Shown piece after piece: positions 1-64,000 of a stretch of DNA of 64,000 nt (position 1 is the first letter of the stretch; every line of letters starts with the position of its first letter). The position numbers were made by a program, and so were the translations under genes. The DNA is from Thalassotalea sp. PP2-459 (GTDB lineage: Bacteria; Pseudomonadota; Gammaproteobacteria; Enterobacterales; Alteromonadaceae), in assembly GCF_001913705.1 (NCBI RefSeq), contig NZ_MKQD01000065.1, positions 62,001 through 126,000 of the forward strand. Reading direction: 5' to 3'. The notes below the pieces were generated by a model. It was not told the origin of the DNA. It worked only from the letters and a program-made list of their open reading frames with translations, and searched no databases.

Positions 1-1
1 A

Positions 2-154
2 AATCATGCGTCTTTTGACCAGCGAAATTACGGCTTTAAAAAACTTAGCGATTTATTTGCTGCAATTGATTTGTTTGAAATGAAGCAAACTCATGGCTCA
101 GCAACATGGGTAAGGGATAAGAAAAAGGTAAAACATAAGGAAGCTAGTCAATAA
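2..154 (+). CDS. C-terminal fragment of NYN/LOTUS (OST-HTH) domain protein, cut by window edge
   Basis: An open frame runs in from the left edge and stops at TAA 152-154; the visible 50 residues include the stretch FDQRNYGFKKLSDLFAAID followed by a WVRDKK-like ending. This matches the typical last part of the OST-HTH/LOTUS winged-helix domain at the C-terminus of LabA/DUF88-type NYN-domain proteins, which are predicted PIN-like RNases with an RNA-binding tail. The catalytic NYN domain would lie outside the window and is not seen. The stop codon overlaps the ATG of the next gene (TAATG), so the two genes are probably co-transcribed and perhaps translationally coupled. The family assignment rests only on the C-terminal motif. 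Confidence 0.6.
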   Translation, partial: NHASFDQRNYGFKKLSDLFAAIDLFEMKQTHGSATWVRDKKKVKHKEASQ

Positions 155-936
155 TGATGTTTGGAATTGATGTAAAAGTTATTGCGGCATTAATCGCACT
201 GTTTGGGGTTCTGATAGCCTCAGCTTTAAGTGCAGGAGCTTATTTTTATAAAGTGAGAGCTGAGGCAAAAAAGAGCGCCCGAAAGTCACTCTATTACTTA
301 CTAGAAATTAGGTACTTTATTCTGACTTCACTGTTTAACCCGGATAAGGAAACTGCATTATACATTGAACATTACTCCGAACACCTTACCGAAAAAGGCA
401 TTAAGCTTTCAAAAAGTGACTTTGACGATGTGCTTGTTGATTTAATTCGTGGGTACTTTGAGAGCATCGTTTCGACCGTAAAAATTAAGGCAGAAGCTGA
501 CTTAATAAAACCCTATGAAGAATCACTTTTGGAGCTTGCTGGCGTTAATCCAGTTTTATCATACAGCCTCAAGGGCAAGGAAACTCTAGCAAAGCTAATT
601 AGCCAAGCGAGTCAGTATAGTACGTCCGTTCCTAACAATATTGAGTTACCAAAAGGGATGGAGTGGATGAATGATCTTGTTGTTGAAATTTCCAATGATA
701 TGTCGGAAAAATCAACAGAGGACTCTATAGCTCAATTGGAAGACGATATTTTGGCTCTTTCTAAAACTTGTGGCTCCAAAACACATAAAAACACCAAAAT
801 CGTGCTGGAAAACCGTTTGACCTTAAAAAACAAAGATATGTTTATTGAACTTGATTCTTATATGGATCAAGTAATTGATAAAATGGTGTCAGCATATAAG
901 AATCAACTATCTGAAACTAAGCTCCAAAAAAACTAG
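154..936 (+). CDS. Membrane-anchored protein of unknown function in a candidate conflict operon
   Basis: I do not recognise a family for this 260-residue protein. One hydrophobic segment at about residues 8-32 is followed by basic residues (KVRAEAKKSARK), suggesting a single N-terminal membrane anchor with a cytoplasmic, mostly helical and charged remainder. The start ATG at 154 overlaps the stop of the upstream NYN/LOTUS gene, and an AAGGAAG Shine-Dalgarno-like stretch lies upstream at about 137-143; a second ATG at 157 is an alternative start. Its position ahead of another membrane protein, an MBL hydrolase and a protease-NTPase suggests it belongs to the same functional unit, but that is inference. 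No catalytic motif was seen. Confidence 0.7.
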   Translation: MMFGIDVKVIAALIALFGVLIASALSAGAYFYKVRAEAKKSARKSLYYLLEIRYFILTSLFNPDKETALYIEHYSEHLTEKGIKLSKSDFDDVLVDLIRGYFESIVSTVKIKAEADLIKPYEESLLELAGVNPVLSYSLKGKETLAKLISQASQYSTSVPNNIELPKGMEWMNDLVVEISNDMSEKSTEDSIAQLEDDILALSKTCGSKTHKNTKIVLENRLTLKNKDMFIELDSYMDQVIDKMVSAYKNQLSETKLQKN

Positions 937-1033
937 ATCATTGTGGTAAAAAACGGGAATCTGGTTTGCTAATAGAATTTACAGTAAAGTTGTTTTAATT
1001 AATTGATCTTATTAAAAGGTATAGAGGATTGGA

Positions 1034-1687
1034 ATGTCTCATCAACAAGTGAATTTTGAACAGCCGGAAGAAGAATTGGACTCAACCTCATCTATTTTTG
1101 AAATTCCGGGTGTATTGAAGCTTGCGGTAACACTATTTTCATTAGCGATAATTACCATCTGTATTTGCCTAACTCATCAATATATTGGTGCACCAAAACA
1201 ATATGCTTCGCCAAAAGACCTTGGATTAAGCTCAATATTTCTTTTTTCGATTGTAGCTTTATTTGTTGTATGGATACCCTGGGGTAAAATGGGAATTCGT
1301 ATTTCAAAAATTGGAGGAATTGAGTTCAAGGAAATAGTACAAGAACAAGCTTCAGAGCATGCTGAAGAATTAAGTTATTTAGAAGATCGAATTGAGTCTT
1401 TGGAGGCTCATATTAGAAATCATGATGGAATAACTGAACTTACAGAAAGTTTTCAAGAACCGCAGCTTAGGGAGCAATTAATTAAATTCCTAACCAAATA
1501 TAACAAATGGGCATTTTCCCCTTCCAGGATTAAGGCGTGGGGTTCTCAGCAACAAGGGTTTTCCGGGCTTTCTTCTTATGAACACCCGTTTATAAGGAGC
1601 ACTTTGCAAAAGATGGTCTCCGAAAAGTTGCTCGAAACTAGAATTAGTAAGAAGGGCAATACGCTATATCGTATTGCTGTTAGTTAG
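1034..1687 (+). CDS. Two-helix membrane protein with coiled coil and possible C-terminal winged helix
   Basis: The 217-residue protein has two hydrophobic segments (about residues 28-48 and 65-84), a charged coiled-coil-like stretch (about 103-132, rich in E, L and I), and a C-terminal part of about 65 residues. The pattern of that last part (helices around FLTKYNKWAFSPSRI and STLQKMVSEKLL, then a KKGNTLYRI beta hairpin) resembles a winged helix. I do not recognise a named family. It ends 8 bases before the MBL gene, so the two are very likely in one operon. The layout, a membrane anchor with a cytoplasmic coil and a small interaction or DNA-binding-like domain, would suit an adaptor or sensor; this is inference. 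Confidence 0.7.
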   Translation: MSHQQVNFEQPEEELDSTSSIFEIPGVLKLAVTLFSLAIITICICLTHQYIGAPKQYASPKDLGLSSIFLFSIVALFVVWIPWGKMGIRISKIGGIEFKEIVQEQASEHAEELSYLEDRIESLEAHIRNHDGITELTESFQEPQLREQLIKFLTKYNKWAFSPSRIKAWGSQQQGFSGLSSYEHPFIRSTLQKMVSEKLLETRISKKGNTLYRIAVS

Positions 1688-1695
1688 ATTTATCT

Positions 1696-2709
1696 ATGAC
1701 GTTAACTATTACCAGCTTCCAAGCAAAATATGGCGATGCTTTTCTTGTCGAAGAGCCTGATAGCAGTGTAAGCTTTTTAGTGGATTGTGGCTTCAAGCTA
1801 ACTTATAAAAACCATATCAAGAAAAGAATTAATTCTGTAAATTTCATAATATTAACGCATTCTGATGAAGATCATATTAATGGCGCTTTTCCTTTAATTA
1901 ATGACTATCCTGAAAAATTTTCTTTAGACAAAGTCTACGTAAACTCTCCTGAATCGATACCTGCTCCTAGAACTAATGGCGATATTTCGATAAGGCAAGC
2001 CAAAGATCTAATGACTTTGCTTAAAGAAAAAGAAATACCATTTGAAGGACTAATCCAAGGGCAGACTATTAATCTTTCTAATGAGCTATCTCTAGACATT
2101 ATTTCTCCAACTAAAACTGAGTTAGATTCTTATTATGAGAAATATAACAGCCAAGTTGGCACCACACTTCAGATCACTCACGAGACCGATATATCACAAA
2201 ACGTAACAACTAAAACTATTGTAGAGTGGGCTAAACAGCCAGATTCATTCCCTAGAACGTCGGATGATGTAGCTAATGCAAGCTCCATTGCTTTCGTCCT
2301 CAATTTTAGAAATAAAAAAGTGCTTTTTTTAGCTGATTCGCATCCTGAAGTTATTACCAACTATCTAATCAAACAAGGCTATTGCCAAAAGAAAAAAGTA
2401 GAGTTCGATTACATTAAGTTATCTCATCACGGTAGTGCAAAAAGCATATCAAAGAAGCTAATAAGTATGATTAGTTGTAATAATTATATAATTAGCACCA
2501 ATGGTGGTAAGGCGAGGAGCAAGCACCCTAGTGTTGAGACTATTGCAAAGCTGGCCATTCTCGTTGATAGGAATGGAAAAAGTGAAATTAATTTTTACTT
2601 TAATCATTCTGTTGCCTCAATAGAGGCAAGAAATGGCCCTTTGCTGACTGCAAAGGAACGAACTCTGTACCTGATAAATTACATAGAACAAAATGAGATT
2701 AGACTTTAA
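1696..2709 (+). CDS. ComEC-like metallo-beta-lactamase-fold hydrolase
   Basis: A 337-residue MBL-fold enzyme. The N-terminus (FQAKYGDAFLV, then FLVDCG near residues 27-32) is typical of the ComEC/Rec2-like MBL branch. The metal-binding motif HSDEDH is at residues 55-60, a later aspartate lies in VLFLADSH, and a histidine pair lies in LSHHGS, so all expected metal ligands appear present. Members of this branch are predicted nucleases or phosphodiesterases; the substrate here is unknown. There is no signal peptide or membrane segment, so it should be cytoplasmic, unlike true ComEC. The stop TAA (2707-2709) shares its last base with the ATG of the protease-NTPase gene, indicating tight co-expression with that protein. 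Confidence 0.85.
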   Translation: MTLTITSFQAKYGDAFLVEEPDSSVSFLVDCGFKLTYKNHIKKRINSVNFIILTHSDEDHINGAFPLINDYPEKFSLDKVYVNSPESIPAPRTNGDISIRQAKDLMTLLKEKEIPFEGLIQGQTINLSNELSLDIISPTKTELDSYYEKYNSQVGTTLQITHETDISQNVTTKTIVEWAKQPDSFPRTSDDVANASSIAFVLNFRNKKVLFLADSHPEVITNYLIKQGYCQKKKVEFDYIKLSHHGSAKSISKKLISMISCNNYIISTNGGKARSKHPSVETIAKLAILVDRNGKSEINFYFNHSVASIEARNGPLLTAKERTLYLINYIEQNEIRL

Positions 2710-5700
2710 TGAACCACCTTACATTTATGCCCCGTACTACGGTTCAAATTTTTAAAGAGTCACGTTATCAAGGCAGTGCTGTGCTCGTCAAAGTTAAGAA
2801 CAAGTTTTATGTTCTAACCGCTGCACATGTAGCATTTGGTAAAGAATGTAATCTTTACACTGATGCTCTTAGTTCAAGTTTAACTTACAAATCAGAATCA
2901 ATAGGGGAGCTAACTTTTGTTAGACAACTTGGGAATCTAGATATATACAAAACACACGACATTTTGGCTGTCGAAGTTAAAGCTAATTGTGAAAGCTTTC
3001 CTGATATTCATTTTACTAGTGATACAAATAACCCTAAATTGGAATTTATATTTAGAGGAAGTGCTAAATCTGAAAGTGGCAAAATATACTCAGTAAAGCC
3101 ATGCATCAAAAATGGAATTAGTGGAAAAGATATTCATTTAGAGATCCCTGTTAAAGATTACACTGATTTTGAAGGTGAAGCTGGTGCAGTGGTCTTACAG
3201 GGATTCTCCGGTAGCGGAGTGTTTATACATGACGACAACTCAAGCGAGGCTTTTTTAACATCAATAGTGAAGTCTGTAAGCGCCGATAATTTTGTTGGCG
3301 TTAATTGTACCTGTATATCTTTATATAAAGAGTACTTGATACCTGAAATTAGTTTATTTGATAAGCTTCAATCGTCACACAATCAGCTCACTAATGGGCT
3401 ACATCAATATATTACTGAGAGCAATACTCCGGATATAGAAGCTTTGTCGCATTCAATTGCCCAAAACGTTATCTCTAAGATTGTACCCGAAGACTTTTCT
3501 GCTAACTCAGACTTGGTTATATCACGTATATCTACTTTCAGTTCAATCCAAGATGTTCCGTTACCTACAGCAATCGCATCAAGAACTAATTTAATTGATA
3601 GTATTACCTATTCTCTTAATGAATATGGGACGGCATGGTTGTATGGTTCTGCTGGAGTCGGAAAAACAGTAGCAGCGAAAATGGCAGCTAAGAATATAGG
3701 TGGAAGTTGGTTTGGAGTGAATTTAAGAGGGTTAGATTCACAAGAAGTTTGCCAAATACTAGCTAGCCCATTAGTTAGTCCGGGAAACCAAGAAATTAGA
3801 GGCATTTTATTAGATGATTTCGATTACACATGCGATTCTATTATTTACGAGAAATTAATTAGCCTTCAAAATTCTTGTCGAGATGCAAATATCTATCTGG
3901 TTTTTACATCATCGAAATCAATTGACGAAGATTTCCTCTTTTCTACTAACCTTCCGCCAGAAGTTGAACAAAAAGTTGATGACTTTACGGAAATAGATAT
4001 TAAAGAAATTTTGTTAACCTTTGGTGTGACTGAAGATTATTGGGTACGATATATACATATGTCTTCAGGGGGAGGGCATCCTCAGCTAGTAATTGCAATG
4101 ATTCAAAGTATGAGGAAGAACAAATGGAGTCTAGAAGAATTCCGAACCTTAAACTCACTGTTACAACAAAATGAAGCAATAGAGAAAGTTAAAAAGAAAA
4201 CAAGAGAGCGTTTGCTTCGTGAACTTCCTTCAAATGCGAGAAAGCTAGTCGAGCGAATATCTGTAATTACAGGTAGATTTGATAGGCACCTTGTTCTTGA
4301 TTTAGCTTTATTATCTCCAAAAATAGAAGACGCTGGGATTACCTTCGACCATCTAATAGGCTCCTGGATAGATCAACATGAATTAGATCGTTTTTCTTTA
4401 TCTCCCTTACTATCTAATTTAGCCGTTGCAACTTTAACTGAGGCGCAGCGAAAACAAATCCAGTACGAAATTGCAGACTCTATACTACGCACAAAAGTAA
4501 TTGACCCAATTACAATGAGTACCGCATTCATAGCTGCGTTTGCAGGTGAAAATAATGGAGCGCTAGCAATTTTATGCTACCCAGTTCTTACTACTGAGCT
4601 CAGTGAACTTCAAATCATTGCTCCACATTTAATAACGTGGACACTTTTTCGAACAGACGATTCAATTTATGCACATGATTCGAATATAAATATTATGCTG
4701 AGAGGCGCACAGTTAATACTTTTAACGTGTTTTGAAGACAAAAAAGACAAGTATATAGAAGCGTTTAATCGTTTTGAAATAGAATCTGATAACTCAGATG
4801 CTAAAGAGGTTGGTAGCTCAATATTAGTACGCATAATGATATACTCAAAGCTACTGTTATCTCATCCAAAATTTGGAAACTTACCAAATTGGTATTCAGT
4901 AGCTGCAAAGCTCAATGATCTATTAAAACGAAAAGAAGAATTACTTCCAGCGTCAATACCTCATAAGGAAATACCGACAAAAGTTGAAGGTATATCTGCT
5001 GTAGGTTTTTTGATCATTAATCAAATCCATCAAATTGAAACGATAGATGCACTAATCCCGTTATTCGAGTTTGTTGATACTTTAGATTCAGGAACAAGAG
5101 GGGAACTATTCGAAACAATAGAGCAAATTGATTTTGGTGTAGACGTTTTTGTCAGGGGGGCATGGTTAAATGAATATAAAAGAGAAACCATTGATTGCGA
5201 GAAGCATTCAGCCATATTCTCGGAACTAGAGCTTTTTGCAAACAAGTGGGAGTATAAGGAGCTTGCCTCAGTTTGTGTACAATTCGCTGCTATAATTTGG
5301 GATGAATCGGGAGGCCAAAAAGAGAAAGCTCTTGAGGTCATCGATTTAGGCATAAAGAAATATGGAAGCTCAAATGTTTGCTTAATAAGAGCGAAAGCAA
5401 AAGTGCTATTTAGAGCGAAAGATTTTGCTGAAAGTCTTCTTCTGTCAAATCAACTGACTGATTCGAATGCATCACTGACCAATGTGGATAAAGTATTTTT
5501 TTATCGCGACGCAGCAATATGTGCAGAGAATGAAAAGAGATATTCATTAGCAAGGAAGTATTATTTACTTGGGGTATCAGCTTGCAGAGAAAAGGTTCTA
5601 GTCGAAAATAAACCGATGCAAATAGGATTTCAAGCCGATGCTGCCCTAGCAAGTTGGCATAATGGTAATAAGGAAGAATGTATCCAAGATCTAGCAAATG

Positions 5701-6797
5701 TGCTGCTAGAACTTAAAAAACTAGATCCTAAGACCTCTTTGCAAGCAGCTCATTGCCATGCAATATCCCACCATATTTTACATATTTTATTGTGGCTTGA
5801 ACAAGAAGCAACAGGTAAAAAGAAGTTTATCTCTGCTGAAGAAGCCGTCTCAATATATCCTGGAATTGTTAGCAATCCTGAGCCTAGTAAGGACATAGAT
5901 AAAAAAGAGTTAACTCCTATAGAAATGGCTTGGTACATGCTTGCTTCTTTAGAGAATTATTGTTCATTAGATTTGGGAGTGTCGATAAAACTTAATGAAA
6001 ACTTACCCAATGGTCCAATAGCGGAAGGCGAGTTTTTATTAGAATCTTCTATACTTGAGAGGGCAATCAAAAAACCAGATGGTGAGTTGCTAATAAATGC
6101 TTTGAGGGGTTTTGTTTCAGGTCTAATTTACGTTTCAACTAAACGTGATATAAGTAATAGAAATGAATCAATAGAACCAAATTTCACATATCAGTCATTA
6201 CCAGAAGCAACAAGCGAAGATTTTGAACGTTTAAGTGATATGGTTGAGCACAACTTACTTGCCTTTGTTATCAGTTGTTCGTTACAAAACAAATGGGAAG
6301 AAGTTGATAAATTCGTAAAACAAATCTCAATACAACCAATAACAGTTATTCGAACAGAGTTAATTGGTATATTGGAAGGCAAGGATTTAAATACGACTGA
6401 TGCGATAGCTAACAACACCAAATTATTTATGAGGTTTCGTCATTATCAAAATTTAAGTCCTATTTACGTAATCATTGGGATATTTCAACGCACCTTATTC
6501 GCTATTCAGGCTGGTATCGATATAAGGCAATCACATTTAATAGCTAGGCTTGCATTTGAATCACTAAAAGGTAATTGGTTAGCCTTTTGGGCGCAACAAA
6601 GACATTTACTAAAAGATCCCGAGCATCATTTTACCAATATTAATAAAGCGTTATCTGTGAGGGGCTACTCATGGGACGAATATGTTTTGAATCTAATGAA
6701 AGCAATTTTACCTACATTAGATGTACCGGATGAGCCTGAAGTCGAAAGTTCTTTGAATGGATTGCTATCAAAAGTTCAAAGCAACAAGAAATTGTAA
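2709..6797 (+). CDS. Trypsin-like protease fused to STAND/AAA-like NTPase and helical repeats
   Basis: A 1362-residue multidomain protein. The N-terminal 220 residues look like a trypsin/HtrA-fold protease, with His40 in VLTAAHV, Asp84 in THDILAVEV and Ser167 in GFSGSGV as a plausible catalytic triad. A P-loop NTPase follows, with Walker A GSAGVGKT at residues 313-320 and Walker B ILLDDFD at about 366-372, then a VFTSSKS sensor-like strand and a winged-helix-like region. Residues of about 600-1340 are a long alpha-helical array with TPR-like segments around 880-1010. There is no signal peptide, so the protease should act in the cytoplasm. Protease-STAND-repeat architectures are typical of bacterial conflict proteins in which the repeats sense a trigger and the NTPase switches on the effector. 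It is translationally coupled to the MBL gene. The trigger and targets are unknown. Confidence 0.85.
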   Translation: MNHLTFMPRTTVQIFKESRYQGSAVLVKVKNKFYVLTAAHVAFGKECNLYTDALSSSLTYKSESIGELTFVRQLGNLDIYKTHDILAVEVKANCESFPDIHFTSDTNNPKLEFIFRGSAKSESGKIYSVKPCIKNGISGKDIHLEIPVKDYTDFEGEAGAVVLQGFSGSGVFIHDDNSSEAFLTSIVKSVSADNFVGVNCTCISLYKEYLIPEISLFDKLQSSHNQLTNGLHQYITESNTPDIEALSHSIAQNVISKIVPEDFSANSDLVISRISTFSSIQDVPLPTAIASRTNLIDSITYSLNEYGTAWLYGSAGVGKTVAAKMAAKNIGGSWFGVNLRGLDSQEVCQILASPLVSPGNQEIRGILLDDFDYTCDSIIYEKLISLQNSCRDANIYLVFTSSKSIDEDFLFSTNLPPEVEQKVDDFTEIDIKEILLTFGVTEDYWVRYIHMSSGGGHPQLVIAMIQSMRKNKWSLEEFRTLNSLLQQNEAIEKVKKKTRERLLRELPSNARKLVERISVITGRFDRHLVLDLALLSPKIEDAGITFDHLIGSWIDQHELDRFSLSPLLSNLAVATLTEAQRKQIQYEIADSILRTKVIDPITMSTAFIAAFAGENNGALAILCYPVLTTELSELQIIAPHLITWTLFRTDDSIYAHDSNINIMLRGAQLILLTCFEDKKDKYIEAFNRFEIESDNSDAKEVGSSILVRIMIYSKLLLSHPKFGNLPNWYSVAAKLNDLLKRKEELLPASIPHKEIPTKVEGISAVGFLIINQIHQIETIDALIPLFEFVDTLDSGTRGELFETIEQIDFGVDVFVRGAWLNEYKRETIDCEKHSAIFSELELFANKWEYKELASVCVQFAAIIWDESGGQKEKALEVIDLGIKKYGSSNVCLIRAKAKVLFRAKDFAESLLLSNQLTDSNASLTNVDKVFFYRDAAICAENEKRYSLARKYYLLGVSACREKVLVENKPMQIGFQADAALASWHNGNKEECIQDLANVLLELKKLDPKTSLQAAHCHAISHHILHILLWLEQEATGKKKFISAEEAVSIYPGIVSNPEPSKDIDKKELTPIEMAWYMLASLENYCSLDLGVSIKLNENLPNGPIAEGEFLLESSILERAIKKPDGELLINALRGFVSGLIYVSTKRDISNRNESIEPNFTYQSLPEATSEDFERLSDMVEHNLLAFVISCSLQNKWEEVDKFVKQISIQPITVIRTELIGILEGKDLNTTDAIANNTKLFMRFRHYQNLSPIYVIIGIFQRTLFAIQAGIDIRQSHLIARLAFESLKGNWLAFWAQQRHLLKDPEHHFTNINKALSVRGYSWDEYVLNLMKAILPTLDVPDEPEVESSLNGLLSKVQSNKKL

Positions 6798-7152
6798 TCT
6801 CTTTTTCTGAGCGCAAACCTAAATATTCTGCATGGTCACATTGAGTGTTCAAAAATGAAAGAGCTAATTTTACTTTTTGATTACAGTCTTAAGCAATATG
6901 CGCAGCCACGGTTGTAAATTTAATGTGGAATTTTCTGGTCGTGTGACCCATTTCTGATAATTTGTGACGATCCACAAATGTGTAACTGCCCATAATACTT
7001 GAGATTGCCAATCACTGAATGAGAATTAGCCCATCTAACATTTACTTTGATACGATACTGGACATTCTCCCCGCAGATATAAATATGCATGGTTTTGACA
7101 ATAAACATTACCAATTCATCGTTAGAGTTTCGAGCTGCTGTTTAGTTGAAAA
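6798..7152. other. Intergenic region downstream of the candidate conflict operon
   Basis: No convincing gene was found between the protease-NTPase and the dihydrofolate-reductase-family gene, whose ends converge here. A short hairpin (ATTTGTG 6960-6966 pairing with CACAAAT 6973-6979) is present without a following T-run, so it is not a clear terminator. No direct repeats, tRNA fragments or integrase remnants were seen, although this would be the natural right edge of an island. Confidence 0.5.
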
Positions 7153-7689
7153 TTATGATCTAAGTCGTTTAAAACGGTTTTGGCTAATACCATTAGAAAA
7201 CACTTCTGAATCAGTGCATATAAACTCAAGAGTATTTTCTTGTTGAGCAAATAGTGGAATACCACCACCTAACAGAACGGGAATAGTGGTAATTATGATT
7301 TCATCTATCAAATCTTCTTTTAGAAAGTTCTGAATTGTAACACCGCCGTCAATATACAAATTTTCATAGCCCTTACCTTTTAATTCTTCAGTTAATTTTC
7401 TTAAATCCCCATTTACCAAAGAAACTTTGTCTTCATAGCCTTTTGCTACAGCATTAAGTGTATTACTAAGAACGAATACTGGCTTTGAATACGGCCAATC
7501 ACAATCTAGTGTTAACACTAATTCTAATGTATTACGCCCCATGACTAAGGCATCAATACTTTCCATATGTTTAACAAACCCCATATCTAAGTTATCAGGG
7601 TTAGGAATTGCATGCAGCCATTCAACTTCATTGTTTTTATCTGCGATGTAGCCATCAATACTTGTTGCTATAAATACAATATTAGTCAT
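7153..7689 (-). CDS. Dihydrofolate reductase family protein (RibD C-terminal-like)
   Basis: A 178-residue single-domain protein of the RibD_C/dihydrofolate-reductase-like superfamily. It opens with the family pattern NIVFIATSIDGYIAD, has MGRNTLE near residue 50 and a glycine-rich segment VLLGGGIPLF near residue 140, all characteristic of YyaP/YwjB-type proteins. These bind NADPH; the physiological substrate is usually unknown, and true folate reduction should not be assumed. A GAGGT ribosome-binding site precedes the ATG. It is divergent from a TetR-family gene with a perfect palindrome between them, so it is probably the main target of that repressor. Confidence 0.85.
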   Translation of the reverse strand: MTNIVFIATSIDGYIADKNNEVEWLHAIPNPDNLDMGFVKHMESIDALVMGRNTLELVLTLDCDWPYSKPVFVLSNTLNAVAKGYEDKVSLVNGDLRKLTEELKGKGYENLYIDGGVTIQNFLKEDLIDEIIITTIPVLLGGGIPLFAQQENTLEFICTDSEVFSNGISQNRFKRLRS

Positions 7690-7727
7690 AGTTACCTCTT
7701 ACATTGATCTAAGATTAATTTCAAAAT

Positions 7728-7744
7728 ATTCTACACTGTAGAAT
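7728..7744. promoter_or_regulatory. Perfect 17-bp palindrome, probable TetR-family operator
   Basis: ATTCTACACTGTAGAAT is a perfect inverted repeat with 8-base arms and one central base, lying in the short gap between the divergent DHFR-family and TetR-family genes. Size and placement fit a TetR-family operator that controls both promoters; binding is inferred. Confidence 0.7.
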
Positions 7745-7778
7745 TAATTTGTAAACCAACATAAACTGAATAAATAAA

Positions 7779-8360
7779 ATGACGATAAAAAAAAGAGGCC
7801 GACCTCAAAAAGAATCAAAGGCATTAAGCAAAGAAGTGATAATAGAAACAGCTAAGAAGCTGATGATAAGTGGCGGAAAAATACCAAGCATTAGATCATT
7901 ATCTGCGGAACTCAATGTTGATGCGATGGCTATTTACTATTACTTTAAAAATAAAAGTGAATTGCTAGAAGAGCTAACAACATCCCTAATTTCTGAGATA
8001 TATCAACCGCAAAAAGATTTAGAATGGGAGGTAGAGCTACGCAAGCTTTCAAAGAGCTACATTGTACTTCTATACAAGTATGATGGTCTGTTGCAAACTT
8101 TACTGTCTATGAAGTCAGCAAGTCCAGCTAACGTTTTTATTAATAGATTTAAAATCATTATGAACAAGCTGAATATGAGTACGTCCATAGAAAATGTTTC
8201 GTTAAACTTACTCGCAGATTACTTACATGGCTTCTCTATTTCAATGAGTTGTGATACCACAGGTAAGTTAACCGTTGATGATATTGACGAATCTCTTGAT
8301 ATTATTTTCACTGGAATAAATGCTTATATAGCCAATAGAAAAGATAATTTAACACCGTGA
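7779..8360 (+). CDS. TetR/AcrR family transcriptional regulator
   Basis: A 193-residue regulator. The N-terminal helix-turn-helix is clear: a basic KKRGRPQK leader, then VIIETAKKLM, IPSIRSLSAELNVDAMAIYYYF and KNKSELLEEL, the hallmark layout of TetR DNA-binding domains. The C-terminal ligand domain (residues of about 75-190) is helical and resembles TetR_C-like domains. The ligand is unknown. It is divergent from the dihydrofolate-reductase-family gene, with the 17-bp palindrome at 7728-7744 between them, so autoregulation and repression of the neighbour are likely. No strong Shine-Dalgarno sequence precedes the ATG. Confidence 0.9.
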   Translation: MTIKKRGRPQKESKALSKEVIIETAKKLMISGGKIPSIRSLSAELNVDAMAIYYYFKNKSELLEELTTSLISEIYQPQKDLEWEVELRKLSKSYIVLLYKYDGLLQTLLSMKSASPANVFINRFKIIMNKLNMSTSIENVSLNLLADYLHGFSISMSCDTTGKLTVDDIDESLDIIFTGINAYIANRKDNLTP

Positions 8361-8703
8361 CTTAAGTTTAATTGATTATCTCCTATGCGTTTACACCGGT
8401 CTAACGGTCGAGCAGAAAATCTTGGCTAATATTGCCGTAAATATGCTCCTGAATTTACAAAAGCTAGCTAATGTCGGCTATTTGTGAACATTAAGATTGC
8501 TGACTGAATATCAGGTATCATGATTAAAAAACAGAGAAATCGATAAAATCTCATTTGTTTTAGTCATTCACATAAACTACTTCAATATGAGATAGTCCCA
8601 AACATTATGCTTAGTCACACGTTATTTAAGCAAGTTTGTAAAATAATTGTTCATCCGTCTAAGTGGCCGTTAGCAATCCCATACAATGAAAGAAATATCG
8701 CTA
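8361..8703. other. Intergenic region between convergent genes
   Basis: No open frame, RNA or clear terminator was recognised between the TetR-family gene and the glutathione synthetase gene, which converge here. The sequence is AT-rich with no obvious repeat. Confidence 0.4.
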
Positions 8704-10170
8704 TTAGTAGATAAGTACTAAAGAATCTAAAATACCTTGACCGCTATGAATGCCACCTTCATTTTCATTAGCTGGCTTGCTTCGAATTAGGTATCCAGCA
8801 TAACCATTCAGCTTTGTGACAGGTTTCCCATCAAAATAGGCTGTAAATAGGCCTATCTCACTAACTAAGTTATCTACTCTTATCGGTTTACTATCTCTTA
8901 TTGCAACTGTGGGTATGTCACGCTCATGGGGAAATAAACGCTGCATAAATGTCCATGCATCGTAATCTTGCGGTTTTAGTTGTTCTAATTTTTCACTGAT
9001 ATCATCACCAAAAATACAATGCCCGCCACCTTCTCCTTGGTTTTTGAGCACCCATTGCTGTTTAGTTGCTTGCGTGTTAAACCAAGCGATTGTTGCTTGG
9101 TTGAGTGGTTTCATTTCGGCAAAAACGCTTTTTACTAATGTTCCTTCTTCTAGTGTCAGCCCCCAGCGAGTATAATCTTGGGGTAACATCAAACTAAGTT
9201 GCATTTGCATGGCTTTACTTGTTGCTAACTGCTGGCCAAATGTCGCATTAACTGCCACACGGTGTTGTTCAATGAACAACCTTGTTTGACTTAATGATTG
9301 ACAACACATTTTTTCATCTTGCTCTGGTGTATAATAATCGTTGCACTGATAACCTGTTCGCAGATAGACCACATCAATTGCTCCAACCCCTGTTAACATC
9401 AACCGTTGATTTCTCCCTGTATAAAGTTCTTTGTGTAATTGCTTAAAAGTCCGCCTTACCGTTTGTAAACCAAGCTGTTGCAAAGCTACCTCTAGCAAAT
9501 GTTGGTCATAAACGTTGTCTTCATTTTCTTGGATCACCATTAAAAAGATTGGCTTTTGAGCTTTTTCTTCCTCAGCAAAAGAGGCTTTAACGCTGTTTGC
9601 CGCTGCTGAAATTCCGTAAGCTAGCTGCTCTAGGCCTTTATTATCTGCTGGCGTAAATTTATCTGTTTCTAACCACCGCTGATATACACCTGTCCATTGA
9701 CTATTAAGATATGCATGAAGCTCTGTCGCTCGTTGCCCAAAAGGTGCCATACCTGCGGCTATGCCATTGAACTCTATTACTTTTACTCCATGAGTTATAT
9801 CACTCATAAAGTCAGTGCGCATTAGTAGCAAAGGTTTTCTTGCGGGTTTAATTCGGTTATCAATTTTGCCATGCGCCTGTTGATGTAAAGAAAGAATACG
9901 TGCAAAAAATGCATCTGCTTTTGCCAGATCAGCAAGCGAAGTTTGTAAAAAATCATGATCTTCAGAGATGTTGTTGATCAATTTAGTCATAATTGGCGTT
10001 ATGTTACATAACCTTTCGAACACTTCATTATTCATTGCGATAGGAGCAATGCTCAATGGACAATGTTTGGCTGTATTATCAGCCTGACGAAATGCTACGC
10101 CATGCATAATTGCCCACTGAGTAATGTCGTCAATCATCTGTTGTGGAATTAAAGGATTGGCATTACTCAT
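8704..10170 (-). CDS. Glutathione synthetase, eukaryotic type
   Basis: A 488-residue ATP-grasp-superfamily enzyme of the eukaryotic glutathione synthetase type, predicted to join gamma-glutamylcysteine and glycine using ATP. Family landmarks are RTDFMSD and KVIEFNGIAAGM in the N-terminal part, VVYLRTGYQCNDYYT in the middle, the glycine-rich nucleotide loop VLKNQGEGGGHCIFGDD, VSEIGLFTAYF, and a C-terminal NENEGGIHSGQGILDS segment. Length matches the animal/plant enzyme (about 470-490), not the roughly 315-residue bacterial GshB. I chose the ATG at 10170 because AGGAG lies 8 bases upstream; an in-frame upstream ATG at 10215 lacks this. It is divergent from an ArsR regulator. Confidence 0.85.
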   Translation of the reverse strand: MSNANPLIPQQMIDDITQWAIMHGVAFRQADNTAKHCPLSIAPIAMNNEVFERLCNITPIMTKLINNISEDHDFLQTSLADLAKADAFFARILSLHQQAHGKIDNRIKPARKPLLLMRTDFMSDITHGVKVIEFNGIAAGMAPFGQRATELHAYLNSQWTGVYQRWLETDKFTPADNKGLEQLAYGISAAANSVKASFAEEEKAQKPIFLMVIQENEDNVYDQHLLEVALQQLGLQTVRRTFKQLHKELYTGRNQRLMLTGVGAIDVVYLRTGYQCNDYYTPEQDEKMCCQSLSQTRLFIEQHRVAVNATFGQQLATSKAMQMQLSLMLPQDYTRWGLTLEEGTLVKSVFAEMKPLNQATIAWFNTQATKQQWVLKNQGEGGGHCIFGDDISEKLEQLKPQDYDAWTFMQRLFPHERDIPTVAIRDSKPIRVDNLVSEIGLFTAYFDGKPVTKLNGYAGYLIRSKPANENEGGIHSGQGILDSLVLIY

Positions 10171-10549
10171 CTTGGTAACTCCTATTAAGGTTATTAAGTT
10201 ATTTAAAACAGACATGGATATAAGAAACTATCACCAGCGATTACCAATAGGGTTACAGCTAAAAATGCTGAAATTATTCGGTTGTTGAAAATAGACTATA
10301 ATTGCACGATTTCAGTGATACTTGCCCTTGCGCTACCAATAATTAATACCATTATTGCGTTAAGTCTCATACCGTTAACGCAATGGCCAAAAAGATAAAT
10401 ATGCTTAAAACATCAAGCGCCATATCTTGTGTGATATCGATAATATCGGCAATTATTCTATAATTCTAGTTTTGTCGAATTATAGGTTGGTTTGTATACT
10501 TGTCAATATATTTCTAGTAATATCGAAGTATAAATTCTTCGAAGAGACG
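10171..10549. other. Divergent promoter region between glutathione synthetase and ArsR genes
   Basis: This holds no gene. It contains a TATAAT hexamer at about 10300 and, closer to the ArsR gene, several AT-rich inverted repeats, of which the best is listed separately at 10458-10485. A long-frame start upstream of the ArsR gene (10427) is not supported by homology. Confidence 0.5.
10458..10485. promoter_or_regulatory. Inverted repeat, candidate ArsR-family operator
   Basis: CTATAATTC and GAATTATAG form a perfect 9-base inverted repeat with a 10-base spacer, about 65 bases upstream of the ArsR start codon. AT-rich imperfect palindromes of this kind are usual ArsR-family operators, so autoregulation is likely. 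Binding is inferred. Confidence 0.5.
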
Positions 10550-10843
10550 ATGATGAACATAGAAACCATAGCCAAAGCATTAAAAGAGCTAGGCCACCCA
10601 ACAAGATTAGCTGTTTTCAAACGATTGGTTAAAGCGGGTCGGCAAGGTATTCCGGTTGGGGTTGTTCAAGAAGAACTAAACGTGCCAGGGTCTACCTTAT
10701 CACATCATCTTTCTGGCTTAACATCTGCAGGATTGATTAAACAACGACGGGAAGGAAGAACGTTATTCTGTGTTGTTGAGTATGAAAAACTGCTTTCTGT
10801 AATTTCATTTTTACGAAATGAATGTTGTGCGGATGAGCAATAA
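10550..10843 (+). CDS. ArsR family transcriptional regulator
   Basis: A compact 97-residue winged-helix regulator. IAKALKELGHPTRLAVFKRLV opens the domain in two helices, PGSTLSHHLSGLTSAGLI is the recognition helix region, and KQRREGRTLFCVVEY is the wing. A Cys-Cys pair close to the C-terminus (NECCADEQ) resembles the CC ending of many arsenite- or thiol-responsive ArsR proteins, so a metalloid or reactive-sulfur signal is possible. No ars genes are next to it. I used the ATG at 10550 (with ATG 10553 as an alternative), since the long N-terminal extension in the same frame has no family support. Neighbouring glutathione synthetase suggests a redox-linked role, as inference. Confidence 0.85.
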   Translation: MMNIETIAKALKELGHPTRLAVFKRLVKAGRQGIPVGVVQEELNVPGSTLSHHLSGLTSAGLIKQRREGRTLFCVVEYEKLLSVISFLRNECCADEQ

Positions 10844-11109
10844 GGGGAAATATCAACAAAACAATCATAATTTTTTTGAATAATACGCGGGTTAGGTTCG
10901 CTATCACATGCTACTTAATAGGGTGATTTTTTTTCCTTGAAACATTTATCAAGTGAAATTGAAGGCGTTTAATACATTAATTTTTCAAAGGAGTTAGTTG
11001 TCTTATAAGCCATGCCTTTCATCGTGCTTCGCTATTTTTTTTTCGTTTTTTACGTTATGTTTTTCCGCTAATAAATGTTCTCTCATTCCGTTTTAATACA
11101 GGTACCCTT

Positions 11110-12882
11110 ATGAACTTTTGCTCACTTCAATACACGGTAGTGTTTATCTGCTTGCTTTTTGTTAGTGCATGTCAACTAACGCCGATAAAGCCTAGTGCTG
11201 ATGAACAATTTGAACACACCGTGCAACAGTTATTAGATCACCGTGCAGGCAAGGGGAAGTATCAGAGTAACGAAAAAGAAGAGCAAAAACGCTATTGGCC
11301 AGATTTGTCACCTGAATTTTTAGCAAAACAGTACGAACAACGTAAAAGTATTGCCGCTGTATTTGAGCAAATAGAGCAAGATGATCTGTCAGCTGAAAAT
11401 AGAATTAACTATGCGATCATCAAAGCGCAACTTGATAACAAAATTGCTCACTATCACTATAAATCGCATTATATTCCGTTTAAGTCTGAATCAGGGTTTC
11501 ATTCAAGTATCAATTTTACCGTTGATGCAACGGTATTTAAGAATAAAAAAGACATTGAACAATACATCAATAAGCTTGCAGCAATGCCAACATATTTTGA
11601 ACAAAATATTGATTGGATGCGAAAAGGTTTGGCTGAAGGGATCACGCAGCCTCAAGCCGTTTTAGTAGATTATGAGCATTCTATTTCAGCCTTTATCCCT
11701 GAAAAAGTTGAACAATCAGTGTTTTTAAAACCCTTTGCTACGAGTTCAACGTTGCTTGATGCTGAGTTTATTCAAGAACAACGTGAGCGCTTAGTCCACT
11801 TATTAACAACACAAATAATTCCTGCTTATGAAAACTATTATCAGTTTTTTACGCAAGAGTACTTGCCAAACGCCAGAAAAAATATTGCTGTTTCTTCAAC
11901 GCCTAATGGCCTTGCCTATTACAACAATCGGGTAAAACACTATACAACCACTGACATGAGTGCAGAAGAAATTCATCAGCTTGGTTTGCGTGAAGTCGCA
12001 CGTATTCGCTTGGAAATGGATGAAGTAATTGCCAAAACGGGTTTTGAAGGAACGTTTACTGAATTTACCCACTTTTTACGAACAGATCCGCAGTTTTACG
12101 CAAAAACGCCGTTAGCATTAATTAAAGAAGCGTCGTATCTTGCGAAGCAAATTGATGGCAAATTACCTTCATTATTTAAACATTTACCGCGTACACCCTA
12201 TGGTGTGGTGCCGGTTCCTGACAGTATCGCACCTAAATATACTACAGGACGATATATCAGCCCGCCAAATGATCGCCATTCAGGTTCATATTGGGTGAAT
12301 ACTTACGCATTAGATAAACGTCCATTGTATGTATTACCAGCGTTAACTTTACATGAAGGTGTGCCGGGGCATCATTTACAAATTTCCCTAAATAGTGAGT
12401 TAGATAATTTGCCTACGTATCGGCAACACGCCTATATTTCAGCCTTTGGTGAGGGCTGGGGTTTATATGCTGAATGGTTAGGTATTGAAGCAGGCATTTA
12501 TACTGATCATTACAGTAATTTTGGCCGATTGACATACGAAATGTGGCGAGCAGCGCGATTAGTGGTTGATACCGGTATGCATGTAAAAGGTTGGTCAAGA
12601 GCCCAAGCAATGGACTTTATGAGAGATAACACTGCGTTATCGTTACATAATGTTAAAACTGAAATAGATCGTTATATTTCATGGCCGGGTCAAGCGTTGT
12701 CATACAAAATAGGTGAAATCACAATTCGCAAATTACGCAAGCGAGCCGAAACTGAACTGGGTCTTGATTTTGATGTACGTGAATTTCATTATCAAATCTT
12801 AAAAAATGGTTCAGTACCTCTATATGTACTCGAAGCACAAATAGAGAAATATATTACTGAAGAATTAGCAGGAAAAGAGTAA
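11110..12882 (+). CDS. DUF885 family lipoprotein, putative metallopeptidase
   Basis: A 590-residue DUF885 protein. The N-terminus has a hydrophobic signal and a lipobox at VSAC (cysteine near residue 21), so it should be an envelope lipoprotein. The C-terminal half holds the family core: HEGVPGHHLQ at about residue 415, then FGEGWGLYAE at about 446. The histidines and glutamates of these motifs suggest a zinc-dependent peptidase, though activity is poorly characterised across the family. Length is normal for the family. It stands alone, with a 266-base gap upstream that contains no recognised gene. Confidence 0.85.
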   Translation: MNFCSLQYTVVFICLLFVSACQLTPIKPSADEQFEHTVQQLLDHRAGKGKYQSNEKEEQKRYWPDLSPEFLAKQYEQRKSIAAVFEQIEQDDLSAENRINYAIIKAQLDNKIAHYHYKSHYIPFKSESGFHSSINFTVDATVFKNKKDIEQYINKLAAMPTYFEQNIDWMRKGLAEGITQPQAVLVDYEHSISAFIPEKVEQSVFLKPFATSSTLLDAEFIQEQRERLVHLLTTQIIPAYENYYQFFTQEYLPNARKNIAVSSTPNGLAYYNNRVKHYTTTDMSAEEIHQLGLREVARIRLEMDEVIAKTGFEGTFTEFTHFLRTDPQFYAKTPLALIKEASYLAKQIDGKLPSLFKHLPRTPYGVVPVPDSIAPKYTTGRYISPPNDRHSGSYWVNTYALDKRPLYVLPALTLHEGVPGHHLQISLNSELDNLPTYRQHAYISAFGEGWGLYAEWLGIEAGIYTDHYSNFGRLTYEMWRAARLVVDTGMHVKGWSRAQAMDFMRDNTALSLHNVKTEIDRYISWPGQALSYKIGEITIRKLRKRAETELGLDFDVREFHYQILKNGSVPLYVLEAQIEKYITEELAGKE

Positions 12883-12893
12883 TCAATAGAACA

Positions 12894-12926
12894 GTGCGCT
12901 TAACGGGAAAGTGAGAGTAAGCGCAC
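12894..12926. terminator. Stem-loop between convergent DUF885 and FMN-reductase genes
   Basis: GTGCGCTTA and TAAGCGCAC form a 9-base perfect stem with a 15-base loop between the two convergent stop codons. No strong T-run follows on either strand, so it is a weak or possibly Rho-assisted bidirectional terminator. Confidence 0.45.
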
Positions 12927-12938
12927 ATTACCGCTAGT

Positions 12939-13478
12939 TTATATTGTTGCTTCGAATTTTTTTATGACGTTGCTAATGGCTTGATCTGTTTCTGGGTCAA
13001 ATTTTCCATCAGCATACTTGTCGTAAAATCCGCCTAAGCTATAGGTGTCCTTAACGTCACCGCCCCACCAAGGCATCAACTCTGCCATGTGTTTTAAGTT
13101 GGTTGCACCGCCGGTTGCGCCCGGAGATGTACTCATCAGTAATACGGGTTTTATTTTGTCACCAAAAAAGGGTTTTCCTGGCGTGGTTAAGCGAGAAAGC
13201 CAATCAATCACATTTTTTAAAAAGGCTGGCATTGAGCCGTTATGTTCAGGTGAAGCAATGACTAATGCATCATAATCAGACATCAACTCACGTAGTTGAA
13301 TTGCGCTATCAGGAAAGCCTTGTTCTTGAACATCTAAGCCGTATAAAGGCATTTCATATTCGTTAAGATCTATGATGGTTACTTCATGCGAGGTGAATTT
13401 CTCAGCTGCTAAAGTAACGAGTGTTTGGTTGATCGATTGACTGTGGTTACTGCCTGAAAATGCTAACACTTTTTTCAT
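12939..13478 (-). CDS. NADPH-dependent FMN reductase family protein
   Basis: A 179-residue flavodoxin-fold oxidoreductase. The FMN phosphate-binding loop SGSNHSQSINQTL is at residues 8-20, and the SPEHNGSMPAFLKNVIDWLSR segment, typical of NAD(P)H:FMN/quinone/chromate reductases, follows near residue 96. STSPGATGG further along completes the flavin site. It should be cytoplasmic and reduce quinones, azo compounds or free flavin; the exact substrate is unknown. It is divergent from a LysR regulator, with an inverted repeat near that gene, so it is a likely LysR target. Confidence 0.85.
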   Translation of the reverse strand: MKKVLAFSGSNHSQSINQTLVTLAAEKFTSHEVTIIDLNEYEMPLYGLDVQEQGFPDSAIQLRELMSDYDALVIASPEHNGSMPAFLKNVIDWLSRLTTPGKPFFGDKIKPVLLMSTSPGATGGATNLKHMAELMPWWGGDVKDTYSLGGFYDKYADGKFDPETDQAISNVIKKFEATI

Positions 13479-13579
13479 ACATACTTCCCCGTTGTGTTAT
13501 TAATGATGACGGCATATTTGCCAATAAAAGTTAAGTTAACGTTACTATACTGCGTTCTATTTAGTAGATAAACTTGGTT

Positions 13580-13602
13580 ATAGTGATAACATAGTTCACT
13601 AT
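13580..13602. promoter_or_regulatory. Inverted repeat, candidate LysR operator
   Basis: ATAGTGA and TCACTAT form a perfect 7-base inverted repeat with a 9-base spacer in the gap between the divergent FMN-reductase and LysR genes. The arrangement fits the interrupted-dyad sites of LysR regulators; binding is inferred. Confidence 0.55.
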
Positions 13603-13622
13603 AAGTAAATAATTGTGGTTGT

Positions 13623-14531
13623 ATGATGGATAAAATAAAAGCATTAACTGTTTTTAGGCGGGTGATAGAGTTAGGGAGTTTTAAAGCGGCTGCTGAAGAT
13701 TTGTTGTTATCAAAGGCTGCGATTAGTAAAAATATTAATCAACTAGAAGATTATCTACAGGCACCATTAATTCACCGTACCACTCGAAAAATGCATGTCA
13801 CTGAAAAAGGTAAACAGTATTATCATCAAGTGCGTAATATTTTAGATGAATTAAATACGGCTGATCTATCCATCATAGAATCCTCCAACCAGTTAAGGGG
13901 CTTAATTAAAGTAAGTGTTCCAATGTCGGCTGGCCTATTATTAATAAATCCCGCAGTGTGTGAATTTATGAAGGAACACCCTGAAATATCAGTAGAGCTA
14001 TTAATGAGTGATCAATATTTAGATTTGGTAGAACAGGGTCTAGATGTGGCTATTCGTGGCGGTGGACCGTTAAAAAGTTCAAGTTTAAAGTCGCGCAAAA
14101 TACATGGGCTTGATCTGGTGCTTTGTGCATCAGCAGAGTACGTGGATATTCATGGTCAACCTAGCGAACCAGAATCGCTTTATACACATAATTGTTTAAT
14201 GTATAGCTTGGCTTTATCGCCTCGACAATGGGTGTTTCGCCAAGATAATGAAGTTCGCACCATTGATTTACCGCCAAGTTCTTATGTGGTAAATAATGGC
14301 TTGGCATTGAAGCAAGCGGCAAGAGCTGGCCTTGGTATACTGTTAACACCCAAATTGTTTGTTGCAAAAGAGCTGCAAACAGGAGAGTTAGTCAAGCTAA
14401 TGCCAGATTGGCAAGCGGAAAAACACGCCTTATACGCCGTGTACCCTTTTCATAAAGAACAATCTAAAAATGTACGGACCTTTATCGATTTTATTATCAA
14501 ATATGTGACAAAAAACTGTGAGAATGCATGA
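13623..14531 (+). CDS. LysR family transcriptional regulator
   Basis: A 302-residue LysR regulator. The N-terminal helix-turn-helix is clear (FRRVIELGSFKAAAEDLLLSKAAISKNINQLEDYL), followed by the linker helix and a substrate-binding domain from about residue 90 (LIKVSVPMSAG, DVAIRGG, AARAGLGILLTP). It groups with the CrgA/PgrR-like subfamily whose members often control divergent oxidoreductases. The divergent FMN-reductase gene and the inverted repeat at 13580-13602 support that role here. The inducer is unknown. Confidence 0.9.
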   Translation: MMDKIKALTVFRRVIELGSFKAAAEDLLLSKAAISKNINQLEDYLQAPLIHRTTRKMHVTEKGKQYYHQVRNILDELNTADLSIIESSNQLRGLIKVSVPMSAGLLLINPAVCEFMKEHPEISVELLMSDQYLDLVEQGLDVAIRGGGPLKSSSLKSRKIHGLDLVLCASAEYVDIHGQPSEPESLYTHNCLMYSLALSPRQWVFRQDNEVRTIDLPPSSYVVNNGLALKQAARAGLGILLTPKLFVAKELQTGELVKLMPDWQAEKHALYAVYPFHKEQSKNVRTFIDFIIKYVTKNCENA

Positions 14532-14615
14532 CGTGAATAGAAAGGTTTTCATTGTATTATTAGCATGGCTAAGAACGTTGTTTTGAGCAATAAATGAATG
14601 TGTTGTCGGTATTTA

Positions 14616-15218
14616 TTAAAACAGCTTATCTAAGTCAGCTTTGGCTTGACGGATTTTGCTAAAAGTATCAGCACAGCCACCTTTGTCAGGGTGATATTTT
14701 TTAGCGAGTTTAAGGTATTGAGCTTTAATCGTTTTTTTGTCTGCATCTATGGGTAGGCACAAAATTTCGAATGCCTCTTTTTTAGTGTCATGTGCGAGGT
14801 ATTTTTGCCAAAAGCTTTTGATCATGTCGCTTATTTCGTGTTCCTGCGTTTTAAAATAATGTTGTGGGTTTAAGTAATAGCTTGCCAGCGGGTCTGTTGT
14901 TTCAGGTGTGTTTTTGGCTGGGTGCTCATCCGGTATTGTTTTGTTTATGACGACTCTTTCTATACGAACAGATTCAATAAAAAGCTGATATTTTTGTGTC
15001 GTTTTATAATGCGCTTTTAAGTGATAAAGGGCGTGCATACAAAGAAAGTGCGCGCTGAATAAATCTTTGTATTCAGCTAATGAAAAACGGTTAAAAGGTG
15101 CGATATTCTTGTCAGTTAAATGTTTGATAATGTCATATTCATTGGAAACAGGAGAAACACTGAAATAATGCTCAAGTTCATGAAATATTGGTGTTAAGTA
15201 TGGATTTAACGTGCGCAT
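14616..15218 (-). CDS. DnaJ-related protein with C-terminal J domain
   Basis: A 200-residue co-chaperone-like protein. Residues 1-130 match the layout of the DNAJ_related N-terminal domain found in gammaproteobacteria (NPYLTPIFHELEHYF, YDIIKHLTDKNIAPF, FLCMHALYHL). The J domain is at the C-terminus, with the essential HPD in AKKYHPDKGG near residue 175. The HPD motif should allow it to stimulate the ATPase of DnaK-type chaperones. There is no zinc-finger or substrate domain of classical DnaJ. The specific client is unknown. Confidence 0.85.
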   Translation of the reverse strand: MRTLNPYLTPIFHELEHYFSVSPVSNEYDIIKHLTDKNIAPFNRFSLAEYKDLFSAHFLCMHALYHLKAHYKTTQKYQLFIESVRIERVVINKTIPDEHPAKNTPETTDPLASYYLNPQHYFKTQEHEISDMIKSFWQKYLAHDTKKEAFEILCLPIDADKKTIKAQYLKLAKKYHPDKGGCADTFSKIRQAKADLDKLF

Positions 15219-15565
15219 TTCGTGTACCAGTTATTCATGTAGAGTCCATCATACATTAACGGACTTTGTCTTTAAAATTCAAATAAATATCAAATGATCG
15301 ATTTCAATCATGTATAGCAAAGCAGCTTTTAGCGCTGTATGCGTAAAGGTATTTAACGCTACTATTTAATGGAGCAATTATCGGTAAATGAGAAGAAAGG
15401 TATTAACATACTCTAATAAAAGCTGTTGAATCATGATTTTTTATCGCAAACGTTGCAAATTACACTACACTTTGGTGTTAAAGAGGTCGTTTTAAAACGT
15501 AATTCTCTTAACCTACTAACCGGCTAATTGTTGTGTAATTAGCGTTAACATTAAATGGACTTTTT
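15219..15565. other. Divergent intergenic region
   Basis: This separates the DnaJ-related gene and the DUF900-type hydrolase, which are transcribed away from each other, so it should hold both promoters. No gene, RNA or strong repeat was recognised. Confidence 0.4.
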
Positions 15566-16546
15566 ATGTTATTTGCAACGAATAGAACACCGAAAGAATC
15601 AGCAAGGAGTCGTAAAGGGCGAAAAATATCTTTCCCACCGCAAAAAACACGCACTAGCTTAGATATGTATTTTTGCCAACGCCTTGGTGAACATGACTAC
15701 CGAGAAATAGGCAGTCCAGCATTTTTTCAATACCTTAAAAACCTTCCCAACACTATGCAAGTATTGTTGTACATACATGGTTTCAACAATACACCTGAAC
15801 CTGATATCTTCCCCAATGCTTTACGCTTACAGCAGTTAATAAATCAACAATATGGAGATGAGTTTGCCTTAGTTGTACCACTTATTTGGCCATGTGATGA
15901 TGATGCCTTTTATGCATTCATTGACGATTACTGGGATGATCAAAGAGCGGCAGATGCCAGTGGTTTAGCCTTTGCGCGAATGTTGGCAAAGTTTGATAAC
16001 TGGCGCACTCAAGAAGCAAGTAAAGAAAACCCTTGTACACGAAGAATTAACATTCTTGCCCATTCTATGGGGAACCGAGTGTTGCGAAACGCGATAGCTT
16101 CATGGGGAAAATACGACCACTGTGGCCAGGTGCCTAAACTGTTTAGAAATATTTTCATGGTCGCGGCAGATGTGGTTAATCATTGCTTAGAACCTAACAA
16201 TAATGGTGTACTAATTCCACAATCGGCTAGAAATGTCATTGTGTATTTTGCCAATGATGACTTAGCCATGCCCGCGAGTAAATTAAGCAACCTTAGGCAT
16301 AGAACCGTCTCTGCTCGTTTAGGTATGACAGGGCCAGAAGATTTAACCAAGGTGGCCAAAAATGTCTATGAGGTTGATTGCGATAGTTTTAATAACCGGT
16401 TTGATATGCCAAAAGGTCATTCTTATTTCCTGAATAGTCAGGCGCAGGTGAGCCCTGCCTTAGTACATATGTTATCAGCTATGGTAGACGGTAGGGTAAA
16501 ACCTGCGAAAAGAAGTCACATATTACCTTACCTATTAGATAACTGA
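15566..16546 (+). CDS. Alpha/beta hydrolase, DUF900 type
   Basis: A 326-residue alpha/beta-hydrolase of the DUF900 (esterase/lipase superfamily) kind. The oxyanion-region motif LLYIHGFNN lies at about residues 67-75, and the nucleophile elbow is AHSMGN with Ser at about residue 168. A late His (KGHSY, near residue 293) could complete the triad. No signal peptide is seen, so it is probably cytoplasmic. The substrate is unknown. It appears to be a single-gene unit. Confidence 0.8.
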   Translation: MLFATNRTPKESARSRKGRKISFPPQKTRTSLDMYFCQRLGEHDYREIGSPAFFQYLKNLPNTMQVLLYIHGFNNTPEPDIFPNALRLQQLINQQYGDEFALVVPLIWPCDDDAFYAFIDDYWDDQRAADASGLAFARMLAKFDNWRTQEASKENPCTRRINILAHSMGNRVLRNAIASWGKYDHCGQVPKLFRNIFMVAADVVNHCLEPNNNGVLIPQSARNVIVYFANDDLAMPASKLSNLRHRTVSARLGMTGPEDLTKVAKNVYEVDCDSFNNRFDMPKGHSYFLNSQAQVSPALVHMLSAMVDGRVKPAKRSHILPYLLDN

Positions 16547-16676
16547 GTGGTTTTATAGTGAGGATGATTTCAAACAACGTATTGCAGAATATAGGGTTTA
16601 TCTTGTTTATTATACTCACCTATTAATGTGCTATACCTAGTTAACATTTAACAAGAAAATTAATAACGATCATCAT

Positions 16677-19409
16677 ATGAATACGAATCTGAAACTAACT
16701 GCTAGTAAATTGCTGTACTTTGTCTTAGCGATAAGTGCGTATTTATCAGGGGTGTTTCTATCAAATTTTTCTTTTCTCACTCAAATAATGCCAATTTGGT
16801 TACCGGCCGGTGTTGCTCTTGTTGGGTGTTATCTTTGGGGCTGGCGATTTGTTCCCGCGGTGTTTATTTGTTCTATTGCACTGAATGTTAGCATTAATGA
16901 CGAGCTTATTTTTATTGATCTATTATCGTTGAAAGGTGCCAGCACGTTTTTGATTGCCTTTGGTTCATCACTGCAAGCTTTTGTGGGCGGGTACATAATG
17001 AAACGTTGGCTTGGAAACCCAATTGCTCAACCTGCAACGAGAAAGTTGATTTGTTTTATCGTAGGTGTTGGCGTCGTTGTGAACCTCATTGCCGCTAATA
17101 TCGGCGTGGCAGCGTTAACCTATTTTAATGACGATTATGTGCTGAATAGTTACTGGGTTAACATGACTTATTGGTGGCTTGGTGATTCGATAGGAGTATT
17201 ACTTGCAACGCCTTTCTTGCTAAGTCTTATTTCATTTTCAGACCAGGAAAAATTTCCTAAAAATGTTCGGCTTATTAATCTATTGGCAACGAGCGTATTA
17301 TTTTTAGGGGTGTTATCACTGACAAACTTTTTTATTAACTATGCAGATAAAAATAGCCAAAAATTAATTACTAAAGAAATAAAGGTAATAGAAAGTAGTT
17401 TATACGCACGATTAAACAATAACTTACTTCAACTACAAACATTAGCAAACTTTATTCAAAATAATACGTTAGCACTGAACTCATTTCATGAATTCGCACA
17501 TGAAATTATTGAAAATAACCCGACAATACACGCTTTGTCATGGAATCCACTGATATCCCAACGGCAAAAACCTCAAGAAGAGGCTGAATTACAGCGTATT
17601 TATCAAAAGCCGTTAAAAATTAGTGGAGAACCAATTTTACCGAAAGATCCTATTGTTTATGTTAAGTATATTGTGCCTAAAAGCGGTAATGAAAAAGCCA
17701 TTGGATACAATGTGTATTCAAACGTTGAGCGTAAAAAGACCATAGAAAAAGCTAAAAATAGTTATTACCCGCAGGCAACGCCTATTATTCAGTTAGTGCA
17801 GATAACCAGCAAGCAGCCTGCCTTTTTATTGTTTATGCCAGTATTTGATGTGAGTGACAAAAATGAAACGCCAACTGCAAAACAACTAAAAGGCTTTGCT
17901 ACAGGAGTGTTTTTAGTGAACACAATTCTTCATGAAACCTTTGGTGTTAATAACAAGCAACTTTTTCATTTTTTGTTATTTGAAGAAGGTGTGCCGCATT
18001 CTTTTGCAAAAAATGTAGATGATGATGTTACCAAGAACATAATGCATACGTTACGTTTTGAAAATTCAGGACAAACATGGCTATTAAACTTGTCACGTAA
18101 CCAGCAATACCTCAAACGAGAACAAAGCCATTCATTGTTTTTGTTATTTATATTTCAGTTTTGCTTAGTGATTTGTATTATCACAATGTTGTTGTTGATG
18201 AATAATCGCCATTTAGTATTAAACAATCGAGTACATCATAGAACGATTTCATTGCATAAAGCGATGGAGAAAGCAGAACAAGCTAATCAAGCAAAAAGCC
18301 GATTTTTAGCGATTATTAGTCATGAAATTAGAACCCCATTAAATTCTGTTGTGGGCTTTTCCCAAATGGCAAAGCAATCAAGTGAACAACTTGAAATAAA
18401 AGAATATATTAACAAGATAGAGATATCTTCAGACATTTTATTGAATCTCGTGAACGATATCTTAGATTTTTCAAAAATTGAAGCGGGTAAATTGCAATTA
18501 TCTGAACAAACGTTTGATATGCATCGCAGCTTACTACGAGTTGCCAGTATCTTTGAAACGCTCGCTATGAACAAGGGGTTGCAGTGGCAGCTTGATGATC
18601 AATTGCCAGCCAACATTCGATTTATAGGCGATCATGTCCGTATTGAGCAAGTGCTTGTGAACTTATGCAGTAATGCGATTAAATTTACCGGTAAAGGCTC
18701 CGTCGTGTTAAAAGCCATTGTTAATATCAACGGTGATAATGCCCTGATAACCGTGACCGTCACAGATACCGGTATAGGCATTAGCCAGATTAACCAGAAA
18801 AAGCTTTTTACTTTGTTTACACAAGCTGATGATTCTACTTCTCGTACTTATGGTGGTACGGGGTTAGGTCTGGCAATATCTAGAGAATTAAGTCAATTAA
18901 TGGGGGGGGATGTCACAATAGTTAGCGAAGAAGGTGAAGGGTCAACATTTACTTTTACCGCGTCATTAAAGGTGTCAGAGCATAATATAGCTAAATCTAC
19001 TTCAACAACCGTGAGAAACTTTCCTCACTTGAAGGTGTTAGTTGCCGAAGACAATCGCATCAACCAAGCACTGATAAAAACCATTTTAAGAAAACATCAA
19101 ATAGAACCTGTGGTGGTTGATAATGGCCAATTAGCGGTAGAGGCGGTGATGCGTGAGTCGTTTGATTTAGTGTTGATGGATTGTCAAATGCCTGTACTTG
19201 ACGGCTACGAGGCGACCAAGCAAATCAGAGCAACTGACGCCTATAAACATTTACCTATTTTAGCGTTAACGGCTGATGTAAATGCGGAAAGTGTTGAATA
19301 TGCTAAACAAGTAGGTTTTACTGAGCACCTAACAAAGCCAATAAATGTTGAGCGACTATTGGCGTGTTTTACGAAAATAAGTGACGATATTGCCAGTCGC
19401 AATATCTAA
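16677..19409 (+). CDS. MASE1-CHASE hybrid sensor histidine kinase with receiver domain
   Basis: A 910-residue membrane kinase. The N-terminal 225 residues are a multi-pass MASE1-type sensor ([18 protein letters not shown]), followed by an extracytoplasmic CHASE-like domain (about 245-470, with [10 protein letters not shown]) and another membrane segment near 490-507. HisKA holds the phosphorylated His549 in [11 protein letters not shown]; the ATPase domain shows [15 protein letters not shown] and [11 protein letters not shown]-terminal receiver has Asp835 in LMDCQMP. No separate response regulator or output domain adjoins it, so phosphotransfer probably continues through an Hpt protein encoded elsewhere. 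The ligand is unknown. Confidence 0.9.
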
Positions 19410-19492
19410 TGGAGGCAAAATGTTCCGTGTTTATACACTAAAGCATATGTTGTCTACGTGCTAAGTTACGTTGTTATAAGGTTAGGTAATAC

Positions 19493-20461
19493 ATGATTAA
19501 AGCTATGTTGATATCCGCTTCTACCACAGAAATGGGCGGTGAAGAGCTAATTGAAAAATGGCGGCAAGACGCTGATGCTACTTTATGGTTAGATCTAGAA
19601 GGGCTTGACCAGAGCATTGAAAAACAAATGTTATTATCGCTTGATTGTCACCCATTGGCGATTCAAGACACGCAACGTGATAGACACCCGCCTAAAGTCG
19701 AATTGTTTGAAAACTATATTTTTCTCTTGTATCGCGGTTTTGTTAGTTATGACGACATTTTAACGTTCGAACACTTACAGTTAGGCATGTTTATTGGGCA
19801 TCGAATTTTAATTACTTGCCATACAGGAAGCTCTATTGCCGTTAATAATTTGTTCAACGAAAGCAGTGCTAAATATCTAGCGCGTAGTCCGGTGCATTTA
19901 GCATTACAAATGTTTCACTCTAGTTGCGGAAATTACTTAAAACAGCTTTTTACCTTTGAATCGCATTTAGAAAAAATTGAAGATCAATTTCAACTTAGCG
20001 GTAATGACCAAATGATGCGTGAAATTACTGCGTATCGTTCTCAACTGGTAAAAATTAGGCGTACCTTTAACTATCATGTATCAATTGGTGAGTCGTTAAG
20101 TCAATTTTTAGAAAATGATGATACATCACTGATCACCCCCTTAGAAATTCATACCTTAACCGATTTACGAGAACGCCTAGAACGATTAATGAGTTTGTCG
20201 CAAATGTATTATGAAATTTGTGGTGACTTAATTGATGGCTATATGTCTGTTACTTCACATCAATTAAATGCAACGATGCGGGTGTTAACTGTTATTACTG
20301 CTTTGTTTGTACCTCTGACGTTCTTAGCGGGTATTTATGGGATGAACTTTGAACATATCCCTGAACTTAAGTGGGCGAATGGCTACTTTATTTTATTAGG
20401 GGTAATGTTGGTTATTTCAGTTGGGCTCATTGTTCTTTTTAAACGGAAAAAATGGCTTTAA
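19493..20461 (+). CDS. CorA-family divalent cation channel
   Basis: A 322-residue CorA-family protein. The large N-terminal cytoplasmic domain is followed by two C-terminal membrane helices (about residues 263-283 and 296-315). The signature YGMN at the end of the first helix (LAGIYGMNFEHIP) is the CorA selectivity motif, and the C-terminal KRKKWL is typical of the family. It should form a pentamer for uptake of magnesium or related ions. ZntB-like zinc transport is an alternative. It stands alone. Confidence 0.9.
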   Translation: MIKAMLISASTTEMGGEELIEKWRQDADATLWLDLEGLDQSIEKQMLLSLDCHPLAIQDTQRDRHPPKVELFENYIFLLYRGFVSYDDILTFEHLQLGMFIGHRILITCHTGSSIAVNNLFNESSAKYLARSPVHLALQMFHSSCGNYLKQLFTFESHLEKIEDQFQLSGNDQMMREITAYRSQLVKIRRTFNYHVSIGESLSQFLENDDTSLITPLEIHTLTDLRERLERLMSLSQMYYEICGDLIDGYMSVTSHQLNATMRVLTVITALFVPLTFLAGIYGMNFEHIPELKWANGYFILLGVMLVISVGLIVLFKRKKWL

Positions 20462-20760
20462 TGTTGAAAGTTTTATTGCTTAATACATAACGAAAACGCA
20501 GTGCTTAGTAAAATGACTTTTCAACCTATATTTCTGATTAAAAACAAGGCATATTGATTTTTCGGTATGATGTTGGCTTAAAGTCAATACATGTTGCTAC
20601 TTTTAACATGTGTTGATTTCTGGCATTTTGAGTCACTTCATCGGTAGGCATAATTTTGTACGATCAAGTTATTTTTCCTGACTTTCTCGCCTTTTAGCAT
20701 TCCTAGTGCTAACGTTGAACTTGTGTGTTATTAACAATAATCAATAAGTTGAATGTGACC
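20462..20760. other. Intergenic region upstream of SLC13 transporter
   Basis: About 300 bases without a recognisable gene. It should carry the promoter for the downstream transporter, but no clear regulatory motif was identified. A GTG at 20725 in frame with the transporter is a possible alternative start. Confidence 0.4.
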
Positions 20761-22584
20761 ATGCCTGACATTCCTAATAATCATGCACTTGCCATGTTAG
20801 TGCTTACCGTGATTGCACTTTATTTTTTCAGGCGTGAAGATATACCCTTAGAAACGTCATCATTAGCGGTATTGGTGATGCTATGCATGATTTTTACAGT
20901 GTTTCCCTTTGATATTAATGGTCAGCAATTAGAACCGTCCTCTTTATTTTTTGGTTTTGGTCATGAAGCTTTGGTTACTGTTTGTGCATTGATGATCATT
21001 GGTCATGCATTAGTTCGAACAGGGGCTTTAGTACCTGTTGGTAGAAATTTAGCGAAATTGTGGAAAATAAGCCCGGCAATTTCATTGTTGGTAACATTGA
21101 TCATTGCTGGGGCATTGAGCGCCTTTGTTAATAATACGCCAATAGTGGTGTTACTTTTACCTATCTTAACGAGCGTTGCCTTGCGCACAAAAACAGATAC
21201 CTCACCTATGTTACTGCCCATGGGGTTAGCTACGTTAGTGGGGGGAATGACAACAACTATCGGCACTTCTACAAATTTATTAGTGGTGAGTGTGGCGAGT
21301 GATATGGGGCTGCCACGTATCGGCATGTTTGATTTTAGTGTGCCCGCAATCATTGCCGCTTGTATTGCCATCGCATATTTATGGCTAATTGCACCTAAAC
21401 TTTTACCTCAACGCAAGGCGTCGTTACCGGATACTTCACCACGATTATTTAGTGCCTATCTTAATATTAATGAAGATAGTGTTGCGAACGGTAAAACCGT
21501 TGCTGAATTGTTGAAACTTACTGATGATCAAATGAGTATTGAATCGATACAACGTAGTCCTGAATACCGAAATATTCGTCCGTTTCCTGATACGATCATA
21601 AAAGAAGGTGATAGGCTACACGTTAAAGATCATCCTGAACAACTTAAAGAGTTTGAATCTGTTTTACAGGCAACCTTATTTTCAGGTGCACATAAAGTTG
21701 ATGATGATCACCCTTTAAAAGCTGAAAAACAAAAACTTGTTGAAATGGTTGTTATCCAGGCATCAAATTTAGTTGGCAGAACATTGAAAGATGTTCAATT
21801 TGCCAAACGATATGGTATCTCTGTACTTGCTTTACACCGTAATGGTAGTGCCATGGATATTGGTCGTAAAAGTATCGGCAACGTGATAATTCATGCTGGT
21901 GATGTGCTATTGGTGCAAGGAGATGCAGACCAAGTGGCAGAGCTGAAAAGTTCTCAAGGATTCTTAATTATTGATGGGGCGTCAGATTTACCTTATTCGC
22001 AAAAAGCCCCAATTGCCTTATTTGTGTTGTTTTTAGTCGTCGCTGTTGCCGCTATCGGTGTTTTACCTATTGCTATTAGCTCACTGTGCGGAATTTTAGT
22101 ATTACTCATGACCAAATGTATTGACTGGAGTGAAGTATCTGCTGCTCTTAGTACGCAAGTGATCCTCATTGTCGTTGCGTCTCTAGCGTTAGGCTCTGCA
22201 ATGATGCAAACTGGTGGAGCTGATTATATCGCGCAGGTTTTTGTGGCCTTTGCGGTTGATTTACCTCCATGGGGCATAATTGCCTCGTTAATGCTAATGC
22301 TCGCGATTATGACGAATATTGTCTCAAACAATGCAGCGGCGGTTATAGGCACACCGATTGCTATCTCAGTAGCCAATCAACTTTCTTTGCCTGTTGAGCC
22401 TTTTATTTTAGCGGTACTTTTTGGCGCTAACCTAAGTTATGCAACCCCCATGGCTTATAAAACCAACTTATTAGTGATGAATGCTGGTGGTTATCAATTT
22501 TCCGACTTCATTCGTGCGGGTGTACCATTAATTATTTTAATGTGGGTATCATTGTCGTTCCTTTTATCTTGGATTTACTTTTAA
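20761..22584 (+). CDS. SLC13-family transporter with two TrkA-C domains
   Basis: A 607-residue membrane transporter of the SLC13/ArsB-like ion transporter group. About six membrane helices lie on each side of a central cytoplasmic part (about residues 225-410) that holds two TrkA-C (RCK_C) ligand-binding domains. FVNNTPIVVLLLPI in the first half and NIVSNNAAAVIGTPIA in the second are the paired hairpin motifs typical of the family. Substrates of relatives include sulfate, dicarboxylates and other anions; this one cannot be told. I prefer the ATG at 20761; a GTG at 20725 would add 12 residues with no better ribosome-binding site. Confidence 0.85.
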   Translation: MPDIPNNHALAMLVLTVIALYFFRREDIPLETSSLAVLVMLCMIFTVFPFDINGQQLEPSSLFFGFGHEALVTVCALMIIGHALVRTGALVPVGRNLAKLWKISPAISLLVTLIIAGALSAFVNNTPIVVLLLPILTSVALRTKTDTSPMLLPMGLATLVGGMTTTIGTSTNLLVVSVASDMGLPRIGMFDFSVPAIIAACIAIAYLWLIAPKLLPQRKASLPDTSPRLFSAYLNINEDSVANGKTVAELLKLTDDQMSIESIQRSPEYRNIRPFPDTIIKEGDRLHVKDHPEQLKEFESVLQATLFSGAHKVDDDHPLKAEKQKLVEMVVIQASNLVGRTLKDVQFAKRYGISVLALHRNGSAMDIGRKSIGNVIIHAGDVLLVQGDADQVAELKSSQGFLIIDGASDLPYSQKAPIALFVLFLVVAVAAIGVLPIAISSLCGILVLLMTKCIDWSEVSAALSTQVILIVVASLALGSAMMQTGGADYIAQVFVAFAVDLPPWGIIASLMLMLAIMTNIVSNNAAAVIGTPIAISVANQLSLPVEPFILAVLFGANLSYATPMAYKTNLLVMNAGGYQFSDFIRAGVPLIILMWVSLSFLLSWIYF

Positions 22585-22686
22585 TACTCCGACTGCCCTT
22601 TGGCTTGAGCTAAACACTATTTCTTCATCGTTGTTCGCAATTGACATGTAATAACCATGCGCCATTGCCCACGGTTTGAACAAAAA

Positions 22687-22732
22687 GCGTTTAGTTCGAA
22701 CAACATTTAATCTCGAAAGATCAACAGATCCT
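22687..22732 (+). repeat. Intergenic palindromic repeat, copy A (partial)
   Basis: The core TTCGAACAACATTTAATCTC continues into GAAAGATCAACA and matches copies at 23391-23454 (inverted) and 62911-62974. This copy keeps the conserved right half from GCGTTTA onward; the left arm is not recognisable. Confidence 0.7.
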
Positions 22733-22777
22733 AGTAACATGTCAGTAAAATAATGTGGAGATATAGATAAATTTGTC

Positions 22778-22791
22778 TTGATCTAGATCAA
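22778..22791. promoter_or_regulatory. Perfect FNR-type box
   Basis: TTGATCTAGATCAA is an exact match to the FNR/ANR/EtrA consensus TTGAT-N4-ATCAA. It lies 50 bases before the GbsR-family start codon and upstream of cydAB, pointing to oxygen-dependent control of the unit. Confidence 0.8.
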
Positions 22792-22805
22792 GTTCCGTTC
22801 TAAAA

Positions 22806-22839
22806 TTCTAAACGTTCAGAAATTATTGAAAGTTTAGAA
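22806..22839. promoter_or_regulatory. Inverted repeat directly before regulator start, candidate GbsR operator
   Basis: TTCTAAAC and GTTTAGAA form an 8-base inverted repeat, with a nested TTCA/TGAA pair inside, ending one base before the regulator ATG. The position overlapping the translation start region suggests autorepression by the MarR/GbsR-like product. Confidence 0.55.
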
Positions 22840-22840
22840 G

Positions 22841-23392
22841 ATGAAAGTATCACCTCGGATAGAAAGTTTTGTAATGCATTGTGGTGAAATGGGCAGCCGA
22901 TGGGGGTTTAATCGCACGATCGGTCAAATAATGGGCTTGCTTGTCATGAGTAAACAGCCATTATCAGCTAACGAGATAGGTGAAACACTCAGTATTTCTC
23001 GCGGTAATGTCAGTATGGGTATCAAAGAGCTGCAATCCTGGCGGCTTGTGAACGTGCAACATATTGCCGGTGATCGAAAAGATTATTACTTACCGTCGGG
23101 TAGTATTTGGGAACTGGCAAATCGCATTTTTGAAGAAAGAAGTAAACGTGAAATTGATCCAACATTATCGTTACTGCGTGATTCCTTGCTTGATGAACCA
23201 TCTAATCCACATGAAGAATATGCTTTACAACAGATGGATGAAATTCATGATTTGCTAGAAACATTAACTAAATGGGCGCGTGAGTTGCAAAGTGTTAGTC
23301 CAGAAAAATTAACTACCCTCATGAAGCTTGGCTCGGGTGTGGTAAAAATGCTTGATTTTAAAGACAAGGTTGTAAAGTCGAGTAAACACTAG
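22841..23392 (+). CDS. GbsR/MarR family transcriptional regulator upstream of cydAB
   Basis: A 183-residue winged-helix regulator of the GbsR branch of the MarR family. Its N-terminus (FVMHCGEMGSRWGFNRTIGQ, then LLVMSKQPLSANEIGE and SRGNVSMGIKEL) is characteristic; the C-terminal third is helical and may dimerise. It lies directly upstream of cydA in the same orientation. A perfect FNR box and an inverted repeat precede it, so it probably links an additional signal to the respiratory regulation of the bd-type oxidase. The palindromic repeat B starts inside its stop codon. No Shine-Dalgarno sequence with normal spacing is seen before the ATG. Confidence 0.85.
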   Translation: MKVSPRIESFVMHCGEMGSRWGFNRTIGQIMGLLVMSKQPLSANEIGETLSISRGNVSMGIKELQSWRLVNVQHIAGDRKDYYLPSGSIWELANRIFEERSKREIDPTLSLLRDSLLDEPSNPHEEYALQQMDEIHDLLETLTKWARELQSVSPEKLTTLMKLGSGVVKMLDFKDKVVKSSKH

Positions 23393-23454
23393 GGGGTGTT
23401 GCTCTTTCGAGATTAAATTTTGTTCGAAATAAACGCGAAAGATCAACAAGCCCT
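23391..23454 (-). repeat. Intergenic palindromic repeat, copy B (full, 64 bp)
   Basis: A complete element with imperfect inverted terminal arms of about 19 bases (AGGGGGTGTTGCTCTTTCG and CGAAAGATCAACAAGCCCT) around an AT-rich centre containing GTTCGAA. It is the reverse complement of copies A and C. Its first two bases lie in the stop codon of the GbsR gene; it may form a hairpin in the gbsR-cydA transcript. Confidence 0.75.
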
Positions 23455-23539
23455 ATCTTCCTATAATTGATTATACTTTAAGTGCAATAGCAATATTGCG
23501 CTACGGACTTACTCACGCCAAATTTGGCAGAGGTATATT

Positions 23540-24916
23540 ATGTTAGAGACAGAAATGCTGTCGCGAATTCAGTTTGCGCTTAATATTAGTTTTCATATTC
23601 TTTTTCCGACCATCACCATCGCGTTATGCTGGTTTCTTGTGTTCTTTAAAGTGCGTTATGACCAAACACAGCACCCTGTGTGGATGCGAGCCTACCGCTT
23701 TTGGGTAAAAGTGTTCGCGCTTACGTTTGCTTTAGGCGTAGTAAGCGGCATTACCATGTCGTTTCAGTTTGGTACTAATTGGCCGGGCTATATGGAAAAG
23801 GTGGGGAATATTGCAGGCCCATTATTGGGTTACGAAGTATTAACGGCCTTCTTTTTAGAAGCAACGTTTCTTGGCATTATGCTATTTGGTATGAAGCGAG
23901 TGTCCGCAAGGGTACATACTATTGCGACTATTGTGGTTGCTGTTGGCACAACGTTGTCTGCGTTTTGGATTTTAAGTTTGAACTCTTGGATGCATACGCC
24001 AACTGGCTTTGAAATAAGAGACGGGGTAGTGTTTCCTGTCGACTGGTTTGCCGTTATTTTTAACCCTTCATTCCCTTACCGGTTCTTCCATATGATGATT
24101 GCGTCTGGGCTTACCGCGTCATTTTTAGTGGCAGGGTTGAGCGCATACCGTCTGTTACTAGGAGATGAAAAGCAAGCACCTAAACTCACGTTAAAGGTTG
24201 GTTTAACCGTTGCAGTTATATTGGCTCCTTTACAAGCATTTGTTGGTGACTTACATGGCTTAAATACTTTCGAACATCAACCGCAAAAAGTCGCCGCGAT
24301 GGAAGGGGCGTGGGAAACTGGCACTAATGCACCGCTATTGTTATTCGCTATTCCTAATGAAGAAACTCGTACTAACAGTTATGAATTAGGTATACCAAAT
24401 TTAGCCAGTTGGATTTTAACACATCAAGCAGATGGGGAAATTAAGGGCCTAAATGACTTTATTGACAACCACCCACCAGTAAAACCTGTGTTTTATGGCT
24501 TTCGTGTCATGGTAGGTATGGGGTTGATGATGATTTTAGTTGCATGGCTTGCGCGTTTTCAATTGTTCAAGCAGCAAAAGGTATCAACGGGTTTATTAAA
24601 GGTGCTTGTGTGGATGAGTTTTTCTGGCTGGATTGCAACGCTTGCAGGTTGGTATGTCACAGAAATTGGCCGTCAACCTTACTTAGTCAGTGGCATATTA
24701 ACGGTGAAAGAGGCTGTCACTGATATAGCAGCTGAAAATGTAGTGATCAGTTTAACAATGTATGTCGTGGTCTATGTAAGTTTACTCGTAGCATACCTAC
24801 ATACCATTTTCTTATTGGCGAAGCGTGCCGTGAAGGTGGAAGAATTTGAGAATGAGGAGTTAACCAATGTAACTTCTCCTTACCGTGAAAATGAATGGGA
24901 GAATAATCATGTTTGA
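23540..24916 (+). CDS. cydA: Cytochrome bd-type quinol oxidase subunit I (CioA-like)
   Basis: A 458-residue polytopic membrane protein, subunit I of the cytochrome bd quinol oxidase that reduces oxygen to water at the cytoplasmic membrane. It carries the CydA pattern QFALNISFHILFPT with the heme-ligand His, the GTNWPGYMEKVGNIAGPLLGYE region with conserved Glu, and GWYVTEIGRQPY. Its short Q-loop and length place it with CioA (cyanide-insensitive) enzymes rather than long-loop CydA. AGAGGT precedes the ATG. The next gene overlaps by 8 bases, giving a cydAB unit under a GbsR-like regulator and FNR. Confidence 0.93.
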   Translation: MLETEMLSRIQFALNISFHILFPTITIALCWFLVFFKVRYDQTQHPVWMRAYRFWVKVFALTFALGVVSGITMSFQFGTNWPGYMEKVGNIAGPLLGYEVLTAFFLEATFLGIMLFGMKRVSARVHTIATIVVAVGTTLSAFWILSLNSWMHTPTGFEIRDGVVFPVDWFAVIFNPSFPYRFFHMMIASGLTASFLVAGLSAYRLLLGDEKQAPKLTLKVGLTVAVILAPLQAFVGDLHGLNTFEHQPQKVAAMEGAWETGTNAPLLLFAIPNEETRTNSYELGIPNLASWILTHQADGEIKGLNDFIDNHPPVKPVFYGFRVMVGMGLMMILVAWLARFQLFKQQKVSTGLLKVLVWMSFSGWIATLAGWYVTEIGRQPYLVSGILTVKEAVTDIAAENVVISLTMYVVVYVSLLVAYLHTIFLLAKRAVKVEEFENEELTNVTSPYRENEWENNHV

Positions 24917-25907
24917 TCAACAATCACTTGCCGTTATTTTTGTAAGTTTAATGGCATTATCAACGTTATTGTATGTGATATTAGATGGTTATGATCTTGG
25001 TGTTGGCATGTTGTTACCGATAGAAAAAAAAGAGCATGCCGACACCATGATAGCGTCGATAGGCCCCTTTTGGGATGCAAATGAAACATGGCTAGTGTTT
25101 GCTGTTGGGCTTTTATTAATCGCTTTTCCTGCAGCGTATAATTTGATACTAAAAGCCTTGTATCTTCCTAGCGTGGTTATGTTGATTGGCTTGATCTTGC
25201 GGGGCGTTGCTTTTGATTTTAGAGCAAAAGCAGCAGTGTCACATCGTAAAACTTGGGATAAAACTTTTAAAGCAGGATCATTTATTGCTGCGTTGTCTCA
25301 GGGTTATATACTTGGCATTTATGTGACCGGCTTTGAGCAGTCTTGGATGGCAACATGTTTTGCGATAATGAGTGCCTTTGGTGTTGCTTGCGCATACATG
25401 CTAATTGGTGCAGGTTGGCTAGTGATGAAAACACATGGAGAATTACAGCAAACAGCCATTAAGTATGCACAGCGTTGTGTGGTTATCACCTTTATTGGTG
25501 TGGTGCTAGTATCCGGTTTAAATTTGTGGGTTAACCCTGAAGTTTATGAAAAGTGGTTTACTTGGCCATATGGTTTGTTTTTATTACCAATTCCGATGGT
25601 CTGTTGTATTGCTTTTTTTCTTTGTTTTAATGTACTTAGACATTTGAAAAAAACACCAGAACATGGCTCAGGTTTACCTTTTTTTATCACGGTATTTATT
25701 TTTACGTTAAGCTTTTTTGGCTTAAGCTTTAGCTTTTTCCCTGACATTGTGCCTAATCAGTTAACCATTTGGCAGTCTGTTGCTGCACCAGAGTCACTTA
25801 ACTTTATACTGTGGGGAGCTTTCATCGTTGTACCAACTATTTTAGCTTATACCGTCTATTCGTATCGTGTTTTTTGGGGTAAAGCAGATGAACTCAACTA
25901 TTACTAA
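24909..25907 (+). CDS. cydB: Cytochrome bd-type quinol oxidase subunit II
   Basis: A 332-residue polytopic protein, subunit II of the bd-type oxidase. YVILDGYDLGVGMLLP near residue 24 and GPFWDANETWLVFAVG near residue 52 are diagnostic. I used the ATG at 24909 because GGGAG lies just upstream and the overlap with cydA is then 8 bases; an in-frame ATG at 24885 would extend it deep into cydA. No cydX-like small gene was recognised after it. Confidence 0.93.
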   Translation: MFDQQSLAVIFVSLMALSTLLYVILDGYDLGVGMLLPIEKKEHADTMIASIGPFWDANETWLVFAVGLLLIAFPAAYNLILKALYLPSVVMLIGLILRGVAFDFRAKAAVSHRKTWDKTFKAGSFIAALSQGYILGIYVTGFEQSWMATCFAIMSAFGVACAYMLIGAGWLVMKTHGELQQTAIKYAQRCVVITFIGVVLVSGLNLWVNPEVYEKWFTWPYGLFLLPIPMVCCIAFFLCFNVLRHLKKTPEHGSGLPFFITVFIFTLSFFGLSFSFFPDIVPNQLTIWQSVAAPESLNFILWGAFIVVPTILAYTVYSYRVFWGKADELNYY

Positions 25908-26031
25908 GACGAATGGTCTTTTCATTAAGGTAATAACAAGATTAAATACCAGCGTTATTGATTACTTCGTTGAATCAATCGAATTTGATTGCTCTACTAC
26001 ATTAATGTAGGACTGTTATTTCTCTTTTTAT

Positions 26032-26060
26032 ACAGGGTATTCTTAATGCCCTGTTTTTTT
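26032..26060 (+). terminator. Intrinsic terminator after cydAB
   Basis: ACAGGG pairs with CCCTGT across an 11-base loop and is followed directly by a run of T residues. It lies about 125 bases after the cydB stop. A separate perfect 14-bp palindrome (CTACATTAATGTAG) is at 25997-26010. Confidence 0.75.
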
Positions 26061-26173
26061 CTTTTATTATCCTTCAAAATTATAACCGTCAAACAATGTT
26101 GTAGCTTGTCTATGAGCAATTGAGCTCGTAAGAGTAATGGCAGAGCGCTATACTGTTTCAAAAGTGAATATAA

Positions 26174-27337
<1,164 letters not shown>

Positions 27338-27346
27338 GGAGCGTTA

Positions 27347-28180
27347 ATGGAACAAATTAGTCAAGCAAAAGTGTGTGAAGGTGTTCATCAGCAATTTACA
27401 CATTTTTCAACTACCTTGCAGTGCACGATGCGTTTGGCGATATTTTTACCGCCTAACGCTAATGCAGACAAACCTGTGCCTGTTCTTTATTGGCTTTCAG
27501 GGCTAACCTGTACTGATGAAAATTTTATGCAAAAAGCTGGCGCTTTTAAGAAAGCGGCTGAACTAGGCGTTGCTATTGTTGCGCCTGATACGAGCCCGCG
27601 TGGCGAAAATGTCGCCAATGATGATGCTTATGACTTAGGACAAGGGGCTGGTTTTTATGTTAATGCTACGCAATCTCCTTGGTCTGAACATTACCAAATG
27701 TACGATTATATAGTGCATGAGTTGCCTAGACTGATCGAACAAAGCTTTCCAGTTACCGATAAACGTTCAATTGCGGGGCATAGCATGGGTGGGCACGGTG
27801 CCTTGGTTATAGGTCTACGAAATCAAGATCAATATCAGTCTATTTCAGCGTTTAGTCCGATTACAAATCCGTCACAATGTCCATGGGGTGAAAAAGCGTT
27901 CTCGGCCTATTTAGGTGACAATAAAAACGATTGGTTATCTTATGATGCCTGTCATTTACTGGCTCAAGAAAAATCAACACTACCGATACTAGTGGATCAA
28001 GGAGACGCGGATAATTTTCTCGCTGAACAATTAAAACCTAAGAATCTTCAGCGTGCAGCGCAACAATATGGCTCTGCATTAGAGCTTAGAACGCGGGCTG
28101 GCTATGATCATAGCTATTATTTTATCTCAAGTTTTATTGATGAGCATTTAGCGTTCCATCACAGGTGTTTACAAAAATAA
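27347..28180 (+). CDS. frmB: S-formylglutathione hydrolase
   Basis: A 277-residue esterase-D-type alpha/beta-hydrolase that splits S-formylglutathione into formate and glutathione. Catalytic Ser lies in GHSMGGHG near residue 147; LVDQGDADNFL and YDHSYYF supply the Asp and His. YWLSGLTCTDENF and APDTSPRG are typical family motifs. GGAGCG stands before the ATG. It is the second step after frmA. Confidence 0.93.
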   Translation: MEQISQAKVCEGVHQQFTHFSTTLQCTMRLAIFLPPNANADKPVPVLYWLSGLTCTDENFMQKAGAFKKAAELGVAIVAPDTSPRGENVANDDAYDLGQGAGFYVNATQSPWSEHYQMYDYIVHELPRLIEQSFPVTDKRSIAGHSMGGHGALVIGLRNQDQYQSISAFSPITNPSQCPWGEKAFSAYLGDNKNDWLSYDACHLLAQEKSTLPILVDQGDADNFLAEQLKPKNLQRAAQQYGSALELRTRAGYDHSYYFISSFIDEHLAFHHRCLQK

Positions 28181-28363
28181 CAGGGTGCACCTTCATGGTG
28201 CATCGTTGCGTTAAAACTAGCCAACTTAGCATGTTATTCTTTCTACAAGGTGTTTTGTAATAAACTAATATATTCTTAATTAACAACAAGATATTTTAAA
28301 TTTCCTCTGTATGCTTGATTTGGCACGAGAGTTGAAATAAAGATGTTAATGTAGGATATATTG

Positions 28364-29245
28364 ATGGACAAAATGCTCAGCGAATTTATTGCCAAACACC
28401 AACTATCTGACGCGTTTCAAGAAACCGCATCACAGTTTTATGTGCCGTTAGCAAATACGTTACTTGAGCGTATTCATTGTGGTGAATCTCCTTTATTTGT
28501 CGGTATTAATGGTTGCCAAGGAAGTGGCAAGTCAACCATGTGCGCGTTCATCGCTGAGTATTTAGCGCAAAATTTCAATGTGAACGTGGTTAACCTATCA
28601 CTTGATGATTTTTACTTATCTAAACAGTCGCGAAATAAGCTAGCCGAGAAAATACACCCTTTGTTAGCGACCCGAGGTGTGCCAGGCACCCATGATATTG
28701 ACTTATTATCTAGAACATTATTGGCGTTAAAACAAGGCAATTCTGGCGTGCAAATACCTGCGTTCGATAAGGCCATAGATGATGTTAAATATGTAACGCA
28801 GTGGAAGTATGTGAAAGACCAGCCTGATTTAGTGCTTCTTGAAGGCTGGTGTTGGGGTGTTATGAGGCAAGAAAGTACAGCGTTAACCCCCGCAATCAAT
28901 CGGTTAGAACAAACTAATGATGAACAATGTGTTTGGCGTACCTATGTGAATCAACAGTTAGTCGAAAACTATCAACCACTATATCAGTTGTTTGATTATT
29001 GGGTGATGTTGGCTGCGCCATCATTTAATGCGGTATTTCAGTGGCGGTTAGAACAAGAAAATAAACTGGCAGAAAACTCCGAAGATACAAACAATCAAAT
29101 CATGTCTTCGGAACAGATCCGTCAGTTTATTCAGTATTTTCAACGTTTAACCGAACACGGTTTAGTAACACTTCCTCAGCAAATGAATTACCTGTTAATG
29201 CTTGATTATGATCGACAAGTTAAGCAAGTGGTTATAGGCGATTAA
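28364..29245 (+). CDS. D-glycerate 3-kinase family protein
   Basis: A 293-residue P-loop kinase similar to plant and yeast-type D-glycerate 3-kinase, predicted to convert D-glycerate to 3-phosphoglycerate with ATP. The nucleotide loop GINGCQGSGKST is at about residues 47-58; LSLDDFYLS and HPLLATRGVPGTHD follow, and LLEGWCWG is a late hallmark. I chose the ATG at 28364 over the TTG one codon upstream; TAGGA is about 8 bases before it. It ends one base before the phosphatase gene and starts the glucosylglycerate cluster. Here it could recycle the glycerate released by the phosphorylase. Confidence 0.88.
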   Translation: MDKMLSEFIAKHQLSDAFQETASQFYVPLANTLLERIHCGESPLFVGINGCQGSGKSTMCAFIAEYLAQNFNVNVVNLSLDDFYLSKQSRNKLAEKIHPLLATRGVPGTHDIDLLSRTLLALKQGNSGVQIPAFDKAIDDVKYVTQWKYVKDQPDLVLLEGWCWGVMRQESTALTPAINRLEQTNDEQCVWRTYVNQQLVENYQPLYQLFDYWVMLAAPSFNAVFQWRLEQENKLAENSEDTNNQIMSSEQIRQFIQYFQRLTEHGLVTLPQQMNYLLMLDYDRQVKQVVIGD

Positions 29246-29246
29246 T

Positions 29247-30092
29247 ATGAAAAATACTTACTTAATATTTAGCGATTTAGATGGCACGTTACTAGATCAT
29301 GAAACCTATAGTTGGCAGGCTGCTAAACCAACGTTATTGGCATTAAAGGCGGCTGATATTCCGCTTATATTAAATACCAGTAAAACCTTTGTTGAATTAG
29401 AAGAGTTGCGAAATGATCTAGCATTGTCTACACCATTTATTGTTGAAAATGGCGCTGCTATTTATATCCCTATTAATTACTTTGATAAACACCCAGAAGA
29501 TGCTTTTCAACAAGGGAATTATTGGGTTAAAACATTTTGTCAGCCAAGAAGTTATTGGCTTTCATTACTGAAAAATGTGGCGTTTGAGTATCAACAGTAT
29601 TTTACGGGTTTTTCTCAGTTGACGGTGAACGAGCTCGTTGCGCTTACTCACTTAAGCGAGCAACAAGCAAAAAACGCATTACAGCGAGAATTTAGCGAAC
29701 CACTTCATTGGTATGGTACACATAAACAACGTAAGGCTTTCATCGATTTGATGTCAGATTATGGTGCAAATGTACTGCAAGGCGGACGCTTTTTACATAT
29801 TAGTGGTGTTTGCGATAAAGGGCTTGCACAACACTGGCTTGCGGAAAGATACCGCGAACAATATCCCGCATCAGATATAACGACTATTGCGTTAGGTGAT
29901 AGTGACAACGATATTGCCATGCTTGAAACGGCAGATATTGCCGTACAAATTCGATCACCTAAGCATGATTTTCCTGCATTAGAGCGTCAATCCAAAGCGA
30001 TTCAAAGCGACGAATATGGCCCGAAAGGTTGGGCTGAAACATTAACGCATTTACTTCCTTTTATTCATCATCACGAGGTGCAACATGGCTGA
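29247..30092 (+). CDS. HAD phosphatase, mannosyl/glucosyl-3-phosphoglycerate phosphatase family
   Basis: A 281-residue HAD-superfamily phosphatase of the mannosyl-3-phosphoglycerate phosphatase family. The nucleophile motif FSDLDGTLLDH is at residues 8-18; LNTSKTF is motif II; ALGDSDNDIAML near residue 214 is motif IV. Next to a GT81-type glucosyl-3-phosphoglycerate synthase, the likely substrate is glucosyl-3-phosphoglycerate, giving glucosylglycerate. Mannosyl-3-phosphoglycerate is the alternative. It overlaps the synthase gene by 8 bases, so translation is probably coupled. Confidence 0.85.
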   Translation: MKNTYLIFSDLDGTLLDHETYSWQAAKPTLLALKAADIPLILNTSKTFVELEELRNDLALSTPFIVENGAAIYIPINYFDKHPEDAFQQGNYWVKTFCQPRSYWLSLLKNVAFEYQQYFTGFSQLTVNELVALTHLSEQQAKNALQREFSEPLHWYGTHKQRKAFIDLMSDYGANVLQGGRFLHISGVCDKGLAQHWLAERYREQYPASDITTIALGDSDNDIAMLETADIAVQIRSPKHDFPALERQSKAIQSDEYGPKGWAETLTHLLPFIHHHEVQHG

Positions 30093-31332
30093 TTTTTATC
30101 AAAATGGTACGGTAACAACGTTACATAACTTAGGGCAACGTGATCAAGAAAGCCTAGAACAAGAGCTATTGGCGTTTTCAAAGAAAAGACCATTAGGGTT
30201 AATTTTACCGTCACTTTATTCTGAACTTGAAGGTAATGCATTGCCTGAAATTATTGATAACATTGCACAAGTTCCTTATCTATCTGAGATTGTGATCGGG
30301 TTAGATCGCGCTGACGAAACGCAATATCGCTCTGCGTTGAAATTTTTTGGTGAGCTACCACAACATCATAAGGTGTTGTGGAATGATGGGCCAAGGCTTC
30401 GTGCCCTTGATGCCAAGCTTGAAGCTCTTGGCTTAGCGCCTAAAGAAATGGGTAAAGGGCGCAATGTCTGGTATTGCATGGGTTACGTATTGGCGTCGGG
30501 CAAGTCTGAATCTGTTGCTTTGCACGATTGTGATATTTTAACTTACGATCGCCAATTACTAGCTCGACTACTCTACCCTGTGGCCAATCCACTCTTTAAT
30601 TATGAATTTTGTAAAGGTTTCTATGCGCGGGTAGCAGACGGCAAAATTAACGGACGTGTTTCACGACTATTAGTGACTCCACTTCTCAAAGCATTAAAGA
30701 AAACTGTAGGTCATAACGAATATTTAGAATACATGGATAGCTTCTTATACCCACTAGCAGGTGAGTTTTCCTTTAGGCGCGATGTGTTAAACGACTTACG
30801 CATTCCAAGTGATTGGGGTTTAGAAATAGGGGTATTATCTGAAATGCACCGTAATTTTTCGTCTAACCGATTATGCCAAGTTGATATTGCGCAAACATAT
30901 GACCATAAGCATCAAGATTTATCGTTAGATAATGCCAATGCCGGGTTATCTAAAATGTCAGTTGATATTAGTAAAGCGTTAATACGTAAACTGGCAACAC
31001 AAGGTGAAACCTTTACTGCCGAAACTATTCGTACCCTTAAAGCAACGTATTACCGTATAGCATTAGATTATGTAGAAACCTATCGTAATGACGCAGTAAT
31101 GAATGGCTTAACGCTAGATATTCACATAGAAGAAAAGGCGGTTGAAATGTTTGCGATGAACATTATGACCGCAGGACAAACGTTTTTAGAAAATCCAATG
31201 GACACCCCGTTTATTCCATCATGGAACCGTGTGGTAAGTGCAATGCCAGATGTACTAGAGCAATTAAAAACCGCAGTTGAATTAGATAACGAAGAATTTT
31301 CTCAGGGGTCTATACATGGTAAATGCGCTTGA
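30085..31332 (+). CDS. gpgS: Glucosyl-3-phosphoglycerate synthase (GT81-like)
   Basis: A 415-residue glycosyltransferase of the GpgS type. It is predicted to move glucose from a nucleotide sugar to 3-phosphoglycerate. [17 protein letters not shown] near residue 37 is the start of the GT-A fold; [12 protein letters not shown] near residue 145 carries the DxD-like metal site; [13 protein letters not shown] and [12 protein letters not shown] complete the family signature. It overlaps the phosphatase by 8 bases upstream and the phosphorylase by 17 bases downstream, giving a tightly packed pathway operon. Confidence 0.87.
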
Positions 31333-33070
31333 TACGTTAACACAAAAGGTATGCCAGCAACTGGCGTTTATTTACCGCGATGTAGAGGGTGTTGATGATT
31401 ACCAGGGGTTAGCGGATCAACTACTTGCTGAAATGCGTTTTCCCGAAGAGATGCATGAAGTTAAGCCCTATCAGAACTTATGGTCAGAGCAAGATGTGGT
31501 GATGATCACCTATGGCGATAGTATTATCGACACAGATGAAAAACCACTGAAAACCTTACAAGACTTTATTACTGACTACATCGGTAACACAATAAATGGT
31601 GTGCATATTTTACCGTTTTTTCCATTTAGTTCTGATGATGGCTTTTCGGTTATTGATTACTCGTCGGTCAATGAAGCACTTGGTGATTGGCAAGATATTT
31701 CAGCGATTGCAGCGAATAAACGTTTAATGTCTGATTTAGTGATTAATCATTGCTCAAGTAGAAGCTTATGGTTTGAAAATTTCATCAATGGTAAAGGAGT
31801 TGGCCATGATTTCTTTTTTACCGTGTCACCCGATGATGATTTATCCTCAGTCGTCAGACCAAGAACATCATCGCTATTAAAAGAAGTTGAAACGGCAAAC
31901 GGCAAACAATTTTCGTGGTGCACTTTTAGTCATGACCAAGTGGACTTTGATTTTAGAAATCCCGCGGTATTAAGGGTATTTGTGTCGATTATTCGGCAGT
32001 ATCTTGATATGGGCGTTGAAATTTTTCGTTTAGATGCGGTGGCTTTCTTATGGAAAATTGTCGGTAGTAAATCTATAAATTTACCGCAAACTCATGAAGT
32101 CGTCAGGTTGTTACGTACGCTTATTGAACACGCAAAACCTAACGCTATTGTGATCACTGAAACAAACATTCCTAACACACAAAATTTAACCTATTTTGGA
32201 AATGCTAACGAAGCCCATGCCATTTATAACTTTTCATTACCGCCGTTATTGTTAAATACGCTAATCACTGGTGATTGTTTATACTTAAAACGTTGGCTGA
32301 TGAGCATGCCACCCGCTCAAAATGGTACAACCTATTTTAATTTTATTGCTTCACATGACGGTATAGGGTTGCGTCCAGCGGAAGGTTTATTAACCGATCA
32401 AGAGTTAAACGTGTTAATTAACACCATGAAGCAATTTGGCGGCAGAATTTCTTGGCGAACCAGTGATGAAGGTCAACAAAAAGCCTATGAAATAAATATT
32501 GCGCTTTATGATGCATTACAAGGAACGAGTGCAGGGCCCGATAAATGGGGGAATGCACGCTTTATCTGTGCGCATGCCATTATGCTTGCGTTAGAAGGTA
32601 TACCTGGCATTTATATTCATAGTCTTTTAGCCACCAGAAATGATGAAGAACGGTTAGCACATACCCATCACAATCGTTCGATAAACCGACATCGTTGGCA
32701 ATATGAACAATTAAAACAGCGTTTAAGTGATAAGCAAAGTCATCATCAGCAAATTTTTAGTGCCATGAAAGAACTTATTGATATTCGTACACAACAGCTG
32801 GCTTTTCATCCAAACGCAGTACAGTTTACCTTGCATCTAGGATTACAATTGTTTGGCTTTTGGCGACAAAGCGTTGATCGAAAACAAAGTATTTTTTGTA
32901 TTAGTAATATTAGTTGTGAACCTCAGCCACTGATGCTTAGCGAGTTAAACTTAGTGATAACTGAATCTTGGTTTGACTTAATCGCACAACAGGAAATACG
33001 CGATACCTTAGAGCGTATCACCTTACAACCTTATCAAACGGTGTGGCTCAGTAATCAAGTGAAAGAGTAA
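31316..33070 (+). CDS. GH13_18 sucrose-phosphorylase-like enzyme, probable glucosylglycerate phosphorylase
   Basis: A 584-residue glycoside hydrolase family 13 enzyme of the sucrose phosphorylase subfamily, related to E. coli YcjM. The nucleophile Asp lies in [11 protein letters not shown], the acid/base Glu in VITETNIP, and the third acidic residue in [12 protein letters not shown]. The last motif and the neighbours favour glucosylglycerate phosphorylase, which splits glucosylglycerate with phosphate into glucose-1-phosphate and glycerate. Sucrose phosphorylase is less likely because every neighbour belongs to glucosylglycerate metabolism. It is the last gene of the cluster and overlaps gpgS by 17 bases. 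Confidence 0.85.
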
Positions 33071-33094
33071 CATTACAGCTCGCTAAAAAGGGAC

Positions 33095-34084
33095 TTAATG
33101 AAGCGATGTTATCGCAACAGGCCATTGCTGATAAACACCATCACTGGTCATTGAGGCGATAGTGTTTGGGTTGATCATTTCAATGGCTAATACCGACGAG
33201 CGAAAGCGCTGTTCATGTTTATACGCCTGCCACTGTGCTAATAGTTCACCATCTTTTACCCGCCATAGTTGAATAACCTGTTTGGGGGAAGCTGATAATA
33301 ACCACTTGTTATGATTAACAAACTGACTGTCGTTAAATTCGATGAACTTCACAAGACTGCCTAATTCTGCTTGCGGTTGTGGGTTATTGATACGCCAAAA
33401 AAAGCGGTCTTTTATCGCATCCAAGGTAAATGCAAACTTGCCAGTGGGTGACAATGCTACATGATTAACACGCGATTGATGAGTGTACGAATCAAGTATC
33501 TCGCCAGTTTTCGTATGCCATAGACTAGCGTACTTGTCGCTTGAACCGGTAAATGCACTCATACCGTCATTAGAAATGGCGATAGAGTTAATGTCTAAGC
33601 GGTGAGGTTTAAAGGTGTTAATGACATCGCTATGCACAGAAACAACGCTGGCTTGCCCACTACGAAAAGCAAAGATTAAAGCTTTTTCATTATTTGCCAT
33701 CGCAATATCATTGATAATATTATCACCAGCAGACCAAACTCTGACAAGGCGTCCTGTTGCTAAGTCATATAAATGTACATTCACGCGATTTGAGGTATAA
33801 AAGTATCGTTTAGAGTGAGAGATACCTAACAACTCGATCAGCTTGGCATCAAGTCCTTGCAAACAATAGCTTTTTTGATCTTTTATATTATCCCACACAC
33901 AAACCTGTTCGTTGTCACTAACTATCGTTATTGTGCCATCAGTACTAATATCTGCCGCTTTAAGTACTTTTTCACTATATTGCTGTGTGACGCTGGCTAA
34001 AGAGGTATACACCGGCTGCTCAGTGCAAGCGCTTAGCGCAACGCAAATTAAAAGAAGAAAATATGTACGCATAACCAATAACAT
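33095..34084 (-). CDS. WD40-repeat lipoprotein
   Basis: A protein of about 329 residues with a short lipoprotein signal (FLLLICVALSAC) and then a beta-propeller of WD40-like repeats, with pieces such as DINSIAISNDGMSAFTGSSDKYASLW and VNHVALSPTGKFAFTLD. It should be anchored in the envelope and act as an interaction scaffold; no enzyme motif is seen. I chose the ATG at 34084, which overlaps the stop of the methyltransferase gene (TAATG); the ATG at 34072 is an equally possible start. Confidence 0.8.
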   Translation of the reverse strand: MLLVMRTYFLLLICVALSACTEQPVYTSLASVTQQYSEKVLKAADISTDGTITIVSDNEQVCVWDNIKDQKSYCLQGLDAKLIELLGISHSKRYFYTSNRVNVHLYDLATGRLVRVWSAGDNIINDIAMANNEKALIFAFRSGQASVVSVHSDVINTFKPHRLDINSIAISNDGMSAFTGSSDKYASLWHTKTGEILDSYTHQSRVNHVALSPTGKFAFTLDAIKDRFFWRINNPQPQAELGSLVKFIEFNDSQFVNHNKWLLSASPKQVIQLWRVKDGELLAQWQAYKHEQRFRSSVLAIEMINPNTIASMTSDGVYQQWPVAITSLH

Positions 34085-34545
34085 TAAATCCAGCGCCGAA
34101 CTTGCTGACAATAATCAAGGTAAGCTTGACCAAAGAGCTTCTCTAACATTCGCTCTTCTGGTGATATTTGAAAGGTATCTAAGTAGAAAATAAACAGCAC
34201 GACAAAACCGATTAACAGCGGGTTGGCGGCATAAAAGCACAATGCCATTAGCCAGCAACTGAAACCTAAATACATAGGATTACGGGTGTATTGGTAAACC
34301 CCTGAACTGACCAATGAAGCGCTTGATTCTGGCTTGGTTGGGTCTACAGTGGTCTTGGCTTTTTTAAATGCGATAACCCCCGCCGCGACCACAATTGTGC
34401 CCAAAAAGCAGAATAATAACGTCATTATGATGGTTAACTGTGAGGACAATATCATTGGTGTTGAAATGTCTTTACTCAGCCACATTATCGCAGCAAATAT
34501 CATCATTAGTAATACTGGGGGAATTTTTAACTCAAGAAACTTCAT
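34084..34545 (-). CDS. Isoprenylcysteine carboxyl methyltransferase-like membrane protein
   Basis: A 153-residue membrane protein of the ICMT/PEMT superfamily. It has about four hydrophobic segments; GVYQYTRNPMYLGFSCWLM is the conserved SAM-binding region, and DTFQISPEERMLEKLFGQAYLDYCQQVRRW is the usual C-terminal signature. Bacterial members methylate unknown, probably lipid or small-molecule substrates. I used the ATG at 34545, which gives the normal N-terminus MKFLELKIPP; a longer frame begins at 34572. It is coupled to the WD40 lipoprotein gene. Confidence 0.85.
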   Translation of the reverse strand: MKFLELKIPPVLLMMIFAAIMWLSKDISTPMILSSQLTIIMTLLFCFLGTIVVAAGVIAFKKAKTTVDPTKPESSASLVSSGVYQYTRNPMYLGFSCWLMALCFYAANPLLIGFVVLFIFYLDTFQISPEERMLEKLFGQAYLDYCQQVRRWI

Positions 34546-34655
34546 GTAGATATTTACCTTGATAGAAGCCATTCAATTTATGAAAAAGTCATAAAACTAA
34601 GCATACTCAATTTCGGAGAAAAAGTTTAGTCAAAGTGAATAAAAACGTTTGAAAT

Positions 34656-34950
34656 TAGACGTGAACGCGTGGGAACTAAAATAACGGAATCACTTTGTGA
34701 TGACGTTCCTGCAGGTAAAGCATAATTAAGAAAGTAGAGAAAAAGTGGGGTGGCAAATGGGACTTGAACGCGTGGGAACTAAAATAACGGAATCACTTTG
34801 TGATGACGTTCCTGCAGGTAAAGCATAATTAAGGAATTAGAGAAAAGTGGGGTGGCAAATGGGACTTGAGCGCGCGGGAACTATAATAACGGAATCACTT
34901 TGTGATGACGTACTCGCAGGCGAAGAAATATCGAGGAATTAGAGAAAAAG
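34656..34950 (-). repeat. Tandem array of about 103-bp repeats carrying the tRNA-His 3' end
   Basis: Directly downstream of tRNA-His are nearly three tandem units of 102-103 bp (unit starts at 34848 and 34746 by the TGGGGTGGCAAATGGGACTT motif; a partial third begins near 34656). Each full unit opens with a copy of about 20 bases of the tRNA 3' end, complete with CCA, then carries a hairpin (ATCACTTTGTGAT). The two inner units are almost identical; the unit nearest the tRNA has diverged. The layout is reminiscent of the tRNA-Tyr repeats of E. coli tyrT. Confidence 0.85.
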
Positions 34951-35027
34951 TGGGGTGGCATATGGGACTTGAACCCACGACAACTGGAATCACAATCCAG
35001 GGCTCTACCAACTGAGCTAATGCCACC
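34951..35027 (-). tRNA. tRNA-His (anticodon GTG)
   Basis: A 77-base cloverleaf read on the minus strand from 35027 to 34951. It begins GGTGGCATTAGCTCAGTTGG with the extra 5' G typical of tRNA-His, has the anticodon loop TTGTGAT within a CTGGA/TCCAG stem, a TTCAAGT T-loop, and an encoded CCA end. It is very close to E. coli tRNA-His. Downstream it is followed by tandem repeats of its own 3' end. Confidence 0.97.
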
Positions 35028-35036
35028 ACAGAACTT

Positions 35037-35065
35037 GATAATCACAAAGCGTTTGCGTTTATCAA
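35037..35065 (-). promoter_or_regulatory. Candidate promoter of tRNA-His
   Basis: On the minus strand a TTGATA -35 box (35065-35060) and an ATTATC -10 box (35042-35037) are separated by 17 bases, placing the transcription start a few bases before the tRNA 5' end. Confidence 0.5.
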
Positions 35066-35172
35066 AGTGCGCGAATTCTATAGTACCTCGTAAACGCTGA
35101 CAAGCCCAAATGAGAAAATATTGCAAAATTTGTTAGAATAAAAACAATGTGAAGCAATAAAATAGTGTTGGT

Positions 35173-35709
35173 ATGTCATTAGAAAAGCTTGTCGAACAAC
35201 TTAAACAGCAAGAAAAAGGTTATCCACCAGTTGAATCTTGGGATCCGCCCTATTGCGGAGCAATGGATCTGACCATAAAAGCGAATGGTGATTGGTTTTA
35301 CATGGGGACTATTTTCAAACGAATGTCACTGGTTAAGTTATTGGCTTCAGTGTTGAAAAAAGAAGCTGATGAGTATTTTTTGGTGACCCCTGTCGAGAAA
35401 ATCAAAATACAGGTCGAAAAGTACCCATTAATCATAACCCAATGGCGTTGGCTTGATGAACAATCAACGATTATGATGTTAACCACAAATGTTGATGATG
35501 AGTTTATTTTAGATGCCGAACACCCTGTGCAAATAGAAGATGACGGAGGTTTATCTGTTATTGTTAGGGGTAATTTACCTGCCACTATTCATCGTAATGT
35601 GTACTATCAATGGGTTGAATTAGCTAAAGAAACCGAGATTAAGGGTAAGGCAGCAATGATATTTAATAGTGCTGACCAATGTATTAACCTCGGTTTTATT
35701 GATGAATAA
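35173..35709 (+). CDS. DUF1285 family protein
   Basis: A 178-residue protein that fits DUF1285: PPVESWDPPYCGAMDLTIKA with a following GDWFYMGTIFKRMSLVKLLASVL segment is the family signature. It is soluble with no signal peptide. The function is not established for the family. It is a single gene between tRNA-His and an acyltransferase gene of opposite orientation. Confidence 0.8.
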   Translation: MSLEKLVEQLKQQEKGYPPVESWDPPYCGAMDLTIKANGDWFYMGTIFKRMSLVKLLASVLKKEADEYFLVTPVEKIKIQVEKYPLIITQWRWLDEQSTIMMLTTNVDDEFILDAEHPVQIEDDGGLSVIVRGNLPATIHRNVYYQWVELAKETEIKGKAAMIFNSADQCINLGFIDE

Positions 35710-35729
35710 ATACGTCAATATTTTTTGTT

Positions 35730-36950
35730 TTACGCGCTGGACTTGAGTGCAGAAATTAAAACACGTGATTTTTTTCTGCCGTTCAGTACCGCGCCTATAA
35801 CTGTTGAGCGTACGAAAAGCTCATATAAGATTAACGATAACATCACGGTGATCATACAGATACTCAACAACTTGAACGCCCAGTGAATATCCACTTCGGC
35901 AAAGGCAATCTGCAGCCAAATCACGATAGGTAAATGTATCAGATAAAGCCAATAGGAAGCATCAGCAAGATAGCGCATTGTGTGATTTAAGCGATTAAAA
36001 AAGCGAAAACATAATCCGATAAACAGTGATACCAGAGTCCACATCATTAATGCATAGCTCAAGGTGAAGCCTATTTTAAGCAATAAATAATGAGGGTGCC
36101 CCAGCTGTGACTGATAGTTGGTTAATAGCACGCTTAATATAGAAGCCAATAAACATAAGAATACTTTGCCCCAGGTTATTGTTGCAAAATCTGCTAAAGG
36201 TTGGCGTTGACGATTCATCAGCCAACCAAAACTAAAAAATCCAGTATAAATAAAAAGCACCGGCCAGTTTGGTATTAAACTTTTATCAGGCGTATCCATT
36301 CCCCAGTGCGACATAAACCATAAGCAACTCGCGATTGGCAACATGATCAAAAATGGCGCAAAAGAGGATCGGCAAAGCCAAGTTACCATGTGATCCATAC
36401 TTGCTGATAATGTATGTTTCACCTTGTCATTTAACGACACCATACTGCAGACAACAAGTACAAGGGCAGGTATGAGTAATAGATAATATAAAAACCATAA
36501 ATGTGTGCCTATTAGAAAACCATTTGGTAGCTCTTTAAAACTTGCAATACCTTGTGATAATGCGTTGAAAACATTTACATCGCCACGCATGCTCTCAGCT
36601 CCCATGACCCAACCTGACACCAGCATAGGCCGTAGAAGAAACCAGCCAATAAGCAATGGAAGGCCTATTCTGGTGATCCTAGAAGACATGAAAGTTTTCA
36701 TGCCTTTCTTTCGTAAAGTCATGTGGCTAAAAAAGCCGGCAATTAAAAAGAATAGTTCCATACGAAAAGAATGACTGATCATCACAAATATCGCGACGAT
36801 ATTGCTTGTGGAAATATCCATCACCGCCCAGCCAATAAACATTGGCATAAATGATAAACTTGCGTGAAAAAAAATACCGAGTAGTAACGCTAATGCTCTC
36901 GCTGCGTCTAGGTAGTCGAGCCTATTCGGCGCTTGTGATGAACTGGCCAT
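35730..36950 (-). CDS. Acyltransferase 3 family membrane protein (OpgC/MdoC-like)
   Basis: A 406-residue polytopic membrane protein of the acyltransferase-3 family. It starts with RLDYLDAARALALLLGIFFHASLSF, with the conserved early Arg and His, and has about ten hydrophobic segments. The layout resembles OpgC/MdoC, which adds succinyl groups to periplasmic glucans, but the acceptor here cannot be told. I used the ATG at 36950, with AAGGG upstream, since the 33 further residues in frame do not look like part of the family. It follows the CIA30-like gene on the same strand with a 34-base gap. Confidence 0.85.
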   Translation of the reverse strand: MASSSQAPNRLDYLDAARALALLLGIFFHASLSFMPMFIGWAVMDISTSNIVAIFVMISHSFRMELFFLIAGFFSHMTLRKKGMKTFMSSRITRIGLPLLIGWFLLRPMLVSGWVMGAESMRGDVNVFNALSQGIASFKELPNGFLIGTHLWFLYYLLLIPALVLVVCSMVSLNDKVKHTLSASMDHMVTWLCRSSFAPFLIMLPIASCLWFMSHWGMDTPDKSLIPNWPVLFIYTGFFSFGWLMNRQRQPLADFATITWGKVFLCLLASILSVLLTNYQSQLGHPHYLLLKIGFTLSYALMMWTLVSLFIGLCFRFFNRLNHTMRYLADASYWLYLIHLPIVIWLQIAFAEVDIHWAFKLLSICMITVMLSLILYELFVRSTVIGAVLNGRKKSRVLISALKSSA

Positions 36951-36984
36951 CTTAGTTACCCTTTTCGTATGTAGAGATGATAAA

Positions 36985-37584
36985 TTAATAAAAACTGACT
37001 TCGCGAATGTGATAATCGAAAGAAGATCTTTGCATGGCATAAGCGACAATACTTACGCTATTAATCGTCTTTGTGTTCAAAGGCGTTTGCTCTGACCAAG
37101 CGCGTTTCATGGCGTTGAAAGGCAGCTTTACTTCGTGAAATTGTTCATCAGCACTAATTATTACTGGCGCAGCGTGATAGTCAAAGTTCGTCACTTCTGT
37201 GCTATTGGCAGAGACTGATAAGTTACCTTTTCGGACTTTTATTAATAACTTTATACCTTCATATTGACTCAAATTTATCGGCATGCCTTGCGCATCCAGT
37301 AACAATACTGAACTTGCCCAGCCTGGTTGACCTCTAGGAGGTATAATGTCACCTGATTGATGCATACTGCCATTTGAAATCGTTAAGGTTGTTGTTGTTT
37401 TGCCTCCGGCAGTTGTGTCATTGATAAATTGTCTTGGCAAGCCCAAGCTATTGTTAGTTTTATGATTAAAATCATCGATAAGTTTCTCTATGGTGTGACT
37501 ATTTGCTGCCCCTGAAAAAGCGATAACCGTGGTAAGCATCGTTGCGTTTACGAGTGTCTTTATTATTTGGCTTAAATTTTTCAT
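36985..37584 (-). CDS. Exported CIA30-like (carbohydrate-binding-fold) protein
   Basis: A 199-residue protein with an N-terminal signal peptide (about residues 1-28, ending near SGAANSH) and a beta-rich remainder. LIDDFNHKTNNSLGLPRQFINDTTAGG, YEGIKLLIKVRKG and the final SFDYHIREVSFY resemble the CIA30/NDUFAF1-type galactose-binding fold. The role is unknown. I selected the ATG at 37584, where AGGA stands 6 bases upstream. It is divergent from the membrane-fused sigma factor and precedes the acyltransferase gene, so the pair may be a target of that sigma factor; this is inference. Confidence 0.65.
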   Translation of the reverse strand: MKNLSQIIKTLVNATMLTTVIAFSGAANSHTIEKLIDDFNHKTNNSLGLPRQFINDTTAGGKTTTTLTISNGSMHQSGDIIPPRGQPGWASSVLLLDAQGMPINLSQYEGIKLLIKVRKGNLSVSANSTEVTNFDYHAAPVIISADEQFHEVKLPFNAMKRAWSEQTPLNTKTINSVSIVAYAMQRSSFDYHIREVSFY

Positions 37585-37622
37585 CATCTTTCCTAAATAT
37601 TGTAAAATTAACATCGGAGGTC

Positions 37623-37784
37623 ATGAGCCGTGTTAGCTTCATCACCTTCTTGTGGATTAAGTACCAAGCACAGAGAAAAGGTGACAAAGAAATTTTATTT
37701 ATTGTTAAAGGCCATAAAAAAGTCATTATTTTTGTCACTTTTATTTTTTCAACGGCACTTATTTGGTATTCAAACAGGAAGTAA
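37623..37784 (+). CDS. Possible small membrane protein upstream of sigma factor
   Basis: A 53-residue frame ending 2 bases before the sigma factor ATG. It has a basic middle and a hydrophobic C-terminal stretch (VIIFVTFIFSTALIWY) that could be a membrane helix. A GGAGG sits only 2 bases before the ATG, which is too close for normal initiation, and no family is recognised. It could be a leader peptide for the sigma gene or non-coding. Confidence 0.3.
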   Translation: MSRVSFITFLWIKYQAQRKGDKEILFIVKGHKKVIIFVTFIFSTALIWYSNRK

Positions 37785-37786
37785 AG

Positions 37787-39415
37787 ATGATGAAATTTTT
37801 TAAAAAACGAATACCTATAATTGATGCCAGTGATGCACATCTTGTGATGCACTCATTAGGAGGCGACAAATATGCTTTTTGTGAGATTGTCTCTCGCTAT
37901 CAAAACTTACTTTGCTCTGTAGCCTATTCAGCCATTGGTGATATAAAACAAAGTGAAGATCTTGCCCAAGAAGCCTTTATTGAAGCTTGGAAGAAGCTTG
38001 ATACCCTTCGAGATCCTGAAAAGCTTAAATCATGGTTGTGCGGTATTTTACGGTTCAAGGTCAGTCACTTTCGCCGAAAAGAAAATAATCAGCCAATTAC
38101 AAATGCCAGCGAACTTAATGTACAAGATGATCACGCACAAAAGAATGCTGAATTAGATACCGCGATGATTGCGCAGCAAGAGCAAGACTTGTTATGGAAA
38201 ACACTGAATACAATGGAAGAAACCTATCGCGAACCTTTGGTATTATTTTATCGTGAACAACAATCTATCGAACGGGTAGCGAGTGAACTTGATTTATCTG
38301 AAGACACAGTGAAACAGCGACTTTCTCGCGGGCGTAAATTATTAAAAACTGCTGTGAATTCATTTGTTGAAGATACATTAGAAAAAAGTAAGCCTGGGGT
38401 GGCTTTTACTACCGCTATCTTTACCATTATTAGCGATATCGCACCGCCCGCAAAGGCGGCTGTTTTTGGTGCAAGTGCGGTGAAAACCAGTAGTTTGTTT
38501 AAACTGGGAACCATACTTACGTTTCTCGCAGTGTCTTCAGGTTTTATTAGTTCATTTTTTGGCTTACGGGCTGGACTTGATCAATCACGAACTGTGAATG
38601 AACGTCGCTTAGTGATCAAATCTGTTGTGTTATTTTTTACCTTTGCATGTTTGTTTGTTCTGGCGATGTTAGGACTAAAACATTATGTCTATGCAAACCA
38701 TGAGAGTGCTAAAATGATGGCTATTATCTCACAACTTGTGGTACTGGCATTTGTTGCATGTTATTTGTACCTTGCCGTGGCGATGGTTGTCGCACAGAAA
38801 ACTCTACGTCAGCATGAGCGGTTATTTCATCCTGAAGCTTTCCTACATGAAAGTGACCAAGCATCATCAAAACAGCGTGAATATATCAGTAAGTTAACAC
38901 TATTTGGCGTACCTTTGGTGCATATTCAATTTAGTATTCCAGAGCAAAATGATAAATCGGCGTTTGGTTGGATAGCCGGTGGAAGTTATGCAAGAGGGTT
39001 ATTATTTGCATGGGGAGGTGTTGCCATAGCGCCTATTAGTGTGGGTATTATCTCTGTTGGGGTATTGGCTATTGGCGCGATTGGGTTCGGTCTATTTAGT
39101 TTAGGTACTGTTGCAATAGGGGTTCTTGCGTTTGGTGCATCAGCAATTGGTTATCAAGCATATTCGTCTTTATCTTCTCTAGGTTGGGAAAGTGCCTTTA
39201 GTGGAGGTTTTTCAATTGCCAAAGAAGGTGCTATAGGTGCAATAGCCTTTGCCAAACAAGCAAATACAGAACTTGCCGCAGATATTGTTAAACTGCAATT
39301 GTTTGAACAGCATCATCATTGGATATTAGGTGCGCTTGCTATCATGGTTATTGTACCTGCAATCTATTATGCGCGACAGGTGAAGAAACGTATTAAGGCA
39401 ATTAAGCACAATTAA
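37787..39415 (+). CDS. ECF-type sigma factor fused to polytopic membrane domain
   Basis: A 542-residue protein. Residues of about 24-95 match sigma-70 region 2 (SRYQNLLCSVAYSAIG, QSEDLAQEAFIEAWKKL), and residues of about 134-190 match region 4 (SIERVASELDLSEDTVKQRLSRGRKLL). The remaining 350 residues are unusual for a sigma factor: hydrophobic segments near 235-260, 278-300 and 310-340, then a small-residue-rich stretch with repeated Gly-x-x-x/Ala-Ile-Gly patterns (about 405-460), and a last helix near 515-535. The sigma part would be held at the membrane and perhaps released or controlled there. No separate anti-sigma gene is adjacent. AGGA is 7 bases before the ATG at 37787. Confidence 0.85.
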   Translation: MMKFFKKRIPIIDASDAHLVMHSLGGDKYAFCEIVSRYQNLLCSVAYSAIGDIKQSEDLAQEAFIEAWKKLDTLRDPEKLKSWLCGILRFKVSHFRRKENNQPITNASELNVQDDHAQKNAELDTAMIAQQEQDLLWKTLNTMEETYREPLVLFYREQQSIERVASELDLSEDTVKQRLSRGRKLLKTAVNSFVEDTLEKSKPGVAFTTAIFTIISDIAPPAKAAVFGASAVKTSSLFKLGTILTFLAVSSGFISSFFGLRAGLDQSRTVNERRLVIKSVVLFFTFACLFVLAMLGLKHYVYANHESAKMMAIISQLVVLAFVACYLYLAVAMVVAQKTLRQHERLFHPEAFLHESDQASSKQREYISKLTLFGVPLVHIQFSIPEQNDKSAFGWIAGGSYARGLLFAWGGVAIAPISVGIISVGVLAIGAIGFGLFSLGTVAIGVLAFGASAIGYQAYSSLSSLGWESAFSGGFSIAKEGAIGAIAFAKQANTELAADIVKLQLFEQHHHWILGALAIMVIVPAIYYARQVKKRIKAIKHN

Positions 39416-39576
39416 CAGTATAATCTATAATAATGTATTCAATGATTTATTGAATCAATGATAGGTAACTGATTGGGTATCATTGTTATCTGATGAGTCA
39501 TGATGTATATGTAATAAATTGGGTATGAACTAAACCTCTGCCATTATAATAAGCGCAGTATTGAGAGCAAATTTTT

Positions 39577-41073
39577 ATGGATAAAGTCGTTAATTCGGCG
39601 GTGAGAATCGCCTTTATTTACGCAGTATTTTCGGGTCTTTGGATATTGTTCTCAGATTTTGCCGTTGAAACCTTTATTGACAGTGCAAATTTACGCGCAC
39701 TTGCACAAACGTATAAAGGACTCATTTTCGTTTTTGTAACTGCAATGATGCTGTTGTTATTGGTGTACCGAAATAACCAGGCATTAGAGAAAACGAATGA
39801 CTTAGATGGTCTGACGGGGCTATATAGTATTAATATGTTCATCCGTTCTTTGGATAAATCTATACGCTCACTTCACTCTCATGAACAAATCATTCTCGGT
39901 TATTTAGACATTGATGACTTTAAAACGTTAAATGAGGCGATAGGGTTTGACCGTGCGGATATGTTTTTACGAGATTTGGCAGCTGATATCTCAAAAGCGA
40001 CGCTTGCGGGTTCTGTGACGGCTCGGTTACATGCCGATCAATTTGCTAGCTTTGCTTTCATTGATACGAATGAAGAATTCGATATGGATGCTCATGTATT
40101 GAGCTTTCAACGGCTTTTTGCAAAACGTGCGAAACAAAATGGTATTAATGTTACTTGCTGTATTGGCGTTGCACTATACCCAACAGACGGTAGGAATGCG
40201 AAAGAATTAATGGTATCGGCAACAGAAGCACTTGGTGTGGCGAAACAGCAAAAAAATGCTATTCAATATCATGATAAAGCATTAACAAAAATTGCCATGC
40301 AACGTCGTCAAATGGTGTTAGATCTTCGACAAGCGATAAAAGAAAATGCTCTTACTGTTGTCTATCAACCGAAATATAATTTAAATACGTTATCGATAAG
40401 TGGCGTTGAAGTGCTAGTTCGCTGGATTCACGAAAAGCATGGTTTTGTATCTCCAGCAGATTTTATTCCACTTGCTGAAGACAACCATCTCACCAATGCT
40501 ATTTCAAAGCTAGTCATTGGTAAAGCGGCTGAAGAGCTAGAAATTGCAGGCTTGCTGGGTGGTGAATTACAACGTATTGCCGTTAATGTATCAGCAACAG
40601 AATTTAATAATATTGATGAGATGCAGGGGTTAACGAAATTTATTAAAAACCTTGAGAACTTCGCTCCTTTTGTCAGTATAGAAATTACAGAAACGGCGAC
40701 ATTGACCGATATGAAAAAAAGCGTTGATATTATCGCTGATCTACAACAACAGGGTATCACTATTTCAATAGATGACTTTGGAACAGGTTATACGTCTCTG
40801 ACAATGCTGAAAGATTTGACCGTGGATGAGATTAAAATTGATCGTAGTTTTATAGCTGAAATAGAACATGACGAACGCTCAAAAACGATCGTCAATGCCA
40901 TTATCGTTATGGCAAAAAGCTTCGGGGTTAATATTGTTGCTGAGGGCATAGAAACAGAGCAACAATTGTCTTTATTGCAAAATATGGGATGCGAAGAAGC
41001 GCAAGGGTTCTATTTAGCAAAACCGATGCCTATTGAGGATTTAACGCGGCATATAAAACAGCTTAACCATTGA
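39577..41073 (+). CDS. Membrane EAL phosphodiesterase with degenerate GGDEF domain
   Basis: A 498-residue protein with two membrane helices (about residues 7-30 and 46-66), then a GGDEF-fold domain and an EAL domain. The GGDEF signature is replaced by HADQF, so diguanylate cyclase activity is unlikely. The EAL domain keeps the expected metal and catalytic residues (EVLVRW, NVSATEFNN, IEITET, DDFGTGYTSL, KIDRSF, AEGIET), so it should hydrolyse cyclic di-GMP. The degenerate domain may bind GTP as a regulator, as in known relatives. It is a single gene ending at a bidirectional terminator. Confidence 0.88.
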   Translation: MDKVVNSAVRIAFIYAVFSGLWILFSDFAVETFIDSANLRALAQTYKGLIFVFVTAMMLLLLVYRNNQALEKTNDLDGLTGLYSINMFIRSLDKSIRSLHSHEQIILGYLDIDDFKTLNEAIGFDRADMFLRDLAADISKATLAGSVTARLHADQFASFAFIDTNEEFDMDAHVLSFQRLFAKRAKQNGINVTCCIGVALYPTDGRNAKELMVSATEALGVAKQQKNAIQYHDKALTKIAMQRRQMVLDLRQAIKENALTVVYQPKYNLNTLSISGVEVLVRWIHEKHGFVSPADFIPLAEDNHLTNAISKLVIGKAAEELEIAGLLGGELQRIAVNVSATEFNNIDEMQGLTKFIKNLENFAPFVSIEITETATLTDMKKSVDIIADLQQQGITISIDDFGTGYTSLTMLKDLTVDEIKIDRSFIAEIEHDERSKTIVNAIIVMAKSFGVNIVAEGIETEQQLSLLQNMGCEEAQGFYLAKPMPIEDLTRHIKQLNH

Positions 41074-41087
41074 TTTAGAAATAAAAA

Positions 41088-41114
41088 AAGAAACTACCTT
41101 ATTGGTAGTTTCTT
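41088..41114. terminator. Bidirectional intrinsic terminator
   Basis: AAGAAACTACC pairs perfectly with GGTAGTTTCTT around a 5-base loop, with an A-run before and T-rich sequence after. It serves the convergent EAL gene and the S15-family hydrolase gene. Confidence 0.8.
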
Positions 41115-41120
41115 AACTAA

Positions 41121-43448
41121 TTAAGGCTGCCAAACCTTTAGAGGTAAGTTAATTTCACTATCGTTAAACCAAGTTAAGACTAATGGTTTGCCAGCATCAG
41201 CGATAGTTTCACTACCAACATCTTTACCTGACCCCATATTAACTTGTGCGTTGCGATTTTTATTCACATTTAACACGATGGCAAGTCGGCTACCTTTTTT
41301 CAACAGCATTGCAGTCATTCTAGCGTTAACGATAGGAATATTTTTTTTCTCATTAGGGGTTAACAGCTCTCGCCTACTCATATTATGTGCGTAGCTTGCT
41401 CTGCTGATATAAGTTTGCAAATGCATTGACTTTCCGGTGTTATCAATGGCAAATAGTGTGTAACCAATATCAACATCTTTTTTATTAACGGCCAATGATA
41501 AAGTACCATGTATTTGACCCGATAATTCCATGGGTTGCTCAAAAGGCTCGGTCATCAAGACGACGCCATTATCAACGTTAAATGATTCTGACATGATTGG
41601 CCAAGGAGAAACGTTGTGTTCTGTTGTGCGATCAGCCATATCTACGGTTTGTTTTATAAAATTCAGTTTTGAATCCATTTTATTACTTAGCAAATAATGC
41701 CCCTGTTCATTAGCGTTAGTCTGAAAATAAAACGATTGTGCGTTTTTATTCATCTCTGCTAATGACGCTTTATGTAGCCATTGGTTACTTCCCATTACTT
41801 GATAGTTCACTTTGTTCTTTAGCAACGTTGGCTTTGCTGTATTTTTTAATAAATAGTCAAACCATTGAAAAACGATTTCTTCCGTGTCTTTTTCTAGCGC
41901 TACGGCGTCAAGTTTGTAGTTGCTGTGATGAGTTCTTACCTTGTTTTGTGCTGTATGGTGATTATATGGTCCGATTAACAAAGTATGATCTGCATTTGGG
42001 TTATGTTGATAGTGACGGGTTAAGTAATCTAATGCAGAAATCTGCCCACCATCGAAATAACCTGTAATTGTTAATACGGGAATATCTATTCTTTGATATT
42101 CTTGTTTTACTGGTACCATCGCTTGATAATAAGTATCAAAGCTTGGGTGCTTTAACCATTTTTGGAACCATGGATTATTTTTTCCGTCTAATTTGTCAAT
42201 AGATGAGATTGATTTTCCACTTTCATACAGTTCTTTAACGAGTGCATTTCGCTTTTGCCAATTGGCGTAAACACTATGATCAACGGTTTTGTTATTGGTG
42301 ACATGAAATGCCCATTCATAATTTGCCGTTAACATAATGTTGTTTTCATATGGTAAACCGGTAATTAAGCTTGCAGCTGCATAGGGTGCTATTGCCTTGA
42401 GCGCTTTTGGCATATGTTTGGCTGTTGCCCATTGGGTAAAACCATTATAACTACCGCCATACATGACTACTTCGCCATTACTCCATGGTTGTTTACTGAT
42501 CCAATTGATGACTGCTGTCGCATCTTGTCCATCATGTTCGAATGGCGTAATAGTATTGCTGCTTAAGCGTTTGCCTCTACTGTTAGCAATTAGGCCGATA
42601 TAGCCATGTGCGGCGGCATGCATAGCTGTTTTTATATGGCTTTTTTCGTCGGCATAAATAGTGAATTGCATGGCTGTAGGTAGCGTCATTTCCCGATGTT
42701 TCGGCATCACAATAGTGGCTGTGAGTTCAATACCTTCACTGGTTGTTATTAATACTTCAGGTTGAATATCAAATCGTTTATTTTGCTCTGTAACGAGCAT
42801 GGGATTCACTCGCGGAATGACCTCAGTAAGCACTCGATAAAGATGTGCATTGGTAATTAAATTAATGGCTTGGTTTATCGACAGTGTTTCTTCGTTTTTT
42901 AATCCCTTAAAAATGTTATAGGCATAATCTTGCGCATTATCGATAGACCAACCAAGTGCTAAGCTTAAATTCACTAATGCTTCGTCATCAGCCTTATCCA
43001 ATCGATGTGAAAACTGTTGACTAATGGCAGACCCAAGATCAGATTGTTTATCTTTCAATAATTGTAAAGCTTGGCTGTATAATTGGTAATGGCTATAGTT
43101 AATACCATTGGGGTGTTTATTGATAAGAGATAACAGTTGTTTGTGTTTGCCTAAGAGCGATAGTAACGCAACTTTACTGAACACACTTTGTTCTTCTACA
43201 ACACTCGCCGGTAATTGCTGTGCTAAAGCGAGCAACTGTTGGTGAAATATCGTATCAGTTAATAATGACAAAGCGTGATCTCGAGAAGTCATTGGAGCAC
43301 CCTTTAGCTGACTAGGCATTATCAATTCATTTGAGTTTTCTTCTGCTTTGACAGGGGTAATGACGGTGAAAGTTACCACGATAAATTGAGTCAAAGGACG
43401 TCGGAAAAAACGCCCAATTGACTGAAAAAACGTTGTTAAAATAATCAT
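41121..43448 (-). CDS. CocE/NonD (peptidase S15) family hydrolase, exported
   Basis: A 775-residue protein with an N-terminal signal-like hydrophobic segment (LTQFIVVTFTVITPVKA). The central part is an X-Pro dipeptidyl-peptidase/CocE-type alpha/beta-hydrolase: nucleophile Ser in MYGGSYNGFTQW, Asp in ITGYFDGGQISAL, and His in IGPYNHHTAQNK. The C-terminal beta-sandwich (from about residue 600) is the usual X-Pro C domain. It should act in the periplasm or outside on peptides or esters; the substrate is unknown. AAGGAT lies before the ATG. It is divergent from the CadC-like regulator, which may control it. Confidence 0.85.
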   Translation of the reverse strand: MIILTTFFQSIGRFFRRPLTQFIVVTFTVITPVKAEENSNELIMPSQLKGAPMTSRDHALSLLTDTIFHQQLLALAQQLPASVVEEQSVFSKVALLSLLGKHKQLLSLINKHPNGINYSHYQLYSQALQLLKDKQSDLGSAISQQFSHRLDKADDEALVNLSLALGWSIDNAQDYAYNIFKGLKNEETLSINQAINLITNAHLYRVLTEVIPRVNPMLVTEQNKRFDIQPEVLITTSEGIELTATIVMPKHREMTLPTAMQFTIYADEKSHIKTAMHAAAHGYIGLIANSRGKRLSSNTITPFEHDGQDATAVINWISKQPWSNGEVVMYGGSYNGFTQWATAKHMPKALKAIAPYAAASLITGLPYENNIMLTANYEWAFHVTNNKTVDHSVYANWQKRNALVKELYESGKSISSIDKLDGKNNPWFQKWLKHPSFDTYYQAMVPVKQEYQRIDIPVLTITGYFDGGQISALDYLTRHYQHNPNADHTLLIGPYNHHTAQNKVRTHHSNYKLDAVALEKDTEEIVFQWFDYLLKNTAKPTLLKNKVNYQVMGSNQWLHKASLAEMNKNAQSFYFQTNANEQGHYLLSNKMDSKLNFIKQTVDMADRTTEHNVSPWPIMSESFNVDNGVVLMTEPFEQPMELSGQIHGTLSLAVNKKDVDIGYTLFAIDNTGKSMHLQTYISRASYAHNMSRRELLTPNEKKNIPIVNARMTAMLLKKGSRLAIVLNVNKNRNAQVNMGSGKDVGSETIADAGKPLVLTWFNDSEINLPLKVWQP

Positions 43449-43635
43449 TTTTTATCCTTATTAACGCAATAATTCTTAATGGTTATATGAGCGTTTTGAT
43501 AGATTGAAGTTACGCAACAAAGATACTTGGTTTACAAAAAGTGTCGTGATTAAACCATGACTTTTGATGACTTTTCGTGACCAGCTAAGTGGTTTATGAT
43601 AATTTACAATCACTTAACACGGTGTAGATACAACT

Positions 43636-45774
43636 ATGCGCTGGCAAATAGCACACTTTATTTTTTGTGATCAACAACAGTCACTTGTCGATGAAAAACA
43701 GACATTACAGTTAGAGCCTATGGCAGTAGAGTTGTTGCGATATTTTTGTCAGCACCCAGATGTGATTATTAGTAAAGATGAGTTAATCACAAACGTATGG
43801 CTTGGAAGGCTTGTCAGTGATAATACGGTAAGTAAGCTGATTACAAAGCTGAGGAAAGCGTTTGCAGATAACCCGAGACAACCCCAATTTATCGCCACTT
43901 TTCCGAAAAAAGGCTATAAGTTTATTGCGACTGTCACAAGGATGGATGAGCAACAAACTACTAGAGAAACGACACCACAACCGACTGATAATATTTTAGA
44001 AGATTCTCCGTTACGAGTAATTCAGACAAACCCCCCTGTGGTTAATCATTCAGATAGCGAAGTGAATCATGCAGAGTTACTGCCAAATTCGAGGATAGCT
44101 AAGCCGAAGCGTCAGTTAATTATCATGTTATTGATGATTGCGTTTATAGTTGTGACTTACCTAATTTGGCCGGTAAACAATGAAGCGAGAATAACAACAT
44201 CAGCTCAAGCATTAACCACAGATGCTGGTGATGAGCTTTTCCCTGAATTTTCACCAGACGGTACGCGGGTAGCCTATTTATCTAATATACAAGGTAATGT
44301 GTATTTAAGAATAAAACGAATTGTTGATGAAAAAGTGATCACGATTGATGATCATGGAGACATAGGTGTTGGCCCTGCAAGTTGGAATGATGACGGGACA
44401 AAACTGGCGTATTTAGTCGGAAATAGCAATCAATGCCAATATTTCATTCGAGAGATTAGTGGCTTGACGTTAGGAAAGCCAACACTCATTCATAATTGTA
44501 CAGCTGGCAGTTTTGGCAAAATTTTATTTACCCATGATGATAAACGTTTAGTGTATGCTGAAAATAATGGCATCGGTACACCATATGCATTGTTTTCCAT
44601 TCATAGTGAAACTGGTGAACAGAGGCTAGTAGCACAACCTGACATTTATTTAGGGGGGAATAGCCAGTTCGATTTGCACCCGACAGAAAATAAATTATTA
44701 ATCTCATCTCCCGACCAACAACAATGGGAAGGTTTTTATCAGTTAGATATAGAACGCGATAAATTAACTTTTTTATTTAAACTAAACGCTTATGTTTGTT
44801 GTGCGATATGGAGCCATGATGGCAACCATGTCGTCATGATGGGCGAACACCCCGCTTATGAATTGATTCGTTATCGCTTAACGGGGAAAAAAGAAGGCGT
44901 TATTTATTCTGGCACACGTGTTATTCGTGCTCCAAGAAGGCACATTAATGGACAAGATTATTTGTTTTCAGCAGGTAATAAGAATATAGATATTGCGTTA
45001 TTAGCGCTAGACACTAAACAACAAGTGATGATTGCTGACAGTTCGGTAAATGAGCAATTTTCTCGTTTTTCTCATCATTCGAATCAGGTTGCTTATATAT
45101 CATTAGCGACTGGCCACGAAGAAGTATGGCTCACTGATCTTAATCGTTTAACTCGCCGTAAACTCACTCACTTTAATGATGATAGGCATTACTTAGATTT
45201 ACGTTGGTCGCCTGATGACCGTTATTTAATGGCACTAACATTAAATGAAATTCACTTGATCTCGTTGGAAGATGGAACGTTTATTCGACTGAAAATACCT
45301 CAAAATGAAATTAGAGGGGTATCATTTAAGCGCAATAGTGTTATCGCTTACAGTGTTAAAGTCGATGAACGATGGCAAGTGCACTTTTATGACTTGAAAA
45401 CAGATTCCGTATCTAAAGCTGAACGTCGTTGGCAGTATGTACATTTTAGTGATAAAGAACAAAATACTTTATGGCTAGACCAGCAACATCAACTATTCGT
45501 CGGGAATAAGAATAAGAAATTAGTGAACAATCTTGAGCTTGCTAACTATGTGATGAATGGACGTCAATTTAATTTGCGTAAAAGGGGCCTGTATTGGTAT
45601 TGGTTTGATAGCAATAGGCAAGAGATTCTATCGCTGTTAAGTGAAAATGATAGTATACAACCACTGGTTAAAACACGTATTAGTGACTTTGATATTGCAG
45701 AGGGACAGCTAAGTTACAGCCAAGCCAATCAAAATAATGTTGATATTTATCAAACATACAAAGCGACTAAATAA
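43636..45774 (+). CDS. CadC/ToxR-like membrane transcriptional regulator with TolB-type propeller
   Basis: A 712-residue one-component regulator. Residues 1-105 are an OmpR-type winged helix (LEPMAVELLRYFCQHPDVIISKDELI, SDNTVSKLITKLRKAF, KKGYKFIA). A single membrane helix lies near 160-180, and the rest is a periplasmic beta-propeller of PD40/TolB-like repeats (FPEFSPDGTRVAYLS and others). Such proteins sense envelope or peptide signals. It is divergent from the S15-family hydrolase, a probable target. Its stop codon overlaps the convergent hemN end by 8 bases. Confidence 0.88.
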   Translation: MRWQIAHFIFCDQQQSLVDEKQTLQLEPMAVELLRYFCQHPDVIISKDELITNVWLGRLVSDNTVSKLITKLRKAFADNPRQPQFIATFPKKGYKFIATVTRMDEQQTTRETTPQPTDNILEDSPLRVIQTNPPVVNHSDSEVNHAELLPNSRIAKPKRQLIIMLLMIAFIVVTYLIWPVNNEARITTSAQALTTDAGDELFPEFSPDGTRVAYLSNIQGNVYLRIKRIVDEKVITIDDHGDIGVGPASWNDDGTKLAYLVGNSNQCQYFIREISGLTLGKPTLIHNCTAGSFGKILFTHDDKRLVYAENNGIGTPYALFSIHSETGEQRLVAQPDIYLGGNSQFDLHPTENKLLISSPDQQQWEGFYQLDIERDKLTFLFKLNAYVCCAIWSHDGNHVVMMGEHPAYELIRYRLTGKKEGVIYSGTRVIRAPRRHINGQDYLFSAGNKNIDIALLALDTKQQVMIADSSVNEQFSRFSHHSNQVAYISLATGHEEVWLTDLNRLTRRKLTHFNDDRHYLDLRWSPDDRYLMALTLNEIHLISLEDGTFIRLKIPQNEIRGVSFKRNSVIAYSVKVDERWQVHFYDLKTDSVSKAERRWQYVHFSDKEQNTLWLDQQHQLFVGNKNKKLVNNLELANYVMNGRQFNLRKRGLYWYWFDSNRQEILSLLSENDSIQPLVKTRISDFDIAEGQLSYSQANQNNVDIYQTYKATK

Positions 45775-47137
45775 CACGGGAAAAGCGTTGTTGATTCAAA
45801 TGCTGTTTCATATATACATCGAAACTCATGGCAATTATTCGAATTAATAATCGTGCCCGTTGATTAATGTTAATGCGTTGTCTTGTTATTGATACTAAAT
45901 CATCGTTGATGAAACAGGCGAGTGTTTGTAATTCATCGGCAAAGTATTGATCAAAACAAATGGAAAATTGATTTTCGATAGCTGTTTTATCAATATACAT
46001 ATTACACATTAGTGACTTGATTACTTGGCCACGAATGACATCGTCTTGTGTTAATGTTAGCCCTTTAGTTATCGCTTGCCCTTGTACATCAATAGCACGG
46101 TAATATTGTTTTAATTCTTTTTCGTTTTGGCTATAGCTATTTCCAATAGCGCTGATTGAAGAGACACCTAGTCCGAGTAAATCGCAGCTACCCTGAGTGG
46201 TATATCCCTGAAAATTACGGTGTAAGGTGCCTTCGCGCTGCGCTATAGCCAGTTCATCATCAGGCTTAGCAAAGTGATCCATACCAATAAACTCATAACC
46301 ATATTGACATAATCGTTCAATAGCTAATTTCATCAAGGCAAATTTTTCTTGTGCATTAGGTAACCACTCATCACGTAGTTTACGTTGAGCAGCGAAACGA
46401 CTCGGCAGGTGTGCATAACTAAACAATGAAATGCGATCTACGCTCATTTCGTAGACTTTATCGATAGTCTTACTGAATGTTTCTGGTGTTTGATGTGGTA
46501 AGCCATAGATCAAATCAACATTTACTGAACGAAAGCCTAGCCGTTTTGCTCGCGCAATAATACTGGCAATAAAGTCGGTTGACTGCGTACGATTAATTGC
46601 TTGTTGTACTTTACCGTCAACATCTTGCACGCCAATGCTTAAACGATTAAAGCCTAATTCGTATAAATGATCGATTAACTCAAGATCAATTTCACGGGGG
46701 TCAATTTCAATGCTCATCTCAATGTCTTCTAAAAACGAAAATGCTTTTTTTAAATGATATACAAGAAAGCTCAATTGATTTTTAGTTAAAAAGCTTGGTG
46801 TGCCTCCACCCAAATGTAATTGTTTAACCTGATATTTTTGGAATAGCGGCGCTTTTGTTTTTAACTCTTTTATTAAATAATCAAGATAAATATCTGCTTT
46901 ATCACGTTGTCTCGTAACCACTTTATTACAACCACAGTAGTAGCATAATGAGTGGCAAAACGGGATGTGAACATAAAGCGATAACGTATTATTCTTTGAG
47001 TTTTCTATCGCAGAAGCCAAATCAATAGCAGTAAAGTGATCATGAAATTCAAGCGCGGTTGGGTATGAAGTATAGCGCGGTCCACTGGTATTATATTTTC
47101 CCAGTAATGTTTGATCAAAATACAGTTCAGTTTGCAT
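45767..47137 (-). CDS. hemN: Oxygen-independent coproporphyrinogen III dehydrogenase
   Basis: A 456-residue radical-SAM enzyme of anaerobic heme synthesis, converting coproporphyrinogen III to protoporphyrinogen IX. The iron-sulfur motif CHSLCYYCGC is at residues 61-70; GPRYTSYPTA and LHLGGGTPSFL are family signatures, and the usual C-terminal HemN domain is present. I used the ATG at 47137, with AAAGG upstream, which gives the normal N-terminus; 13 more residues are open upstream. Gene order yihI-DUF2489-hemN is on one strand. It converges with, and overlaps by 8 bases, the CadC-like gene. Confidence 0.93.
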   Translation of the reverse strand: MQTELYFDQTLLGKYNTSGPRYTSYPTALEFHDHFTAIDLASAIENSKNNTLSLYVHIPFCHSLCYYCGCNKVVTRQRDKADIYLDYLIKELKTKAPLFQKYQVKQLHLGGGTPSFLTKNQLSFLVYHLKKAFSFLEDIEMSIEIDPREIDLELIDHLYELGFNRLSIGVQDVDGKVQQAINRTQSTDFIASIIARAKRLGFRSVNVDLIYGLPHQTPETFSKTIDKVYEMSVDRISLFSYAHLPSRFAAQRKLRDEWLPNAQEKFALMKLAIERLCQYGYEFIGMDHFAKPDDELAIAQREGTLHRNFQGYTTQGSCDLLGLGVSSISAIGNSYSQNEKELKQYYRAIDVQGQAITKGLTLTQDDVIRGQVIKSLMCNMYIDKTAIENQFSICFDQYFADELQTLACFINDDLVSITRQRININQRARLLIRIIAMSFDVYMKQHLNQQRFSRVI

Positions 47138-47261
47138 TAGTTTAGCCTTTACGATGTTTGACAGTCGAGTGTTCAAAAGGGGTAGAACACTCGTATTTTA
47201 TCAATGCAGGTAAAAAACTTTTTGATCAAGCGCAAGCTTTACATATAAATGTGGTCAGTAA

Positions 47262-47771
47262 CTATGCTGCGCTGTTAACTTCTTCGTTAAGGGTTGAAAT
47301 ACGTTCATTAGCGTATTGGTGTAACAGCTCGATATCTTGATGAATGCTTGGTTGTAATCGACTTTCTGCTTTCATTCTGACTAAGTCAAGTTTCATGCGT
47401 TCACGTTTTTCAAGCTTTTTACGTTCTTCAAGAATTGGCATGTGCTTAATTGCATTGTATAACTCAAAAATGCTTGGAAACTCACTAGCAAGTTTACTCG
47501 ATGTTTTTAATGAGTCGAGTAATACGCTTAAACGCCAACAACCTTCTGATAACTCACATTGCTCCTCTTTCATTGCTCGGACAATGATCACAATACTATC
47601 GAGTATCTTCTTATCATGCGCACGCAACTTTTCTTGTTGTTGTTTTTGTGCACTTTGTTGCGCTTTTTTTTGCTGGTTTACTTGCTTTAATAACATGCCT
47701 GCATAAAAAGCAAGCGCTGCGATTATTAGGCCGCCAATAACGAATAATTCGAGCCAATATTGTTCAAACAT
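47262..47771 (-). CDS. DUF2489 family membrane protein
   Basis: A 169-residue protein with one N-terminal membrane helix (LELFVIGGLIIAALAFYAGMLL), then a Gln/Lys-rich coiled coil and a helical domain. It matches DUF2489, of unknown function. It starts 12 bases after the yihI stop and precedes hemN by about 125 bases, so it is probably co-transcribed with yihI. Confidence 0.8.
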   Translation of the reverse strand: MFEQYWLELFVIGGLIIAALAFYAGMLLKQVNQQKKAQQSAQKQQQEKLRAHDKKILDSIVIIVRAMKEEQCELSEGCWRLSVLLDSLKTSSKLASEFPSIFELYNAIKHMPILEERKKLEKRERMKLDLVRMKAESRLQPSIHQDIELLHQYANERISTLNEEVNSAA

Positions 47772-47783
47772 AATGTTCCTGTG

Positions 47784-48359
47784 TTATTGATAATCTGAAA
47801 AATCTTGTTTATCGAGGGTATCCCATAAAGCGTCATCATCTTTTGGTGACTGATGGCTTTCTTCTTCCTCATCAGTTAAGCCAAGCTGCTCGCTGATGGC
47901 TTGGTGCTTATCCATTAACTGATTGTAGTAATCAATTTCTTGCTCAGTTAAGGCCATGTCTTGTTCTTGCTTACCAAGGATAACCTGTAAAGCTTCGTCT
48001 TGTTCGATATTGTTTAATTCTTTGTTAAGTTCAGCGGTGTTATCAACATGATTTACCTCGCGAATTGGTGCAACACGAGGTGATGACTCTGGCTTATATT
48101 TCGGTTTAGCCGCCGACGGTTCATTATCAGTTGTGCCTAACGCAATGGGTTTTTTACTGCCAATACGTGGGTCTTTATTATGCTGCGCTTGTTGCGGAGT
48201 ATTTTTACTATCTCGAGCTTCTTGTTGTCGATTACCAGGCTTTTTGCCTTTTTGCTTTTTCGGTTTTTTATCTTTTAGCTCTGCAAGTTGTTGTTTTTCT
48301 TGCTTAGATAACCTTACTGGCGCGGCTGATGGTTTTCTAGATTTCTTTTTACGTGTCAT
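47784..48359 (-). CDS. yihI: Der GTPase-activating protein YihI
   Basis: A 191-residue protein with a very basic, low-complexity N-terminus (TRKKKSRKPSAAPVRLSKQEK, then Lys-rich stretches), the conserved DPRIGSKKPIALG motif near residue 65, and an acidic C-terminal half. This is the YihI layout. In E. coli YihI stimulates the GTPase of Der and so tunes late 50S ribosome assembly. It sits about 80 bases downstream of the CsrB-like RNA terminator on the same strand. Confidence 0.9.
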   Translation of the reverse strand: MTRKKKSRKPSAAPVRLSKQEKQQLAELKDKKPKKQKGKKPGNRQQEARDSKNTPQQAQHNKDPRIGSKKPIALGTTDNEPSAAKPKYKPESSPRVAPIREVNHVDNTAELNKELNNIEQDEALQVILGKQEQDMALTEQEIDYYNQLMDKHQAISEQLGLTDEEEESHQSPKDDDALWDTLDKQDFSDYQ

Positions 48360-48440
48360 AAGGCTTATGTTAACGATGAATATTACCCACTATTTTACTG
48401 TAGATTTACGCTTGAGGGTAATTATTCTGATGATAGAAAG

Positions 48441-48463
48441 AAAAAACGATGGCAATGCCATCG
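48441..48463 (-). terminator. Intrinsic terminator of the CsrB-like RNA
   Basis: On the minus strand, CGATGGC pairs perfectly with GCCATCG across a 3-base loop and is followed by six T residues. Confidence 0.9.
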
Positions 48464-48750
48464 CTTTAGGAGAATTATTGTCATATAAACTCGACAAAAT
48501 GCATGTTCCAATTTAGTGTGATCCGTTACTTTGGTAACAATCCCTGTATGTCTCTAACAGTGTTCCCGTTTATTATTACTAGCTTCCCTTGGTGTTTCTA
48601 CTTATCGGTCATCCTGACTCTTTCTTAGGCTTTCCTTATTATCCTCCTGGACTTAATTGCCATCAATCCTGATGAGGATTAAACCATCCTTATTTTCAAT
48701 AAAGTAATACTACAAAGAGTATTGTTTAGCTTCCTAATTGCGTGTTCAGT
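48441..48750 (-). ncRNA. csrB: CsrB-like regulatory RNA sequestering CsrA
   Basis: The 690-base gap between yihI and a VOC gene has no coding frame of interest but, read on the minus strand, carries 12 GGA triplets in about 290 bases (AGGATGG, CAGGAT, AGGAGG, AGGAA, AGGGA types), against 3 on the other strand. It ends with a strong intrinsic terminator. Repeated AGGA/ANGGA sites in a terminator-ended intergenic RNA are the mark of CsrB/CsrC/RsmY RNAs, which titrate the translational regulator CsrA. A -35 TTGAAG (48786-48781) and -10 AATACA (48763-48758), 17 bases apart, suggest a start near 48750, giving about 310 nt. E. coli CsrB is about 370 nt. Confidence 0.85.
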
Positions 48751-48757
48751 TCCATTT

Positions 48758-48786
48758 TGTATTTGGCTACCAACCAGTAGCTTCAA
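48758..48786 (-). promoter_or_regulatory. Candidate promoter of the CsrB-like RNA
   Basis: TTGAAG and AATACA hexamers on the minus strand with 17-base spacing lie just upstream of the first GGA motifs. The assignment is by eye. Confidence 0.45.
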
Positions 48787-48924
48787 TTACTTTACCGAAT
48801 TAAATCTGTTAAGCAAGTGTTAAATTGGTTAAAAATACATCATTTTAAAGAAAACTCGTTAACTTAATGTTTTGCAAGAATATTAAAAATAGGATAGCTA
48901 CCAGCAAAAAATATTAATGGCAAA

Positions 48925-48933
48925 TGTCTTACA
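48925..48933 (-). promoter_or_regulatory. Possible GacA/UvrY half-site upstream of the CsrB-like RNA
   Basis: TGTAAGACA on the minus strand matches the left half of the GacA/UvrY upstream activating sequence (TGTAAG-N6-CTTACA). It lies about 180 bases before the proposed start, the distance usual for csrB/rsmZ genes. The right half is not conserved. Confidence 0.4.
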
Positions 48934-48992
48934 CAGAAAGTAGAAACAAGAGTACAGAGGTGAAAATCATAGTATGGAGACATCAGAATTAA

Positions 48993-49020
48993 AAAGCGAG
49001 TAATGTTAACTACTCGCTTT
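48993..49020 (-). terminator. Intrinsic terminator of the VOC gene
   Basis: AAAGCGAGTA pairs with TACTCGCTTT around an 8-base loop, followed on the minus strand by T residues, about 28 bases after the VOC stop codon. Confidence 0.8.
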
Positions 49021-49047
49021 TACTATCAAACCAATGCGTAGTGTCTT

Positions 49048-49578
49048 CTAATCGTGTTCATGCAACCACGCAGCATGATTAGGCGCACGTTTGGTTTCAG
49101 CCCATTCATCAATCATGGCATGCGCCACGTCATTTAGTTGTTTATATTGTTCAGGTGTACCGATATCAGCAGCGAGCTCTAATCGGTGGCCACTGGGATC
49201 AAAAAAGTAAATCGATTTAAATACACCGTGATGAACAGGGCCCAATACATCAACCCCTTTACTTTGTAAGCTTTCTTTTGCTGCAACTAAAGCATCTACA
49301 TCGGCAACTTTAAGTGCTAAATGCTGCACCCAGGCCGGTGTATTTTCGTCTCTGCCCATATCATCGTTGTTAGGTAATTCAAAAAATGCCAACACATTGC
49401 CCATACCAGCATCTAAAAATATATGCATATAGGGATCAGGTGCTTTGGTAGATGGTACTTCATTTTCAGCAATGGCTAATACTAGGTCCATATTTAGCAT
49501 TTCTTTGTACCACTGAACGGTTTCTTTGGCATCTTTACAGCGATATGCAACATGATGTACTTTTTCAATTTTGATCAT
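49048..49578 (-). CDS. VOC family (glyoxalase/dioxygenase-like) protein
   Basis: A 176-residue vicinal-oxygen-chelate protein. The first beta-alpha-beta module begins KVHHVAYRCKDAKETVQWYKEML with a metal-ligand His; WVQHLALKV supplies the second His, and FFDPSGHRLELAA a late Glu. These fit a metal-dependent VOC enzyme such as a dioxygenase or lyase. The substrate is unknown. It appears to be a single gene with its own terminator. Confidence 0.85.
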   Translation of the reverse strand: MIKIEKVHHVAYRCKDAKETVQWYKEMLNMDLVLAIAENEVPSTKAPDPYMHIFLDAGMGNVLAFFELPNNDDMGRDENTPAWVQHLALKVADVDALVAAKESLQSKGVDVLGPVHHGVFKSIYFFDPSGHRLELAADIGTPEQYKQLNDVAHAMIDEWAETKRAPNHAAWLHEHD

Positions 49579-49696
49579 AGCGACTTTCTCTTATATTCGA
49601 ATAGCTTGATGATAAACCAAAAGTAACAAATGTTACTAATTGCGTTGGTATAATGTCTTTATCAGGGTGTCTTTTTTTATTTACACCCTATGTCAA

Positions 49697-51478
49697 TTAA
49701 CGGTTTATTGCTCGCCATTGCTGGCTTAATGCTTCATCTTTTACCGTTAAACTTACCCCAGTATCGGGTGAGTCAATAAAGCTAATATCGTTTGTTATTA
49801 ATTGGTCGTCTCTGAATAAATGACAGTCAACGCGTTGATTCGCTGGTAAGTAACTTGCCAATTGTTGAATGCTTTTATCGGTGATTTTTAAATGATCAAT
49901 GGCCACTAATACATCATTAACCGCGATACCTGCATTAGCTGCGGGCGAGTTTTCAATCACTTGAGTGATCTGCACACCAAGAGGAAGCGCTTTATAGTGT
50001 GCTCCTAAATATGGGGTATAGTTATGGTCTTCAGTGGTGTCGACACTATTAAGCTTGGAAAATTTACTTTTTGTGAAACTAATGCCAACGTTCGCTAATA
50101 ACGGAGCTATATCTACCGGAGATTTTGCAGTTAACAATTGGGTGAACACTTCGCTGATATCTTCACCGCAAAGAATATTGGCGATGTTGATAAAATCTTC
50201 TTGCTCAGTGCCAATGCCTGGACGGCCGAAATGTATCCATAGCTCTCGCATTAATTGGTCGAGTGAATAGCGCTGGTTAGATTTTTCTCTTATCGTTAAA
50301 TCGAGCCATAAGGCGATAATTGCGCCCTTAGTGTAATAACTGACGATATTATTAACGGCGTCTGGTCCTTGTTTATAAAATTTTGTCCAGGTATAAAAAC
50401 TTGACTCTGTAACACTCTGTTTGAATTGACCATTGCCACGGTTGACGCGTGTAATCGCTTTGCTGAGTACTGTTAAGTAATCGTCAAAAGAGATAATACC
50501 GGCACGATAAAGTGAAAAATCATCGTAATAAGAGGTAATACCTTCGTAAGCCCAAAGCTGCTCGGTATAGCTTTCTTGATCTAATTGATAAGGTACAAAG
50601 GCTTTTGGTTTAATTCGACAAACATTCCATGCGTGGAAATACTCATGAGAACATAAGGATAGAAAGGTTTTATAGTCGTCACTGAGCTCGTCCTTTTGCT
50701 GAGGATTTGGTAAATCAAAACGACTTGCTTGTAAAATGGTTGAATTTTTATGTTCTAAACCACCAAAACCATTTTCTAACAAATGGGTGATAAACCAGTA
50801 TTCTTTGAAAGGCGCTTCACCAAATAAATCAATATGATGCTGACAAAGTTTTGCAACATCTTCTGCCATACGCTCTGTGTCACCATAATGTTTGCTGGTA
50901 AATACCATATGGTGTGTAACACCTTCTACGTCAAACTCAATACTATCAAACTCGCCAATTGCAACCGGGCAATCGATTAATTCGGCGTAATTGTCAGCGA
51001 TGTATTCACCAAAATGGTATTTTTCTGTGTTTTTAGCTCGTTGCATACCTGTGGCAGCACGCCAATGGGGCTGATTGGTAGGTGCTTCGATCACTAACTG
51101 ACATGGGTCATCTTTTAAGTTATCAACGGCAAGAAACGTTGAACTACCGTTAAAAAAGCCTCGTTGATTATCTAAATAAGCTGTTCTGACCGATAAGTCG
51201 AAAGCGAAAACTTGATAACTAATCGTTATGTTGCCGGTACAGCGGGCAAGTTGCCAACGCTGCTTATCAAGTGCTGTGAGTTCAATTGATTGGTTTTGTG
51301 CATCAATCGCTGAAAGCGCGATAATATTTTTAGCAAAGTCTCTGATCATGTAACTGCCTGGAAGCCATGCAGGCAAAGACAAAAAGTAATCTTGATGTTG
51401 TTCAGCAGTAAAGGTTAGCGAAACATCGAATAAATGATGATTAACATGGTTAGCGGCAATACGATATTTTATAGTCAT
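49697..51478 (-). CDS. M61 family metallopeptidase with PDZ domain
   Basis: A 593-residue peptidase of family M61 (glycyl aminopeptidase type). An N-terminal beta domain is followed by the thermolysin-like catalytic domain with the zinc motif HEYFHAWNV near residue 280, the upstream FGGLEHKNS, and the third ligand Glu in LWAYEGITSYYDD. A PDZ domain lies near residues 490-560 (GVQITQVIENSPAANAGIAVND). No clear signal peptide is seen, so it is probably cytoplasmic. Length is normal for the family. Confidence 0.88.
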   Translation of the reverse strand: MTIKYRIAANHVNHHLFDVSLTFTAEQHQDYFLSLPAWLPGSYMIRDFAKNIIALSAIDAQNQSIELTALDKQRWQLARCTGNITISYQVFAFDLSVRTAYLDNQRGFFNGSSTFLAVDNLKDDPCQLVIEAPTNQPHWRAATGMQRAKNTEKYHFGEYIADNYAELIDCPVAIGEFDSIEFDVEGVTHHMVFTSKHYGDTERMAEDVAKLCQHHIDLFGEAPFKEYWFITHLLENGFGGLEHKNSTILQASRFDLPNPQQKDELSDDYKTFLSLCSHEYFHAWNVCRIKPKAFVPYQLDQESYTEQLWAYEGITSYYDDFSLYRAGIISFDDYLTVLSKAITRVNRGNGQFKQSVTESSFYTWTKFYKQGPDAVNNIVSYYTKGAIIALWLDLTIREKSNQRYSLDQLMRELWIHFGRPGIGTEQEDFINIANILCGEDISEVFTQLLTAKSPVDIAPLLANVGISFTKSKFSKLNSVDTTEDHNYTPYLGAHYKALPLGVQITQVIENSPAANAGIAVNDVLVAIDHLKITDKSIQQLASYLPANQRVDCHLFRDDQLITNDISFIDSPDTGVSLTVKDEALSQQWRAINR

Positions 51479-51546
51479 GAGATAAATTGCTAAAAGGTTT
51501 TAGCACCGTTATACCTAAAACCTTTAAAAGATCAATAAAACCGCGA

Positions 51547-52407
51547 TTAATTTAAAATAACGGTTTTATCTTTGTTCAAACATACGCGTTGCTCAGCATG
51601 CATTTTTACCGCATGACTAAGTGCGGTAGCTTCTAAATCATGACCAGCATGTACCATTTGTTCTATGGTGTATGTATGGTTAATGGGCTTTACCTCTTGC
51701 ACGATGATAGGGCCTTCGTCTAGATCCGCGGTAACATAATGTGCTGTTGCGCCGATCACTTTTACGCCACGAGTATGTGCCTGATGATATGGCCGTGCGC
51801 CTTTAAAACTGGGTAAAAAGGAATGATGAATATTAATCGCTTTACCACGAAGTTTCGTACACATATCATCCGACAATATTTGCATGTAGCGGGCTAAAAT
51901 GAGTAAATCGCCGTGATATTGTTCGAAAATAGCCATCATTGCTGTTTCTTGTTCATGCTTTTTACCTGGCGTCATTGGCAGGTAATGGTAATCAATACCG
52001 TGCCAATCAACCAATGATTTGCACTCTATATGGTTAGAAACAACTGCTACAATATTGACGGGTAATGCGCCTGCTTTCCATTTCGTCAGCAAAGACACTA
52101 AACAATGGTCATCTTTCGACACCGCAATGACAACGTTGGGCACATTGCTTTTTTCACGCAAGCGATATTGTAAATTTAGTGGTGTAGCTAACTTTTCAAT
52201 ACCTTGAGCGAATTCCTCACTGCCAACCGTCATATGACGATCATCAAAGGCAATGCGTGAGAAAAATGTTTCAGTGTAAGGGTCACTGTATTGAGACGTT
52301 TCAGTGATAAACGCACCATGTTCAAATAAATTTTGTGCGACTTGCGCGAGTACCCCTGTCGTATCAGGACATTGCCAAGTCAGTATGTAATGGTTAGCGC
52401 TGCTCAT
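51547..52407 (-). CDS. purU: Formyltetrahydrofolate deformylase
   Basis: A 286-residue enzyme that hydrolyses 10-formyl-THF to formate and THF, supplying formate for PurT and balancing one-carbon pools. The N-terminal ACT domain (WQCPDTTGVLAQVAQNLFEHGAFI) is followed by the formyltransferase-fold domain with INIHHSFLPSFKGARPYHQA and GATAHYVTADLDEGPII, where His and Asp are catalytic. I chose the ATG at 52407 because GGAGG lies 4 bases upstream; an in-frame ATG at 52425 lacks such a site. Confidence 0.92.
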   Translation of the reverse strand: MSSANHYILTWQCPDTTGVLAQVAQNLFEHGAFITETSQYSDPYTETFFSRIAFDDRHMTVGSEEFAQGIEKLATPLNLQYRLREKSNVPNVVIAVSKDDHCLVSLLTKWKAGALPVNIVAVVSNHIECKSLVDWHGIDYHYLPMTPGKKHEQETAMMAIFEQYHGDLLILARYMQILSDDMCTKLRGKAINIHHSFLPSFKGARPYHQAHTRGVKVIGATAHYVTADLDEGPIIVQEVKPINHTYTIEQMVHAGHDLEATALSHAVKMHAEQRVCLNKDKTVILN

Positions 52408-52682
52408 ATTACCTCCGTGCTGCATGAGTAATTAGTGTGCCAGTTTTTATTTAGCTTGTATCAGAACTTTTTGTTGTTTGGCTAGAAATACTCGGCATAA
52501 GAAGGGAGTAACTTTTGTTCATTAAGTTAGGCTAAGTATGGATTATTTAGTTTACAGATAATTTTTTATATCTATTTTTCAATTAGATAGCTTTCTATAG
52601 ATGAAATTTTTTACATTGGACATTTTATCAAGCAATGGTAAGGTACTATGGTTGCTTAATAATAATAACAAGAGAATTAATT

Positions 52683-54566
52683 GTGTTTCCTTTAAAATTT
52701 GCCCATAAAATTATTGCTGTCACGGTATTTTTATTAATTTTAGCGTTAGCAGTATCAACCTCGATTAATTACTTTTCACTTAAACAAGATACAGAAGATA
52801 ACTTAAATCGAGCCATCGATGAGATCGGCCATTCAGTTTCTGGAAATATTGCGAATTGGCTTAACGGTCGTTTGCAAATCATTGAAGCGATAGCCGAAAA
52901 CGCAACGTCAGATGACGACACCGAGACTATGTTAACCGCAGTGCAACAAGCAGTTAAGGCTGGAGATTTAAAAAATACTTATATAGGTGTCGAGAAAACA
53001 GGGCAATTTATTCTTGATGATTTAACCATCGAACTTCCTGCCGGTTTCGACGCTCGTCAACGTCCATGGTATTTATTAGCAAAATCACAAAGTACACCTT
53101 CGTTTACTGAAACATACTTAGATGCCACCATAAACCAACAAGTGATTTCTGCGGTAGCGCCAATTGTAGAAAGTGGTGCGTTTATTGGTGCTGCAGGTGG
53201 GGATATTTTTCTCAGCGACATTGCTGAAATACTTAATATGATTGACTTCTTAGATTTAGGTTATGCGTATTTAACTACTGCAGACGGTAAAATATTAAGC
53301 CACCCTAACAGTGAAATGATTAATAAGTCTGTGAAAGAGCTACTTGACCTTCCTTCCTTACCTGCTTTTAACAGCATACTTCATGAATTTGGCGATAATA
53401 TTGTCTCGTTTATTCCTATCGAAGGTGTGGCGTCTGTTAAGTGGTATGTGGGTGTGGTGTTGGATCGCGAAAAAGCCTATAAGCCGTTAATTTCATCACG
53501 TAATTCAGCCATTATTGTCGGCATTGCTAGCTTGATTATTTCAGTGTTGTTATTGCATTTCTTATTTAATCATTTAATGAAGCCTATCTATCGCTTAAAT
53601 GATGCTATCAAGGATATTTCGGAAGGTGATGGTGATTTAACACAGCGACTTTCTGTTGATAGCCAAGATGAAATTGGTCAACTATCAGCAAACTTTAATA
53701 ATTTTATTGCAACTGTGCATGAAACTATGCAGCGAGTGCATAGCTCTGCTGGCAGTCTTGAACAGCATATTGAACAAGTTAGAAGCAGTGCACATTTCGG
53801 TATTGATATGGCACAACAGCAACTTAGTAGAGGGACGAATGTATCGAGTGCGATGACAGAGTTGAACAGTTCTTCTGGAGAGATATCGATTAACGCAGGT
53901 AACGCATCTGATTTGGCTTCAGCAATGCGCCAGCAATCTCAACAAGGCATGGAAGCACTCAATGAAAATATTCGTTCTATACAAGCATTATCAAACACGA
54001 TGGAAAGCTCTAGCGGTGATGTAGAAAAATTACGCGCCGAAGCGAAAAACATTGCCAGTATTTTAGATGTGATCATGGGTGTGAGCTCACAAACAAATTT
54101 ATTAGCACTTAATGCGGCGATAGAAGCAGCGCGTGCAGGTGAAGCCGGACGAGGCTTTGCGGTTGTTGCCGATGAAGTGCGTCAATTAGCTCAACGCACA
54201 CAAGAAGCGGCGACTGAAATTGAAAACATGATAGAAACCTTACAGCAAGGCACTGTATCTGTAGTGAGTTCGATGGAACAAAGTCAACAAAACAGTAGTT
54301 CCAGCGTAGAAAAAGCGAACATTGCTGATGAACGTATGCAAGCAATCGTTAATTCATTACAAAATGTTGATAATGAGAACCATGCTGTTGCCGAGGCAAC
54401 CAAACAACAAAGTGATGTTATCAAGTCGATTGATGAGGACATTTTGCAGTTAATGGAATTAAATAAGCAAGGTGAAGAATATCTTCAACAGACGCATCAA
54501 GCATGTGACAGTTTGCAAGCTGAGTTTAGTAGTTTAAATGCACTTGTTGGTAAGTTTAAAGTCTAA
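52683..54566 (+). CDS. Methyl-accepting chemotaxis protein with dCache sensor
   Basis: A 627-residue chemoreceptor. The first membrane helix is near residues 10-30, a periplasmic dCache-type sensor fills about 31-265 ([15 protein letters not shown] is the ligand-domain hallmark), and the second helix lies near 276-297. HAMP follows ([11 protein letters not shown]), then the signalling domain with the conserved hairpin tip [24 protein letters not shown] favour the GTG at 52683, which gives a short basic N-terminus before the helix and has AAGAGA upstream; an ATG at 52635 is the alternative. The ligand is unknown; dCache relatives often bind amino acids. Confidence 0.9.
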
Positions 54567-54646
54567 TAGATTGGCTGTTAACCCAAAATCAACCCTTTTA
54601 GTATCTATTGTTTAAAGTGAGTGAACTTTGGATTTTTTGATTGTAG

Positions 54647-57619
54647 TTAATCACCCTTTTGCATTTCTATCTTCATTGCTTGTAGTGCCCGATAAGCATG
54701 GTTCATTTTATTGGTGATTTCTTCTTGTGGACAAGGTTTTGCCATATAATCATTGAAACCTGCATTTAAACACTTCTCTGCAGCACCACTTAGTGCATCA
54801 GCAGTCACAGCAATTAACCAAATAGGATGATTGTTATGTTGATTAATCGCTTTAACTAGCTCAAAGCCATCCATATTTGGCATATGACAATCAGAAATAA
54901 TTATGTCGTAGGGGGATTTTTTATGCTTTTCGAGTGCTTGAACGCCGTCGTAGGCGATGTCAGCTTCTATACCTAAACGAGAAAGTTGTGCGCAAAGTAC
55001 CTTAACATTCACTAAATTATCTTCTGCAACGAGTACTTTGAGATCACTAAACCTATTATCTGTAGGTTCATTGACTACTCGGCTATTTTTACGCCTGTCT
55101 TTAGTTTCACGTTTAAATTTTGCCTGTTTTAAACATAAGGTAAAATAGAATTCACTTCCTTCTCCAGGCGTAGACTCTACGGCTATTTCACCGTTCATTG
55201 AGGCGATGATTTCTTTGCAGATACTGAGTCCTAAACCAGTGCCGCCAAATTTTCGGGTAATATCAGTATCTGCCTGAGTAAAAGGAGAAAATAACAAGCG
55301 TTGGTTTTGCTCAGAAATACCAATGCCTGTATCTTTAACAGAGATGCGTATCTGATCATAAATATCTATTTCTTGAACATCTTGCGCAATTTGTTCAACT
55401 GCGACAGTAATGCAGCCTTTTTCAGTGAACTTTATCGCGTTACTGATCAAATTGTTTAGTACTTGATTTAATCGAGTCGGATCAGTGAAGTAACTATGAG
55501 TAATGTTTTCATCAATATTCAACTTCAAACGTAAATTTCTTTCAGTCTTAATATGATGGAAGCTTTTTAATAAGTTCTTTGCCAATAAATGTAGATTAAC
55601 AGGCACTGATTCTAAGGTGAGTTTACCTGCGTCCATTTTGGAAAAATCAAGTACGTCGTTTAATAATGCTAATAAGTGCCGTGCTGAGCCTTCTAAGGTA
55701 TCAAGTAACTCGCTTTGTTCCTTATTTAAAGCAGTAAAAGAGAGTGCTTCTGCCATACCAAGTACACCATTCATTGGAGTGCGTATTTCATGACTCATTC
55801 TTGCGAGAAAATTAATTTTAGCTTGTGCAGAACGTTCTGCTTCAGCTCTTGCTGCTTCGGCAATAGCTAGTGCATGTTCAATTTTCTTTTGTGCGATTTT
55901 ACGTACTTGTAGTTGTCGGAAATACACCCAAAAAATAATCAACGCGATTAATAAAATGGCAAAAAAAACATAACTTGCCTGACGGTAAGCATCAGCCACT
56001 TTCCCTTGCACATCAGCGATAGGAAAAGCGGTTTGGCTCCACTTATTGTAAAGCGTGTCTAATTCATCGGCGGATATTTCATTTAATGATTTATTGATTA
56101 AAGAGATCAACATATGGTTTTGTGGCGTAGTGGCAAATGCAATTTGGGCATCGGGGCGAAAATCTGATAATGGAATTGAGGTTAAATTAGCATGTCCATG
56201 TTGCTTTATCGTTGCGGCAGCCAATAGTGAGCGACCGATGAATAAACTTGTTTCACCTTTGGCAACTGATGCAATAGCATCATCTATCGTTCTATAAGTG
56301 ATAAACTTTGCTTTAGGAAAGTGATCTATTATGGCTTGCGATATAGCAAACATTTCAACTAAGGCAATGGTGTGGTTATTTGCGTCAGTCAGTTGAGTAA
56401 ACTCTGAAATATCTGGATTATAAATACCACTATAATGCGCATCAAGAAATGGTTGACTGAATATGTAGCGCTTTGATAATTCTTCATCAATCTCAAAAAA
56501 TGGAAATAACTGTGTTGTATTATTATTAACGCTTTTAAATACACCCAAATAATTTTCATACCTAACGGGTTTAAATACAATACCTAATTTCTTTGAAATC
56601 ATATTAAGTAAATCAATTGAATAGCCACGATCGGTTATATTGGCGTGATTACGCGTAATAATAAAAGGAGAAATCCCCGTTTTAGGCACTGGTATGTGAA
56701 TGGTGTTATGGTTAATAATAAAGTGCTTTTCAGCTTCAGTCAGCGGTGTGACATAACTGCCTAACAATAATGAGAAGTTACTCGGTTCTGTTAAAAGGTA
56801 TTTTTCACTCCAAATGTCAGCTTGAGCAAGGCTTATTTGACGAATACTATCGTTAATAATATACATGAGTTGGCGATCAGCTTTCCGCGTTGCAAAGTGC
56901 AACGTCATCTCAGGTACTTCATTTTGATTCACATAAAACGTTTCATTAATTTTGTGTTCCTCTAGCGCCTTCTCTAACATCCAAGGGTGAATAGAGTAAA
57001 GTACATCAAATTTCTGATATTGTTTCACTAATGCATCAACGTTATCAAAGTAGGTAATGTTAATATGCTCAGGTAAATAGTTTAGCGCGGCATGGCTAGG
57101 ATCATGAATGGCGACGTGTGTGTTTTTCTTTAGCTTTTTATATTGATTACGAAACACGCGTTGCTTAAATTTTGCATAGGGAATGCTGTATAAAAACGCT
57201 GATAATTTGGGTTCAAGGATATTAATCGCAATAATATCTATTGTGTTGTTGTTGAGTTGTTCCATTGCTTCTTTGCCAGAAAGCATGGAAAATTGCACCT
57301 GTTTTTGGTGATCTAAAGCCCATATTTGCCAGAACTCTTTGAGAAAAGCTATTAATGCTTGCATGCGTTCTTGTGATGCTGAATCAATACTTTTTTGGTC
57401 AGGTAATGCGATTCTAATGGTTTTTCGTTGCGATAATGGTTGTGCTTCTTCTAAGTAGGTAGCGCCTACTTTTATGGGGAATATCAAAGTTGTAAGCAAT
57501 AAAATGGTTACGTTAAGGCGAAGCGATGTGCACCAATGATATTTGTCCTTAAATTTGAACACATATATCCTTAAATTTTCACGAAATGATAAATACAATA
57601 AATGTAGTACGTTAACCAT
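54647..57619 (-). CDS. BvgS-like hybrid sensor histidine kinase
   Basis: A 990-residue membrane kinase. After an N-terminal hydrophobic segment (about 37-52) come two periplasmic solute-binding-protein-like domains (SBP_bac_3 type; the second around residues 300-550), as in BvgS/EvgS. A membrane helix near 555-575 leads to HisKA with His610 in ARMSHEIRTPMNGV, an ATPase domain (NNLISNAIKF, DTGIGI, GGTGLGLSI), and a receiver with Asp910 in SDCHMPNMDG. There is no Hpt domain as in full BvgS, so the relay probably uses a separate Hpt protein. The ligand is unknown. No response regulator gene adjoins it. Confidence 0.9.
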   Translation of the reverse strand: MVNVLHLLYLSFRENLRIYVFKFKDKYHWCTSLRLNVTILLLTTLIFPIKVGATYLEEAQPLSQRKTIRIALPDQKSIDSASQERMQALIAFLKEFWQIWALDHQKQVQFSMLSGKEAMEQLNNNTIDIIAINILEPKLSAFLYSIPYAKFKQRVFRNQYKKLKKNTHVAIHDPSHAALNYLPEHINITYFDNVDALVKQYQKFDVLYSIHPWMLEKALEEHKINETFYVNQNEVPEMTLHFATRKADRQLMYIINDSIRQISLAQADIWSEKYLLTEPSNFSLLLGSYVTPLTEAEKHFIINHNTIHIPVPKTGISPFIITRNHANITDRGYSIDLLNMISKKLGIVFKPVRYENYLGVFKSVNNNTTQLFPFFEIDEELSKRYIFSQPFLDAHYSGIYNPDISEFTQLTDANNHTIALVEMFAISQAIIDHFPKAKFITYRTIDDAIASVAKGETSLFIGRSLLAAATIKQHGHANLTSIPLSDFRPDAQIAFATTPQNHMLISLINKSLNEISADELDTLYNKWSQTAFPIADVQGKVADAYRQASYVFFAILLIALIIFWVYFRQLQVRKIAQKKIEHALAIAEAARAEAERSAQAKINFLARMSHEIRTPMNGVLGMAEALSFTALNKEQSELLDTLEGSARHLLALLNDVLDFSKMDAGKLTLESVPVNLHLLAKNLLKSFHHIKTERNLRLKLNIDENITHSYFTDPTRLNQVLNNLISNAIKFTEKGCITVAVEQIAQDVQEIDIYDQIRISVKDTGIGISEQNQRLLFSPFTQADTDITRKFGGTGLGLSICKEIIASMNGEIAVESTPGEGSEFYFTLCLKQAKFKRETKDRRKNSRVVNEPTDNRFSDLKVLVAEDNLVNVKVLCAQLSRLGIEADIAYDGVQALEKHKKSPYDIIISDCHMPNMDGFELVKAINQHNNHPIWLIAVTADALSGAAEKCLNAGFNDYMAKPCPQEEITNKMNHAYRALQAMKIEMQKGD

Positions 57620-57805
57620 ATGGGATCAGCTAAATTCTAGCAAATATTATTTGTGGTAAAACGTTAAACCAAAGTTATAGCGATATGGCAAAAGTAAATG
57701 CGGTTAGACATTAGTCGTAATTTCACGGGTTTCCAGCGATTTTGTCATAAATGTTTTCACCAGACGGCTACAATACGCAATATATTCTATTTTTTGAGAG
57801 ATGTT

Positions 57806-58243
57806 ATGTTTATTAGTCGCGCATTTGCAGTATTCTTTTTGGTCTTTACACTTTCAGCTTGTCAGCAAGAACAACGTGACGGAAACCTTAGTTTACCGGT
57901 TGAAACGTTGAAAAATGTTCGATGGCAACTTGAATCAGCAGAAGGTTTTTCATTGCCAAATAAAACAGAACTTATACCGTTTATAGAGTTTATCGAAACA
58001 GGAAAGGTATCAGGTTTTTCAGGTTGTAATCGTTTTCAAGGCAGCGTGAACATAGATGATTCGACGATACAATTTGCACCACTTGCTATGAGCAAACGAT
58101 TTTGCATGGAAACGGCTGAGGTTGAGTCGTTATTTGTGCAAGCGCTTGAACAAGTAGCCAAAGGTCATATCACCGAGAATACACTCATGTTTTATGATCA
58201 AAACGATAAGGTAGTATTAACCTTTGTTGGTCAGTCACGATGA
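57806..58243 (+). CDS. META-domain (HslJ-like) lipoprotein
   Basis: A 145-residue lipoprotein with the signal FFLVFTLSAC (lipobox Cys near residue 19) and one META domain: LKNVRWQLESAEG, SGFSGCNRFQGSV and a late LAMSKRFCMETAEVE. META/HslJ proteins sit in the envelope and are linked to stress or antibiotic tolerance; the mechanism is unclear. I selected the ATG at 57806 (GAGAG 5 bases upstream) because it places the signal peptide at the N-terminus; the longer frame from 57698 does not. Confidence 0.85.
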   Translation: MFISRAFAVFFLVFTLSACQQEQRDGNLSLPVETLKNVRWQLESAEGFSLPNKTELIPFIEFIETGKVSGFSGCNRFQGSVNIDDSTIQFAPLAMSKRFCMETAEVESLFVQALEQVAKGHITENTLMFYDQNDKVVLTFVGQSR

Positions 58244-58269
58244 AATACTTCAAATTAACCTAATACTAA

Positions 58270-58294
58270 AAAGCCAGCAATTAATGCTGGCTTT
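58270..58294. terminator. Stem-loop terminator between META lipoprotein and pyrE
   Basis: AAAGCCAGCA pairs perfectly with TGCTGGCTTT around a 5-base loop. With an A-run on one side and Ts on the other it can serve both convergent genes. Confidence 0.75.
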
Positions 58295-58320
58295 GTTAGA
58301 ACAGTGATTGAAGCTAGAAG

Positions 58321-58965
58321 TTAAATTCCGTACTGCTCACGGTACGCTTTAATCGCGTTTAAACTTTCTTCTTGCCCTGTTTGTTCTTCTAAGAATTGAA
58401 TCAAATCACCTAAGGTTACAATTGAGATAACTTGTGTAGAAAAATCACGCTCAACTTCCTGAATAGCTGATAGTTCTCCGTTACCCTTTTCTTGGCGATC
58501 TAGGGCAATTAATACACCTGACAATTCAGCGCCATGTGTTTTGATAATTTCCATCGATTCACGTATCGCGGTGCCAGCGGTAATAACGTCATCAACCAAC
58601 ATAACTTTACCTTGCAGTGGTGATCCCACCAAACTGCCACCTTCACCATGTGTTTTTGCTTCTTTTCGGTTAAAGCAATAGGGAACGTCTTGACCGTGAT
58701 GATCAGCCAACGCTACGGCAGTTGTTGTGGCAATTGGAATACCTTTATACGCAGGGCCAAATAATAAATTATATTCAATATTGGCATCTGCAAGTGCTGA
58801 GGCATAAAAACGACCTAAACGAGCCAAATCTCTGCCCGTGTTAAACAGGCCAGCATTAAAAAAATAAGGGCTTGTTCGACCAGACTTTAGGGTAAATTCG
58901 CCAAAGCGTAATACCTGCTTTTCTAAGGCGAATTCAATAAATTCACGTTGGTAATCTTTCATCAA
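58321..58965 (-). CDS. pyrE: Orotate phosphoribosyltransferase
   Basis: A 214-residue enzyme that converts orotate and PRPP to orotidine 5'-phosphate in pyrimidine synthesis. The PRPP loop [17 protein letters not shown] near residue 120 and [18 protein letters not shown] near residue 22 are diagnostic. It follows rph by 8 bases, the widespread rph-pyrE operon of enterobacteria and relatives. Confidence 0.96.
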
Positions 58966-58973
58966 CGTTCTCC

Positions 58974-59687
58974 TTAACTTAATGCCGCTTTTTGAGCATC
59001 AAAAAGCTCACTGGTTGCATGTTTAGCTAACGTCATCATCTGTTGCATTTCTTCAAAAGAGAAAGGTTCTTCTTCGGCTGTGCCTTGTACTTCAATTAAC
59101 TTGCCAGTATCCGACATAACAACATTCATGTCTGTATCTGCTGCAGAATCTTCTGGGTAATCTAAATCTGCTACAGGTTCACCTTGATATATACCAACAG
59201 AAATAGCGGCAATCATGTGTTTTAAGGGATTTGTGCTAATAATATCTTTAGCGCGCATATAATTTAGTGCATCAACTAAAGCAACACAAGCGCCTGTGAT
59301 AGATGCAGTACGTGTGCCGCCATCGGCTTGAATAACGTCACAGTCAACGGTAATGGTATTTTCGCCAAGTGCTTGTAAATCAACCGCAGCACGTAAAGAA
59401 CGAGCAATTAATCGAGAAATTTCTAAGGTTCTACCACTTTGCTTGCCGCTTGCCGCTTCACGGCGCATACGTGTATGTGTAGAGCGCGGTAACATGCCAT
59501 ACTCAGCAGTAACCCAACCTTTGCCTTGACCTTTAAGAAAACGAGGAACGCCTTCATCGACAGAAGCGGTACAAATTACTTTGGTATCGCCAAATTCAAT
59601 AAGAATCGAGCCTTCAGCATGGGCTGTGAATTGGCGTGTAATTGAGACCGGTCGAATTTGGCCGGGAGTTCTTCCACTAGGACGCAT
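58974..59687 (-). CDS. rph: Ribonuclease PH
   Basis: A 237-residue phosphorolytic 3'-to-5' exoribonuclease that trims tRNA 3' ends. [15 protein letters not shown] at the N-terminus, the phosphate-binding [20 protein letters not shown] region and [15 protein letters not shown] are family signatures. Full length, in contrast to the frameshifted copy of E. coli K-12. It is the first gene of the rph-pyrE operon. Confidence 0.96.
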
Positions 59688-59895
59688 AGATTATTTCCTG
59701 TTTGATCGAATGACGCGGCAATTATATGTGTTAGTGATACATTTTGACACCGTAATTAGTGAGTAATTACAACAAATTTTGCATTCAAGCAACTTAATTG
59801 CGAAAGCGAGGGGAACACGCTAGCATCAATTAATGAAAGAAAGCTAAGGAAGCTGAGGTCTTAATGATTATTGATGTGATAAAAGTAGAAAAAAT

Positions 59896-60420
59896 ATGCT
59901 GAAAACGTTGCTTGTTATGCTGTTTATACTTTGTAGTAGTTCGAATGTTAAACCAGTTTTCGCGCAGGCAAGCATTAATTTACCTGCCTTTAGCCAAGGG
60001 TATGATGCGTCAAGAAACCCTTTCGATGATGCGAGAGCTGCAATTGAATTAGCGAGTAAAACACAACGTAATATTTTAATAGAAATAGGAGGTAACTGGT
60101 GTGTGTGGTGCCAGAAAATGGAGGTATTTTTAACTAAAAATCCAGACGTAAATAACGCATTACACCAAGCATTTGTTTTATTAAAAATTAATGTCAGTGA
60201 ACATAATGATAATAATGATTTTCTAAAGTCTCTTCCACCAGTGGTTGGCTATCCGCATATCTTTGTGTCGACGAATACAGGGAAAGTGATGCTCTCAAAA
60301 GATACTGGAGAGTTTATTGATGCAAATGGCGAACATTCTCGTAAATCTTGGCTTATGTTTATTGATACTTGGCAAATGAGTCAGAATTCACAGAACTTAA
60401 AAAGGATTTCGGCAGAATGA
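59896..60420 (+). CDS. Exported thioredoxin-fold protein
   Basis: A 174-residue protein with an N-terminal signal peptide (LLVMLFILCSSSNVKPVFAQA) and a thioredoxin fold of the thioredoxin-7/DUF255-like type. The redox motif is WCVWCQKM near residue 73; VVGYPHIFVS near residue 116 holds the cis-Pro. It should act in the periplasm as a reductase or disulfide handler. Its TGA overlaps the ATG of the Tat-exported subunit gene (ATGA), giving a three-gene operon with the GMC oxidoreductase, so it may serve maturation of that enzyme; this is inference. Confidence 0.82.
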   Translation: MLKTLLVMLFILCSSSNVKPVFAQASINLPAFSQGYDASRNPFDDARAAIELASKTQRNILIEIGGNWCVWCQKMEVFLTKNPDVNNALHQAFVLLKINVSEHNDNNDFLKSLPPVVGYPHIFVSTNTGKVMLSKDTGEFIDANGEHSRKSWLMFIDTWQMSQNSQNLKRISAE

Positions 60421-61115
60421 GTGAGTCTTTTGAACAACGTTATCAACAAACGCCATCGTGGCTGTCAAAGAAGCTTAATCGTCGTAAATTATTAAAGTCA
60501 GCCGCTGGTGCAAGTGCTTTAGTTTCTACTTTTCCTATGTCAGCAGTAAGTGAAGACTTACTTGATAAATATCAGCAAGATAAAAAACAGGGTGATTGGC
60601 AAACGTTAGATTCGGTACAACAACACCTTTTACCAAGTTCGGCTTCTGGGCCAGGTGCTAAGGAGATTAATGCGTGTTTGTATTTATATTTATTAGTTTA
60701 TGAGCAACCAACCGATAAAGAAGAAGTTGCTTTCATTTTTCAAGGCGTACAATGGCTAAATGGCTTTACTAACAAGCGGTATGATCGATTATTTATTGCC
60801 TTGACGGATGATGAGAAACAGCAGGTGTTGACAGGAATTAGTCGTTCAACGGCGGGGAAAAGCTGGTTGAATATGATGATTTTAAATATTTATGAAGCCA
60901 TGCTTTCACCGCCTGCTTATGGTGGAAACCCAAAGGGTATTGGTTGGCAATGGTTAGCACATCAAATGGGCTTCCCCTTACCGGAAAAGGGAAAACGGTA
61001 TTATGAACTGCCCGCAAGAAGCACTGTTGCAGTAAATTCGACTGTCATTCCCACCAAAAATGTAACCGAGAACATTGTTAAACGCCCACCTTCTTATAGG
61101 TCTAATAAAGCATGA
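60417..61115 (+). CDS. Gluconate 2-dehydrogenase subunit 3-like protein with Tat signal
   Basis: A 232-residue small subunit of the gluconate 2-dehydrogenase subunit 3 family. The N-terminus carries a twin-arginine motif NRRKLLKSAAGASALVS, indicating folded export by Tat. LQQ/QQHLLPSSASGPGAKEINACLY and NPKGIGWQWLAHQMGFPLP are typical of the family. I selected the ATG at 60417 (AAGGA upstream), which overlaps the previous stop by 4 bases. Its TGA overlaps the next ATG. It probably forms a complex with the GMC FAD subunit and escorts it across the membrane. Confidence 0.85.
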   Translation: MSESFEQRYQQTPSWLSKKLNRRKLLKSAAGASALVSTFPMSAVSEDLLDKYQQDKKQGDWQTLDSVQQHLLPSSASGPGAKEINACLYLYLLVYEQPTDKEEVAFIFQGVQWLNGFTNKRYDRLFIALTDDEKQQVLTGISRSTAGKSWLNMMILNIYEAMLSPPAYGGNPKGIGWQWLAHQMGFPLPEKGKRYYELPARSTVAVNSTVIPTKNVTENIVKRPPSYRSNKA

Positions 61116-62848
61116 AATATGATATTTGTATTGTCGGCAGTGGGGCTGGCGCATCCCCTATTGCTTATACATTAGCAAAAGCAGGCGCTAACGTTATTGT
61201 CTTAGAAAAAGGCCCTTGGTTGACAGAAAAAGAGTTTTATAAAGATGAACTTGCTGCCAATGTACGCGACAGTTACAACCCTGCGCTTACTGATGAACAG
61301 CATGTGATTGAAGAAAGTCATGTAGAAGATGGTGAAACTCATTGGCATAAAGAGGCGACCAGCGAATCGGGTTGGACATTTTGGAACGGTAATGTGGTAG
61401 GCGGTTCTTCTAACTTTATGAGTGGTTATTTTCATCGCTTAAAGCCCGTTGATTTTGCGTTACAATCATCTTTTGGTGATATAGCAGGTGCTAACATCGT
61501 TGATTGGCCGATTAGTTATCAGGAACTTGAACCTTTTTATCGCCAAGTTGATCGTGAAATTGGCGTTTCAGGAAAAGTGGTTGAGCATCCATACTTAGAA
61601 CCTCATAAAGAGGATTACCCATACCCCCCACTTATTGATCACCCAGTAGCTAAATGGATTGATAAAGCAGCCGATTTACTGGGTTACCATGCTTTCCCCA
61701 TTCCACGCGCAATACTATCGCAACCGGCCATGGGTAGGAAAAGCTGCGAATATTCAGGCTATTGCAGTCGTTATGGTTGTTCTACTGGTGCGAAAGGTAG
61801 CGGTAGAGCGGCATTACTCAACCACGCTGTTGCCACGGGGAACTTAACCATAGTGCCGAATGCGAAAGTTTTTTATTTAGCAAGTGAACAAAAAAGCCAA
61901 GTGAGTGCTGTTCATTATTATGATGCTAAAGGTCATAAAAAACGCATCATCGCAGATACTTACGTGGTTGCTTGTCAGGCTATTGAAACCAGTCGACTTT
62001 TGCTGAGTTCAAAAAGCAAACACTTTCAACAAGGCTTGGCAAATAACAATGGTCAAGTCGGTAAAAACTTAATTTTCAGTGGCGGTGGCGGTGGTCGAGG
62101 TGATTTCTACTTTGATGATTTAACACCTGAACAAGCACGTGAATTACAAACTGAAGGGCCATTCATTAATCGTGCGTTACAAGATTGGTACCAAATCAAT
62201 GATGAAAACTTTGAGGGTGTAAGCCAAAAAGGGAAAGCCAAAGGTGGCACGCTTGATTTTCTGTTTTACCATAACCCGATTGCTCGCGCTTATGACACAG
62301 AATATGACGAGGAAGGCGATCTTATTTGGGGCGAACAACTAAAAGAAAAGCTCTACAACAAGTTTACTTCTCATAAAACCTTACGCTTTGAGGCTTTTAC
62401 CGATTGGTTACCAAATGATGATTGTTTCGTTGCTTTAGATGAAGAAGTGACCGACCAATGGGGCGATCCTGTTGCAAAAGTGCGTATAGGTGCTCACCCT
62501 CAAGATATTCAGGTAGCAGAGTATCTGGTGCAAAAAGGCGCTAAACTACTTGAAAAACTTGGTGCTAAAAATATAACAACATCCGTCAGTAGCGCGCCAC
62601 CGACTAACTTAATGGCTGGGGGCTGTCGGTTTGGTGAGGATCCAAATACTTCTGTACTTGATAAAAATTGCCGAGCACATGAAGTGACAAACCTTTATGT
62701 GACAGACGGTTCTTTTATGCCAACAGGTGGTAGTGTTCCATATACCTATACTATATATGCAAATGCTTTTAGGGTTGCTGAGCATATTAAACAACAATGG
62801 TTGCTGTCGCAAAGGGCAAAAGTGATAAAAAATAATGACTATTCCTGA
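61112..62848 (+). CDS. GMC family FAD-dependent oxidoreductase, large subunit
   Basis: A 578-residue flavoprotein dehydrogenase. The FAD-binding GSGAGASPIAYTLAKAG is at residues 8-24; GGSSNFMSGYFHR, and the C-terminal GMC signature TDGSFMPTGGSVPYTYT with catalytic-region residues, are present. It has no signal of its own, consistent with export bound to the Tat-carrying partner. Relatives in this three-part form oxidise sugars, sugar acids or alcohols and pass electrons to a cytochrome c; no cytochrome gene follows here. The start overlaps the preceding stop by 4 bases. Confidence 0.88.
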   Translation: MKYDICIVGSGAGASPIAYTLAKAGANVIVLEKGPWLTEKEFYKDELAANVRDSYNPALTDEQHVIEESHVEDGETHWHKEATSESGWTFWNGNVVGGSSNFMSGYFHRLKPVDFALQSSFGDIAGANIVDWPISYQELEPFYRQVDREIGVSGKVVEHPYLEPHKEDYPYPPLIDHPVAKWIDKAADLLGYHAFPIPRAILSQPAMGRKSCEYSGYCSRYGCSTGAKGSGRAALLNHAVATGNLTIVPNAKVFYLASEQKSQVSAVHYYDAKGHKKRIIADTYVVACQAIETSRLLLSSKSKHFQQGLANNNGQVGKNLIFSGGGGGRGDFYFDDLTPEQARELQTEGPFINRALQDWYQINDENFEGVSQKGKAKGGTLDFLFYHNPIARAYDTEYDEEGDLIWGEQLKEKLYNKFTSHKTLRFEAFTDWLPNDDCFVALDEEVTDQWGDPVAKVRIGAHPQDIQVAEYLVQKGAKLLEKLGAKNITTSVSSAPPTNLMAGGCRFGEDPNTSVLDKNCRAHEVTNLYVTDGSFMPTGGSVPYTYTIYANAFRVAEHIKQQWLLSQRAKVIKNNDYS

Positions 62849-62910
62849 GCATAAATGTCATGTTTGGGCTATACAGCAAAGATGATAAAAATTAATATGA
62901 TGAATGCACT

Positions 62911-62974
62911 AGAGTAGGTAGATTTGTCACGTTTAATTCGAACAATATTTAGTCTCGAATAATCAACAACCCCT
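62911..62974 (+). repeat. Intergenic palindromic repeat, copy C
   Basis: Aligns over 64 bases with the reverse complement of copy B (23391-23454). The right half (TTCGAACAATATTTAGTCTC, then GAATAATCAACAACCCCT) is well conserved; the left arm is more diverged. It lies between the GMC gene and anmK. Confidence 0.7.
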
Positions 62975-63002
62975 AAAGTTAAGCTGAATTAATTGTAAGT
63001 AA

Positions 63003-64000
63003 ATGAATCAAATAGGTAATCATGTGGAAAGTGGTACAAATACAAATAAAGCGAACCTTTATATTGGCATAATGTCAGGCACCAGTGTCGATGGTATCGA
63101 TGTGGTGCTGGCTAAAATAGCTGATAATAGGTCAGAACTTATTGGGGGATATTCATGTGACTTTGATGCCAGCATTAGAACGGAAATACTGACAGTTTGT
63201 CAAAATACGCATTACAGTATAGAAGCACTAGGCCAGCTTGAAGTGAAGCTTGCCAAAAGTTACGCGAAAGCGGTTCAACAACTTTTAGCCAATTACCATA
63301 TTGAACGATCTCAAGTGAGGGCAATTGGTTGCCATGGCCAAACGGTGTTACATAATCCGTTTGGTGAGCACCCTTTTTCAATGCAATTGGTCAATGCTAA
63401 TGTGCTTGCCGCAGAAACAGGCATTACCTGTGTAACTGATTTTAGAGGGATGGATCTTGCGTTTAGGGGACAAGGCGCACCGCTAGTACCTATGTTTCAT
63501 CAAAGCTTATTCGAATCTTCTACCGACTCATCGGATTTTTCGGTAAATACTGCTTTACTTAACTTAGGAGGTATCGCCAACTTAACGCTTATTAATCAAG
63601 ATCTCTTGACCGGCTTTGATACCGGGCCAAGTAATATTTTACTTGATAGTTGGATGCAAACTAAGTTTTCACAACCTTACGATGAAGATGGAAAAGTGTC
63701 ACTGTCAGGTCAAGTAAACAAGCCCCTATTGGCGACGCTGTTAGCCGATGATTATTTTTCATTACCGCACCCGAAAAGTACCGGCAGAGAATATTTTAAT
63801 TTAGCTTGGCTTAATCAAAAACTAGAACAGCATTCTCTATCATGCAAAATTTCAGATGCGGATATCATGGCTACTTTGGTTGAACTTACGGCGATAAGTG
63901 TTACTAATGAACTAAATCAAGCGATAAATGTTGAGTCAAACCCAGAGTTTCAGTCTTCGGGTAATCTTTTGGTATTTGGCGGAGGCACAAAAAATATAGC
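63003..64000 (+). CDS. anmK: Anhydro-N-acetylmuramic acid kinase, cut by window edge
   Basis: The frame from ATG 63003 stays open to the window end (332 codons seen; family about 370). YIGIMSGTSVDGIDVVLAKI, GCHGQTVLHNP, TDFRGMDLAFRGQGAPLVP, LNLGGIANLTLI, GFDTGPSN and the late FGGGTKN are AnmK signatures. The enzyme phosphorylates and opens 1,6-anhydro-MurNAc during recycling of cell-wall peptidoglycan. Only the extreme C-terminus is missing. Confidence 0.95.
   Translation, partial: MNQIGNHVESGTNTNKANLYIGIMSGTSVDGIDVVLAKIADNRSELIGGYSCDFDASIRTEILTVCQNTHYSIEALGQLEVKLAKSYAKAVQQLLANYHIERSQVRAIGCHGQTVLHNPFGEHPFSMQLVNANVLAAETGITCVTDFRGMDLAFRGQGAPLVPMFHQSLFESSTDSSDFSVNTALLNLGGIANLTLINQDLLTGFDTGPSNILLDSWMQTKFSQPYDEDGKVSLSGQVNKPLLATLLADDYFSLPHPKSTGREYFNLAWLNQKLEQHSLSCKISDADIMATLVELTAISVTNELNQAINVESNPEFQSSGNLLVFGGGTKNI

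Follow-up and report, generated by a model that had tools for sequence, protein, structure and literature searches.

At the start of the window, that is, the whole stretch of 64,000 nucleotides that was analysed, the 3' end of a NYN-LOTUS gene is followed by four complete open reading frames (ORFs) in the same orientation (Table 1). The earlier note had described five co-directional genes with very tight junctions. Co-direction holds for the four complete ORFs. The genes overlap at 154 and at 2709 and are only 8 nt apart at 1687/1696, but at the fourth junction a 97-nt gap separates the 260-aa gene from the 217-aa gene, so that tight spacing applies to three junctions and not to all. The last gene encodes a 1362-aa protease-NTPase-TPR protein in a single ORF (2709-6797). 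A consensus scan of the operon for promoters returned 19 matches versus a shuffle mean of 26.7, without exceeding the shuffles, and Rfam gave no family at gathering score over L003:400-1600 and window 1-9000.

Table 1. Features at the beginning of the window and the right end of the transposon that carries them.
Feature	Position	Strand	Remarks
NYN-LOTUS gene, 3' end	1..154	+	neighbouring lead gene, judged outside the core system
260-aa protein gene	154..936	+	variable gene; complete ORF
217-aa protein gene	1034..1687	+	opens the common three-gene cassette; complete ORF
MBL-fold hydrolase gene, 337 aa	1696..2709	+	putative gated pro-nuclease; complete ORF
Trypsin-like protease domain, residues 1-280	2709..3548	+	H40, D84, S167; PADLOC PDLC03855
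STAND-like NTPase and helical/TPR-like repeats	3549..6797	+	motifs; Foldseek
Right terminal inverted repeat, Tn7-like transposon	6952..6976	-	left end at L003:862-886

A block of DNA homology (window 1032-6840, 74%) is common to Colwellia psychrerythraea ND2E, and its limits bound three genes: those of the two-TM protein, the MBL hydrolase and the 1362-aa protein. These cassette ORFs are open in both species, with identities of 87% for the 217-aa protein, 78% for the MBL and 66% for the STAND protein. The functional unit is therefore likely to be smaller than the five genes claimed, and to comprise the three genes of window 1034-6797.

In the 1362-aa protein, the PADLOC LmuA model PDLC03855, which also matches a Runella protein carrying Pfam Trypsin_2, scores 65 bits over residues 2-263, and the catalytic-looking H40, D84 and S167 are present. 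The NTPase motifs are GSAGVGKT at 313-320 (K319), LLDD at 367-370 (DD at 369-370) and GHPQL at 456-460. The earlier note had proposed a protease fused to a P-loop NTPase and helical repeats. These motifs are in place, and in Foldseek the best match of the model was the STAND-TPR structure 6mfv (E 5.7e-6, with a low TM-score of 0.15), Avs3 (8dgc) matching at E 1.7e-3. It should be noted that the TM-scores of the STAND structures are low (0.15, 0.10), that the remaining top matches are for the most part unspecific TPR or helical-repeat proteins, and that AlphaFold gave no reliable model of the protease region, since Cap4 rows are mixed into the alignment at that place. Pfam AAA reached 16.4 bits in the NTPase, and nSTAND3 reached 21.1 bits in the homologue L022, both below cut-off. 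When solved structures were searched by sequence, the single proteins had no significant match; the family profile retrieved AAA ATPases and a weak DUF4297 match (E 0.005). The chassis is a STAND-like family, neither Avs1b nor Lamassu.

The MBL protein matches Pfam Lactamase_B above cut-off and, in PADLOC, the models LmuA PDLC03854 (249 bits), RTasMBL (180) and Avs1a (129). Both enzymes had been described as catalytically intact, and we found the residues in place: HSDEDH at 55-60, D214 and H244/H245, which from general knowledge of the folds we take to be the catalytic residues of the MBL, and H40/D84/S167, presumably those of the protease. The hydrolase is a putative gated pro-nuclease. Its I97, also present in Colwellia, aligns with I133 of Vibrio parahaemolyticus Avs1a, the first activating cut position, where Ile was found in five of the ten aligned MBL proteins, including those of the window and Colwellia. 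At the second cut position Ile again occurs in five of the ten; the window has V170, Colwellia A170, and V is also seen in an E. faecium Lamassu-type MBL. Two further Ile residues, I166 and I175 (the latter F in Colwellia), are close to this position. According to the main text of PMC12799240, the first cut position in E. piriflorinigrans is I134, and the loss of either cut-site Ile abolished defence in Hachiman, whereas in AVAST each single loss merely reduced it. A family search with PDLC03854 in 274 genomes of the class was unspecific, with matches in 195 of them and in 9 of 14 control genomes; one of the four stronger loci read looks canu-like.

As read off its sequence, the 217-aa protein contains two TM segments, and its C-terminal part resembles a wHTH; its AlphaFold model was unusable (pLDDT 39). 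Its gene lies directly upstream of the MBL gene in both the window and Colwellia. Relatives on a Vibrio aerogenes plasmid (54%) and in the genome G330 have no MBL or STAND gene alongside.

In this marine bacterium all these genes are cargo of an 18.1-kb Tn7-like transposon, and in a same-species genome the same insertion site holds a different element. Among the transposon genes, TniQ, TniB (TnsC) and HTH_Tnp_Mu_2 (TnsB) were matched above cut-off, and TnsA-like_N (24.6 bits) and rve (24.8 bits) below it. Inverted terminal repeats of 28 aligned bases (89%) stand at both ends; in the flanks AATG alone is repeated, without a perfect 5-bp duplication. Neither the 1362-aa nor the 217-aa protein was found in the other four congeneric genomes, including that of the same species, and this absence, with the location inside a transposon, led us to reject a housekeeping role. 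A phage origin was rejected as well: a phage collection gave no match to either protein, and the 68 stretches matched on viral contigs with the 217-aa pair included no relatives. The role in conflict or defence suggested by the earlier note is well supported by the PADLOC models, the Tn7-like island and the nuclease-protease module described in the main text of PMC12799240.

Homologues of the 1362-aa protein were surveyed for the MBL and membrane partners expected beside them, and those examined mostly stand without them, likely because a Cap4-like nuclease replaces the protease. Such a region was found in all 16 other examined family members with a readable N-terminus, six from plasmids (L010-L013, L016, L018) and ten from genomes (L020, L022-L026, L028, L030, L031, L033), a count that leaves out 7 of the 15 plasmid records and L008, a weak class-level homologue (22%). 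These N-termini carry an RGY, GGY or KGY motif plus YQ. Pfam Cap4_nuclease matched both genome homologues scanned below cut-off (2.1e-4 and 2e-3) and none of four plasmid homologues at E 0.1. The LmuA model PDLC03848 matched four of four genome homologues at 50-62 bits and three of four plasmid homologues at 27-29 bits, the fourth matching only DUF4297 (16 bits). No relative of the MBL or the 217-aa protein was detected beside the 16 Cap4 homologues by tblastn of the locus DNA examined. In contrast, the sole protease-bearing homologue found keeps both, and the protease form was found at two loci of a single GTDB family (2 of 295 genomes sampled in the family, the one that carries the window included).

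The Cap4-STAND-repeat homologues (L020, L022-L026, L028, L030, L031; rhizobial and other plasmids) are alike in the NTPase and repeats (22-42% identity by tblastn) and differ in the N-terminus, which is a Cap4-like nuclease in them and a protease in the window. Some Cap4 relatives are about 40% identical in the core. In a tree of 18 cores the window and Colwellia proteins form one branch (100/100), placed within a 10-row clade (100/100) of otherwise Cap4 forms. In its ancestral form the sensor probably bore a Cap4-type nuclease and needed no partner; in the lineage of the window and Colwellia this nuclease would have been exchanged for a protease, with the MBL added in trans. The tree is midpoint-rooted, with long branches flagged and the order of the window pair, L020 and L031 left open by it, and this makes the direction of the swap probable rather than proven.

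Turning to the function of the locus, which is inferred, we consider it likely that the three genes of window 1034-6797 form a STAND-like sensor system of a nuclease-protease type, apparently a suicide switch against phages. The 1362-aa protein would sense a phage cue with its repeat half, and NTP-dependent oligomerisation of the STAND-like core would render the fused trypsin-like protease active. The protease would then cut the gating loop of the MBL, with a first site after I97 and a second aligned position, V170, lacking Ile; the freed nuclease would degrade DNA, and the infected cell would die or stop. Proteolytic activation of an MBL into a DNase has been shown by others in other systems, and would take place here as well. 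The two-TM protein is conserved as the third component and may serve to anchor the system in the membrane or to regulate it.

A wider unit, in which the NYN-LOTUS RNase, two membrane proteins, the MBL and the protease-STAND protein act together as a five-gene operon, appears unlikely to us. The NYN-LOTUS assignment itself proved correct: the whole ORF (241 aa, L003:11429-12154, of which the window holds the last 154 bases) scores above cut-off for both NYN (PF01936, 138.7 bits) and OST-HTH/LOTUS (PF12872, 58.5 bits). The genes are co-directional and overlapping or close, and a NYN-LOTUS gene precedes the Colwellia cassette too (82% protein identity). However, the common DNA block starts at the 217-aa gene, Colwellia has a CoiA-like 431-aa gene in place of the 260-aa gene, and other copies of NYN-LOTUS are followed by Shango, Hhe-like, type I R-M or GmrSD-type genes or, on plasmids, by no such genes. 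With these block limits, the replaced gene, the unrelated followers and the homologues without partners, the five-gene unit was rejected, and with it the earlier claim of one set. NYN-LOTUS is not specific to the cassette; it heads different defence operons or stands alone. As for the 260-aa protein, it has one N-terminal hydrophobic segment, as judged by reading the sequence, and no Pfam or NCBIfam match above cut-off or PADLOC match; relatives of its gene occur on one Pseudomonas and seven Alteromonas plasmids, and L083 has a remnant of it after NYN. We judged both genes to be neighbours rather than core parts. A further possibility, which we hold only tentatively and think doubtful, is that NYN-LOTUS is a portable RNA-binding nuclease that brings a promoter with it and stands at the head of exchangeable defence operons in marine gammaproteobacteria, the protease-STAND cassette being one of them. 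It would act on these operons through their RNA or else gate the toxicity that they cause. It would then differ in kind from the WYL/BrxR repressors as a shared defence-operon regulator, and would point to an unrecognised regulatory layer common to unrelated defence systems.

We give little probability to the three genes belonging, as a divergent form, to AVAST type 1 (Avs1) or Lamassu instead of to a separate STAND-like family. The MBL-protease pair is the same, the Avs1a and LmuA models do match the MBL, and Avs1a-Avs1b-Avs1c likewise pairs an MBL with a protease-NTPase-repeat fusion. Nevertheless, NCBIfam Avs1a scores 175.2 bits versus a cut-off of 420, and the 1362-aa protein gave no Avs1b or Avs1c model match in PADLOC or NCBIfam; two Avs1b-type proteins (1916 and 1939 aa) showed no significant similarity to it in BLASTP. 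Avs1c was unmatched among the four operon proteins, and the stretch from 6797 to the transposon end at 6976 contains no complete ORF of at least 60 aa. Membership in Avs1 was rejected on the model and BLASTP results. PADLOC matched neither LmuB (SMC-like) nor LmuC in the four operon proteins. It is very unlikely, in our opinion, that the cargo operon is inactive or decayed and has persisted by hitchhiking on the transposon: this would agree with the absence of Ile at the second cut position and with the rarity of the form in the family, but none of the three ORFs is interrupted in either species, the motifs are kept, and the identities given above range from 66 to 87%.

The nuclease-protease variant of a STAND-like sensor that we favour can be compared with further known elements. 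Defence-carrying Tn7-like transposons, as presented in the main text of PMC8649781, share the TnsA/B/C/TniQ-like set, the terminal inverted repeats and the defence cargo; the present one differs in its insertion beside a gene that reads as an EngB/YihA-type GTPase, and yihA, ysxC and engB are absent from the main texts of PMC8649781 and PMC10293859. In Lamassu, the part of PMC10586767 available describes Cap4 or trypsin-type alternatives of LmuA, and the alternative N-termini of our family match LmuA models (PDLC03848 for Cap4 forms, PDLC03855 for the protease), as does the MBL (PDLC03854). PADLOC labels these three models only 'LmuA', and we infer the effector type behind each. The apparent effector exchange parallels the LmuA alternatives, although LmuB and LmuC matches are absent and the window effector is joined to a STAND-like NTPase. 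Such an apparent exchange within a lineage, from a directly fused Cap4-type nuclease to a protease presumed to switch on a nuclease in trans, would allow effector swapping to be tested while the sensor family stays the same.

A further comparison is with the nuclease-protease module, a gated pro-nuclease cut by its own protease, which the main text of PMC12799240 reports as tested in Hachiman (HamMAB) and AVAST and also found in Lamassu and DRT. As in that account, the MBL gene lies immediately upstream of, and here overlaps, a gene whose product begins with a trypsin-like protease, the metal motif is of the HxDxDH type, and Ile occupies the first activating position. The second position (V in the window, A in Colwellia) and the two-TM gene directly upstream in both loci set our cassette apart. 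The earlier note had called the system a candidate for an undescribed one; this can apply at most to the chassis, since the MBL-protease pair and its mechanism are already published in PMC12799240. The 1362-aa STAND-like/repeat chassis falls outside the four systems named in the main text of that paper, whose fig. S2C covers additional loci that may include it, and if our reading holds, it would add one more sensor family to the nuclease-protease list.

The operon at the start of the window (bases 62001-126000 of the 197-kb contig C65, in a genome of 4.08 Mb) is the cargo of a Tn7-like element of ~18.1 kb, which runs from L003:862 (L003 is the stretch that includes the DNA upstream of the window) to window position 6976. 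Inverted repeats mark its two ends (89% over 28 aligned bases), it encodes TnsA/TnsB/TnsC/TniQ-like genes, and AATG is present on both flanks, where a perfect 5-bp target duplication was not seen. A same-species genome shares the DNA on both flanks at 98-99% identity and has, at the corresponding site, a different element of ~22.5 kb with its own tns-like genes (recognised by reading). That element (L081/L082, G066) carries a gene cluster with an SMC-like gene of 982 aa, Wadjet-like in size and order. Between the left end and tniQ, the element of the window also encodes a 437-aa ATPase-like protein (L003:2779-4092; PADLOC PDC-S59, 131 bits).

The earlier note had described five co-directional genes with very tight junctions. 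Four of them are complete on the plus strand, and the fifth, the NYN-LOTUS gene, starts before the window; the junctions are overlaps or 8 nt at all but one, a gap of 97 nt following the 260-aa gene. The residues of both enzymes are, as had been noticed, intact and catalytic-looking in the sequence.

Genes of the operon (window positions unless L003 is named)
Gene	Position	Strand
NYN-LOTUS gene (fifth)	L003:11429-12154; start upstream of window, window part 1-154	+
260-aa protein gene	154-936	+
217-aa protein gene	1034-1687	+
MBL gene	1696-2709	+
1362-aa protease-STAND gene	2709-6797	+

When window 1-7000 was compared by BLASTN (E 1e-5) with the Colwellia psychrerythraea ND2E stretch, a single block was obtained (1032-6840, 74% identity), which spans three genes: those of the 217-aa protein (87% protein identity), the MBL (78%) and the protease-STAND protein (66%). 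Upstream of it, Colwellia has a CoiA-like 431-aa gene where the window has the 260-aa gene, and NYN-LOTUS (protein 82% identical) precedes the CoiA-like gene. The proposed five-gene set is not borne out: NYN-LOTUS is also at the Colwellia locus, but the 260-aa gene is absent there and the DNA block is that of the last three genes. Outside the window and Colwellia loci, relatives of the 217-aa protein turned up twice: on a plasmid of Vibrio aerogenes (54%; the sole matching plasmid record) and in one of 369 class genomes, where the own genome was the other match. Neither of the two has MBL or STAND adjoining. At L083 (G109), a NYN-LOTUS gene 95% identical is followed by a mere remnant of the 260-aa gene and then by a TonB-receptor-like gene.

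NYN-LOTUS genes (the window copy, L004, L083-L111 and L161-L166) lead many different defence operons in marine gammaproteobacteria, but plasmid copies with no followers of this kind occur too. Matches were present in 69/295 genomes of the family sample (E 0.001, weak matches included). From a longer list we took 32 close copies (at least 64% identity, those with internal stops left out) and 5 distant ones. In 14 of the 32 close copies, the gene is followed on its own strand, within 100 nt, by the start of an ORF of at least 100 aa. Downstream proteins of 11 of these 14 loci, hand-chosen and mostly the larger ones, were scanned with PADLOC, and 11/11 gave at least one match at E 1e-5 or better, sometimes beyond the first gene: LmuA/MBL in the window, GmrSD/NsnA at L004, Hhe/PDC-S37 at L084 and L096, a caspase at L085, Shango SngA/B/C at L087, type I R-M with Dsr1 at L090, PDC-M60A at L093, PglW/NERD-like at L091 and L092 (30 and 37 bits) and PDC-M03A at L105 (29 bits). 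As for the other three, L089 and L108 were outside the scan, and the Colwellia locus (L007) was scanned for its CoiA-like protein only, which had no PADLOC match at E 1e-5. Per protein, matches were obtained in 17/30 downstream proteins (window, L004 and L007 outside this count); the control, a small set of core-like rather than random accessory genes, gave a match in 1/10 window genes of at least 400 aa outside the island.

Among the copies without tight followers, L083, L086, L095 and L107 precede ordinary host genes, L088, L094 and L101 gave zero matches when scanned, L097 and L099 have defence matches, and L098, L100, L102-L104, L106 and L109-L111 were outside the scan. In the top six of 371 matching plasmids, 4 NYN-LOTUS copies lack such followers (by an incomplete PLSDB gene table), the Aeromonas caviae copy precedes a helicase gene and genes of type I R-M, and the followers on the sixth, of Photobacterium damselae, are ambiguous; the plasmid copies count against a strict link to defence operons. 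In 12/32 close and 0/5 distant copies, a promoter-like element, TATG[GT]CAT[AT]AA, precedes the start by 43-60 nt; mononucleotide shuffles, which ignore the kinship of the copies, gave a mean of 0.018 and a maximum of 1 in 500. Anantharaman et al. 2010 (PMC2848206) state that the neighbourhoods of bacterial LK-nuclease/OST-HTH genes show no conserved link with other known systems of RNA processing, and that these might be standalone enzymes of RNA degradation. Our literature search, with most subscription journals outside its coverage, found no paper linking NYN-LOTUS to defence operons. The second copy in the same genome (L004:5980-12021) lies near a recombinase-like gene and a pair of tRNA-Ser genes, and is followed by genes for RiboL-PSP-type HEPN, 314-aa membrane-like, 433-aa and GmrSD-N/NsnA-like 770-aa proteins.

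With respect to the enzymes, the MBL protein matched PADLOC PDLC03854 (labelled LmuA) at 249 bits, the RT-associated MBL at 180 and Avs1a at 129; NCBIfam Avs1a gave 175 bits, for a cut-off of 420. Residues 2-263 of the 1362-aa protein gave 65 bits with PADLOC PDLC03855 (labelled LmuA), which also matches a Runella protein with a Pfam Trypsin_2 N-terminus, and the whole protein had zero NCBIfam model matches at E 1 or better. Tuck et al. (PMC12799240) show that MBL proteins of this kind are gated pro-nucleases, which a partner protease cleaves at conserved Ile residues, on the evidence of biochemistry for Hachiman and of mutants and blots for AVAST; the nuclease-protease pair is described in Lamassu and DRT as well. 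The activation mechanism proposed for the window locus is borrowed by homology from those tested systems. When 10 MBL proteins were aligned, I97 (also I97 in Colwellia) fell on I133 of V. parahaemolyticus Avs1a, and V170 (A170 in Colwellia) on its I234; neither cut position is strict in this set, because Ile occurs in only 5/10 proteins at position 1 and 5/10 at position 2. On a Runella slithyformis plasmid (L150:5968-11125), an MBL gene (PDLC03854, 280 bits) is followed by that of a protein of 1363 aa in which Trypsin_2, TPR and PIN-TPR-GreABC domains are combined, which is another chassis for the nuclease-protease pair; PMC8195603 mentions trypsin forms of the TPR-GreA/B-C-PIN system. In a genome of the same class (L155:971-4406), a caspase-like gene (by reading), a middle gene and an MBL gene stand in a canu-like order.

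In a structure model of residues 1-1190 of the 1362-aa protein (11-row alignment), pLDDT was mostly >70 from residue 290 onward, apart from the stretch around 440-600. It was <50 in the protease region, for which the alignment combines N-termini that are unrelated to one another. Its best PDB match was 6mfv, a STAND-TPR protein (E 5.7e-6), and Avs3 (8dgc) ranked 26 (E 1.7e-3), both with low TM-scores; most other top matches were generic TPR or helical-repeat proteins.

Homologues of this NTPase-repeat part, the chassis, were found at 15 loci when 84,980 species genomes were scanned with a five-row alignment, and on 15/72,556 plasmid records, 8 of which were read; sampled family and class genomes gave 2/295 and 2/369, own genome counted, the other class match (L008) being weak. 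The protease part was matched only by the Colwellia locus (L019, identical to the stretch L007/G270; 65-66% over the whole protein). Ten other of the 15 genome loci have a Cap4-like start (L020, L022-L026, L028, L030, L031 and the divergent L033), and L021, L027, L029 and L032 are cut or without a readable N-terminus. The same start is present in 6/8 plasmid homologues (L010-L013, L016, L018); for L017 the annotated start is a later one, and the reading of L015 covered the part from the match onward. Pfam Cap4_nuclease matches L022 (2.1e-4) and L031 (2e-3), both below its cut-off, and is absent at E 0.1 in the four plasmid homologues scanned. PADLOC PDLC03848 (labelled LmuA), which judged by its matches is the Cap4 type of LmuA, matched 4/4 genome homologues (50-62 bits) and 3/4 plasmid homologues (27-29 bits). 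The earlier note had proposed a survey of whether the MBL and both membrane proteins co-occur with such homologues; in the Cap4-type loci examined, some of them ending a short way from the gene, tblastn found no relative of the MBL or of the 217-aa protein. In a midpoint-rooted core tree of 18 rows (L021, L027, L029, L032, L033 and L015 left out), the two protease forms group as a single branch (100/100), nested in a clade of 10 rows (100/100) whose other members are Cap4 forms; the tree leaves its innermost forks open.

The present analysis contributes the chassis, the apparent exchange of its N-terminus, the limit of the system to three genes and its location in a transposon. Since Cap4 or trypsin N-termini are described for Lamassu LmuA in PMC10586767, and the chassis family of the window likewise bears a Cap4-like or a protease N-terminus, we infer that this STAND-like family drew on the same effector pool as Lamassu LmuA.
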